Both the position numbers and the translations under genes were made by a program. From Phytoseiulus persimilis (lineage: Eukaryota > Arthropoda > Arachnida > Mesostigmata > Phytoseiidae), in contig CM075103.1 in assembly GCA_037576195.1 (NCBI GenBank), positions 8,618,001 through 8,682,000 on the forward strand: a DNA stretch of 64,000 bases. The letters are read 5' to 3'. A model generated the notes under the pieces. The model saw only the letters and a program-made list of their open reading frames with translations. It was not told the origin of the DNA and did not search any database. Shown in pieces: positions 1 to 64,000 of the stretch (positions are counted from its first letter, which is position 1; each line of letters opens with the position of its first letter).

Positions 1-3000
1 GAAATCGTTGCCAACCGGTTTTCCAGCCATGCCCTCGAGGGCGTTTCACGCGAGGGGAGGTCCGTGCCCAGGTCGGCTGAGCAACAAACGCTCATTCGAG
101 TGCTTCTAGCCGTGCTCTCTTCCGGGGGTTGCCAAGCAACCAGAAACGGCCTGGTCGCCCCCAAACAATGAGCTCCTCGCGAAAGCCCGCAAGTCGTGTA
201 TCATATCACCTCATCTGCATATCTGGGCATTATATGCGCGCAGGCGGCGAACACTCCCGAGTGGATTCATGGGGAATCACTTTATTTATTGCCTGACGCG
301 GGGAGCGGGCCGCAGGGAAGTGCAGAGAGAATGAGCTGATGAAAATCGAACACGGACGATTCGAAGAGGTCTGCGGTGTTCGAGACTTCTTCTCAGGTTA
401 GACATCTTGTTTCGTTGACAATGCCCGCGTCCGAGAAGCCCGCGTCGGAGAATAAAGAGGCGATAAAGCTGAACAGCCGAATATTACTCAATCGAACAGC
501 GAGACGGAATAACACTGTCGAAGAACGATGTCGGCGATTCTTCTGTTTCCGTGATGGGAATCTGTTATGAGCCGTTGGAAGGCGCTCCTGGGACGCCAGT
601 CTCTGGCGCTCGGGCCCACCACGTAAACAAACAAGTAGCGATTATGGTGGAAACGGCAAATAATTATGACTTGCCATGTGAGTTGCAATAATTCGGCCCG
701 CTTATTCGGTCGGCTTATGCATGGTGAGCCGTTTGGCAGACGAGCGCTTGCGGACGATGGGATAAAATTGGAACGGCAGATGCCGTCGCAACTCAGGCTC
801 ACAGAAGTCCCGGCCGTAAGAAAACAGGTGGAACAGAGTCACGACGTCATTCAATGAGACGGGGCTTGGCAAGCATGAGAACGACGACGGCCGCTACGAC
901 GGAAAGATGGAGTGTGCAACACGGGAGGATCGACTTCGAATCAAGAATCGACTCAAACCGCGGATACGGCTCCAGAAGCTTGTGCAGGGCGCCGACCGAC
1001 GCGAAGATGGTCCTTCTCGCGGAAGCCGAGAAGTATCCATCGCGTGGCCTCTCGAAATCAATATTGCCGGCTTTATTGCGAAGTATGCTCCTGTCATCGA
1101 TGCCCTGTTCGACTTCATTTCTGCAGAGAGATTACTTCGGAGATGTATTGTCGACCTGGTCTCGTAGCTCCTTGAATCCTCTCTGGTCGAGTTCGGTGCA
1201 TCGGGTACGGTGTCGTGTTCGATTCAGGATATTTTCCGCGCGATGACGTGTCACATATTCAGCTGGCGCTGCTCTGAGAGAGTCGGGCTTGAGCGGCCGC
1301 TCGCAAAGTGTGGGTTTCCAGGAATCAACCTTTATGGCCTCGAACGTCTCCTACTGCCCTCCGTTTCGGACGGGCTCCGGTATCTTAAGTTTAAGAGACG
1401 GGAAGCCCGGGGACCGTTCTCGGAGTGGATTCTCGAGCCCTGGGCCAGAGTTCCAGCCGTCTCGGGCTCCGAGCTCGCAGTCGAGACCGCGGCTCAGTGA
1501 GACGTCAATGTGAATCTGAACGTGTCGTGCGAACCGTGCTGTCCACTGTTTGTCCGCTCCGTCGCTCAAGCACGTTTGTGAAAACCCCCTCGTTCTCTCG
1601 CTTGCCACACCACATTTGGGGAACGCTACAGGCTGAATCTAATAGCCCGAATACGAAATATTTTCGGGGGTACAGATAGAATCTCTGGAGCCGCTCGCAA
1701 CGAGCCGCTGGTGGGGAAGCAAGAGATTTCGTTGAGCAACAGTTTGGGCCCTTGCCTCCTCCGTGGAGCTTCGAGATCAGTGCTCAACTCTTGGCATTTC
1801 GCAAGCGCGATCTCCGACCGAATAGATCGATAACGGATTCGATCAGGCACTGCTGGCATCTGCCGCCGTGCCCTCGACGTCGAATCGTGGTCGTTGCCAA
1901 ACCGACTCTAGAGAGCACGCTCCGTATCGAGCGAACACACTTTTGTTGATTAATTCTCATTAGAATTCGAATGGAATCGGCCGCGGCGGCGGTGACGGTG
2001 GCCCGCGGAGGACCTCGTCGGTGAGGCTCACGGCGACGACGTCTATTTGCACTTCGTTGACGGCGAAATGTCCGATGGAGCGTGATGGCTTGTCTGTTGT
2101 TCCGACCCGATGACACGAGCCAAGGCTCTCAGCTTGACACCGGGAGCGCAGGCTCAGTCTCACCTCGACGAACATTATCTCCACGTTCTCAGTCGAATGA
2201 GTTACCGGCTCTCGATGCGCCCAACAAAGCCCGTAGTATCCGCGGCTCAGTAATGAGCAGCGAATAACGTCCGCCCCTGAGAGCATTTTGGACGAACAGC
2301 TCGAGAGCTTTCCCGTTCCGATTTGGTTCTCCCGTCGTTCTTCGCTGAGCTACTAGTTTGACAGCCGCCACAATCCTGTCTCAGAACCTATGTCGTCAAA
2401 CGCCTCGTCTCTCCGTCGATCGGAACGCATTTCCGATGACAACTATTCCAGTTTGACGCGAGAAATTCCCCTCCTCTGCGCCGCCGCCGTGGGTCCAGTC
2501 GTGTTGCCCGACTAACAAAGTGGCCGCCCGGCCGGCTCAGAATATAGCCATCAGTCCAAAAAGTCCAATAAACCCCGGCACAATGGTCGTGCTGCTGGTC
2601 ACATTGAACAAAGACGATTCTGCCGGGTTTCCTTGTGTGGCTGCTGTGACTTGTGGTCGACGCGGTGCCGGAGGTGCCGCCTAAGCCGCTGCTTTGCTGA
2701 CGGACTGGCAAATCGGAGACAGTGACGCAAAAATAGCGGGCTGCCTAAGGTGACAACAAACACGACCGCGGCCACATCCACTACGATTGTCGTCGACAGT
2801 AAAATATTGCGCAAGATCGGGGCTCTACAGAAACGAGGCCCCGTTGAAGCCGTCCGAAACGTCACCGCACAGCGTGAATTTTTACAACTGGGAGGGCCCG
2901 GCTAGAAAATTTAACTTCAAGAAGCTCGTTAAAGCGCCGCGCTACTGTCGTAGCGCCGGCGACCTGGAGCCACTTTGCGGGGCAAAAACGCCGGGATTCC

Positions 3001-3257
3001 GTGAATGGAACCGAGAACGGAATTCGAACCCGAGCTGGAGTGACAGAAGAACCTAATGATTCCCTTTCTTCGGAGTTCGATTGATTTGTTCCGAAACTAA
3101 AGTCTGGGGACAATTATCAGACAATAAACCGGGAGCTGGCCGCTGATTCTCGTTCTCTCCAACGTGCCGACGCATGAATAATCTACTGGTCCGGCTCACC
3201 GGCCGTGCAACCCAACACTGACCGTCCAACTGACTGACATGCGTGACTTGCTTGCAG
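1..3257. other. Upstream region, no exon recognised
   Basis: Mixed-composition DNA on the 5' side of the receptor gene. The gene still needs at least one exon carrying its start codon and signal peptide and ending one base into a codon, but no convincing ATG plus hydrophobic stretch plus donor was found here. A short reading beginning MVVLLVTLN at 2583 is hydrophobic but too short and has no good donor. The missing exon may lie to the left of the window, as large first introns are common in this family. Confidence 0.4.
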
Positions 3258-6200
3258 AGCCGCGTGTGATGGTGACCGGCGTGCTGGGCGGCCGCGTCGG
3301 TCTTCCCTGTAATATACAACCCAACTCAACAGAGGACGAAGTTTCGCTTGTGTTGTGGTAAGTAAGCTCTTCGACTCCATCCAAACTCCTTCGAACTTCA
3401 CTCGGAAGCCAATCGTCGCGTCCTCATCACACCTGTGATCCACGTCGAAGTTGTCCATGATTGGAGATGAGCTCCGCAGTCCGAATGTGGAGGATCTGGA
3501 GAGATATGGTCTCTGAATCCGGTGCTCCCGATCCGAGATATCTCACCGACGGGGAGCGCCCACTCAGGTTTCTCGGAATTTCGAATCCTTGTTTTCTCTC
3601 GGCTCGGAGTCTGTTCAATGTTTGATTCATCATGTCAAAGGTCAGTCCTTCGTTGCTCCGCTCCAGCGATTCGAGAAGAATGTCGACGATCTGAATAATG
3701 GAAATCTCCCCGCCCCCCATACGTACCGGTCGCGAGTTGGCCGGATAAGGTTTTCGGGGTCGCTGAGCAAGACGGGGGTGTCATTTTCGCCCCGCTGTCG
3801 CTATTCAATTCAAGCCTGTTCCGAGACGGGGTTCCTAATACTCGGTTCTACAGAGATGAGGTTGGTGTACGGCGTCGTGATCTCGAAACTTCTCTGGACA
3901 GAATGGGGCTCCGGTTCAGACGGGAATCCGAACAAATCAGTTCGACTGAATCTGGCTCCCATACGACACCTCAAAGAGATCGAAAAGATCTCTGTCAGGC
4001 TTTGTGGGAACCCACCACTTTTTTTTTTTTATAGAATCATTCATTTGATTGCCATCGAATTCGAGATTGAACTCCAGTCGGCGCATTGAGTCCACTCCGC
4101 TTCTGTTCCTTCGAATCCTCCAGGATTCTTCATTGGGGGCCCCCTCCTCAGCAGATGACCATGTCGAACGATCTCCTCGAAGCGTTGTCCGTCCTCAGGT
4201 ACAAGGATGACTCGACAACTCCGATCTACTCGCTGGACTCTAGAAAAACGACTCTGAGAAACGCTCACCACGCACCGGTCTATTGGCTGAACGGACGGGC
4301 TTACCTGAAAGCGGCGGCAGCAACAACAATCCCCAGCATTTCATCCGGATTAGGTTTCAAACGGGCTAACGATGAAATTCCTAATGAAGCCACCGCCAAT
4401 TCTCCCACATCCCTCCTGGAATTGAAGGATCTCGAGAAGCAGGACGAAGCTTTGTATCGGTGCAGGGTGGATTTCAAGAAGGCCCGTACGCGGAACTACG
4501 AAGTGCAGCTGAAAGTCATCGGTGAGTCGCGTTTGGAAGCGTTGCTCCCTTTTCGACAGGAACCTGCCCGCGTATCGCAAAAGCAGAAATAATACTTTCG
4601 CGACACGTCGCATTCGAAGGCAACAGCCCGCAGCGTTGGCAGAATAATAACGCCCATGTCTCCGCGGCGTTCGAGAACGTCTCGGAAATGATGGCTCGGA
4701 GTCTGCGCGGGCGGCAGCAGAGTGGCCCGCGCATGAACGCCCGGTAGTTTTAAGTCTCTGGAATGAAGGGAACTAATGAAATCACTAACAGAACTCCTCT
4801 CCGTTTGCCATCATTCAGTTCCGCCGAGCAGAATAGCGGTGACCGACCAACGGGGAACGGTCCTGCAGAACAACGCTGTGATCGGTCCGTACAGTGGCGG
4901 TGACAAACTCGTTCTTAAGTGCCAAGCTTATGGAGGTAAGCGCCTGTTCCCTCAACGCGCTCCGCGTCTTCCGCTACAGAGACGACGGTTTCACTCCACC
5001 TTTGCTGGGATTGAGAAGAATGAATCCGACTCCGTTCCTTCAGGGAATCCTCCTTCGATCGTCAGCTGGTACCGAGGTGCCATCGTTCTGCCGACGCCCT
5101 CGGCGAAGAGCCCCGAAGTCTCCCAGGACTTTCTCGCCCCGCAGAACGGACTCAAACTGCTGCAGACGGCGGAACACGCGAGCGATCTAGTGTTTCCATC
5201 GTTGGACCACGAGAGCCTCCTCGTGACGTTCACCTGCGTAGTATCCAACAACAACATATCACAGCCGCTGACCAGTTCGGTCACGTTAGACATTTACTGT
5301 GAGTCAGCCTGAAGCGCAAGTTCCTGAGCCCTTCGCTCCAGTCCGAGAGTTCCAACTGACATCGAGTCCGCTGACAACCTTACAGTTCGACCTTCACGCG
5401 TCTGGATCTCGACCGCGGCTTCGAACGTTCTCTCGGCCGGCACGGCGGTGACCTTCCAATGCTCGTCTTCAGGATCTCGACCACCGGCGGTCATCCAGTG
5501 GTTCAAGGGCGGCGAGCGGCTGAACGCAACGGCCTCGCAAAGTAATACCAGCAGCTCGAACAATTCATCGATCGGGACCTGGCATACCTCAACTATCGAG
5601 TTGATACCGCGGCCGGAAGACGACGGGAAACAACTCACGTGCCGGGCCGATAACCCTGCGATGCCTCCGTCTATAAACCACGATTATCATGGGAGGCACG
5701 GGAACGCTATAACGGACGGTATCACACTTGAGGTGCAATGTAAGTACAATTCGTGAGTTGCTTGCCCAGCTCCTTACCTCGTTCGCTCGGTGGCCTTCCT
5801 GCCGGTCCGCCTGTTCGTCCGCGTAACCGCCCGTCGTGCAGTTACCTGGCTTGTATAACAGTACGTTCATATTAGAGGAGCAATAGTTTCCTTTCTCGGC
5901 CACGGACTAGAAAAGAACTACGCCGTTGGCAAGATGGCGGCATATCCAGTCCTCTAGTGCAGCAGTCACCAACTTAGACTAAACACAATCGAGGACAGCA
6001 AAAGGGGAGATTCGTCCATCTCGGGGAGAATGCGATGTGATTCCGATCAGAATCGGACATGATTATGACCGAGCTATGGCTATTCTATAGTCTCACCTCG
6101 AAAACATAATCGTAACTTTCAATTATAGTCATTCTAATAATAATAATCATATCCATCGAAATTATGGCTATTTAAAAAGATCATGGTCATGCTCACCAAA

Positions 6201-9200
6201 GATTTTCCATCGTGGATTATAATCATAACTATCAGAAGAATATGACCATTAATGATAATCATGGTTATGTTAGCAGTGATTCATCATGATTTGAAATCAT
6301 GATCATCAAGAGGATATGACCATCGAGATGAGTCATAATCATTATAAATTATTATTGATCATTATCAATTATTTTTGATCATTATCAATGATTATTAATC
6401 ACAATCAATGATTATTGATCACCATCATGAAAAAATAAGGCTATCATTAGTTTTGGTCAGGATTCTGTTCGTCGATGCTCATTCAGCATGATCGATATCC
6501 ACAATAATGGTTATAACCTCTCTCTATTTCGACATTTCGACCGCACCAGGAATCATTCTCAAAATGGAAAATGTCTTAGCCTCATTCCAACTCCCGCTAA
6601 TCAAAACCTGTAGAAACAGAAATATCAGTTGAATCTTGATATTCCGCACCCAGGAGGAAGGGGTCCCATGGGAGACGGGAAAATCGCGTAGAACGGATCT
6701 CTAACGGGTAACTAATCTCTTCCGCTCATAGGAGAGCTCTGGGTGACGTTTTTCAGCCGAATCCGAGAACCACCCGTCACTTCGGTGGGACTTCCATAGT
6801 GCGTATCTCAGTCCTTTCTCCCGTCCCCAGTCAAACTCCCCTGTTCCTAATCGGGGATCTCTGGAAGCTTCTCAGACCGCGTTTCAGTTTTGCGGAGCTA
6901 GTTGCCATCCTCTGGGAATTCACGGTGGGGAGGGGGCCGCCCGGAGCTTTGTCAACTCTGACGCGAGGCTCCAAGTCGACTAAGCGTCTCAGGTTTTGTG
7001 GAATCTCAATTTGAACAAATGGAATCCAGCGGGAAACGCGCGTAACAAGCTGACGCGCTTCGACTGCGGCCATTTTGAAACTCGAGATTTCCTCGGGATG
7101 GGGATGAGTAATCTCGGATTGGAGTATGAGCACACTCAGCTTTGAGGGTGCTCATGTGATCCACGTGCCCACGGGAAGGAAGCATGAATGATGTATCAAC
7201 GAACGGTATGAAGTGTCTGCGGATCGAAAGCGGGTTTGATTCAGCCGGTGACCCGCGAAAACCATGGGAACGCGGTACGGATGACCAATATCCGGTCCTG
7301 ATACTTTCGCGTAGTAAGGTTCGCCTTGGCGGGCCACACAGCTCGACAGCTCAGAGCTGGGTTGAGTGACCACCGCTCAGCCGGTGAAGCGATCAAATGA
7401 CATTTTTTTCTCGAGGGACATGCCCGCCCTCGATGCCCACCACATTGACCCCCACAACTCCCCTTCCCCGAATAAGACCGGTTACTCTGAGGCGTCCTAT
7501 ATTGCTAGAGCCCGCTCGGAGTTTTTCAATAACGAGTTCATGTACTGCCTGGGGTAATGTACAGGTCCTCATTTATAACAAACATTGCACGGAGGATGGC
7601 ACGATCATTCAAGATCGAGGGTCCTGGTATAGGGGCTGATCCGGTTGCGTAATGCGACGGTCGGGGAGGTTTCCAACGGGAGTGTCCGTTATCACTCGTT
7701 CACTCTTGATGTAAGGAAATTAACTCGGTGGATGCATCGGAAGTACAGCGGACGAGCGAAAGTGGAATCGAATCACAACATTCGCGCGAAAAGTCACATC
7801 CTCAGCAAGTGGGATGCAGAGTAATCCAGTGCCTCCTCGGAGATCCTCTTAGTAGAGCAGCACTCAGGGAAGCGTGTGTGCGTGTGGAATGGGTCGGATC
7901 TAATGGGTAGGAAGGGAGAAGGGATTAGGAGGAAGTGGAAACGAGGGAAAAACGGAGCCTGTAGGCGTCGACGATTCAATAGCCAAGTGTTGATCGTCGT
8001 CGACGTCGTGCAACGTAGCGCGACGGAACCGACGGAGGGTGTACAGGGCCTTAGAATTTGAACTATTCGTTAATCTAAAGGGTTCGTTTCAGATGTGCCA
8101 CAGTTGGTCGTTAGGCTAGGGAAGAAGCTTCGGCACTCGCACATCCGCGAAGGCAGCGACGTCATTCTAGAATGTGACGTTAGGGCCAACCCTCAGCTCA
8201 TCGAAATGGGTTGGAAATACGAGGGAACCGAACTCATCACGGACACCTCTCGGGGGATTGTGATCAGCGAGCTATCCCTTGTGCTCCAAAATGTCACCAG
8301 GTATGTAACTTCAGATGTTCCCACTCAGAGACGAAACTGCAGCTCGAACTCGATCGGATCGTACCGCTGTCTCTCCGTTTCCCTCCCATCGTATTGTCTA
8401 GCGATTACGGGAAATGGATTTCGAGTCTCGTTCGATGCGTGGCTACCTTTCGTCAAGTGTCACGGGATGTACGGAAAGCTCGAGGGCCACTCGATCCCCT
8501 AGTGAGGAAACGTGAGATAGGGACCGAAGAAATTACTTGTGGATTGAAGTTGATGTTCGAGACAATGCTCTCCCACAGAAAGATGGACGGCGAGGAGGGA
8601 CTCCATATTTTTGAAACGGGACTCGCCGGGGGCGATGAGGTCGCGCTTGGGAGAGTCTTTGACTTCGCCTTGGTTTCGATTTTCGAGCACCTCGCTAATT
8701 TCTCCTGGGAGCGCTCTCGGACCCAAGGAAATATTTACATCCGGTCACAATGTGTAGCTAAGCTCTCGATATAACTTATTCACACAGACACAACCGGGGC
8801 CACTACGTGTGTACAGGAACAAACGCTGAAGGGACCGGGGACAGCGACCCGTTCCACCTCAGGGTTCGATGTGAGTTCAATTTTACTCCGATCTTGCTGA
8901 GGCTATTCGCACGAACTCCGTTTCGCACCAATGGAGCCTGGCAGGCTTCCGGAACAACTTTCATCCGAACCCATCCCTTCACAGACGAGCCCATCTGCAA
9001 AGCGGGTCTGAAGCAGGTTTACGGCGCTGCGAGGAACGAGCCCGTGAGAATTTCTTGCGAGCTCGAAGCCGACCCCGAGGAGGTGACGATCAAGTGGAAA
9101 ACGAAAAAAATGAAGTACGGAATTTCCGCGCAGAATTTCATAAAGTCCCCATCCCAGCCGACAAATGGGTTTCTAGCGGTGGAAGAGGATACTGCCAAGG

Positions 9201-11091
9201 ACACGAGCTATTTCGTCGAGACCGAGGGGACCCGCAGCTGGCTGACGATAATACCGAAGTCTGAAGACGACTACGGACCTGTGATATGCTGGGGCAAGAA
9301 TCAGATGGGTCGACAGAAAGATCCCTGCGTTTTCACGCTCATAGCTGCCGGTCCTCCAGGTCCTGTACATAACTGCAGTGTGATCAATCAGACAGAGGAA
9401 TCTTTAACGATCTCGTGCCTTGAGGGCTACGACGGAGGATCCGAAGGAGGTCAGACGTTCCACATGGAGGTCCACGACTCGGCAAATCAAAACCGAGTGC
9501 TGATCGCGAATCTGAGTTCTTCAGCGGCCCCGCCGAGTCTTCAAGCCACCGGCCTGTCTCCCTCGACTCCGTACGTGTGCACGATTTACGCGTCGAACGA
9601 AAGGGGAACAAGCCAGCCCACGATCCTCGTTGCTTCAACGATTCCTAGGCCTCTGAGCCTGTCATCGAAAGGGGGTTTCATCTTCGACTACATCGACGGT
9701 CGACTGAGCCTGAGCAACAGTCCAGCGCTGATCGCGTTCGCAATCACCGCCGCCTTGTCCTCGCTGGCTCTGGGAACTTTTCTCGTCGTCGTTCTAATCA
9801 GAAGAACGACGGGCTTCGGACATATGTTCAAGGAGAATGCGAACAAAGGTAAGTTGATGCTGACCACGGTTTTTCGTCCGCATGTACGATCGAGTCGTCA
9901 GTGGGAAAGGTTCGGACTTGAGCATGTCAACTGTTGCTAACCCATCTGAACGTCTCGTATCAAGATTGTCACAACGACACTGAAAAAGACGATGATGACC
10001 CATCTATACCTCTGCAAGAGACCAAGAAGGATCAGACGGGAATCACGGATTTCCGGAGCTTCAGTGATAGCGGGGAGGATAAGAAGTGTCCCGATATTCT
10101 ATCAGGTAATACCTCGTTATAGCCTTGAAAATGTACCTTCCCTCTCCCCCCCCCCCTCCGGGCGACAGCCAGACAACTTCGGTCTGTTCCAATTTTCGGA
10201 ATTATTTCCCGTTCTAGAGACCCAGATAATATCCAATCCCTTGACGGCGGCTGAAAGCAGTTTCACCCGTCGTTCCCCATCGTGCAATTCGCAGCTGCAT
10301 AAGCTCGAGGGGGGAACGACGAGTCCCACGAATCGTGGCTCGAAGAGGGATTCATGGGATTTCTCCAATCACAAGCCCAGAAATTCTCTACCCTCCTCGT
10401 TGTCATACCAAAATATGGCGACAATACCGAGAAAGTGTCAAGGACAACAGAACACCACAACAGGCTCGGGGCTGAAAACCCCCTCGACAAAAACTGTTAC
10501 GTTCGATATCACACCGAGCACGCATCCATACGTGAGTAACGAGGTATCCTCAGCTCCATCTTGCCAACTTGCTCTCTTCGACTCCGGCTCCCAACTCATT
10601 TGGGCGAGGGAAGGTTGGGTAGAAGGATACGGGGAAATAGCGAGAACCGGGACGTACTCATACCCGAATTCCGAGACAGGGGATGGGAGGGTCGGGGGAG
10701 GAGCTCGGGCCGCGAGCGAGGAAGACGGTCCTGGGGGGTGATTTTTTTGCTCATAATTCACCTAATGTTCCAGGCCTGGGTAGACAGCGGATCATTCTCT
10801 TTGAGCCTGCCTCGCAACCGCGGAAGTGCAAGTCATGCTTTCCTCTACGAATCTGGGCTTTCGTCTTCTCCTGGTGAAATCGCCTTCCAGAGAAGCAGTC
10901 AACGTGCCAAACTTCTCACGCTCGCCGAGCCACAAAGGGCCAAGGTTCTCAAGTGTCCCTTGTCCCTACCGGCCACTACTTCAGTTCAGGCTCTAGGAGG
11001 GCCATCGTCCCAGCAGCAAACAACAACCACAACACTTGTCCATCCTAAAAACAAAGCTCCGCTCGCGAAGCGGGATGAAGGCCATCTGTAG
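3258..11091 (+). CDS. Sidestep-family Ig/FnIII transmembrane receptor, 11 visible coding exons, 5' exon missing
   Basis: Probable cell-surface receptor of the Sidestep family; in Drosophila such proteins bind Beat-family partners and guide axons. Exons (all GT-AG): 3258-3357, 4199-4521, 4819-4935, 5044-5298, 5386-5739, 8093-8300, 8788-8870, 8985-9848, 9965-10105, 10218-10531, 10774-11091. Every junction keeps frame and the sum gives about 1,024 residues to the TAG stop. Five Ig domains are seen, each with its cysteine pair: Ig1 (LPCNI / YRCRVDF, residues ~1-140), Ig2 (LKCQAYG / FTCVVSN, ~141-264), Ig3 (FQCSSSG / LTCRADN, ~264-382), Ig4 (LECDVRA / YVCTGTN, ~382-479), Ig5 (ISCELEA / VICWGKN, ~479-598). 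Then come an FnIII domain (~599-702), a membrane helix (~726-750) and a Ser/Thr/Gln-rich tail. This five-Ig, one-FnIII, one-TM plan is that of Sidestep. The first visible exon starts inside a codon (phase 1), so a signal-peptide exon lies upstream and was not found. Paralogue identity within the family is not resolved; Nephrin-like proteins are the main alternative. Confidence 0.9.
5740..8092 (+). other. Intron 5 of the receptor (2.35 kb), largest visible intron
   Basis: Bounded by GTAAGT after VQ at 5740 and by TTTCAG before the exon at 8093. It separates Ig3 from Ig4. The first part (about 6050-6450) is strongly AT-rich and repetitive; the rest returns to normal composition. No exon-like reading with splice sites in the correct phase was seen inside it. 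Confidence 0.8.
6351..6430. repeat. 20-bp tandem repeat, four copies, inside an AT-rich block
   Basis: Four head-to-tail units of exactly 20 bp at 6351, 6371, 6391 and 6411, with consensus ATTATTGATCATTATCAATG. The first two are closest and the later two carry a few substitutions. The unit contains the palindromic core TGATCA. The surrounding 6050-6450 has many looser relatives of the form ATGATCAT, ATAATCAT and TATGACCAT, suggesting decay of a longer array. Confidence 0.75.
8985..9848 (+). other. Exon 8 of the receptor: Ig5, FnIII and membrane helix in one 864-bp exon
   Basis: Longest exon of the gene. It opens with the fifth Ig domain (first cysteine at RISCELEA, second at VICWGKN). It then runs directly through the FnIII domain, which begins near GPPGPVHNCSV and ends near the VASTIPRP strand, carrying the typical SPSTPY turn. 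A short linker leads to one hydrophobic helix at about 9725-9799 (ALIAFAITAALSS... ending VVVLI), followed by the basic stop-transfer residues RR. Several Asn-X-Ser/Thr glycosylation sites lie on the outer side. Donor is G|GTAAGT at 9849. Confidence 0.88.
9965..11091 (+). other. Cytoplasmic-tail exons 9-11 of the receptor
   Basis: Exons 9965-10105, 10218-10531 and 10774-11091 encode most of the ~270-residue intracellular tail. The first part is acidic (a run of four Asp). The middle is rich in Ser, Thr and basic residues, and the end is Gln/Thr-rich before the TAG stop at 11089-11091. No catalytic domain is visible, as expected for Sidestep proteins, whose tails are poorly conserved. The two introns are short (112 and 242 bp) and begin GTAATA and GTGAGT. 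The long C and pyrimidine tract at about 10140-10158 lies in intron 9. Confidence 0.8.
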
Positions 11092-11565
11092 TTTATGGAC
11101 TTATTCATCTTATGCTCCTCGACCTGATCGAGCCGGATCGGCTACAGCAGGAAGACTGCCCGAACGCGATGAGAAAGTCTAATGTGTTTCCGAGTGCTGG
11201 AGAGCGTTGCGTGTGCGACTTCAAATGTGAATAAGTGTAAATTCCACACAAATTCATATAAATAGATTGAATGATATATTTCGGGACTCGAGTCAGAAGG
11301 AAAGGTGCAGGGAACTCGGACACAGGAGGAATCGGGTTCTCTTCCGATAGAGCACACCATTTACATGATTCTCTGCCCAAGAGTTCATGAGCGTGACACA
11401 GAGGAAAATGGGCACAGATGGGGAAATGTTTATTTTTTTGAAGGAGGTGAAAACGACAAAAGTTGGACTTTATGTACATAAACTGTTTGTTCGTGTGTCA
11501 TGTAAAAACGAAACGAAATGATGATAACAGTTGTTGAAAATAAAGAAGAAGACAAACATTCAAAT
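11092..11565 (+). terminator. 3' UTR and polyadenylation signal of the receptor gene
   Basis: After the TAG stop there is about 450 bp without a continuing reading frame. A canonical AATAAA hexamer lies at 11539-11544 in an A-rich setting, with cleavage expected 10-30 bp further on. The exact cleavage site is inferred. No other AATAAA was noticed between the stop and this one. Confidence 0.6.
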
Positions 11566-14500
11566 CGATATCACAAGATGAAAGCCCCAGAGTTTTGATC
11601 TCTAATCAAGAGTTTCAACTTAAAAGCAGCGGGAAGAACAAGTTCGTCGGATTCAGATTGGAGCGTGAGATCAGAGACGCCCGTAGTTGGGCCTGCTGCG
11701 AGGGCCTCCGGAGGGCCCCGATCGAACTTCGGCGAGTCCCGATTGTTATATCGTGGAGCCCTCATCGCGCCCGGTGATTTCTTTTATTCGGACCAAGGAA
11801 TCTTCTCACAACCCCTTTCAGAAACCCGCGACTCGGACTCTCAGCCGGCCTTGAGCAGTGATCCACGGCGCGCCGTGAAAGCCCCGATGGGGAAGGGCCG
11901 TGCTAGCATCGATGAATGTTATGGACCTCCAGAATGTGATCAACGATCTGTGTAGTGCAGAAACACGAGCGGGGTCCGTAGAAACCGCGGGTCTGATACC
12001 CCAATGGCGGCATAAATTCTCAAGGTGTTTGACAGGCAGTATGTCGGGCTAATTACAATCCGCTCGATTCCGCATATGAAAAACCGACCTCACACGTAGG
12101 GGGTATTCCACCAGATAACGGATCCTCAGCTGACTAAGCAAAACAATCGTGAGGTACCGGTGAAGACGCTTCCGCAAAAATGAACGCACTTCGGTCACGT
12201 TGGAGCTGTGAAGACATTAATTAACAAGTATGCGTCATTTTCGGGAAAGTCGGCGGCTTGCCCACCACAAACTCCCACCGCCTCGACTCTGATGAAGAGG
12301 GTCGACCCCGATGGTGAAACCTCTAACGAGTGGCAATCCGTCGATGACTCCTCTACCACTTTTACTTCAGAGCTTACGGGAAATTTTAGGCAAGACGACT
12401 CTAAAGAATAGCTTTCCTTCATTCTACCCAGGCGGGGAATTAGCCGGGCGTTCGGTGGTTTCTGCAGACAAACATTGCATCGGGAATTTCTTCGTTTCTC
12501 ACCTCAATCGACTGGAGGCTGGACAAGGGTCGAACTCTTGACAACTCCACCCGGTGTCCGGCATCACGCCGACTGAAAGCCTGATTGGGTCATTCGTTCC
12601 TGTCACAAGTCCGGGAAAACCTCTTTGCATGCGGAGGGCTCGCGTTGCCCACCATTGTGAAAAACTGTGGGACCCCATGCGCCCAGAGCGTCGGTAGCTC
12701 CGAGCAACCTCTCCGTATCTAACTATGTATGTAGTTGGGACGGCCTGAAAGGAGAGAAGAACTACTTGAATTTCAAAATGTTCCTCTTCGTCTCGTGTAC
12801 TCAGCGGGGCTCCAAAGTCCCGGGTTTCGGAGTCGCGCACTCTCTCGCCAGGTCACGATTGGAAGCTCATCCATTATTCGTGGGAGTTTTTCTTGTTGAA
12901 GCTGTATCCTGGGCAAACTGACTCGCTAGCAAGAAGGCAAGCGGGACGGCGAGCGAGCGAGCGGGGACCGTCTCCACCGAGCGAAATGTTTTCCCAATTT
13001 TTCCAGAGGGAAGACAGCTGGGATGTCCGCGTAAATCCGACTCGGTTTGGAACATTGAATCGGCGCGCCGTCTTTTTCTCGGAATCCAACTACAGCTCAT
13101 GACTCTGCGATGACTCTCGATGCGGAGCAAGCACTCATTTTCCAAGACATCCGGGAGTCTCGAGGGCATCGGAGCTCGTCTTCCAGAAACCTCGTGACAG
13201 CTTCTTGTGAATGATTTACGGGTCGTTGATTCTCCCAGCGAGAAATTTCATCAAAGGCATCGCGAGCAGGCCAGTCAGCCACGAGAACACGATCGAGTGA
13301 ATGATACAAGCTGAGGACGCTGTCCATGACATTCTGCTAAATACTCGTCGTCGTGTCAAGTCTTCCATTCTCCAAGCGGCCGTCGTCGTCTGTCCCTTCC
13401 TTCACGTTCACTTCCTTCGACCGACGACGTTAAATAGAGAGAAGTTTGTTCAAAGTAAAAGATCCTCGATGCCTGCTTGGCGGGTTGGTCCGACCGACGG
13501 CTGGCGGCGTTGCGTCGCTAGCCGGGGAGGCAGCTCCCACGATAGGAGATCTTTCCGAAAAGTTTGTCAACTCGTTGTTTTCACTCGACGTTTGGCGTTT
13601 CGATGAGGCGTCGTTCCTTCCGAGTTTCACTCGTAGGGAGCGAGGGCTCCCGAGAAATCCTCCGGGCTGTAACAGATATTATTTCTCTCCGCTCGGTCCC
13701 GGGGAGCGTCAAATTAAACTCAACCGGCCCGGGCGTTAAGTTTTAAGGTTCAAAGTCGGTCGGCAAAGCTCTCCCCTAGCTGGCCCGCCGTTCACTTCGA
13801 GGCGAAACCGCGCTGCCCTGGAAATTAAAACCGCAAGGCTGGGTCTGGATTCCAAACCTTCTCCCGGAAACGTAGGGGAACCAGCGGTCGAGTTTCCCAC
13901 CGAACGCCAAGAATTGAGCTCCCGCGGCTCAGGAGTAAATTCAGGAACGATCGGCTGGGAAATCCCAACCTGCGCCGAGTGTTGACGAGATCGGGTCCAG
14001 AACGCTGTCCGTAGCTCGACGTACGCGTTCCGAGCTCATCTGTTGCTTCGCATATCTGGGATTCCTCGCTTCCTATGCGTCGGCAGAGCCGCTGCTCAAA
14101 CGGTCCTCAGAGGAGCGCGCTCCCCGTTCTGACCCCCAACCTGATCGTGGCGTTTCCATTGCTCGGGTTGGGAATACGTGAGAGTTTTGTTCGATCGACC
14201 TCGTGCGTCCGAATACACACAGGCGTCTGGAGGGCGCGCCCCGTCCTCATGTCGACGGAGGAGCATTCTTGAGCTTGGAGGAAAACACTTCAGGATTCAG
14301 AAACTCTCTCAAGCGCTTCGAGATCCTGTCTCCGAGGCCCCCGAACTCCCAGGTCCGACGATTGCAGAGCGAATCGAACGTTGAGCACTATTTTCTGGCA
14401 TCGTGTCGTCTCCGAGGAGGGCGTTCCAACATATCCACACGTTTATTTATCTTTCAGACGTCAGACTGAACAGATAGGGATCCCGCGGCGGCGCAGGCGA

Positions 14501-17500
14501 TTGCTTTGAAGGATTGCAGCCGAAAACACCCGCCAGCAGCGTCTAGCTCGAAGGAAAGTTTCGAGCTGCAGCTGCTGTCGTCCGAGGATGGAAGACAGAG
14601 GGAGAGATATTTCCGAATTTCGTGTTGTTGAGCGCGAGTCGGCAAATAATGCAGAATCTGCAACTCGATCCCCAGCAGCTATCCGGTGATGCTCGGAGGC
14701 ATCACCACCTCCAAGAACTACCGCGCCCTCCGGGAAGGACGAGTCGGAAGCCAGATGCCGGACTGCTCGCCAGGATCCCGCCCGTGATCCTCGTCACCAT
14801 TCACTGAGACCTGGGAGCGGAAACACAGAGATACTGCTTTGCTGCCTTCCCCGACCGGTCGGCCTTGCGGCCTGTGGCCGGTCGGTCATATACCTCATCG
14901 AGACGTCATGCCGGATGAGCTCTCCCGGGCAAAACAGATGAGCAGAGATCCGGCTCGTTGTATCTGCGACATGTGCGGGTCTGGAATCAGCCGAGAGCCA
15001 AAGCGGGTAGCTACTCTGTTCGACATCCAGTATCCAGCGCGTACATTCACGCCCAGTTTTGCTCTTGATTCTTAGGTTTTCCGTTCTCTACACGGATGAA
15101 TACCTTGAGAATTTAGCTCTCGGCTCGAGGAGTCTTGAATGCAAGACAGCAGTAATGGTATAAACATTTATTTCAGTACACACGAGCGACGCCGTTGATG
15201 CGGTATATTTCCGGGTGGCATCTGGTAGGAGAATCTGGCGCGATGAGCGCGTAAAACAGAAACATACGGCAGAAGAGAGACACGGAGAAAGAGCAGGCGT
15301 TGGCCGGCATGTGAAGTCTTCGGAATAAGTTCTTCATGCGGCGAGTCATCGATGCGGGTCTAGAAAAAGTCTAGGACAACAATGCCCGCCCCGGCCCGCA
15401 TCCTGTTTCGCAAGCTGTCGCGAGAATCCAGGCGGGCGTCCGGAGAACGGGGGGCCTTGTCGGTCCGGGCTTGCAAGGCGACCGGCTGACTGACTGGGGT
15501 CACGCTCTGCCGAACGCACGAAGGGACGCGGAAGAAAGCTCTTCTGTATCGACCAAATAGAAAAGCACAAACACGACTCAGCGCGTCTGCGATATTTGAA
15601 GTTGCGACGAGGAACAAGGGCTCCACCGAGAGCGATTCTTCCAATTGAATTTCATTAACGTTCCGATATCGATTCCTATGTGAGGTGAGTTCCGTGGAAG
15701 AGCTGCTGGTCTCGCCGGGAACTAGAATGAGGATGTTCGTGCCAAATGTAAAATAATTCGTTGAAAACGCATATTCCGTACATTTATGGCTAAAACTGCG
15801 TAGTTTGGATACCGCAGTTTGGGTTTGGTTGAATCTCAAGCTTTTTTCCGTTCGTTCTCCGACTCCGATGGGATGGCTGGAAAGATTCGAAGAAAGTGAA
15901 AATATTTTTGCAGGATTCAGCAGCTTTCAAGATTCTCTGCTCGAAAATTTGCTGCTGCAGCCCTGAACATGATTCCTGTTGCCCACAGTGAGCAACCGAA
16001 TAGAGCGGGCATCTCCGGAACATCGCCGAGAGAAAATATAACATTCGAGGGACGTTCGTTGAAAAAAATGTCGGTGTCTTGAAAGTGCTTTAACGTTTTA
16101 TTTGAAGGAGGTTGTAACCCTGAGAAGACGATCGTGAGCATGAAGCGCAGATACAGAGCAGGTATGTTCCAGCCAAGAGCTCTGGTATGAGCAGCGAGTT
16201 CAATCACCGCCGTGCAATCTTGAATTTCGACTCCTTTCGACGCGCGGATTCCAATTAATTTTTATCCGGAGACAAAGCGCATATTTATTCTTCCTCCAAT
16301 ATTTACCTCCGCTCGTATTTCATTGCTTTCGAGTGCACGAACCTTCTGATTGCACTCACAACGTACGAGGGATGGGGGTCCGCCAGCGTTACGTCGGCGA
16401 CGGGTTCTGACGCGCCGGAAGAGGAGCCCGAGTTCCATTTGAAACTCACACACCCGAGTTTGTTTCCCACGGCGTTCACAGTGGATCCACCCGTCGGGCG
16501 AGGAGGTTTTCCAGCCTTCGTTCGCGGCTCCTGAGACGGGTAGTCGGGGAGCCTTGTCAGGAAGCCTTTGTTGAAAGACCACATACTCATCGAGATCACA
16601 GCTGGTCGCAAACAACCTGTTGTGGTCAGGAGGGAGGCTGTCTAATGAGAGAATCATAGGGTAGACGGGCTATCCGGTCCTGGTTATCTTGAGGACACCC
16701 TTGCTCCGCGCAGAAAGCAGTTTGCGACGGCTCCTAGTCCTGCGTGTAGAGAACCATGTTTTCCGTGAAGTTTCCGAGTTCTTGCGTCAATCAATTTTGA
16801 GATCAAGCTATTCGTTCGTATCCTCCGCTTCCATCCGATGGGTTCTTCCCACGGAGTCTCTTTTCGAAGGAAATTCGGTCTCGATATCATTCTCGTCTCA
16901 ATATTCAGCTCCGGAGAGAGGGCTCTTCCTTGCTTGGAGGAACTATTGCTACTTGGAGTAGCTGCGTATGTTCCAGCCGTAGAATCGGAGTTCAAATCCG
17001 GAATCGAAGACTGCCGGAGAACCTCAAGCGAATGAGAGAACCCTTACAGTGAATTTGACAAAAGGTTCCGCCGAGTAGTGCGCACCTTGGGAAGACGCTG
17101 CTTGCACGGTAGAGAAAGCGCAACGGATAAAACCTTGCGATGATATCCGGGCTCATCTATACCACGCCTGGAATCAAGGCGTATTCTTAATTCCCACAGT
17201 CTCGAAAACAAGGTCAGAAGAGGTCGATCGAGATTCTGTTATTCATTCTATCATGGGAATGAGTGAATGGCATCGCGGACAAGATACGAACCGTGCGCAA
17301 TTCGCAAACGTCCTCGATTGCGTCCCTAACATTGCAGCAATCTTTGAAACTTGGCTGTTGGGAGAGGCTTGTTCTCTGGGAAGCTTCTCCTATTTCCGGA
17401 AAGCCGGTGCTGTATTCGATTCATTCAGACCTTCACTCAATGGAGCAGGTATCGGATCTTGTTACGCGCCGGAGGGATCTTCCTGACGCGAGATCTGGTG

Positions 17501-20500
17501 CAAGCACTATTTATATCTTATATGCAAATCGAGCGATAACGTCCCGTGATATTCGCCTTTCAGCAGCGAAAATCGGCCCTGATGGCCGCTTCTCCTGACA
17601 GTCTCCTGGAGGACCTTCAGGAGCCTCGCCTGTGATTCTCAAGGATCCGTGGTCTAAGCTCCCGACACCGGCGGAATGTGCAAGTAGACGCTTCGCGGAC
17701 AGTGACAGAAGACTTGACACGCGACTGGAGCCCTACTTTAATTGCGTGTATTGCACCTAATGAATTTAGTCCGTTCTTCAGTGACTCGAGAACAAAAAGT
17801 TCGTTAACAGCGCGATTGCACCGAATAACTGTCTGCGCTGTGAGCGGATTCCGGACACGCGATTCGCGGATTCTTCTCGGTCGTTTAAAAGCACATTCTG
17901 CAATAGCGTGAATTAGTATTCTACGAATCGTCGCCGAGAGGTCTTCGGATCCTCCTCATAATCACCCCAGTCGGAATTATGGGCAGCACGACTCGTCTGT
18001 CCGTCGGTTGGCTGGCTGGCTGAGTTAATAATTGACAGAACGTTCCGAGATAGCCGTTGCAGATCTCCCGGAGAACCTCAAATGGAAGAAGACGATTTCG
18101 TCGGACGCCGACGGGAGGAGCTTCCCCCGGACTAGTGAGAGAAACAGTTGAAATATTCCGAACGTTTCGAGTGTTTTCATCAGGAACATCTGGACTGGAG
18201 TCCTGGGAGTTTCTGCGCTTGCGCCCGGAACGGGAACACCTTCGGCGAGCGCTCGCCGTCCGTGGTTTACGTGCGCGCGGACGAATGGGTAGAACTCACC
18301 GCGTGCACACGATTCGATCATTCAGGAGGACGAGCAGCAGATTCGTTCATCTGTCTCGCCCGCGCTCGTAGGCTGGTTTGCGCGCATAGTGTGGAATGAA
18401 CACAGAAGACCAAAACAATATATCAGCTTGCCCTGGCGCAGCGACGAAAGAGCTCCGCTCGAGTGTTCGCTCCGAATGTGTTTGGAGCATGCCGCACATT
18501 CCGATCAAACTGACACGTTGAAACACAAACGCCGTTCGGTGTCATTCGTTGTTAACAACGCGAGCGGAGGAAAAGCATCACCGGCGGTCTTTTATCGCGC
18601 GGTGACTTGTTTGCCCGCTCGCATGCGGGCACGCGCGTGCCTCCGTCGGAAACATCTCCCGGGAAACATCTATCAGTATGGCGAGCGCGGCCGTAATAGC
18701 TCATAGTCACTGAATTGAAGCAATCTTCGAGGAACGCGCCGCCAATCGCGCGGTGGCAGAGCAGAACGATGAAACCCAGGGGGAAGCGAAGAGATAATAA
18801 ACCGGAATCTGCAAAAATAGGGCAAGAGGTGGAGCCAATAGACGCGAAAATGAACTGGAAAGGAGACCTGGCTGCCTGGTTTTCTGTGTCGAGAACAGTA
18901 TTCGTCGTTCGCTCGTTTTGGAAGTCCAATTTCCGGAGCCATCCAGACACAGGGCTCTCTAAAACCCCATCGCGCAAAGATCGATGTTTCTCCCGGCCGT
19001 CCAACGAGCCACTACACCGGACCTTTAGGCTGTGCCCAGTCGAATCGTTTCGCACCAGCTTGTAGGTTTTGCGTCCAACTCCCAGTTTTAGCACGATAAG
19101 CGCGCGATCCACCCTTTAAACGAGGAATAACGTCGTTCTTGTCAACCAGCGATGGAATGGACGCAGCGACAAGGTACCTTTCGTGCAAATGCATCCATGT
19201 TTGCTCACAATGACCCGAACCATCGGAGAGGCAAGCGGATTACCAACAACACGACGGACGAAGAATGCGATACGAAGATGGCTACAAGAGAAGAGCATTT
19301 GCTCCCTCATTCCGACACAGCGTCCTCGGAGGAGCGTATTGTACTCGGCGGTCGACGGGGCACCGCCTCCTTCATATCAAAACACTTGACCGCAGAGCCG
19401 TTCGACTCTCGCTCGGTCTGCCGCGCCTACACCGCATCATATGCAAACCACAAACTGCTCTACTTGCAGTCAACGCGAGATCACAACAGCCCGGGACTTC
19501 CTCAGGAAAACCTCTTTACAGCCGATTGCGTCCGTGTGTGCTGCAGCTTTTTGGGAGACTGCTTTTCGCGGTACCGGAGTGGCATCAGCTGCGGAACACG
19601 ACAGCCGCGAATGTGTGTTAGGAACGGAAAAAAAAACCCACCGACCAGAGTCAGAACTCGAGCTCGGCTCGGTCGGATCCGATAACACACCTGCCCTAAG
19701 AGCGGCTTGTTCGGCATTGTGTCGCTCACTTTGATTAAAGCCTTCTTGTTTATAATTAGCGCTATCGGGGAACTTCGGCGATAAGAGCGGCCGGTGGACG
19801 CGTCCTTGGCGGCGACTGCGGTGATTGACTCCAATTGAATTTGTTCGATGTCTGCTGGAAACACTTGCTCTCCAGGCTGCACTCCAACTTCGTGTTATCT
19901 TGTCGCGGGCGCCGGCCGCACCGCCGTGAAGCCAGAAGAGGATCCGAGCAGAGGGAGAGGAGGGTAGAAAGTGCGGGAGAGACGAGTTGAGGATGTCGAG
20001 GGAAGTTTTTCTGCTTAGGTGCATGCTCGTTAATGGCCCGTTGTTGGAATTTGGAAATTATCTCGCCGTGTCCGACAAGTTTCCCGATTAGGAAGTACAA
20101 TGTTGCTCAGTGTTCTGGCCCCGGTCCAGCGACGATTAGGGGCGGGGGGAGGGCGTCAGCATGAGCTCCCCGGAATGAGCTTCTCCGGATCTTGTCCTCT
20201 TCCCGGCGCTTATCCGATTCTTCCCGTCAAGTTCCGCTCAATCCTCCTTCTCGATTGATGCAGGAACACAAAAGTAGCCGAGGCGGTCTTGCAGCGCGCG
20301 CGTCCAAGTCGCCCATCAGCGCTGCGCTTCGTTTCCCAAACAAGCCGGCTTTTTCCTGGAAGCGGTCATTCAAGAGGGTGCTCAATGTTCTCCTAGGAGT
20401 TTTTATGAGCTGGGCCATAATCAGTCTTCGTCCTTAACAGCTGCGCTGTACCCAAGGTCATCCACGCGGACAATGAGTTATCGCGCTCTACTGAACGTGG

Positions 20501-23500
20501 TCAGCAACAGCTCAGTCGAATGTTGTCGAACAGGACAATCCCAGTTCGAACCCCGAGGCTGGAGACCTTCGTTGCCTTCTGGCGTTGAGCGGAACGACTC
20601 CGAAGGCCGGGCGACGAGCTATCGCTCGAAAGCCCGAGATCGTGGGGAACGATAGTGGACCGAGCGTCGCTGCATGACGAACGTCGTGCTGACGACAAGG
20701 TCGGACAGATTTCCGAACAATTGTAGATAGCACGTGAGAGGAACTTGTACTACGTGTGCCGACCGGAGCGTCTCTACGGACGTCGACGCGATGCGCCTCA
20801 CGAGAAGTTCCAGAGACCTGCAGATATTTAACGCCGTGAACAAACACGAGCGGATAAACAGCGCGTATGTGTTTCGCCACCGGCAGTCAACACAGGGAGA
20901 ATGACTGTGACGAACGGAACACGCAGCGTGCGGAGACAGCCGAGGCGCTGAACGAGCCCCGAGACTCGAACGATAGAGAGCGATTTGGGTGGACGAGCGG
21001 GCGAATGGTGAACTACAATGCGGGTGGGCAGAAATACTTCGATGATAAACAGGGAGCAAACTTAACGCCTCGCCGAGCTCTGTGCTCAAATCGAATTAGC
21101 GGGCAGGGCCTTCTCTTTTGGCGAACTCTAGCGTCGACGCGGGCCTGGGCAGCAGCCTCTCCGTCGGTCATTTGCTGGATAGCCGCGCGTTTCGTCGTGA
21201 AACCTCGCGAAACGGCAGCCAACTGTGGAAGTCCTGCCCAAGCTCCCTACCCTTTGTTCCCACGGCCTTGAGGATGTTGACTCTTGAGATCACTGTCAAC
21301 ACTAAGGTGGCCCAGACCCGAAGATTCCTCTCGAAACGCTAGAGGCGGGAAGGGCTGTCCGACGTGAGATAGATTTCCTGAAACTCCCTGCCGGCCTGAA
21401 ATTCTCGGACTAGAGAGGTCGGAGCGTTCAACTCGTGCTCGACTATGTTCTTCTCGAAACGACGCTTCTCCTCAGTGGTAACAGTATGAACGAGCAGATT
21501 TCGTGTGTGTGATTTGAGCAGCGGCTGCCGAGATCGAGTTGCTGACTTCCAGCTAGCCCACTCATTTGAGTTAGGTTTGATCCCCGACACTGCGACGGCC
21601 GGCCGATGTACGACACCGATATGGAAAATGTCAGCTCGACTCTGGATCATCAACGGGTCGCCGGGTCCATCGCCAGTTCGTATTCACATCTGAACGTCAT
21701 CAGTCGATCGAATCAGCGATGTCCTCCGCGAGAGCCTCACGGTATTCCGTCAGAGGGCGAACGTTTCATTCAAAGGTAATTTGTCTAATCTGTGCCAATC
21801 AGGTACGTGGTTTGAATTCTCGAAAGATCAGCTGCGCGTCGACGACGCACCTCGGTCACACAGTCTCTCCCTGCGCGAGCGAACCCAGATGAGGGGGAGG
21901 GAAAGCGAACGAGATGAACGGTAGAGGAGCCGGATCCGCTTTTGAAGGACTTCTTGTCGATTTCAAAAAGTTTCCCGAAAGAGCTCGATGCTCTTTCCGG
22001 GCCAGGATCTGATTGAGTTGTTATCTGATACGAGCGTGTGTGGGACGAGTATGCGGGACACGAACGCATTCGGCATTGGAGCCATTATCATGATTGCGCT
22101 ATAATTTATCTCTGATCCGCGCTCGATTCGTTTGGTGCTTATTTCACATATATCATCAGAGTTCGGGCTCCTCGGACTCATATTTTATTGACTCTTTCTT
22201 TCTGGTCGCGAATGTCAGCTTGAGTGGATGACACAGCCCTCCAAAACAATATTTACAGCACTGGCTCGATTCCCTCCCCTGAGCTCCTGCTCTGACAACC
22301 CCGAAGCCCTTCCTTTCTCGTGCCCACGCGGGACCGCCGCCTATCCGGATCGAAAACCTCCTAAACGAATCCATCTTCTTCGACAAATGAATTCGCGAAT
22401 TGCGAGCATTCGCCGCTCTCAAAGTTGTCGCAAGATCCATTAAAATGTGTTCGCTCCCTCGTGTCGTATCTCTATAAATGAATCAATGATGGTAATTGAA
22501 GCAAGAAGCGCTGTTGCGCTCCGCTCCGTGTCGTTCGATCGGTGAGCGTCCCTCTATCTCTTCGGAGATCTGCGTTCGGCTCGAATGAGCAAAATTAGAA
22601 GAACGACGATGACGATGCTCATTGAATGAACCTCGTTGGCGCCGCAATCACATTTCATACTGTCGCGCTCCGATTCTCATCAGAGGTCTTCATCCGGCGC
22701 AGAAACAGACTTGCGGGGGCCTTCGATTCCTCTCACCAGCCCGTGAGAGGAACAAGAGATCGAGGCTTCCGCATCCGGCGCGACGACTCGTTTGCGACCC
22801 GCGCAATTCTGTGGACAATCAAGTCAGCGGTTTCTCCCGGTTGATCTACTCAAGCAAGCGGATCTCGAACGGAGCTCGTTGTTTCGATCAAAGCCCGGAG
22901 GTCAGTAGGTGGGCCTCGAGCTCCAGTAGACCGACTGTACCTGTCTTTCTGGTTTGTGCTCCGACGGAATTCGGGTCAGAAAGTTTCCATCAGTGTCCGT
23001 CGAGTCCGCCCGACGGAGCAAACGGATGAGCGGCGTCCATCGGGACGCACTTAACGTGCGATCGAAGGGCGTCTTCAGTCGATCGGGAAAGCCCATCGGA
23101 ACGAACGATGCGAGCCTGCGTCTGCCTTGCTGCTGCGCTCCAAGTCGCAATGGCATTCAAAAAAGTGGCTGGATTTCACTTTCGCGGACGAATGTCCCTC
23201 TCGATGAGCCAGCTGCGGTCTCCGCACGTCCGTGGACGACGGCGACGGTCGTTCGAGAGAACTTCGAGGGGATCTGCAGGCGCTCCGAAAGCGTTAGAAG
23301 CACTTTGGGAATTTATCGAAAGCCTCGAGAGCGAGGCAGTGGGCGCCGCTGGATCGGCCAACCGGCAAACAGACAAACCGCAACCGCGGGCGGGTACGTT
23401 ATGAACGTCGATGAGAGCGCGTAAAAGCCGACCGTTTCACGCTCGCGACGCGAGGCCGGTGGGACTCTCGTCCCTATTAGGTTCCTCCAAACAGTCCAGC

Positions 23501-24100
23501 GAACCCTCGGCCTTTCTTGGGCCGAGCCTTTCCTGCGCCTCGAGCGGTTGCGTCCAACGGTCGAGCTGTCCATGTTCTAATGATCGCCCCAGCTGCCCCG
23601 TTCGATCGTTGTCGTCACGCCCGCGCCACAACAAACGAAGGTGTTTTCTCCTCGGGGTCCGAGGGATTGAAGTTCCAATTTTCCAACCCCAGGGAACTTC
23701 GGGTTCCCTTTTCCGATCGAAGTTTCAGGACACCAATCGAAGCCGGCGTTGTCGAGAGCTACACTCGACGCAGGAATCGAAAATTAAATTCGCAGAAACA
23801 TCATCTCGAACCTCGCCTTCTTTGTTCGGCTGAAGGCCGCAACCGCCGCCGTTCGGGAACGGTTGTCTACAGCGTCTGAGTCCAACAATGTGCCGGTCCG
23901 CAATAATAACGATTGCATTCCCCTCGCGAACAGCGGATTGTACGGGGAGGAGCGGAATAGCTTCTCCAGATTTCCAGCCGTACGCGCTGGTCGTACGCCG
24001 ACCAACCTCGAGTTGATTTCTGGAAGGGACAAATTAATTCAGAGAGCGAGCGAGCGGGGAATAAAGAACGACAGATAGCGTTAGTGTTGGAACCGTAGCC
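11566..24100. other. Intergenic stretch with no recognised gene
   Basis: Open readings here are short and their translations match no family I know. I saw no pair of readings linked by good splice sites in matching phase. Small items only: an AGCG-type simple repeat near 12950-12965 and a GC-rich hairpin at 14853-14887. Enhancers for neighbouring genes could lie here but cannot be seen from sequence alone. Confidence 0.4.
14853..14887. repeat. GC-rich 12-bp hairpin
   Basis: GACCGGTCGGCC at 14853-14864 faces GGCCGGTCGGTC at 14876-14887 across an 11-base loop. Ten of twelve positions pair by Watson-Crick rules and the other two would be G-U in RNA. There is no T-run after it and no known RNA family was recognised, so no function is claimed. 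Confidence 0.45.
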
Positions 24101-27100
24101 GCGCGACATCTATCTCTGTTCTACAGCTGCTCCTGATACAGCTGTTGTTTGTTGAATACTGCGCTTTATTGAATAGCCGCGAAGATCTCAAAGTCAACTT
24201 CCTCCCGCGTCGGAGGCTTGTCAGACCACGCGTTGCGGAAACTGCGGAGATGCTTCTGGACAGAGACTAGTGGAACATCTTCCGTAGTCTGGATATTGTG
24301 AAACTCGCGACATCCACGGAAAACATCGGGCTGGTAGGACAAACATCCTGGGGTGACAAACGAGGAAATGACAGGAAGAATAGGACGTACAATCTCTGGA
24401 GTCGGTTTGATGTTGATTTCAGAACGGCTCGACCCCATCGGACAGCTCTCGCATCCCAAACGAACTCCGAGGAGTCTTCTGAGTGGCCAGTTTCGTTGTC
24501 GATGCTCGAGCGCGATAAACAACGTAGGACTCGAGTCTGTGTCAGCGATTCGAAAACGAGATCCATCTTTCGCCCGGCTTGCTGTGAACTCTCGAAACGA
24601 GAACGCAACGAGTAATCGTTGTGCTCCCGATAGCTTCGTACTCACTACCGTGCAGAAGAGGGGGGGGGGGGGCTTTTCCATCTCTGAGGGTCGCGGTCGC
24701 GATTTTCAAGCTCAGATTACAAAAACGGCTATCGAGACCCGCGTGCCAACTTTCCGAGGCTTTCAAAATGGCGAAGATGCAAATGTGAAAAACTGTCATC
24801 AGGTTGGGCGGCATTTTGGGAGTTGGCAAACTCCAAAGTCGATCTTGGCTGACGTCGATCCATCCGCGTTCAACTCAACCGAAGCGCTCATAGTCACGCT
24901 GAATAACCGCGCACACATTTTCTCTCTCTAATCGAACAGCATGCCCATGATCTGAGCAATCTCCGAATATTCGGGTCGATTGCTCCAAAGGAAGCCCAAT
25001 AGGACGCCTGATGACTTTTGGAACAGCTACTCATGAAGGAGTTTTTGTCAAACACGGAGCCCGTGAGAAACGGGAATTCCCCCCTCGAGGGACTCCACAA
25101 TGCTGCCACAGGCTTAATCCGAGAGTTCATGCCGCCTTCGGGAATTGAGCCTATGGCGTCGTTCCCGCCGATGCAACCTCCCGATCGGAGGTTACGCCCG
25201 TCCATGTTTCGATTCTGTGCCCCACAATCGGAGACTGCCCTCCTAGCTTCGGTTCGTATGAAGAAGTTACGAGCCCGTTCATCAGAGAGTACCCGTCAAT
25301 TAAGATGCGCTTTCCACGAGAACAGTTTAGTATCCTCAATCGAACTTTGACTGATTGATTGAGAATTCATGCCATCTTTTCTTCGTGTGCGCGTTGTTTG
25401 ACAGTCTCACCGTTTCATTGGACTGTCCCCTCTCGGCCACGCACCACCGGCAAGAATCTCTTCTACATCATTAAAAACATCCCGTCAGGTTGAAAGGAGT
25501 GATAACGAGAGGAGTGGAAGGAGGCAGTGCTCCGATTGAAGTGAAATTTTCATCAGTTGCCGAGTTTGCTCGTTTGTGTGCCTCGTTCCCCGACCGTCGC
25601 TCGCCTTTCGAGCCGACAGAGCCTCGGCTCAACTGGCCAACTGTCTGTTTGCCGAACAAAAGGCTTGAGTCTCTCAAGTCATTGAGGAAGAGTAGATTCA
25701 GTGAAGCCATTGATCCGTAGAGCAATAAGGCTGCTGTGGATGGGCTAATGACATTCTGGCAGCGTCCAAATTGGCCGTCCCGCTGTTAGGCCGTCGGGCA
25801 AGCCGCTTGGCCAGTCCCCATTATGGAACATTTTTGAGCACGGGGCAAGCGTCCCATTAACCTAGGCTCGCTTCAATGGTCAACGAAACGCTTTCTCTCA
25901 TCGCCCAACAACGTTAAATCAAGTTCCGCTCAGCTCAGAAACTTTCGTTTCGCAAAGTTAGCAGGCCCGTATCCGGGATTCCGCCCCGGAGGACGCCGGG
26001 ATCTTTTCCTCAATGAGGCACCTGGGGAAAAAATTCAGACTTCCAGGTCCCCCGTCAACTTAGGTTGCAAGGACCTCCGCTTTTGAGTAGGTGATAGCCT
26101 CACGGAGTGCTTTGCGAATCCGTGAACCCCAAACGAGTCGAGCAACATTCTCAGAAACGAGGTCACCTCTAGAGGATCCAACAATGAAAAACGGGGACAG
26201 AAGTCGAGGAGTGAAAATAGAAGAGAAGTGCAAGAGCCGTTCTCCTGTGAGTAGGCATCGTGACGAGCCGAGAATACTGGGGTCCCCGACCGCGATCGAA
26301 GACTCCGGAGAGCCGCAATCTCACGATTGTACAAGATAGTGCCATTTTCGCGAAACACTGAGATCGTCCCTTCGGAAAGGAGTGACCGATTTGTCATCCA
26401 ACGGCGAAATCTCTCAGAGCTGTCTTGCGACCCGGCCCATTGTCAACAGAAGCCGGAAGTCCCCTGAATTGCTTGATTTGTTTTCCGAGAACACAAAACA
26501 GCACTCTCCTCGTATTAGTTTTTCATCGAGGAACTTTTCGTCACTGAGCACTTCGGAACAGGACCAAACCTAGTTCTCAAGCCCCAATCAGTTCCGAAAT
26601 CACTTGAGTGGAATTGAAGGAATTCCGAGGCTCTGGGAAGAGCTTGGAGCCACGCGAGCTTCAACGATGAACGAAAACCGCACTCCTCTGATGGTGCTCA
26701 CGAGATTCGCGACTCAGCACCAAAGGCTGGAAGATACGCTCGTAGCTACGAGAGGAAAAGTGTAGTCCTCGCTGAACATTGCACTCGGAAAAAACCCTCC
26801 GAAAGCACCAGCTCTGTGGTTAAACGGCTCTTGGGATCTTCGCAGAACTCGACCCCATCGCCCCGTTTCGTTTCGCCGCGGAAAAAGAAGTTGTCCTTGT
26901 GATGCTGAAAACGCGATCTCGAAACCGCTGAGATGACTGTCATGATATAACCGTTGTCGAAACAAGCTTCTGCACCTTCGACTTCCAACAGGATTGTATG
27001 CTTACCCGTGTCCACCTCTGGCTCGCTCACATCGAGAAGCTTCCCCGGCCTCTGGCGTGCGCGTAGGATATCGCGGTGTTCTGAATCTCTGTTACCAGAG

Positions 27101-30100
27101 GCACTAAACTTCTGCTCCAGAGGGCCTCAGCGAAGCGTCAATGCGAATCCGCACTCGCAGGTGGCAGGGACTAGCCGGTCGTTTCCTCCGCAGAGATTCC
27201 ATCACTCCTGATTTGGGTCCCCTCATCAACACTGGCTCGAGGAGCAACTTGGAAGGAGAGGTGATGCCAAGAATGCAGACTCCGTCCCGCGTGAGTACTC
27301 GGGCGGAGCTCATTCTGGAACTGGCGGATATTTGGCTTCTGATGGGTTCGGACCTCCGCATAGTCGTTCCAGGACACGAGAGCAAACGCTCTCGGAGAGG
27401 AACGGTCGGATTGACTTTGCAATGCGTTTTTGCGTTCAGGGTCAGCGTCTCTAGAGGAATTCCCCATGGGTGCCGCCCTTCGGCGCTATTCGACAGAGGA
27501 GGATCTGCCGTTGATTCAGAGCCCATCTCCAGGGACTCTTTGTTCCGAGCTCAGAGCTGTGTTAAGAAAACGCCGGTTCCAGTTGGCTCTGGGACGGAAG
27601 AGAACAGGTTCTTGCATGAGTCGAGTTCTCAGAGACCGGCTGGCGCCCTAATGCTACACGATTGCTTCGAGTGGAGCTGTCCGCCAATCATTTGGGCAAG
27701 GTCGTCTAGCGGAGCAACCGCAGTTACTCTTCAGCGAAGTCACTCAACGATTCTCACAATGCCTTCGGCGACAACGACGACGACAATCATGACTCGCCAA
27801 CGCAAAGTCGAACCCGAACTGAGCTGTATCTATTAACGACTACGAGGAGTTTCCAGCTGAGTGAAACGTGCAATCTGACTTGTCGCCAGTCGCCGGAGAA
27901 GCCAAAGACAGTCGTATGCCTGGTTGGCACCGCAGTCGCGGAAGCTTCCATTCCTACTGGTGGTGGTCTGGGAGGGGTGGGGGCAGTGCGTCTCTGGTGC
28001 TGCCACCGCTGCTGCTGCATCATTACAACTCTCCTGGGACTGGAGAGCGAGCAAACCGAACGAACAAACGACAGGGCGCGACCTTGTAATGACTGCATGC
28101 AGCTCGTCGTTGCGTACATTTAGTGCGACAGGCGCGGCGGCGCTGAGAGAAAGACGTTGTGAATAACTCAAGCTGCTCCAGTTCACAGATTTCGCGTTCA
28201 ACAGGTGATGCTCATGATTCGGGGACTCACTTCGGCAACCTGGCCACCGGGCTTGCCGCGACACAGGAGAAGCAGCTGGAAACAAAACATCCGTTGAGCT
28301 AGATTCTGCGGTGAACTGGGCGCATCGTCAACATCTGCCGCAACATGAGCTTTTTCGACGATACCCGCATCGACACCTGCAGCAGCTCCGAGAGTATGAA
28401 AAGGATAGCGTAAGCTAGGAGCGAGCCTCAATGTTTCCATGCAGACGAATACTTTGTCATCGCGGTTCACGCTCCAAGCACTGAAACAGGGTTTGATGAG
28501 TCTCTCTCGAAAAGGAACCAGCGGAGCTCCCAAGATCTCCGTGATGCTCACCGGATTTCCTCCGGAGCTCCTCAATAGCACATTCATGAGCCAGCGTAGA
28601 CGAAAGCTCCCACACTACGTCGTGGAATCATGGAAGACTACGAAAAACTTCGTGGAGGAGATGTTCATTCTGACATCTGTCAATACGGAGGACATACCCA
28701 CTGGTTTCGGATTCGAAATTGGAGTTCTTCTCGAATTCCAAGGAGCTGGGGTCCCTCTCCGAAGAGAGGTTGCATATTCTGACATGGAAGTTGCTCACTC
28801 AACATCTGCTGAAGCTGTGAGCTCTCACGACGCAAGTTACGGACTGAGCGCGTTTATCGCACTCGGCGAACAACCGAGATTCGGTCCTGGAAGCGCAGTG
28901 AAACTTCTTCTGATTTCTCAATAAAGCTCCACCCGGGAGTTTGGGAAGCACGACGAATTATGCGAATCTCTGCGCCGACCGCCATTTTGTACGTTTCGGG
29001 CGCTGAAGTCTCGAAATTTGCATTCTGAAGCATCTTATGTATTCTGCTCGAACATAAGAACTGTAGTCATGACAACAGCAACGGAGTTCAGGCATCGATT
29101 TAAAACTCGAAAGTACACTGGAAATCAGAGAAAAAAAGGTTGGACACAAGGAGAAATGCCCTAAAAGCAGGTTGAGTATCGGTGCGGTCATATGCGGAGG
29201 TTCTGAACGGAGACAAACAACAGCAGAACGGGTGTTCGCTTAGCAAGACTACGTCACCTGAAGGGTATTGGATGGAGCTTTGCAGCTCCGACGGTGATTT
29301 CATACCTTCGGTCTGGGAGATGTGATTTGTCACGCAACAAGAACCGTTTTGAGTCGATGTTGGCTTGAGGCGTGAACAAATGAGACAAGATATCGGACGT
29401 CGAGACCTGCGAAACAGCTCCACGGACGACGTCTCCATGGAGCGCGTTCTGCGATCTGAGACATAACTTCGTCCGCCTGTTGTGAAGTTTGATTTTTCCA
29501 CAGTTCAACAGCCACGAGCTCCGCGAGAGCGCAATTCTCTCACTCTCCGGATTTCGAATGAACAGAAGGAGTGCGATGGAGGATCTGGAACATCTGAATG
29601 ATGAATTGTGCTCAGCCGAGGTTTGCCGAGCGATGTCCCGGAGATTCTTGCGTGATCTCACGCTTGGAAATTCAGTATAATCATTTGAACTTGATTCCAG
29701 CGCAACATATTTTTCCCAGGGCGAGTGATCAGCCTCTGCACGGATGGGGGAAATGGCTGTTGCGAGACTCTTGGTTTAGGGCAAGGCGGACCCTACTTCC
29801 TGGCCTACTCTGTTGCCTCTATATCCTTGTCAGGCCGTTCTCAATGAGCCATTCCGCGCGGAGGTAATGACTGAGAGTGGGGTCATTGGATGATTACCAG
29901 TCTCATTAAATAATTGGCCTGGTGAGAAATTCCGACGAAAAATGGTCATCGACCAGATTGTTTCTCTAATCAAGGACTCATCCAGAACAACCTGATTCGA
30001 GTTCCGGGATCACGCTGCAGTGTTGGAAGACGGTACGCATTCCTAGATTCATGTGCGTCGCAGAGATCAGCCTTGTTCTTCTCGAAGACCCGACCTGAAG

Positions 30101-33100
30101 GTTCAGGCACGCTCGGTGCAGCAATCCATTCATCCGGGCTCGGGAGTGAGCTCCTCTTCTTCCCAGGGACAGCTCAGCTTTGATCATTTGCTTGGTTAGT
30201 GAATAGGCCGAGGATCCGACTGCTGTTTGGGGAGAGAGTGAATCGTCGCCGCAGCAAGTGTTCCTCCAACCCAAGTTTTGCTGATAACGTTTGTTGCCTC
30301 CTGTGGAGCAATCCATCATAAATCCCGAATCCTTCTCCTGACATCTTGCTGCGCGATTGCGTTCTGGGGCTTTTCAGCGTTCCACTCTTAGATGATGTAT
30401 GTGCTCATGATAGGTACAATTCATCGGCACCACACAACTTCGATCACGTCAAGCAGGATCATTCCGCCTTTGAAAATATCAATTTCCCGGAACGAGGCGG
30501 AATGCGTCAATCCGGTCACGGTTGCTCGCGGTTGGCTCGATGATGGTAGATTTGGGCTGATGTGGAACAACAACATCAGACAAAATAACCGGGAGGTCGG
30601 GCACTCTCCTGGGACCTTTCCATCTCATCCCCGAGAAGACACAGATTTGGAGGTGACGGAAGATGTGAGCAGAGCCCCATCTCGTCTGAATATGAGGCTT
30701 TCGAGTCGAGCAACGATTTTTCGCTAGGAGCAGTTGAGTTGAGCTGGTATCCGGATTTTGGGAACCTTTCGTGGTGGGTTGCGCGAGAAAAAAAAAACCG
30801 AGAATGAAACTACTTTGACCGAGTCCATTCCGTTGTGTTTTCGCTCGCACTGCAACGCTCTCACAATCCGGAGACGCATCCTTGTTCCTGTGCTCTAGAA
30901 GTGGATCTACGTCACTCAATTCTTGTGGAAAAGAACATCGACTCTGGGAATGACATAGATCGCTGGCTACACACGGTCCAAAGGGGGGGGGGGGTCAAGA
31001 AAGCACCGGGCATTGGACGCCGACAAAGAAAGGTGGACACCACTGGTATCACCAGGGAAAACTTACTGTTACCTAATCGGCCAATCTCGATTCGTAATCC
31101 AGCAAGTGAACGAGCGGGCGGATGGGCGAGCAGGCAGACGGCCTAACGTAGTGGATAAGACTTCGACAAACAGGTCCAAAGGGAAATCAGTCTGATATCT
31201 TTCGTAGTTCTGGTTGGCTGACTCGGCGTTCCCTTTCAAGACAGCCACGCAGGCGAGCACGGAGTAATTGTGCCGTAATTGATAATCACTCGAGTGCTCG
31301 TCCGTTCGTCGCAATGCTTCGGTGACATCAAATTATTCGCATTGAAGCCTCGTTCGGCGGCTTGACAATGGGGAACTCGGACCAAATTCGAGAGATCGTC
31401 TGGGCGAAAGCGACGTGGTGGATGTTGACACTCATACGCACTTCCTCGATGTGACCCTCAGTGAAGTCCCGAGCGAATATTTTCCTGCATCTTCGTTACA
31501 ATTACATTCCGGCTCGCCGAAGTGGTCGGATAACTCTGAAGAGAACAGAACCAACGCGACATCCCCCAGTCGATCCATGAACCGAAGAGAACAGTTTCTG
31601 ACGCCGCCAAGCCGCTCAATGAGCTTGGCCGCGGCGACGCTTCTAGAAGATAGAAAGAGGAAGCGTCGATCCGTGGAACCTGTGACAGGATTGAACAAAG
31701 TTTTTCGTCTCCTGAGATTTAGCTAATTTTTCGAAATTATCTCCCCATCGCAATGAATCAATCCCAGGTGATCGATGGAATGATCCCGATGGAGAAATCA
31801 CCCAAATTTCCAGGCTTCTCCTGTGAGAGACCATCGATGGTTGCTCCGTGCAGTCCATTCTTGAAGCTGGAACGCCTGTGAATACCTCAGGAGTTCGAGC
31901 CCCAACCGCTCCCGCCAGTGTGGAGCCGAATACAAGTCGACGGGCTGCGCCGATGGAACAAACAATCGTGAAATGTTCCAAATTTAGTTCGAAAGCCAAA
32001 AGCGGCAATCTGGTATTCTGAGCACCTAGTCCTCAACTGGTGGAAGGAACGGTGGGATGTCTGAAGCGAGACGGTCAATTGCACGGAACCAACTCTATCA
32101 CGTTTCCGACCTTCGTCGAAAGCCCCGCTGCTAAGCGACTCATTTCGTCGTATAGATATCCCGATACCGAATGGGAGTACTCGTGGCTGCTTCCCACTTT
32201 TTAGAGCGAAAAGCATTTCGGGTATGCAACGTGAAGACGACGGAGGAGAGCTCAAATGGCAGCGCGACGGAAAAGAGAGATTCCTGGGTGAAGTCGACCG
32301 CCAGGCTGCTCGCTCTAGCTCATACTTCTGCGCCGCAGATCTCGGAGCGACATATTAAACTTGGCGCTAGTTCATGTAGAGGCCGTCCTCTGGAATCGGG
32401 GATTTGCGTTTTGCTTCAACGACGCAGCTCCTCAGAGGACTGCGAGTGGATCCAAGGAAGGACGGAGGAAGAGATTTCTTGTTCAAGAGGCGCGTTCTTG
32501 TCAAGTGGGTCTTCCGTCAGTTTCCCGGTTTCTCCGACAGTCTTTTTCCCTGGTTTGATTAACACGCAATTGATTCGGGATTCACGAGCGCGAGCTCGAC
32601 GGGGAGGGGGGATTTCATGCGACACACGAGCCGAACCTTCGATTTTTCAAATCGAATCGCCGAGAATCTGCTAAAACTCCATCGTTCGAAGCAGCCGAAG
32701 TGTTCAGCATGATGGCGTTCGAGAGTGATTGTCGCTGCAACGCCTCGGTCATCGTCAGGTTCCTCATCGTAATTCGGAGTGAGGACGGAGGAGTAGATTT
32801 GGGCGGGGCTCCGGTAGCGACGGAAATGAGAAATCGACTCGTGAATGTTGTCTTTCCGTCGGTGGTTCTCGCTCAGTGAGTGGAGGCTGGAATTCGCCTG
32901 CGTAAGCTGAAGTATCGTCGAATCGGGAGGGGAAGAGTGTCTCTGAGCGTCCAGATGAGGCGGAAGTAGTGTAAGACGATATCGCCACCGGCGCTAGCCA
33001 CGGTAGTAAACTGGAAGGACGGCTGCCGAACCTGCCGTCGCACGGTTGGTCGGATTGGCTCGACGGGGAGAAATGGTCCGTGATATAGAGAGGTTGAGAC

Positions 33101-36100
33101 ACGGCTTAAAGCTTGCTCACACACAGTGTAGGGCCGCAAACTGTGGCTTTTGAGATTTTCCGTTTTACGCCTTTCAAAGCGCTGCACCACCGAACTCGGA
33201 GCCGGTCGGTCGTCCGGAACAGTCGGTCGGTGATCCAGCGAACAAACTCCTCGAAAGCCTGTCTGTTGTCTCGGAGAGCCTGATTCGATATTCATGAGCC
33301 GCGCGCAGATATTTTCCGAAGAAAGTCCCTTCCTCGAAAGGAAGCCGATGACTCATCCGATCGCTGACAGACCAACAAACGCGGCGACCGGCATGCGAAC
33401 GAATACAAGCAGTCGTCAGGAACACACGGACCGATGTGATCAGTCAGCAGCAGACGAACTTGCGCGGATTCCGTGGCTGCGCGGCCAGATGACTGCCGGT
33501 CGGAGCTCTCAATTGAAAATTCGCAGCGGACCGAGACAGTAAAAATTGTATCAGACAAATCGGAAGTAATAAATCCGTTCAGCTGAGAGCGATTCTGAGT
33601 CGGCGTCTGGGCCTCGGGCGATTCGGATAGGTTTCCCTCCCCGTTTTTAGCCAGAGGGTTTCGATCCCCACCGGTTCAGCTCCTCATGACTTGAATCACA
33701 ATCGTCCGGCTGTGTTCGGACTAACTCCGAGTGCCGTCGTGATAAAATTACAGCGACTGTTCTATTGTTCGGAACGTTCTGCGCCCAGGAACTCGTTCTT
33801 CTGGAGCTCAATTTCCGATATGAGCTCGGAGGATTGGGGTTTGCTTATGGAATATTTGCGTGATGGAAACAGGAGCTCTGCGGCGCTGTTTGGTTCCAGA
33901 CTCTGAAACCATCGAGTCCCGGAGACTACGCCCGACTCACATCGACTTCATTTTCCTTCTCCCGATTGTTTCCTGAGCTTGCGCGATGAGCATCCGCCCT
34001 TTGGGACATCGCTTCCCGTGAGCAGATGGAGACAAGAGGCATTCGTGCGCATTTCGGACGAGATCGCTAAAATTCTCACCAGATTCTCCAAGTCCTCGAG
34101 ATTCGTCTGATGCCTTCCGATCCGAGTCAGTCTACCGCTAGGCATCCCTCAGGATCTTCGGGAGCAGTCTTCGAGTTTGGAGTTTTCCACCGACGATGTT
34201 GGCTTGAGGAGATGCTGCAAAGTTCTTCGAACATCGGGCTCCAGCTCCGCTTCAGAGTTTTTCGAGCCCCACCACCAAGCCAACGCTTGTTTGGATCGTT
34301 CAGTTCGAACCACCAGATATTTTGTGGGTTCCTGTCCTCGCGCTTCGGCTCCCCGCGGTTCTCCGACTCCCGGAAGCACGAGGGCGACATCGAACAACTT
34401 ACGAACAGTTGCGTCGGTTTTGCTCAGCCTGTTTTCCTTTGGGCCGCGCTTCTTAAAACAAATGATTCCGGGGCGACCGCGGTTGCGCCGCACTAACGTC
34501 CCAATGCTTCGAGTCGACCCAGCAAAACTTTGGGCCGAAGGCATAGGCCGCGACTCAGCAGCTGTTCGTGACTATGGAAACAGCGATTACAAGCACGAGG
34601 AAGAGAACGATTTGGAATGAAAAGGTTGGGAGCACAACGGAAAGAACGTTAGCAATGTGGCTTGGTTCCCATGATCCGTAATGCTATATTCAGAACGAAC
34701 ACCAGGGGTGACCAAGCTCGATTTGTATAACGAATCCCGAGATCAAGAGCGCGTCCTAGATCGACGACGCGCCGTTGTCTCCGGGTCTATTGTTTCCGCG
34801 CGTAGCGTTTCACGACGCAAAACTCACCCCTCCACTCCGAGCTCCTCCCCGGGGTCCGGGCAAAATCAGGCACTATTCTTGGGACATTTCCAGAGCGCGT
34901 GGCAAGTGCTTTCCCGCTGTTGCGTGGAGAAGCCGATTATTCGGATTCAAATTACAAATTTCAATTCAAATTACACATAAATAAATGATTCCGTTAATAG
35001 TTACGTCATTTTCGTAGGGAGCGAGAACACAACCGTGATACTCTTGAGCGGAACCACTTCAGCCTTCAATTAACCGCTCACTCCCGTGAGTGGGAACTCC
35101 TGGTCGTCTTTTCCCGCCTGCTCAACGGTTGCCTCGTGCCATTCCCAACGTTTCCCTATAACGAAAATGATGTCATCGGCTCTCTGCGCCCTCTCTCCGC
35201 TCCCCGATCGAAAACTGTGAACAATCGACCCTTGCCGTTGTCGAGGGCTGGCAACGTCACTCAAATCGGCCCTCGAATCAGATATGTGTTTCGTGTGCTG
35301 ATTCCCATGAGGTCTTCAAGAAAATTCACGTCGGAAATTGCTCAACTCTCGCCACGATCGAGCGCATCATCCTCGAAATACAGAACGCTTCAGAGAAGGG
35401 AACGCAGCTCTCAAAGCCGCATACTTTGAATACTTTATAGGAAAACGAACGACCAGACATCTATCGACCCGAGAGCACAACTCTGCGTTCTGTTCTCCTG
35501 TGAGTTTTGGTGATAAGAATCTTCACTGAGTCTTCCAGGGAAAAACCTCACGGGTTTCTCGAGCTCGCGTTGTGGTGTCTCCCGAGCGCATGGAGGAGCA
35601 GGAGAATATCCAAGTCCCAGGCATCGGCGTTCGTGTCCATACGTCATCATTCCGGAGGGAACGAGGCAAGGGAAAGAGAGAAGAGGGAAACATTGATGAC
35701 GCTAACGGCCATCAATCTCGCGATGACGCATGCGACTCGTCCGCTATCCGGCTGTATCCTCCGACAGTAGCTGCAGACGGGGGCTCCGTCCTCGAGGGCA
35801 CATCCGTAGACGTTGCGGATCCCGGGAAGCCGGAAACCGTACCTAAGGGGAGCAATCTTTGAAGAGCAGAGTTTGTGTGGAAAAGTTTCTTCCTCGACGG
35901 GGAGGACGCGTTTCCCTCAACCCGCCTCGTGCGTTGTGAATATCGAGAACGAAAAGGAGAGCAGGCTCGGGACAACGCGGCCAAGCCGCCGGCCAGACAA
36001 GTTCTCACGATATGAAGGATAGTTTTCTCAAGTCCGCTGAGCCCAAAAAACATATCCGGGAAACTTTGGAACATTTTCCTTTCACATCCTTGAATCGCTC

Positions 36101-37000
36101 GCTTCCCGCCTCTGCTCGTTATCCGGGGACCGATATTCTTGACGGTCGCGCATGTTTGGTGACAGTCGTAACTCGGTCTGTGTTCGCACGACTTTCGATC
36201 GCTGAGCCCCACGGATGACAAGTGGTGATTCCGTTTGACAAGCGAGGGGATGCTGACCAATGTTTTTCTTCAAGATTGAGTTTCGCTCCGACCCCCCTCA
36301 ACTGTGCACCGACTCGGAAGAGAAAAGTTGGCGAGCGCAGTGGAAAGTGCTCCCTGTAGCCTCCTTCGTCAATTCGAACCTGGTTGACGACCTTTCCCGG
36401 TTGACATGTTGCCGGAGACTTTGACGATCACTTCGGCGAGGAGCTCGGAGAGCATGAACTCTGTCCCCTCTGCGGGAACCTTCACATCACTGGAGCGACG
36501 ACAGTTTCACAAGAGATGTTCAGGGATCGGTCACGAAAGATCGAGAAGTTCTGTCCGGAAAAGTGAAAGGACTGACCGCCAATGAGTTGCGTCTGTGTTT
36601 GAACGGTGCCTCCGACGCGCTCCTTTCAGTTCGAATGTGATCTCAAACTTGCACAACAGTCGTAAATATTCGGATCCAAGCGGAGGAGAGACGCAATCGT
36701 TCGCGCGAGAGATAAAGGTTTGTTCCGACGTTAATGACTTCCAGCTAAGAGATTCGAGCCCTCCAGCGCAACTTCTCCCCCTGTTCCCGCGTGGAAGTAG
36801 GTAGAGATTTATAAAACGAAAAACTGTTGACGTTGCTTCCACCCTAATCTCCCTACTGCTGTTACAGGGAATTGTTATCTACAGCTCAATTAATATCTGC
36901 CTGAACAGAAGCCCGCTTCCGAGGAGGCGAATATGTCCTGCTCGCAATATATCATTCGTATCACATTCACATTTCACTACTTCTGCCACAAAACCTTTGT
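24100..37000. other. Repeat-rich stretch with unassigned coding-like fragments
   Basis: Open readings of 60-230 residues occur on both strands, some with protein-like composition, but none is long, none shows a full domain and none can be joined by clear splice sites. Homopolymer runs occur (12 or more G at about 24661 and about 10 G near 30987). The texture suggests old, decayed mobile elements rather than host genes. No family could be named with confidence. Confidence 0.35.
28439..28924 (+). CDS. Coding-like reading, family not recognised
   Basis: An open frame of about 160 codons ending TAA at 28924. From about residue 27 onward the composition looks protein-like: alternating hydrophobic and charged segments, for example EMFILTSVNTED, FGFEIGVLLEFQG and the end SAVKLLLISQ. 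No ATG-led full-length protein with a clear domain is visible, and I do not recognise the family. It sits in a repeat-rich region, so a remnant of a mobile element is more likely than a working host gene. It could also be chance. Confidence 0.25.
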   Translation: MQTNTLSSRFTLQALKQGLMSLSRKGTSGAPKISVMLTGFPPELLNSTFMSQRRRKLPHYVVESWKTTKNFVEEMFILTSVNTEDIPTGFGFEIGVLLEFQGAGVPLRREVAYSDMEVAHSTSAEAVSSHDASYGLSAFIALGEQPRFGPGSAVKLLLISQ

Positions 37001-37129
37001 TGTACGCCTTCCACATACGCGGGTCCTCCCTCGGGAACCTTGGCACATTGTATTCCTCACAAATGACAGGACAGAACGGGCGCCAAAAGACGCAAGAGAC
37101 ATACGAGCTCCTCAACCGTACACAACCTG

Positions 37130-37570
37130 CCACGTGAAGTCGTCGAGAGAGCCGGGAGAAGAGCAGGACGAATTTTCGAGGGACAGAACCGGTGAGCCAG
37201 AGGGTACGAGCAGGAGATGATAGGGGAGGTGAGAGAAAAATAGAGGGTGAGAAGGGAAATGAGAGAATAACGGAGGAAAGTGAATGACGTGGCGGAAGAA
37301 GATGGCTGGAGCGGTGTGAGTAGAGGAAGACCTGAATAGAGAGAAAACCGAGTAGCCGTCGAGACCGGGAGAGGGAGAGAGATGCTCCGAAAAGGGAGCC
37401 TCACGAAGAGGAGAGGGGAACTGAGAGATGACAGAAAAGAAAACAGAGAGCTCCAGAAAGCGGTAAGAACGAGAGAGAGAAGGCAAAATCGAAGATGAGA
37501 GTGGTCACGTCTCACAGGGGATCTAAGAGAGAAGAAAGAGGGACACGTTGAATAGAGGTCGGAGCAGCAA
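37130..37570. repeat. Purine-biased (GA-rich) tract
   Basis: For about 430 bp the plus strand is dominated by G and A, with repeated GAGAGA, GGAGAAG and AGAGAAAA motifs. The minus strand is correspondingly C/T-rich. This bias removes most stop codons from one minus-strand frame and so creates a long artefactual open frame (37057-37941) made mostly of Ser, Leu, Phe and Pro. It is not a clean microsatellite. Confidence 0.65.
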
Positions 37571-38454
37571 TCGGGGCAGAGAAAAAACGTTTCACCGTAT
37601 TCGTTATGTAGGAAACGCGTTCGGGAGCCGAGACTCAGCAGAATCTTGAAGAAGCCCGGAAATGAAGTCCATTCTGGTAAAGCGGATGGAAACAGAGGCG
37701 TGCTTGGAAGCACTGACTTTGCTCCCGCAAGGTCTTCTCTGTCCGACAGGAGAAGCTTCGAGAGTGTAACAGTATACACAGAGAAGCAGCTCTCGAAAGC
37801 CGCCGAGCGATTTCCGCCTCGGCGAGCACTGAGGCTTTGCCTATTTTTCTTATCTCCGCTAAAACTCATTCTTCGAGAACGGGAGAGAATCGGGGAGCAG
37901 AAGGCTCCCATCTCCGAATTCGATTTCGCTCGCGGGAACATCTATCCTCTCTTCATCGAGGTGACGCCAAGACCATAGCAGGAATGCGTTCTCGTCTTTC
38001 GAAGTCACAGATTGGGAACAACGTACTCCGAAGGCTCGTCCGTGCGGTAATTCAACCCACCGACCTAGCGACGGCTCTCATCATCTGGCCAATGCTCGTT
38101 AGCGACATCAAGCCAAAATGGATGATGAAAGGTGCAGAAATAATGGTTTCCCTGATTCTCCGTGTTGTCGAATGGGAGAGGGCTGGGACAGAGCGAGCTT
38201 TCGCCGCAAGACTGGGGCATCGGCGCCGAATCCTGAGCACGGCCCTTAACATGTCGCCGATACCGTTGGCGGGGGGCGGGTGAGGGTCTGGGTTTGAGCG
38301 TCATGGAGCCACGAATGCAAGTCAGATCGTTTTTCTTGGTGACCGCGTGCTTTACCCGGCCTTTTTTGCTTGGAGGGTATTCAGACAGCGCATCCCAAGA
38401 AAGGATCAAATGTACGATTATCACTGCTGACCCAGACTCAAGTATCGTTCTGAT

Positions 38455-39030
38455 TAGACCTTGGAGCGGTTTCGACCGCGGTCAATAAAGCGCAAAATAC
38501 TGCGGCTGACAGCCGCGGTATTTTCGAATCGCCGGATTTTGAATCATTCCGTGCTTCCGAGTGAGGATACTTCTGTTATAACTTCTCCGAGCGGTGAAAT
38601 AGACGTCAACGAAGCACAAGCTCTACCGATTCAGCGGCACTCAATTGGAATCGATGTCATGCCCTCCAGCGGTTCCAGCGACGGATGATTTGACTACATG
38701 AATGAATGCGGGGAACAAAACGCGCACAAACACGAACAAATCAGCGCAGGCTTGAGGGTATGCAAGTTGTCTATCAAACGTACTCTTCGAGTGTCGTTTG
38801 CTTGGATTTTGAGCTTTTTCATGATCTGCTTGTGACCACTCACACTCGGAGCGTTCATTCCCGCACGTCGAGAGATTCTTCTCTCAGTCGCCCCGACGTC
38901 TGTTCAAGCAGAGCGCGACTTCAGCGTGATTCGGTTCCCACTGTGAGAGGATCGGGGAAGCCTGGAACCGCGATCGCTGGACGACCTCTCCGTCCCAGGA
39001 CTATTCTCACCAACAGAGATACGAAGAGAG
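38455..39030 (+). pseudogene. Decayed hAT-superfamily DNA transposase, C-terminal part
   Basis: Two pieces of a hAT transposase read on the plus strand. The first, from 38461, gives RFRPRSIKRKILRLTAAVF followed by LNHSVLPSED, like the hAT segment preceding the dimerisation region. The second, from about 38850, gives ARREILLSVAPTSVQAERDF, then SLEPRSLDDLSV, which matches the hAT C-terminal dimerisation motif (P-T-S-x-x-A/S-E-R-x-F-S). The two pieces are in different frames with about 200 bp of unrecognisable sequence between them, and an in-frame TGA at 38943 interrupts the second. The catalytic N-terminal part and BED finger were not found, nor were the short terminal inverted repeats. This is a dead copy. 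Confidence 0.65.
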
Positions 39031-39360
39031 AGTGATGGATATTCACTCAACTGAAGATCAGGTTGGATAAGACGAGGGGCATCTCGTTCCAAAAAGCTTC
39101 GAGCTGACTGATGACAGCGCTATGCGCTCATGAACATATAGTTCAGCTCATTCAGTTACGATCAACGAAAAAACACCTCAAGATTGTTGGCTACATGCGG
39201 TATTCGAACGTGGTTTCTCTCGGTGAACTGCGGTTTCCACGAAAAGCGTTTGTTCGCAAGGTCTGGAGGTGATTTCGCTGAGTTTTCAGCATGAGACCGA
39301 AATTTACGATGGAGAAGCGCCCTGGGTTTTTGCACGTGTGCCTCGAATCCCGCGGACATA

Positions 39361-40440
39361 TTGGGTGCTTGCGAAAGTTCTGTGCGCTGAACTTCAACAG
39401 CTCACAACTCCGCTTCTGGGAGCCGCACAAGAATATTAGGATACTAAAAATGCGCCGAATTCAGTAAGCTTTCAGGAGCGGCCAGGCTCTAGCAAGCGAC
39501 TCGCCAACACCCACGGTTTTACTGTAACGGTCGGGAATCGAGAAACTGCAAACCGCGATTCCGGCAAAACACAGAAGATGACCCCTGGTTTTCTCTTCGG
39601 AATCATGAATTCCGTCGAGAATTGAGCTGTTTCAAGAAAAAATTAGCAATTCATCCACTCCAGAGCGGAGATATCGGCCCCGGAAGATTTTTTTTTTTTC
39701 AGCGATTTATCGGTGTTTTTTTTTCGGCCAATTGAGCTGTCTCATGGATGCGATCAACTTAGATCCCTTTGGAAATGCTCCGAAGCCTCTAGAAATCGTC
39801 TGTTCAATACAGAGTGATCAGCATGTCTCCCTTCTGGGAAGATGAGTTCGATTGTGCCATCGAGGAGTCTTGCTGGCTTCCTCACAAAGTTCAACGTTCT
39901 CAGATGCGCAGACTGCGGGAAGCGACGCTTGAACGGGAGAGAATGGTTTTTCTCATCGACTTCGGATCTCAGGATCGCTTCTCGCAACGTGGACAACGAT
40001 GAAACGTGTTAACCGGACATTCCCGTATCAGCATTTCCGGGAAATTTCCCGCTTATCCCATTCGCGAGACAGTTCAATCGGCAAAAAAGTCACTAAGAAT
40101 CAGATCCTCCGGGGCCGACATCTCCGCTTTGCAGCGGCCGAATCGCTTCACCTTTCTTTCAAAAAAGCTCAATCCTGAACGAAATCAATGATCCCGAAGA
40201 GAAAACAGGGGGCATTATCCAAGCTTCGCCGGAATCGCCAAACCGCAAGTTTTCTATTTTCGACCATCTCAGTAAAACCTTCGGTGTTGGCAAGCCGTTT
40301 GTCGGATCAGCACGAACTCAATCGCATCTGGAAGCTGACTAAATGACGCATTTTAAGTACCTCATCATCTTTCTGTGCCTCCTAGAAGCGGAGTTATGAG
40401 CTGTCGAAGCTCAGCGCTCGGAACTTATGCAAGCTCCTCA
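39361..40440. repeat. Large imperfect inverted repeat (foldback-like), about 1.1 kb
   Basis: The left arm (39361 to at least 39752) reappears in reverse complement as the right arm (about 40056-40440). Matching landmarks include CAGCTCACAACTCCGCTTCT at 39399 versus the complement of the segment at 40383-40403; GATTCCGGC; TTTTCTCTTCGG; CGGAGATATCGGCCCCGGA versus CGGAGATGTCGGCCCCGGA; and ATTGAGCTGTCTC versus ATTGAACTGTCTC. Estimated arm identity is about 75%. Weaker pairing continues inward (to about 39815/39990) and perhaps outward to about 39265/40540. The centre is about 200-300 bp. No transposase and no clear target-site duplication were found. Either a foldback transposon or two head-to-head copies of one repeat family. 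Confidence 0.7.
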
Positions 40441-42161
40441 CGAAGCCTGGTACGATTTCCTCCGGAGCAGTCTCTCGACCATAGCTGGATAGCTGAGCCA
40501 TTGGTCATCATTCACCATCCATCAATCTTCAGTCATCACTACAGCTGGGAAGTTGAGGCATTTTTATTTTTTTACGCCTCCCATCTGTCCGTAAGCCTAA
40601 ACGTCCAGGTTCCATTTCCAACCTAGACCACACTATACCCTCCCCGATGAGACGAATCCCGGCATAGATGGAATTTGTGAACTGGTGAAGCTGCTGACCC
40701 AGATGGGGTCGCATGATGGTTTCGCTAGATCCCGCCACTGTTTCCAAAAGGACGGATTACAAATGACGCGTTTCGCTTTTTCACCTGAATTCTCTTCCTA
40801 GCCTGCTTGCATTCCACTGATTGCGGTCTCAACTGCATAGTCTGCCGCGCCGACGCACTAGAGTCCGAAATCTGTTTCCCGAATCAAGTGTAACCCCGAC
40901 TTGGGTCGATAGAAATTCTCATTCGGGGCTTCAAGAATTTCTCCGAGTTCTTCGGGGAAGAGCGAGGTAAAGGAGCGGGGACGTTTTCTCCACCAGCCTG
41001 GGTGCAAAGCTATCCAAAACTCGCGAGGGAGCAAGGTTTTGATCGATGATCGGTGTCTATCTAACTTTTTCACCTTCTGTTTGAGGGATTCGGCTTTCGA
41101 GTGCTGAACGGATTTCTGCGAGCACGTACTTCAGCCACTGCGACGCAAATTATTCGTAGCAAGAAGCTGTCCAGCCCAGTGGAGGAAGATATCTGGGAAA
41201 TGTTTCCACTTTTAGGAAAGGAGACCGTGGACCTCGTTCGCATTGTGTGTTTCGCGGCAGTGGTTTTACCCCTTTTCCTTAGTCAGATTTTCGTTCAAAG
41301 ACCATCAGTCCACTGTTGGCAACGTTTGCTTGCAGTTTGCTCCAGGTGACACCTTTCCCAGGACCAAACGCAAGGCAAATGGAGGCTGGAGGAGAAGAGT
41401 TTGCTTCCAGTTGCAATATTCTCTTCCTTCAACGTCCTAACCTCGTCGTGTTCTCCGCGTCGTCTCGTACCGTACCCCTCCCCCATATGGCTCGACCCCC
41501 ACTCCCCGCTCTTTGTGTACCTTGGTGACTACCGTTTGAGTCTCTCGAGTGTCTCGGCTGAATAGAGCGCGGATTCCAGCCCCGTCGGCGTCGATCGAGG
41601 AATATTTCAAGATCTTTCGTAACTGATTCACGAAGGAGTCAGTGTTTGATTGTTGAATCTTCTGCTGGTTGAAGAGCTGAGACAAACCGGCCCGGAGCTA
41701 AGTCTCTGTGAACTTCGTTAACACCCTTAGCGTGGAGATATTCTCGCGGTCAAGGGCAAACAAGATAGAGAAGACGCTTGAAAAACGATGTTCCTTGATC
41801 GCCTCTGCAAGCGATGAGAATCTGTTCTCCGATCTCATCATGAACGTCGCGTCCTCAGTGAATCATTAACTCCTTCGAGGCGAGCGAGCGAGCCGCTCCT
41901 ACGACCGACGGCGGCTATCCGACACTTATTGAAACTCCCGTTGTTGTAACGGAACACTTGGTTATCACAGCGGAGCCGTCGAGAGGGGAACTTTTCTTCT
42001 TTCTCGCAAGCTGCAGAGCCGCCTCACTTTCCGAACGTCCTGTGAGCGCCTGGTTCGAATCCTGGTCCAGCGTCTGACCAGTATGGAGAAGAGTGCGATT
42101 AAACATTCGCTGCCTGCTTCCCGTTTCCGACTTCCGGGTTAGGAATTTTTGGGCCGAAGTG

Positions 42162-42163
42162 TA
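42162..42163. repeat. Left TA target-site duplication
   Basis: TA immediately outside the left CAGGGTG end. Paired with TA at 43458-43459, it defines the insertion site of the hairpin element. Confidence 0.7.
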
Positions 42164-43457
42164 CAGGGTGTGTTCTCTAAGCTGCAACATTTTCGTGGCC
42201 TCCGTGTTTTGAGCTGTATTTCGGTCGAATTTCATCCGATCCGGGATTTTTTTTTTGATCGAAAGCTCTTGAAAAGGCGCATCTTATCGCATTCTAATGT
42301 AGTCTTGCATTCTACCGGCGAGGGTTCGCTCGTTGTGCCGGAAGCTAGCCGCAGCGGAACTGAAACCACCCAGAATTGTTTCAAGTTCAGCAGCTGAACT
42401 TGGCCCCGTTTTTTTTCTGAGAATCAGATCAGCTCTGCGTTTTCCAGGGCTCGTCGAAGTTTTCCTTAATTTGATTCATGGCCCATAAGAGAACCTACCA
42501 GGGAATCGCCGATTCTCAACCAATTTCGGAAAAGAAAAAACGGAAAAGTTCCTCTCGATACCACCTACGAAAGAACGCGCAGTTCGGTTGTGAATCGGAG
42601 AAACGGTATTCAATACGAGATACCCCTAAATTGAGCCCTCCAGCTCCCCTGCCGCCCTCTCCCGTGGAGAACAACTCATGACTCCTCAGGTGAGCCGAGT
42701 TCGGGAATTCCACTGATGGCAAAAGTTTCTTGTTTCGAGCCAACCTCCCCGGAAACGAAGTAACCGGGTCGATCCGATAACTTTTTTTTCACCTCAAAAG
42801 TCACTGGTCGCTCATTTCATGTCCCCGTCTGGAAACGCGCCGACAACTCGGCTCCCGTAGCAGACCGGAGAAAGTCATCGCGGCGATCGGCTCCTGGTTC
42901 GGAAGGAAAACTTCGGTATCTCGCAACTCTTCCGAACTGTTATTCGTCGAAGTCGTCAGGACCCCTGCCGAGTGGTCGGTGCGTTTTCGAGCAGGGACAT
43001 GAGATGACCGCCCAATGATTTCTGAGGTGGGAAAAATAGTTCTCGGATCGACCCGGTAAGGAACTTTTGCCATCGGTGAAATTTCGGCAGGGGGTCTGGG
43101 GGGCTCAATTTAGGGGTAGCACTGATTGAATACCGCTTCTCCGATTCGCAAACGATCTGAGGGTTCTCGCGAGCGTTGCATAGCTGGGATCGAGAGGAAT
43201 CTTTCAGATTTTCATTTTTCAGAATGTGTTGAGAAGCGGCGATTCCCTGGTAGGTTCGTTTAGGGGCCATGGATTGAATTGAGGAAAACTTCGACGAGCT
43301 CTGGAAAACGCAACACTGATCTGATCCTCAAAACTAAAAATGCGATAAGATGAGCCTTTCCAAGAGCTTTCGATTCCCATATTGGATGAAATTCGACCGA
43401 AATACAGCTCGAAACACGGAGGCCACAAAAATGTTGCAGCTTAGAGAACACACCCTG
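42164..43457. mobile_element. TA-flanked hairpin DNA transposon (Tc1/mariner-type MITE) with very long inverted arms
   Basis: Both ends carry CAGGGTGTGTTCTCTAAGC in inverted orientation, each flanked outside by TA (42162-42163 and 43458-43459). This is the TA target duplication used by the Tc1/mariner superfamily. The ends continue into nearly perfect long arms: roughly 42164-42860 pairs with 42955-43457, leaving a loop of about 100 bp. The left arm is longer because of small insertions. Each arm holds the same short ATG-led reading beginning MAHKRTYQGIA (left, plus strand, 42478) or MAPKRTYQGIA (right, minus strand, 43270). These differ at many residues and look unconstrained. No DDE transposase is encoded, so the element is non-autonomous. 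Confidence 0.85.
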
Positions 43458-43459
43458 TA
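43458..43459. repeat. Right TA target-site duplication
   Basis: TA immediately outside the right end (CACCCTG on the plus strand). It mirrors the TA at the left end. Confidence 0.7.
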
Positions 43460-46400
43460 TTTTGGCTTGTGGCGAAAAAATTCAACGAATCATACAAACA
43501 TGCATTCGGGCGATCGACTAGGAATGAACCTTCTGTAGAGCTCCGACTCTCCACTGCGCTGTTCGTCGACTCCGGATGCGATTCAGTACGCGGTATCTGC
43601 GAATACTCCCACAAATTCAGTTTGATGCGAGCTCACGGCTTCAGTCGTTATGTTTGCTTCGGAGATGAGTACGGAGGGCCTCGCAGGTAGCTCGCACGGG
43701 ATCACTATCCGATCACATCGGAAGGATCGCATGTGCGTTGGACAACTCACACCCATCAGACAACTCCTGATGCGATGCATACGGGGATCGGATGCTTCGA
43801 CTAGGACGAATGTCGTTTTCGAGGTTCACAGTTCGTGGAGGGTGGCCTACCAATCCCGCTCCAACGAGCTCGTCGGAGATGGCATCAGAGATCTCCCGGC
43901 GACGCAGCATCGAATCCCTACATCAGAGTAGTTTCCCGCGAATTGATTCCTAAAAATCCAAACCCGAGTCGTGGAACTCAGTTTCGTGGAACGGAACAGT
44001 GAGATGTTCATCTGTCTCTTGCGCTCTGTGGGGAATAGGGAACGGCATGAGGCAAGCGGCATGATGGCGAAATTTTCCCTCGAGTTCCTGGGAGCACAGC
44101 TCCTTCGGAGAGTTTTTAAACGCTGTGTGATCCCCGAGGGCATGGAACACAGGAGAAGTAACCACCATGAAATATTTGTGAGCCTTCTTCGGAGTTGAAG
44201 ACCGAAAATACAGTCTCTATCAGCGGCTAAGGTCCGCACCACGGTTGAAATCGCAAGAGGAGTTCCCCCGTTCCGAGTCTACGGTTCGAGAGGCTCGTTC
44301 ATCCTTTTCTGTCGACGTTGGCCCTGTTTCCACGGAGGAAGAAATCCGACGCTACTTAACGGATCGTTATTCTTTCCAGGCCGAAATCACTGCAGGACGT
44401 TCGGAAGGCTCTCCGCTTTGACAGGTTTCCTGCTCGGGCGAGTCTTGGGTGACAATCGAGCGTTCTTTTATTTGACTTTTTACCTTCGGGGAGCGCTGCT
44501 CTGCAGACATCGATTCAAACGCTCAGAAAGCTGCGGACACCTCCTTCCCTTCGAGCGAGAAAGGAGGTCAACATGATCCCATCCTGAGAGGGCCCGTTTT
44601 CTAGTTTAGGAATTGCCCAATTTCAACTCTCTCGCCGACGTTCCAGATCTAAAAACTGTGCTCATGCTTCGTGGACTAAACTGGGTACCAGTGGGCCGCT
44701 GTGTCCTCGCTGCCTCCGGTGTCGTACTCTCGCAAGTCTCGTTCTCGACGGAAAAAAAGTTTAATGTCTCACATTGTCCTCGCTTCATTCTACTGCACGC
44801 TCATACCGACAATGACCCACTCAGACGGCGGCGCCGAGCAACTACCGAGGGGAACGAAGATGAGCGAGAGGAGCGATTCCTTCAAATCACCCGTTTCGGA
44901 ATCCGCGTCGCATGCTCTATCGAGGCATAAGACTCGACATGAAACCACCCCGCGCTCTGACTCGCGGCTCGCGTTCATCGGAGCACTCGGTGTGCGCTGC
45001 TTCAACAACAGATCGAAACCAGTGAAACGACCACCGCGAGCTTCCCGTAAAGAACTCCTGGAATGCGGAAAATTAACCGCCGACGATGTATGCGCAACCG
45101 AGAGGCAACATGGAAAGGACGGGGAGGCGCGGATGTTCTACAGGATGACGAAAAACGAGGACGACGGGGAAGAAGAGCGGAAGATAGGGACGCGCAGCAC
45201 AACTACGCGCCCCGCAAAAGCTGTCCCGCGAAGCCACAGCAGATAAGATGAGAAAGTGAGTTCTAATCACGCGAAGTTCCTCCGTTGCCTCCCTCTGATA
45301 GAGTAAGCTGTCAGGTTGCGGCACTGGCCGACTTCGGCTTCGCAACGACTGTTCGGTATGTTGCTAACTCGAGGTAGGTGCTGTGAGGAGAGCTCGACCC
45401 ACCGATGGCCGAGCATGGGAGTCCTCCAGCTAGCCTGCCAGCGGGAGAAAATTGAAAGTCAAGGTCCGCTTCGGGGCTTAGCGAATTTCGAGGAGAAAGG
45501 AGTAAAAAATGCCGGGAAACATCAGCCGTTGCCGTTGAAGTAGGGAGCCGTCGCGAAAACGATTCCGTTGCTCGAGGGATTACCGTGGAGAACCGTTGCA
45601 AACCCCGTTCGCTAAGTGTCGTAGCTCAAGGAACGAATGAGAGCCCTGCCGGCCCTCAGGGAGTGAGACGAGTGCGAGGAGCTCCAGTCAGAAGAGTTTC
45701 CCTTCAGCTCTCGGAAATTTCCCGGTGCGCCCTCTCGTGAAATATCTCAGTGGGGGAAAATCACACCCGCTGGAAGTTGTATCGATCGAGGGATAGTTTC
45801 AAGACTCTGTGCCCGGATTTCCGGTCGGTTTCCTGCGTTTGAACGAGATAGCAGTGAAACATTTCATTCCCGGAGAGCACGAGGAACTCGACACGCGTCT
45901 CGGTGACGCTACATGGCGACCACAACAACAACAGCGAGAGTGGAATAGATTATGGTTGTTGCTCGCTTCGGGACCGAATGACTCCGACATATGGCGAGAC
46001 TGCTATCTGAAGTCGTCGTCGATGTTTTTGCGTCGGGCTGATGATCGACTCCCAGAGCGGATTCAGGAATCGATGTCGAAGCCTCCATATCTGCCCTCAT
46101 TACGAGACAACGTAGGGTCTATCACCAACATGCCGAAAATTTGTTTGTGGGTTGCGCTCCGTCTCGGGTCCCGATGGTCCAGAATCAGGATTCGCGGCGA
46201 ATATTCTTTCTTATCCCAGGATCTGCCGCGGAAGCTCTCCGCTGGAATGAGAACATATTTGCGCGCCATTTCCCTCTGGGATTCATCGAGAGAAACCTGA
46301 TCCAGTGGTGCATCCAGCGCACGTGGACCTCGGAATGTCCTCTTCGAGGAGCGGCTGAAAATAGAACCATGCGACCCCAGCGTCTCGAACATGAAGCTCT

Positions 46401-47427
46401 CAGCTCAGTTCCCATTTCAGTTCCGAAACACAACTCTTCCGAGGAATCTCACCTTTCTGTGGCTTTCCCTCCTGGATTTCACGGGGAGAAACACTTTTTG
46501 GATGATGCGCGAGGCAGAAAATGGGAAAGTCCAGCGTTGAACCATCCGCCATAATCCAAAGAATCGTTGTGCCTTGTCCATCCCCGAACCCAAATGTGGT
46601 CATCCTCGATCTCTTACTCGATTCCGAATCGACTATTGTTCGCGGTCCGCAAAACGATTCCAGTAACATCAAAATACTCTCAAGCCCGTAAAAAGCTAGC
46701 GTGCCGTCTTCTCGCTGCTTTGACTCGACCGAGTTGAGGCGAGGTTGCGACGCTGAGCTCTTGCGGCAACCTCTACACGAACGAAGTTGAAAGTGAACGT
46801 CGGAAAACCGGCGAGAATGTCGGACGAATATCGACTTCGGTTTCGCGCGGCAAACAACACGATTGTTCCGAGCGAGATCAGGGCACTGTTGTGATCGACC
46901 GATATTCTTTTTCCCCCTCTCTCTATCCATCCATCCCATTCTCATGCTTTCCCGCGTCGGATTTCTCTCGAAGCTTTCAGCTGCAACCCTGCGGCGACGA
47001 CCTCGCACCCCGAACTGATAAACGAGCAAACGAACGAGCGGGACGCCGACCAGCGCAGTCAGCCCGATGACTCGAAGTGAGTGAGGTTGGAGAAATGAGG
47101 TTGGAGGGAGAAATTGCTTCAAACAAAAGCCGAAATGGAGAATCCATTTGAACGACGAACTCCTGTTCTGGCCTTGCCTGTCCGACCAAGCCCTCCTAGC
47201 CGGATGAGGTCTCTAGATGGGTCCTCGCACGACGGCAAAGTCACGACAAGCGATTTCTCCTTCTCCCTCTTTCCCTCCGGCCGCTCTCCTTGGGAAAATT
47301 GCGTGTAAAACCCAACTTGGGAAAGCTTTCTGCGAGGTAACGGAAATGTAATGATCTGAGTAACGGAGGCGGGAAAAGGGCCTCCATTCGGCCATTCCTG
47401 CGCCGAGCGTACAAGACCCATATGAAC

Positions 47428-47481
47428 ATGCATGGTACCTCAATGCGTTATTGTCATTGCGTGTATGGTACTCCCATGCAT
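47428..47481. repeat. Short imperfect hairpin
   Basis: ATGCATGG with TACC on the left (47428-47439) pairs with GGTA, a three-base bulge and CCATGCAT (47467-47481). An inner CAATG/CATTG stem (47441-47445 with 47455-47459) closes a nine-base loop. The size suits a small RNA precursor but the stem is bulged, and the sequence matches no conserved arthropod microRNA that I recall. Confidence 0.25.
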
Positions 47482-48645
47482 ACGTGAATATTCGCCACAT
47501 CCGAGAATGCGTATCGCTGAACTGGTCCAGCTCTCCAGAGCGGAGAATAACAGGGACCGAGCTCATCCCAGGTTCCTTGCTCGTCCAGCTTCATCGCTGG
47601 TCTGACCTCCCTCACCGACGTAGAAATTCTCTCGCTCGGAGCTCATTCTCTCGGCCAACGAATTCCGTTGGAGTCGGAGTTTGTGAGTGGCTCGTTATTG
47701 ACAGGCTATCGATTTGAGCTCAATTGGACGTTTGTTTCAACCTTCGAGCGATGCGCAAACGAAGCAGCTCCAATTCGTCCCTGAGGACCTTGTCGTGCGG
47801 ATACGGAATCAGTAGTTTTATGAGTCTCTCGACGGTTCCTCTTCAACCTCGACGTTAATATCGAGATTGGAGGAGTTGTTTTGGAGCCAGCGAGGAGAAG
47901 AAACTAAGATGCTGTGGAAACACAGTCGTCGGGGCGAACCTGAAGATTGGAGCAAACGGTTTGTGTTGCGAACGTGAGAAGAAAATGAAAGACCTCCACA
48001 GAAATCACTCGGGACGCGAAACTCCACCTCAGCGGCTACTTGAACCTCGCGAGGGCGATGGCCGCTCACTCATGGCGCCGGTGCGGGCAAGTCAGAAAGG
48101 AATCTTCGCCATGACGCAATTGTGCCCGCCACAATTTGAATTTCAGAGATCTCCGCTTCCTCGAGTCCGCGTCTTCCCAGTTACCAACTCCGACTCACGC
48201 GCAGTAGTTGCAGGGAGGAACGCTGGAAGCGAGCGCTGATGCTTCGATCCGACGCCCAAAACCGAGGTTCTAGCTCGGAATCTTCGTCGAAAATCTTGTC
48301 GAGAACCCTCTCGATTCCGAGTCAGCTGTCTCATTTAGACAGGCCCCAGAAGTCTCGATGAGTTCTTCGTTCACTTCCAGTGAGTATTCCTCGTCGCTGG
48401 CATGAATCTAAGGAGACCGAATAATTGACAACGAGTCGAGTTACTTGGGAGCCTCGATCGAGCTCTGGGTGACGTCCAGGGGAGAGAAACTCGATGCGGA
48501 GCAGCTCGTTATGCTTAAACCTCGAAGAATCTTCAGAGAGATCGGAAAAACATTCCGAAGTGAGGAACTACTACCACAAATCGAGCTGAGCACTGAATGG
48601 GGTTCCCTCGGCAGCACTTTCATTGAAGGATTCTTGGACGGTTGA

Positions 48646-48664
48646 TTTTTTTTTTTTTTTTTTT
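48646..48664. repeat. T homopolymer, 19 bases
   Basis: A run of 19 T beginning right after the TGA that ends a short open reading (48445-48645). Read on the minus strand it is a poly(A) tract, which could mark the 3' end of a retroposed sequence lying to its right. No matching source or flanking duplication was identified, so this is only a possibility. Confidence 0.5.
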
Positions 48665-50214
48665 CTCGACGCCTCGAAGATCGCTGGGCTCAGACGGGGC
48701 CGGAATATCTGGGCTCCGTGCAAAAACGGGGGATATCCGAAAAATCAAATCCGCGCTGACTCGGTCGTCGATGCGTTTCGGGCCCGTTCGAGTGTCTGAG
48801 GCCGGCAGGACGCAAGACTCATCGGGGAGCACGGACAGGAGGACGGAAGCGCTCTCCTATGAATATAGCACGAAACAAAAGGCGGTCTCCCTCCGAATAT
48901 GAAACGAATCATGGGAAGCGAGACGCCACGTAGAAGCCACACGGAGCGAGCGTGGCCGGAAGCAACGGAGAGAGGGGACCTACCACAAGAAGTCGATGAC
49001 GCCACTGCGGCCCTCTCTTAGAACGGTGCCGTCCCCACGCTCGAGTGACTGGGCCCCCGTGCGTCGCTTGCTGCCAGCTAGGCTGTACCGTTGCCTGCTG
49101 CACGACATGTCTTCCGTTGCGACGTTATCACGAGGTCTGACGAGGCTACAATAGCCGTTATCTCGTCTCGGAGGAGAGGCGGGGCTCGCAGCGAGTGAGC
49201 CTAAGCAAAGCGAGGGGACGAATGGAGCAACGGTCAGAGCCGGGGGAGATACACAGCACGGACGCAATCCAGTTTCGGCTCACAAGAGCAATGAACAGTA
49301 CCGGCCCGGTTCGTGTCTTCCACGCTCTCCATGATCCGGCCATAAATCACAACAATATCAATAAATCAAAGGCCTAAACGTTCATTTTTCCGGAAGTTAT
49401 TCGGTCCACGGGAAACGCTCACCGTGTCCAACTGAATAAGGCTGATCGGCAATCTGATCGACGTACCGCCGGCTCGGCCCGCCGTCGGCCGGCCTGCTTG
49501 ACTAATCGATTACGAGACAGCCAAAACAAATACTCCCCCAGTGACGGTCACGCCGAGCCATCGAATCCGGGGTGGCCTCCCTCGAAGCATCCTCGGACTG
49601 CGGACTCCGGTTCCGACCCTGAAACGGCTCGTTTCGGTCAAGAGACGCTTCCAGAGCTGGCCGTGAGAGTTCAGAGACGGGTGAGCTGAGAATTCGAGTG
49701 AAATTCACAAGAACTACGGGAAGTCCCGAAGCTTTCGAGCTTGGGCTGCTCCGAGACTCGCGCGGGCGCCGGGATCCTCAGGCAGGACAAATGCGGAGCC
49801 TCCTCGAAACAACCCGGAGTAAGGTCGGTTGTAAAAGTGTCGCGGCAGCGTGGAGCCCTACTGAATTCCGAATGCTCCGTAGTCTGAGCGTTAACGAGCG
49901 TCGCCGGGAGAGCCGAACGTTGTCGGAATCACTTTCGTGCTCAGCCACAAAGTTCCAACGCTCACAGAGCGGGGAGTCACCTGGATTCCCTTCGATAACC
50001 CCACATTCTGCTCAACGGACATATTTCCCCAAGCATTCGATTTTATGGAAACGGCGCCTGTCGCGCATCGGCGATAGGCCCCAATGATGTGCGTACGGCC
50101 GGTCGGGGGCCCAGCGCGCTATCTCTCACTCACGCAGGAATTTTTCTGCTACTAGCTTGGAATGATTTCCTGATCTATTCCCCAAAACCGGCGGACTTTC
50201 CCCGCGACGCACAT

Positions 50215-50415
50215 ATGTCGTCGGTAGCTTCCAAAGTTGTTATCGAAGCTCTCAAGAAAAGTCCGGCTATTTCCGGATTCTTAGCCATGGGCATTTTGTC
50301 TTTCTCTCAGATCCTGACTCGGCAAGCCACTCGTGATCGTGTCATGTCCGCAGTCCAACTTGAATCGGGGAGACTTGATTGGGTGGCTCGCGGCTTCAAA
50401 AATTATCATACGTGA
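50215..50415 (+). CDS. Candidate small protein or exon with a hydrophobic segment, family not recognised
   Basis: ATG at 50215 opens a 66-residue reading ending in TGA. It begins MSSVASKVVIEALKKSP, has a hydrophobic stretch (AISGFLAMGILSFSQIL), and ends with a charged part containing TRQATRDRVM and LDWVARGFKNY. The amphipathic start, single short hydrophobic helix and basic tail resemble small mitochondrial membrane proteins, but no family is recognised. The frame stays open upstream to about 50089, so it could be one exon of a longer gene; a GTGAGG donor-like site overlaps the stop. Chance cannot be excluded. Confidence 0.3.
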   Translation: MSSVASKVVIEALKKSPAISGFLAMGILSFSQILTRQATRDRVMSAVQLESGRLDWVARGFKNYHT

Positions 50416-52540
50416 GGGAGCGTCGCAGAATCTCGGGCTGTAGACCACGCTAATCTGCGGTCGCGCACGAAGCGCGGCCGATGTGAACAGACAGCGGATG
50501 AGTGATCGTTCTGGGTATCGGGGTTGATTCTCCGTCGCGGATTCTGCGCTCATGAATGCAGAGCATGAGAGAGAGGTCGAAGCCGAGGTTTTAGGGTTAA
50601 ATCCTCGCAGTTAGGCTCTAGCTGAATCAGCCTTATGCTTCACAGCTCCCCGGGTGGCTCAATTCTGCTTCAAGTTGTCAGGGTGTGGGCTGCTTCTCGT
50701 TACCCACGAGGAGTTCGGAATGCGCGAGAGCGGCAGGCCACGGGCGCGCACTCGACACAGAGCTCGGGGAGGTGGTGCGAATTTCCAACCGTTGGGTACA
50801 CAGACCGCCGTTTCGGGGCAGAAGGAGCCGTTTCACTGCGTTTTTCGGGGTAGTGTCGCCTCCTCGAAGAGTACCGCGCAGCGAGCAGGGACACCGAGGG
50901 AAATCAATTGAGATATTCCACAAAAGAAGATTCTCCAGATCACGATTCAAATTTATGTTAATGAACACTGTTCGCGAGCGCGTCCTCCGTTACGCCGGTC
51001 CGCCGGCGCTGTACGATCTCTCTTTGATTCCGCGCTCCATACTTGTTGATTGTGCGTTTCCGGTGATCGAGTTCTTCGTGATAACGCGGCTCGATGAAGC
51101 TCGGTGATTCGCGGACCAGAAATCTAGGCCAAGTCAGGCATTGAGTTGTAAACGCCTTATATCAAGTGTCTGCAGGACGTTTCAGCGACAGCCTTTCGAT
51201 GTCAAGAGAGACGCAGTTCCTATTACTCTTGCGAGCCATCCCAGCGTTATGTGGCCTCCACACACAAATGGATGGTCCGCATGTTTACAGAATACACATG
51301 GTGGACGGGAGCTGCAGGATCCGTGCGGCTGCCTGGCGAGCTCGCTGGGGAGCCTTTATTGCGAATGCTCGTCCACGGATGAGAAATCCGTTTTTCCGTT
51401 CTTGCTCTCTTCGGCCTGTCGCGCTTCTCTTCTTGGAGGGACCTCATCCCAGATTGAAATCCATTCAGAGAAACCGAACGGATCTCGAAAGAAAACCGTC
51501 CCTCGCGAGGAACTTCCGTGAGGTCCGGGATTAATTCCTGCGGGAGTGGAGCTCGGCCGCACGAACTTGTGAACCCCACGGATAGGATTCGATGACCGAA
51601 CCGATGGTGTTCTTTGGACCCAGTGCTAAAAATAATCGCCGTAATCGGCTTCCAATTAAGGCATGCAGGAATTGAAGCATCGGCAGTGAGCCCGGGTGGG
51701 CTCTCCCGGGGCTCGAGACTCCGCTTCGGGTCGCCAACCAAGGATGGGACATTCAAATGGAAGCTCTGACGTTGTTCCTCCGTGTCCACTCGTGAGGACT
51801 GGACCCTGCGCCCCACAGCTTTGAATATATCTACCATTCAATCCGTCTGATTCCCACCTTCGATTGTATCTAGGGGGAAGGGATACCCCTGTCCCCCATC
51901 CGGGCGTGCTCCGTATTTCGAAGTGAGAGAATCGTCTTAGGAGGCTCTCGCCGGATCCATTCGCGAATATAAAGCAAGCTTCAAGCTGCAGCTGCTAATG
52001 TCCGCCGGATACTCTTTGTAAACAAGTACTGGAATTCCGAATAGAAACGGGTGACGCCGTGGATCCCAGTGAAGACAGCTCCTCCTCCCAGCTAATCCTC
52101 AGCTCGGTGCGAAAACACGGGAAAAAATTACAAGTCTGCTGTCTTATTTCACCGAAAGTGAAATCAGGTAACACAATGAGGAAAATCTCGATATTCCAAT
52201 TTAAAGGCTAATATCATGCGCTTGAATGGCCTAGAACAATGAAGGAAAGCAAACGCCTTCCTCCTATTGAGACGAGACGGGAACAAAGAGCAAGGAGAAA
52301 CAAAGAATCAAAACGTGAGGAGTTCATAAGCTCAGTTTTTCTTTCCAAACACTTGCCAGGGGGGAGGGAATATTGTGCGCGACTGGAGTGGCTCGAGCTC
52401 GACTGCTCGCGAAACTTCAGCGATGGTTTCCCCACGAGCGGAGGCGCCGCTTGACCCATAATGCAACTGAGCCCAATTAAGTCCTCCTGATGTGAGTTTT
52501 CCCACGAAAATCGCATCCTACGCATCAAAAATCCTTCGTG

Positions 52541-52865
52541 ACTTCACGATATTTCGATATTTTCCCACGAGACACGAGGCCCTTCGAATCGATCCCCTCC
52601 TGCACGACAACAAGCTCGGTCTCCAAGCTTGATTTGTGGGGGGAAAAACGAAGTTGCCGCAGTGTTTTTCTAGTTGTGATCATCAACCCCACCCTTTGAG
52701 AAAAATGCGTTGCAAGCCACACTCGAATGATGAACTTGGTAAGAGCGGAACGGCTAGTGAATATTCTTCAAACGACGATCTAAGACCCAGTCTAGTTGTC
52801 GCGTAGGGGGTCGTCGATTTGGATGACCTCGTTTCTTGTGGAAAAATATCGAAATATCGTGAGAT
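52541..52865. mobile_element. Small inverted-repeat element (MITE-like), about 325 bp
   Basis: Left arm 52541-52604 and right arm 52802-52865 are inverted copies sharing CACGATATTTCGATATTT, followed by TTCCACRAGAMACGAGG with few differences. Weaker pairing (CGACAAC..., GGTCT...) extends each arm to about 85-90 bp, leaving roughly 150 bp of unique centre. No protein is encoded. A target-site duplication could not be fixed because the outer limits of the arms are ambiguous by a few bases, so the superfamily is not assigned. Confidence 0.7.
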
Positions 52866-52899
52866 CCCACAGTGAAGTCTCATTAAACGGTCTCCCTGT

Positions 52900-55800
52900 T
52901 CCGCGAAATTCCCGAAGGACCTGGAGATGTATCTTGGCCGTTACTCCAAACGAAATGCAGCCGTTGCTAATCGGAGCTGATAAGTAAACTCCACCTGGTA
53001 TTTCTCTTTTCCTGCGGAGGCAATGGTCGGACCCGCAGCCGAAGGCACACAACGGACAGAGTTGTTCTCGTGCAGTGGGCGCCGCCGTCGCCTACAAACC
53101 TTCACTCGACGAGAGTTCCGAACGTTGTAGTCGATGTACTGTAGCAAGAGAAAGTCGCAGAGCAACGTTCCGTCTCCCGATAGCAATGGGGTTCTTCCAT
53201 GAACAGTCGTTCCCTCGGAAATCTATAAACCACTTGATGGACGCGGCCGAAGGTCAGCCCGGGGTGTGGATGAGTTCATCAGCGGAGGCGTTCACGTAGT
53301 CTGACGGAACCAGACTCCGCCGTCGGACAGAAGCTCCGTGCAGACAGCGACGACGATGCGTTCGGAACGCACAAATGATATCCTCGGAGGTCCCGATCGT
53401 CCTTGCGGTGGGCTGTACGTATCACTCTTCCGGCCGTATCACTTTCCGATCGCCCACGAGTCCCGATCGAACGCAAACTCTACGACGACAAGCTGGGGCT
53501 GTTCTGTCTGTCGATGCTTCCCGTTCGAGACAGCGGATGCTCTCTGTTGGTTGGAGACAATCTTCCGCCGGAGTCGTGGGGTGGGCGCTCACGAACAAAA
53601 AATAATTTCGGACGATCCCGTCGGAAATGTTTGTGAAAGCCACTGATTCCCGGGGAAGGCTGCATTGTAAACTTTGCTGATCAGCAAAAGAGCTCGACTC
53701 GGAATCAGGTTCGATTGGTTCGTAGCTCGCTCGCTGCGAGATCTCCGAGAACCCAATGGAAGCTCTATATTAATGGACGCCGCTTACGCTCAGCTCATGC
53801 CGCCGCTACCCTATTTAACGTCTTTTCGCCCTCTGTTCGAGTGGATCCATTGTCGATAATAGATAGTGTAATGGACTGGACGGCGGGATGGCTGGCTTGG
53901 GCGGCACCTTTCTAATATTGAGTGTAGTTTCAGTTTCTCACTCACTTCGGTTTTTGTCGTCGACGCCGCCGCCACCTGAGATTTCTCCTCTTTCTTTCCA
54001 GACTCGGTTCCGTTCGCTGAATCTCTCCCGATCGAAGCTCGCTTGTTCCAATCGCTTCTGCGCCCCGTTACAAACGACGTGAAGATTCTATCTGGTGAAG
54101 AACAGCCTCAACCCCAGTGCTGAACGAGGCGACCCGCAGACGAAATTCCGTACGCGGGACGGGATTCTGCGGCAACGCCGCGCTGAACTTCGACGCTCAC
54201 GTGATTCTGCAACCTCGCGGCGAAACGTTCGCGACGTTCCAACACGAGGTTGTTCTGTCCGGCTGGCCGAGGACTCTCCAGAAACTCTCTCACTCCTCTT
54301 GGGTGTTACCTCCTGGGATTCACCGCAGAATTCAGTCCCGGAGGCTCCACGCTGGAAGCGGGAACTTTCGTTTTTGCAATTCCTCAAAAATGTCACCGCA
54401 TCCGGGTCGAGAGCCGACCGGGAGCGGGATGACGTCGCCGGCGGGAACAGGTACCGCATATAATCAACCTGTTCGCAACCGCCATCAGGAGCCCACAAAC
54501 ACAGATTCATCGTGATTCGAGTAAGGTCGACTGGTTCTGAAAAGCAAACATCCTTCTTTTCCCGGCAATCAGGCGGGTCGTCAGTGTTTCCTTTGTGTCG
54601 GCCCCTTGGGGAGCGTTTCCTCCGCTCTTGAGGAAATTCGGCCAAGGTTGGGAGGGAGGGGGGGGTAGGGCGGCAACTTTGCGCTAACGTGAAACCGTGG
54701 AATGCTCACCGGGCGGGGAAGGGAGGGGAGCTCACACGACTTTCTGATGACCCCGTCGTCCGGCTTTCCTTCCTTTGCTTTCTTTGCGGGCCTCGAACGA
54801 AGAAGGAATCGAAGAACCGGGGCAAGCCATGTTGTCGACGAGTAGACACGAGAGGGACGGATGAACGACCGGTGGGACGAGCTTGGTGCTATCTTAATCC
54901 CTGCAGAGTGTCCGCGAGCAGTAAGTTCGAAGAGGCGTCGATAACTCCGAGCGGTCTCGTCCCTTAAAATGCTCTGCACAGGCAGCCATACTGAGTCTTA
55001 TGAGACGAGGATGGCATGTCCACCCGAGTGCTTTGATTGAAGCTTCAAGATTGCACGCTCGGATGTGCACGCTTTGGAAGTCCTCGTGCCCGTGTCGGAG
55101 ATCGCACGTTCTCAGACGCCCGAGTATTGAATTACGCAGTGGACACCTGCTCCAACGCGTTGGATATCTTAAACCCTTTGTTTGTTGCGTGCACAGATCA
55201 TCCCGAGTCCTGGGGGATCCCCTTTTCCAGGGATCCACCGGAGGCGGGAATATCCCGTTTTCTGCCGTTCCGCTCCACTCCAGATCACAGCGAAGCACGG
55301 ATTCATGTGTCACCAGATAGTTGATCGAGGAAGCCTCTGAGCCGAAGAAGATTTCCCGAATCAGGACGACTTCTCCGCGAGGTTCTTCGATTCCATCATC
55401 TGGAATCGAGTCGAAGTCCCCGTTTGAGCCTCCATTCGGGTTTGCGGATAAGGGAGCCTCTCATCCCTCCGTCCGACCCCTCTTTACTGCATAACCTACA
55501 AACGACGAAGTCGTCTTTTTAGAGGTTTAAGAGCCCTGATGTCCAATGTTTTTAGTGGTACCATTGCTTTCATCGGGATTTATCCGTAATTCGAGCGGCT
55601 CGGCTTGGTAATCCGGTGACGGCCAAGCGCAGACGAACACGTTACCAGCCAGGTCACGATCGGACCATGTGTACGTGCTGACAAAATATCCCTGAAGCTC
55701 TTCGATACTCCCACTGCTTACGACGAACCTCGCTGCTGCTCTTTACGATCCTCCAGGTGTGAACGCGTCGCGGAGCTCAAACTCGGGCTCCCGACAAACA

Positions 55801-58800
55801 AGTTGAACAATGGCGGAGTCGTGTTGCCTGCTCCCGTGGACACGACTCCTGTCAGAGATGAATCCATCCTGGAAAAACATGAGGACTCACTCGACGCGAC
55901 GAGATACGCTCGAACGAGGCGAGCGGATTTCTCCAGCGGAACAAAGTTCCGAGATCGCGACTGACTTCAGCGCTTAGCTGCCGAGCGGAACAGTTTGTTG
56001 CGATTTGGAAAAATGTCGCTCTGTCGAGCTCGTGGTGAACTTTCGTTTCCATTCCACGCCGGAAGCCGCGCGTCGCACGACGGTCATGCTATTCTGGCAC
56101 CTCGACGTTCCGGGGGGGAACATTTCGACTTCCAGGGATTGAAGGGAAGACCATGAAAAGGACATGCTCTGTGAGTGTTGGCGGAGAGACCGCGACAGAG
56201 TGTGGGACACCGTAGATGAGCAACGGTTTCCCGGGATCAACCGGTATCGTTCATACAAAACGAAGGCAGCGCATCCATCGGTGCTCCGAGTCCGTCGACG
56301 CTGGTGTATCTTCTTCTACAAACGCGCTCTGTTCTATCTCTCACTCGGTCGGTATTGTTGTCGGGATCAGATGCGCAGACGGTCGGACACGGCGGGTTTG
56401 TTTCGCTTTGTGTTCGCCGCTGAGTTGCGCGCCGGCGATGGGAACTGCAGCAGAGGACTGGATGTCGACGACCATGGGAAAGAAAGGAATCGACGACTTA
56501 GCGAAGATGGAGGACGACAGCGGAGGATGGAGAAGCAGGATATTCGGTGGCGGCCGTACAAAACCGAACAGTATCTTTTGTCTCGTCATCGCGCCAGGCA
56601 TTGAGCGTGGCGATGCGACGGCACGCTGAGGGTTCCTTCACTTTTGTCGTCGTCGTCGTCGGACGACAGGAGCCCGCGGAACGATAGCGCGCCAGGCGAG
56701 CGTGATGCTTCCAGAGGGAGTCTGACGACGGCACGGCGAGCGTGCCGATAGCGTGCCGCGCCGTTCTCGCGCACGCAGTGCACACATGCCGCCAGGAACT
56801 TGCATCTGTCACAGATAGTAGGCTTCCGCCTCGAGAAGAGCAACCGGAGAGGGGTTGCCTCGAACATCTCATCAAGTGATGGAGGCGAACTTCAATCGCA
56901 TTGGAGCGAGATCTCCGCGCGCGCGCGCGCGTCGAGGTCGTTCCGTCTTCCCCTCTGCGGTCGGTTGGTAATAATCTTCTGTCACGCTTCGTTTTCGGCA
57001 CTCGCGTGCTGCCGTTCTCACCAAGAGCCACAGGCGAGTCTCTTCTGTGAGTGGTGAGCTTCCCGCAAATCGTATTCTACCTTTGTGCCGCCGCAGCGGC
57101 GGCTTGCATGGTTCGAAAACCGGTCACTGACCACCGAACCGCTGATTACGGTCGGGTCTGTTTGTGATGCGATGATCACTGGCGGCTGTGGTTCCCACAG
57201 ACTTTCGGGCGGCCGACAGTGAAAGAGCTACGCGAAATTGTCCTCATCGAGATCGGAGCGGATTTCAACATCCGACTGCCGAGCGTTTCCACCGGTTTCG
57301 CAATTCGATCGCATGCGACCGGCGCACGCCCCGCCGTTGCCCAACAGTGGTCAAACCGGATGAATCGGTTCCAGAAAACGGTGTCGGATCTCAGAGATCC
57401 CGGCACCGAGTCCCGTGCCCGGAGCGTGCTTCGGAACGCGCGTGTCAGCAGCGACGTCTACGAACCGCCTCAGCCGAGGACGTTTTGCTCCTGTCTCTCG
57501 ATGGGCTCGAGTTGTCCTCTTCGCTCGCTCGCTCGCCCACTCTCTGGATACATAATGACCTGTGGCCGAGGACGAAAGAAAAGACCACTTTTACAAGAGA
57601 CCTAGTCTTACAGATATGGAAGTGACATCGCCGTTTGCGAGCGACTCTATCGTTGTCTCTAATGGACTGGATATCTCGGCCGGCTGACAACTTCCAGCTG
57701 CTGTTGGCTCCGCGTGCTCCCTTGACAGTTCATCGATTATTCATCAACGCTGCTCCTCGCGCGTTGGCATTCGCCCACGCCGGCGATTCCGGTGGGTTTA
57801 TCCGTCTCACGGATCCCAATGAGCTCTAACCTCCTACGTGTTCTTGATGGACTCGTAGAGTTCTCAGTCCACAGTTCACGCCAGTCGCCCACCGGGTTTC
57901 CGGCGTTTCCCTCTTTGCGGCGAAGGCGGCGCACTTTCGGGCTCGACCTGAGATCATTGTCGTGGTTTCAGAAACGGTGGAATTGTGGGGGAAGACGAAA
58001 GCTAACGGCTTGCTCGGTAGCCGGTCATCGGTTCACGTCGTCGTAGAATCGCAGGCAAGAATGTGGTGCCGCCGTGTTTTTGCAAACGTCAGATATTCGC
58101 TCGAAGAGTCCTGTGCTCTTCTCGCGCAGCTGCCGACTGCAGTCTACCACGGCCCGAGGCTATCGCTCACTCGACCGTTCCCGCGCTCACTTGCTTGCAG
58201 CCTCTACACAAAGGCAGCACTTCTTTGAGTCCAGCGGGTACATCAAAGCTGCTAATTCACTCAGCGCTGTTCGTCGTCTTCACTTTTTCCTCGGCTTCCG
58301 AACGTTTCGAAACCCTGTGGGACGGTGCTCGAGCGGAGGGCACGCACCAAGTGATACAAAATTTACTTGGACACACTTTCACGAGCGCGGCGTCCCCCTA
58401 CAAACAACCCTCAAGCAGCGACGCATCCAGCGATGGACGAGAGGGAGCGGATTCTGTTTTGAGAAGAGAAGGGGGTTGGCTCCGAAATCATGTATTTACC
58501 AGCAAGCTGCTGCATTCCTGTGCTACGGATAAATTGCCGCTAATTATAGGGAAGGTAGGTGGATCCGTCAGATTTCATGAGAGTTCCAGGTGGTTTACCC
58601 AAAGTTCGAGATAGAAGAAATCCCGCCCTCACTCTCGAAAAGCCGCTACCCACATTTCTGCTCCTCGTCCGGCGAAACGGATTGTTCCCGCGTGAGCTCG
58701 CGTGGGTTCCGGAGTTGATAAACGTAGCCACGGCCCTTGTAACTCGGAAACTCTCCTCTGCTCCTCCTTGTGGAGTTTTCGTCTGCGGACGACCATGCGA

Positions 58801-59990
58801 GATTGCTTCCTCGAATAATCTGTGCGCGCGTCGCAGCAGAAATCTCCCGTTTTGCCCACGCTGGAGGGCCACGGGTTGGCTGATTGCTGAAACGAGAGAG
58901 CCGACACATAAACTAACACTGCGAATCCACAGCTTGAGCCAGTCGCCCAATCGAAAACGGTCGCTTCGGTGTCGAGAGCGGAGTTTGAAACGACGTCGGC
59001 ATTGACAACGTCTTGTTCTCCCAGCCTCTCCTACCGAGTCACAGCCATTATACTTCCGGGAGTACAATTGCTCTCGTAACCCTGAGCGAGTCGGGTCTGG
59101 TCGGGCCGGGTCCGCGGACGGTCGAGAATAAATCAAGGGGACCTTTCCGAGCTCGAGCCCCCAGAAAGGAGAGGAAAGAGGCGCTTCATTTCGGTCGCAT
59201 TTCGCCGAGGAACCGTGAAGCATGACCCGTCGCAAGCCTTCGTCCATACCACAAGGAGCGCCGGCGCCGCTCAGTTGTCCCGTGACAGGAAGACAGAGGC
59301 TCAGGGGCGCATCGATTTCAGTCGTGAATTGTCCTCGGAGAACGTTTGCTAAACGTAGCCTGGCCGTACGAAGTGCAAAGTTCCTCACAGGAGCGCAAAG
59401 TCGGCTCTCAGGACACCTGGAAGGACAGCAACTAGCCAACGCGAACTGTCCCTCTGTCACCCTAATTAATTAATTAATGAATGGCTCCCAGAGGCGGTCA
59501 ACGTGCTTGGTCTACCACCAACTTCCGAGCTAACCCGCCTCGAGACCTCCTGCGTTTTTGTTCAGAGATTCGGAACGCGATGCATCGGAAGTTCCACTTG
59601 GAATAATTGAATACTCGGCTCCTTTGCATAGTGTCGTTGCTCTTTTTACCATTGATCCCTTTCACTGAGATTACTTCATCGCTTCCGCCGAGAACGGCGT
59701 CCGTGCTCTGAGGGTTCTCCGCCGTATCGCAGCGGTTCCTGGAGTCGCGTCTTCCGTTCAGTGATAACGTACCGTCCGAAACTGAACCAAACGGAAACGC
59801 CCTCCGTCGAGAATGAACGTTATAATTTCTCGTGTTTGACATCGGATGTAGTCGTCGATGAGAGACTGAATCGATTTCGCGACGATTGGTTGACGTCGAA
59901 CTCTTACGGCATGACCAGCGAAGCAGTCGTTATCAACCTGTCGCAAGCTGAAGCCCCTTCAAGGTTCCGTCGGTTCCGGTTGCAATAAAT
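52900..59990. other. Stretch without a recognised gene
   Basis: GC-rich intergenic-looking DNA. It includes a CG alternation near 56917-56932 and a TTAA run near 59465. Long open frames occur on both strands at 58.5-59.5 kb, but they overlap one another in opposite directions and match no family. Confidence 0.35.
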
Positions 59991-60016
59991 GTTAGAGAGA
60001 GAGGGTGAGCACAGTG

Positions 60017-60036
60017 GAGAGAGAGAGAGAGAGAGC
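60017..60036. repeat. GA dinucleotide microsatellite
   Basis: About ten GA units in a row, in a purine-rich stretch that starts near 59994. Confidence 0.8.
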
Positions 60037-60234
60037 AACATGGCGGAGCTTTGTCAACGCCCTGAGGGTGCTCATGTTTCCAACAGCCACGGGCACCTGT
60101 CAAGAGACGTCGTTTCCGCTTTTCAAACAGTGAGCTCGACGTGTTCAAGCACATCTCTTCGGAAGCAATGGATAATCACCGAGTTCGTTAGTCGAAAACT
60201 CAACATCAACGGCTGAAATATTGCTCTCCTTTAG

Positions 60235-60469
60235 AATCAAAGCAATTCAGAAGCTCGAGGACATTCAGCAACCCACCTCGGGCTTCTGGGAAATCGCGGA
60301 ACGCTTCACCCTGGATTCTGCCTACTTGAATAACATTCATTTCTGTAACGATGACCTTTGTCATCTATATCGGAGCTATGTGACAGTTGAGCTCGATGCG
60401 AAAACAACAAGCTCAGTTCCTCCGAAGTGGAACAGGGCGCAGAAGTTCAGCGGGTCGCAGAGGAAGTAA
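60235..60469 (+). CDS. Exon-like reading, family not recognised
   Basis: After a good acceptor (CTCCTTTAG ending at 60234) the frame runs open for about 78 residues to TAA. It contains protein-like text such as LEDIQQPTSGFWEIAERF, FCNDDLCHLYRSYVTVEL and SSVPPKWNRAQKF. An ATG-led reading (MAELCQRPEGAHV, 60040) lies just upstream after the GA repeat, but no donor in matching phase joins the two. It may be a terminal exon of an unseen gene or chance. Confidence 0.25.
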
Positions 60470-63058
60470 CGTCGTCCGCGCTCACGATCCCGACCTCCTC
60501 ATGGAGACCAGTTCACTTTGTCGCCCCTCTCCCCTATAGTTTTCACGGGTTTTCGCCCGTCTGAAAATGTTGTTGCCATTTTCGCCCTCTACCGCTGATT
60601 CGCACCTCACAAGCGAACATCCACTTTCGAGGAATCGAGGGGCACATGCGGATCGTGCTCGTCTGAAAGTTATTCGGGGAGAACGACGAACGAAATTTGT
60701 GTCCGATGCCCTCATTCATACGGCGAGATTCTGCCAAGAAGTTCCAAGAAATGAAAAGTCGGGTTAGACTGATTCGTAGCCACTGCCGAATACCGTAGCT
60801 CAGCCGAATCTCAACTGATTTTGCTCAAGACGAGACGCATATTTTACTATTTTCTTCGATCCGACCGAGTACATGGTAATGGGAGAGAGGTGAGGCTGAG
60901 GTGTCCCTACTTTCCGATTATTCCAAGATTGAGGATCAGGTCCACGCTCTACCAATCAGACTTCCATTGAGTAGTGGCGTTTGCAGAAGCTTGGTAGCTC
61001 CGAGGAGAAAACATTCCAGCACCGCGAGTGGAGGGATCCAAAACGAGTGGCCGCTAGCAGTTGTGTGACTCGTGCAATTCATCGTAGACATGAGGGGTAT
61101 TCCAAGAACCAGCCAACTAGGTCAGGAGCCGGAATCGCGGAAACGAAGATTGCATTACCAGTGCAGAGTTCCTGCGAAGAACCTCAACATCCGAGCATTC
61201 CACCACTCGAAAGTCATTCCGCAGGTCTCGATTCCCTTGTGTTCGTCTTTTCATCCACGGAAAATGGAACCTGCCCGCGAGGTATTGGCATTGGTTGCTG
61301 AACTCTGCTCGACCCCGAGGAGTTCGACTCGTCATGAAAACGAAATGTTCGATACAAAATTCGTCCCGCGCTCGAGTACTGCTCGCATGTCTGCGAGAGC
61401 GCCGCTCCTTCATCCCTTTCCATCCTCGATTCTATACAAAAAGTGCTGTTCGCCTTATTGGTGATGAGACCCTGTCCTCCTCCCTCGAAACCTTGTCCTT
61501 CCGACGCAAGGTCGCCGACCTCTGTCAACTCCACCGATACTCCCATGGAAGATGTTCAACTGAGATCTCTTCCCTCGTTCCTCCCCTTTCGGTCCCCGTC
61601 CGTGTTACCAGACGTAGTGCCAAACAACACCCCCATTCTGTCCAATTATCATTCACCAATCGCTCTGAGCCACAGGTTTTTTCAGTGGGTATTATTCAAA
61701 TGAGCCCCACACTCCAGCCGAATTTTCCATTTTTCTGGGTCGTGCGTGAATGCATTTTTCCCCCATGGCTCTTCTATCTTCCCCCATTCTCCTCCGCACT
61801 CGCAGTTCCTTTTGCCAACCATAGGGTCTAGGTGAGTTGTTCAACAAAAGAAAATAATAATGTGATTGAGAGTGGCATGGTGGTCGTCCGAGACTATTCG
61901 ACTCTAGGGTTCGACGAGGTTGGAGACTTTGACGACGACATGGAATTTCCAAAACTGGTGGAGATTCGGCTACGGTATCCGAAAGTCTCCGGAGAAGACT
62001 CTGACCTGAATTTCCATTTTTTTAATTCTGGCCAGACTTTCAGACGAGCACAATCCGGGAAAAGCCCCTCGATTCACAGAGAATGAATGTCGACTTATCA
62101 GTCATGGGCCACAGTGGAGCGAAACTTCGCGCTGGATTCTTCTCATTGTGGGGCCTCAACAGTGTGAATATCGCAGCTCACTGATTCTATGACATCAGTC
62201 GTTTCTGAAGCGTCAATCATCAGCAGGGCTAACGCCTCGAAGGCAAACGGTTTCCTGTCCTCACGGGTAAGTATAACAGTCGACGGAAAGAGCCCAAATC
62301 AGGCCCTCTCTTCTACATAGTTGTCTCCGTCGTATTGGACCAAGCTCTCGAAAAAGCCGTAGTTAATGCGGATCTCTCTGTGTTTGAGGCGACCAAGCAT
62401 CCCATCAACATGAAATCATTAACTTTTTTAGGCATCGCTCCCGCCGCCTCGGTTTCCTCGCCCGGAATCGTCTCCCGGAGGTTGCGTAGATCCCGCGCGG
62501 CTCCGTCGGAGGGCCGGATCATCGCGTCAAAGTCATCCGGCAGCGGCTTAGCGGGCAGAGCTCAAATTAGAAAGCAACGCATGCACCCAACGTGCATGCA
62601 GCGGCACAACTTAATTGTTCAGAGCACGAGACGCGGTGCCCCGACCACGACGACCGGAATACCAACTGGCCTTTACGGCACGGGGGGAGGGGGTTCGGGC
62701 ACAGCCAGGATACGCATTAAAGTGATGTATGCTCCATCCATCAAAACGTATTCCATGCAGGAATAAGATAAGCTCCTACTTGGGAACGATTCTGGCGCGC
62801 TGAATAGCCGTTGCCTGAGTCGCTGTTGTGACGGCCGGTCCTTCCCGACGTTCTCCTGCGTTTCTTTTCCCTGGTTTGCGGCCCTCTCCTCTTCCTCCTG
62901 CGCCTCGACCCCTCATCTCGACGGGGCGGCGGTTTGTTCTCGACTGCTAATCGCATCATTGCCCGAGCAAATAAGCACGCTTGCTCTCCCGCTAACCCGC
63001 CGTCATGCCCTCGTCCACAGCGGATGGGCCCTCAGCCGAAAGTCGATACTTCGCTTAC

Positions 63059-63282
63059 CTGGACAACCGAGAGGGCGAGCGTCGCGAGTCGAAAAGTAGA
63101 TTGCTGCCCCGTAAGTCTGCCGTCTCGAGCTGGAAGTGTTTGCAAACCGTTTTCCCTTTCTCGAGTTTGCCGAAATCCATGCGCACTCTCTCGAAAGACC
63201 GCTTCGAATTACCTCGAGCTGAATTAATTGCGTCGGGAAAAATTAACGTCACCCCTTCGACGGTCGTATCCTCCATCTTCAT
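63059..63282 (-). CDS. Candidate first coding exon on the minus strand, family not recognised
   Basis: ATG in the context ACAAAATGA (start at 63282, reading leftward) opens about 75 residues beginning MKMEDTTVEGVTLIFPDA and containing KTVCKHFQLETADLRGSN. It ends exactly at a strong donor, CAG|GTAAGC (exon end 63059), in phase 2. A good start context plus a consensus donor in frame is more than most readings here offer, but the next exon was not found in the 1 kb to the left and the sequence has no known domain. Confidence 0.3.
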
Positions 63283-64000
63283 TTTGTTCGGCTGACTTCT
63301 CAGACTCTCCTGGGAACAAACTTCGAAGGCGCGGTAGCTGCTGCGTTCGGTTCCCCACTGGCCCGCTGGCTTGAACTCTTCGGAAGAGCGTCGATGCGTC
63401 GAGCGCAGGGTAGTAGGTCGGCGGAGCGGAATTCCTACTCCATATTTCCGGTTATTTTCGCTCTCTCCGCTTCTCAGCCATCCTGCAAAGCGGTCAGATC
63501 GAAGCGTTCAGGAAGAAATATCGCCCGAAACCGAGGGCATCCATCCAGACGCCGACAGCGCTGGAGGGCGGCAGGGTTGGCGGAAACGGCCGACATTCGA
63601 TCGAACCAACACTGAATAAATGATCCCACCAATCAAAGCGCGGACGGATGAGTATGCGGCGACGATGCTGAAGCACCGCGCCCAACCCAATGAGTCCGCG
63701 CATCCGGCGGGGTGGTTGTGCTCTCGCATAGCCAACCTCTTGTGCTGACTTTGGCTTGTTTATCCAGGCCAGATGAAAAAACACAAGGCAGGATCAGGTG
63801 CAGGGTCAGCGCGGTAGCGACTCCCATGTCGGAGCAATTCATGACACCCGCGCCCTGTACGTAAATACATACACATCCCGCGAAGGTTCCGATGGGCTCC
63901 GCGCACGGCTACGAGCAAGAGGGAAATCTCCCACTGGGGTGTTTTATTCGGATGGTGAGTTATCCACCGACCGAAGTTGCTATCGTTCCGTCACACGAGC

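Follow-up and report, generated by a model that had tools for sequence, protein, structure and literature searches.

An old palindromic element of Phytoseiulus persimilis, very probably a non-autonomous copy from a DD37D, maT-like family of IS630-Tc1-mariner transposons with long terminal inverted repeats

The 64,000-nucleotide stretch of Phytoseiulus persimilis DNA analysed here (the window) holds a large inverted repeat of 1,294 bp (42164-43457) around a loop of ~114 nt, and the question is to what this palindrome belongs and how two such long arms came to lie against each other. The same CAGGGTG tip occurs at both ends, the first and last 25 bases are identical inverted copies, and TA flanks the element on either side (Table 1), which confirms the boundaries proposed in the initial annotation. 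A 20-base tip pattern, allowing up to three mismatches, matches twice in the window, with 0.00 matches expected from 100 shuffles. The arms were described there as near-perfect, a description that has to be given up: they differ at 15.8% of the aligned positions, BLAST pieces between them are 86, 79 and 81% identical, the left arm contains 120 additional bases with no counterpart in the right arm or in the TIR of the transposase-encoding relative described below (the partner), and short inner segments of the left arm are missing from the right one. Scans of the whole window give no Rfam match and no tRNA. At 4071-9940 of the window lie open frames that weakly resemble immunoglobulin and fibronectin III domains, at scores under the Pfam cut-offs; they are perhaps exons of an animal cell-surface receptor gene.

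Table 1. Features of the palindromic element and its flanks (window positions; TIR numbering follows the partner)
Feature	Positions	Strand	Remarks
TA, left target-site copy	42162-42163		
Left arm, partner TIR 1-579 plus 120-bp insertion	42164-42843	+	element 1-126 and 247-680
120 bp confined to left arm	42290-42409		
67-codon probable chance reading MAHKRTYQGIAD... in left arm	42478-42681	+	family shows no coding constraint
Conserved subterminal block (TIR ~415-523), left arm	42681-42789	+	
Presumed deletion junction joining the TIRs (579/696)	42844-42850		
Right arm, TIR 696-1, longer retained TIR	42851-43457	-	
Unpaired loop, inner TIR segment of right arm only	42853-42966		
Transposase C-terminus remnant	42856-42900	+	RSRPEKVIAAIGSWF vs RSRLEKVIAANGSWL in partner
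104-codon probable chance reading MAPKRTYQGIAA... in right arm	42956-43270	-	
Conserved subterminal block, partly deleted, right arm	43032-43085	-	
TA, right target-site copy	43458-43459		

The tip pattern (again up to three mismatches) has 219 matches in the 181-Mb genome and none when the pattern is reversed as a control, in agreement with the many copies expected from the outset. Delimitation yields 37 separate elements, 386 to 3480 bp long. TA flanks 34 of them at either end, against a TA share of 2.8% among the dinucleotides of the window; such a target-site duplication is typical of IS630-Tc1-mariner. All except two measure 386-1315 bp, and one of these 35 is shorter than 600 bp. The window element agrees with MITEs in being non-coding and one of many copies, with conserved TIRs and without a transposase; MITEs are usually shorter than 600 bp according to the part of the literature available (PMC4877112), whereas the window element reaches 1294 bp. 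The initial reading as a TA-flanked, non-autonomous element of Tc1/mariner type with unusually long inverted arms is borne out. Three relics of 385-386 bp (L063, C3:34032362 and C3:34082138) lie 50-60 kb apart, and the one that was read has TG/TA flanks. Two DDE_1 fragments nearby show a like spacing, perhaps through segmental duplication rather than transposition.

Empty sites were sought by joining the flanks of ten elements and searching them in the genome, the best 40 of 495 candidates being scored. Two of the ten joined flanks yield matches (42 altogether, most of them due to one repetitive flank), while the other eight, among the best 40 of 495 candidates, yield none, and an empty site of the window copy is not found. 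The joined flanks of L061 match across the junction in 34 places, besides one short match, and 30 of the 34 have the length of the query, which points to an unoccupied site holding TA just once. Those of L048 match across the junction in seven places, all of them exceeding the query by one base. These paralogous empty sites support insertion at TA for two other copies, L048 and L061.

A transposase-encoding relative, as envisaged initially, is present in the same genome. This partner (L048:4726-7856) is 3131 bp long with TA on both sides, has TIRs of 739-742 bp that are 98.5% identical, and contains an open frame of 417 codons. The encoded transposase is of the DDE/D type of the superfamily: it exceeds the Pfam cut-offs for DDE_3 (2.8e-9), HTH_23 (3.5e-8) and HTH_28, with HTH_Tnp_Tc3_2 below its own cut-off, and matches Sleeping Beauty (3e-10) and Mos1 (3.3e-5) in PDB. 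Its catalytic spacing is D-91-D-37-D, i.e. 37 residues between the second and the third D and an aspartate as third residue, as in maT (DD37D). The right TIR starts ~100 bases before the gene end (L048 ~7115-7118; the stop ends at 7219), so that the 3' end of the gene lies within the right TIR, and the left TIR holds the same gene end inverted. The matches listed include a single complete partner, besides a truncated tandem copy identical to it. The partner arms differ by 11-18% from those of the 15 full-size copies, which makes the partner a relative of their founder and not the founder itself. Within L048:1-8356 the partner occurs twice at a step of 4157 bp, the first copy truncated, with 568 upstream and 2823 downstream bases identical, a doubling that is either a recent tandem duplication or an assembly effect. 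By eye, a reading around the partner resembles a hAT transposase.

Mapped on the partner TIR, the window arms correspond to TIR 1-579 joined to 696-1. In all 15 full-size copies (1160-1315 bp), only one of the two arms contains the loop segment, the short arm ending at TIR 577-579 and the long arm at 668-696; since this junction is common to all of them, one deletion most likely founded the subfamily. The loop of the window copy retains C-terminal codons of the transposase. In a tree of the 30 arms of the full-size copies and the two partner arms, the long arms of 12 copies split from the rest (0.87), their short arms form one group (0.90), and the sub-branches of long and short arms largely mirror each other; in the window copy, L008 and L054, the two arms of a copy pair with each other (0.76, 0.77 and 0.85). 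Most simply read, the two arms have travelled together, and the window copy branched off early from the line of the founder and decayed afterwards. Homogenisation between arms as a general process is unsupported, 12 of the 15 copies keeping distinct long-arm and short-arm lineages.

The window element is thus very probably an old non-autonomous copy of a maT-like (DD37D) family of IS630-Tc1-mariner with TIRs of ~740 bp, fused by one ancestral deletion and moved in trans at TA. The internal deletion would have removed the transposase gene and joined the TIRs at 579/696, the loop being the inner TIR segment retained by one arm; the fusion product would then have been mobilised as a unit by the family transposase, presumably that of L048 or a close relative, and inserted at TA by cut-and-paste. 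The window copy itself is probably inert by now. The palindrome would not have been newly made in the window copy, but represents the long TIR pair of the family minus its interior.

Long TIRs are not confined to the partner. Five relatives (L081-L085) have transposases 52-58% identical to that of the partner, likewise enclosed by long inverted repeats (principal pieces of 473-667 bp, 88-96% identical), and appear to form three families in the transposase tree (L081/L082, L083/L084 and L085); the tips of these sister transposons read CAGGGTGGTCA. CAGGGTG tips are found at both ends in six of the seven relatives L081-L087 and at one end in L084. The catalytic spacing is DD39D in L081, L082 and L083, whose open frames span 354 codons or more. 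L086 and L087, in contrast to the partner with its 742-bp TIR and 3131 bp, have the size of maT elements (29-bp TIR, 1.3 kb) as well as the DD37D spacing, and are 45-48% identical to the partner. The tree of ten sequences, all from this genome, leaves four of seven inner branches open, and with these forks open a single clade of long-TIR families is not upheld. Long TIRs are a family trait, present in five related copies of apparently three families.

How the long TIRs themselves originated is a separate matter, on which the initial alternative of two head-to-head copies mobilised together bears. It gains some support in the partner, and fails as an account of a palindrome formed anew in the window copy. 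Between the left TIR and the transposase of the partner lies an opposite-strand frame of 209 codons (L048:5473-6099), whose end resembles the N-terminal helix-turn-helix of the transposase in a profile comparison (18.0 bits, E 1.3e-4; the best of 2000 shuffles reaches 5.8 bits). Its best pairwise match is L081 (E 3.8e-6, composition adjustment off). Read outward, the left half of the partner thus presents a helix-turn-helix-like fragment, the C-terminal end of a transposase at the TIR border and then the tip, and an alignment with L091, an old and degraded relative, runs through the border at 74%. Since L091 has stops, nothing suggests that the fragment is functional as a protein. Judged from the sequence, the inverted C-terminus in the left TIR and the inverted fragment look like remains of a second, head-to-head transposon copy, and the long TIRs may have come from the fusion of two inverted copies that moved as one, the left of which later lost its catalytic core. 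This origin is possible and somewhat doubtful: the homology covers one short domain, plain BLASTP against the partner's own transposase gives E 0.003 and a Pfam search of the frame nothing, L081-L083 have ~100-190 bp from gene start to TIR and so no room for such a fragment, and copying of one end onto the other during repair explains a long TIR equally well. A head-to-head fusion is compatible with the internal deletion proposed for the window copy.

The arms also carry a short ATG-led reading (MA-x-KRTYQGIA), correctly noted at first in both arms and taken there as a hint of a coding ancestor. It is open across 70-71 codons in both partner arms and in many copies. Between consensus arms of the old and the young subfamily (28 arms without those of the window, and 13 arms including the two of the partner) its dN/dS is 0.85, from 16.0 non-synonymous and 6.0 synonymous differences, with a 9:7:6 distribution over the codon positions, and the reading is rejected as a gene or exon on this ground; no Pfam family exceeds the cut-off for it, and tblastn against the sister families gives short matches only (best 20 residues, E 2.5e-5, L081). 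It is best seen as a probable chance reading carried by the repeat, the true coding trace being the transposase C-terminus in the loop. That the locus serves a selected function, e.g. as a long double-stranded RNA that is a source of small RNAs or through a small protein of the arms, is very unlikely. The element, if transcribed, would fold as one long hairpin (-780 kcal/mol, a raw value with no shuffle control at 1294 bp), and the reading is open in both partner arms; however, the reading has the substitution pattern just given, the hairpin is a consequence of joining the TIRs, and the window arms are decaying.

Hardly credible is a partner of pogo/Tigger type (CENP-B-like, DDE_1), a view that draws on L047 (3480 bp), in which family tips, TA and 479-bp arms of 96.7% identity enclose an open DDE_1 transposase frame of 531 codons. 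Segment 476-2871 of L047 has 23-bp inverted ends of its own, however, and in all three other places fetched it occurs without family arms at 99.3-99.5% (whole in L076, partial in L075 and L077), so that the gene belongs to a separate nested insertion and not to the element itself. The nested unit (L047:976-3371, within C1:42857362-42860841) is a transposon of pogo/CENP-B-like type that carries an open DDE_1 transposase and sits inside a MITE of the family. A misassembly, which the initial annotation had raised, or a chance palindrome can be dismissed for practical purposes: palindromes are generally hard to assemble, but diverged copies occur at many separate places, the window arms have diverged from each other, and two other copies have empty sites.

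The inner part of the TIR shows a further peculiarity. TIR 408-524 matches L081-L083 gap-free at 71.6-75.2%, against ~68% for the coding DNA of the transposase, and its differences are even over the codon positions (e.g. 9:12:9), against the strong rhythm of the gene (95:42:40). This block of 117 bp is not detected in L085. A match to L083 (70.9%) is also shown by TIR 26-126, and L081 and L083 resemble each other more in the gene (73.2%) than in the arms overall (68.9%). Adjoining a family member, L043:2364-2878 contains the conserved block once more as an inverted pair (71%), perhaps a MITE of a sister family.

At least 100 of the 117 bases are kept in at least one arm in 21 of 22 shortened copies, and in both arms in two; the sole miss is L025 (84 and 34 bases). 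Random placement of one uniformly distributed deletion per copy in a parent of 1096 or 1269 bp leads to 15.9 such copies expected and to at least 21 in 0.2% of simulations, a value (0.002) that serves as a guide only, the null ignoring shared descent, repeated deletions and hairpin-linked bias. The 22 copies exclude L063 (386 bp, no block; 21 of 23 if included), L093 (one tip missing, block kept), L021 (degraded, about half of the block) and the solo arms L002, L006, L007, L022, L028 and L038. Counted over 35 derivatives, at least 100 bases of the block are retained in 33, L063 and L025 being the exceptions. All 22 copies retain, in one arm at least, each of eight further segments of equal size that lie closer to the tip (position 1 to 474); the pattern is therefore one of an arm kept to ~540 bp and another free to shrink, and the block is not singled out. 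This would follow if the inner block is required a single time, or else if a deletion in a palindrome is usually confined to one of its arms. A putative second cis-acting transposition site at TIR ~408-524, beside the tip and needed in one arm only, may be carried by the long TIR, a tentative proposal that we regard as rather unlikely.

Among known systems, ordinary maT elements have short TIRs and a length of ~1.3 kb, the form that L086 and L087 appear to represent with their 29-bp TIRs, 1.3 kb and DD37D, and from which the partner departs by TIRs of 742 bp and a length of 3.1 kb. Foldback elements, which the annotation named as another option, are non-coding, with long inverted arms around a small loop, tandem short repeats in the arms and a longer target duplication; the window element differs from them by its TA target and arms of unique sequence. 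The closest published precedent, in the part of the description available, is provided by the aphid LTIR elements: Apismar5.1 (DD41D) and Apismar5.2 (DD40D) are LTIR-like Tc1/mariner elements of 2307 and 2423 bp with TIRs of 466 and 460 bp, and are said to be related to maT DD37D; MITEs formed by internal deletion are also reported (PMC5490172). They share with the partner the Tc1/mariner superfamily, the long TIRs and the internal-deletion MITEs, and the partner exceeds the LTIR size given in that account (TIR >460 bp, element >2.3 kb; PMC5490172), but its spacing is DD37D (DD39D in two sister families) and not DD40D or DD41D. As far as that description extends, the 742-bp TIR overlapping the 3' end of the gene, the CAGGGTG tips, full-size MITEs made of TIR alone and the inverted N-terminal fragment also set the present family apart. 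In Drosophila, the accessible part of the account of Bari transposons mentions a long-inverted-repeat type with ends of ~250 bp and three direct repeats, together with MITEs thought to derive by internal deletion (PMC4877112). The present family is Bari-like, on that account, in combining Tc1/mariner affiliation and long similar ends with deletion MITEs, and unlike Bari in having no convincing internal copy of the tip in the arm: in ten tests for an internal direct repeat of the tip (IR/DR; five elements, both strands), at least 42 of 300 shuffles reach the score each time. Our search of the open-access literature, which beyond these two papers covered listings and the opening lines of abstracts, brought up no account of DD37D elements whose TIRs are this long.

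In kind the window element is an ordinary one; what is unusual is the long-TIR family to which it belongs. Less ordinary are the TIR overlapping the gene end, the inverted transposase fragment inside and the conserved 117-bp non-coding block. What seemed an odd hairpin can be traced to a defined family of transposons, of which it is a remnant, and it illustrates how a palindromic MITE can be produced by nothing more than losing the middle of a long-TIR element. Relatives with long and with short TIRs in one genome provide material for asking how long TIRs originate, and the natural deletion series (one arm of 60-440 bp, the other of ~540 bp) for asking what they do. If the second cis-acting site is real, the family would represent a system of asymmetric use, in which one long arm carries the inner site and the other arm can shrink to ~60 bp.
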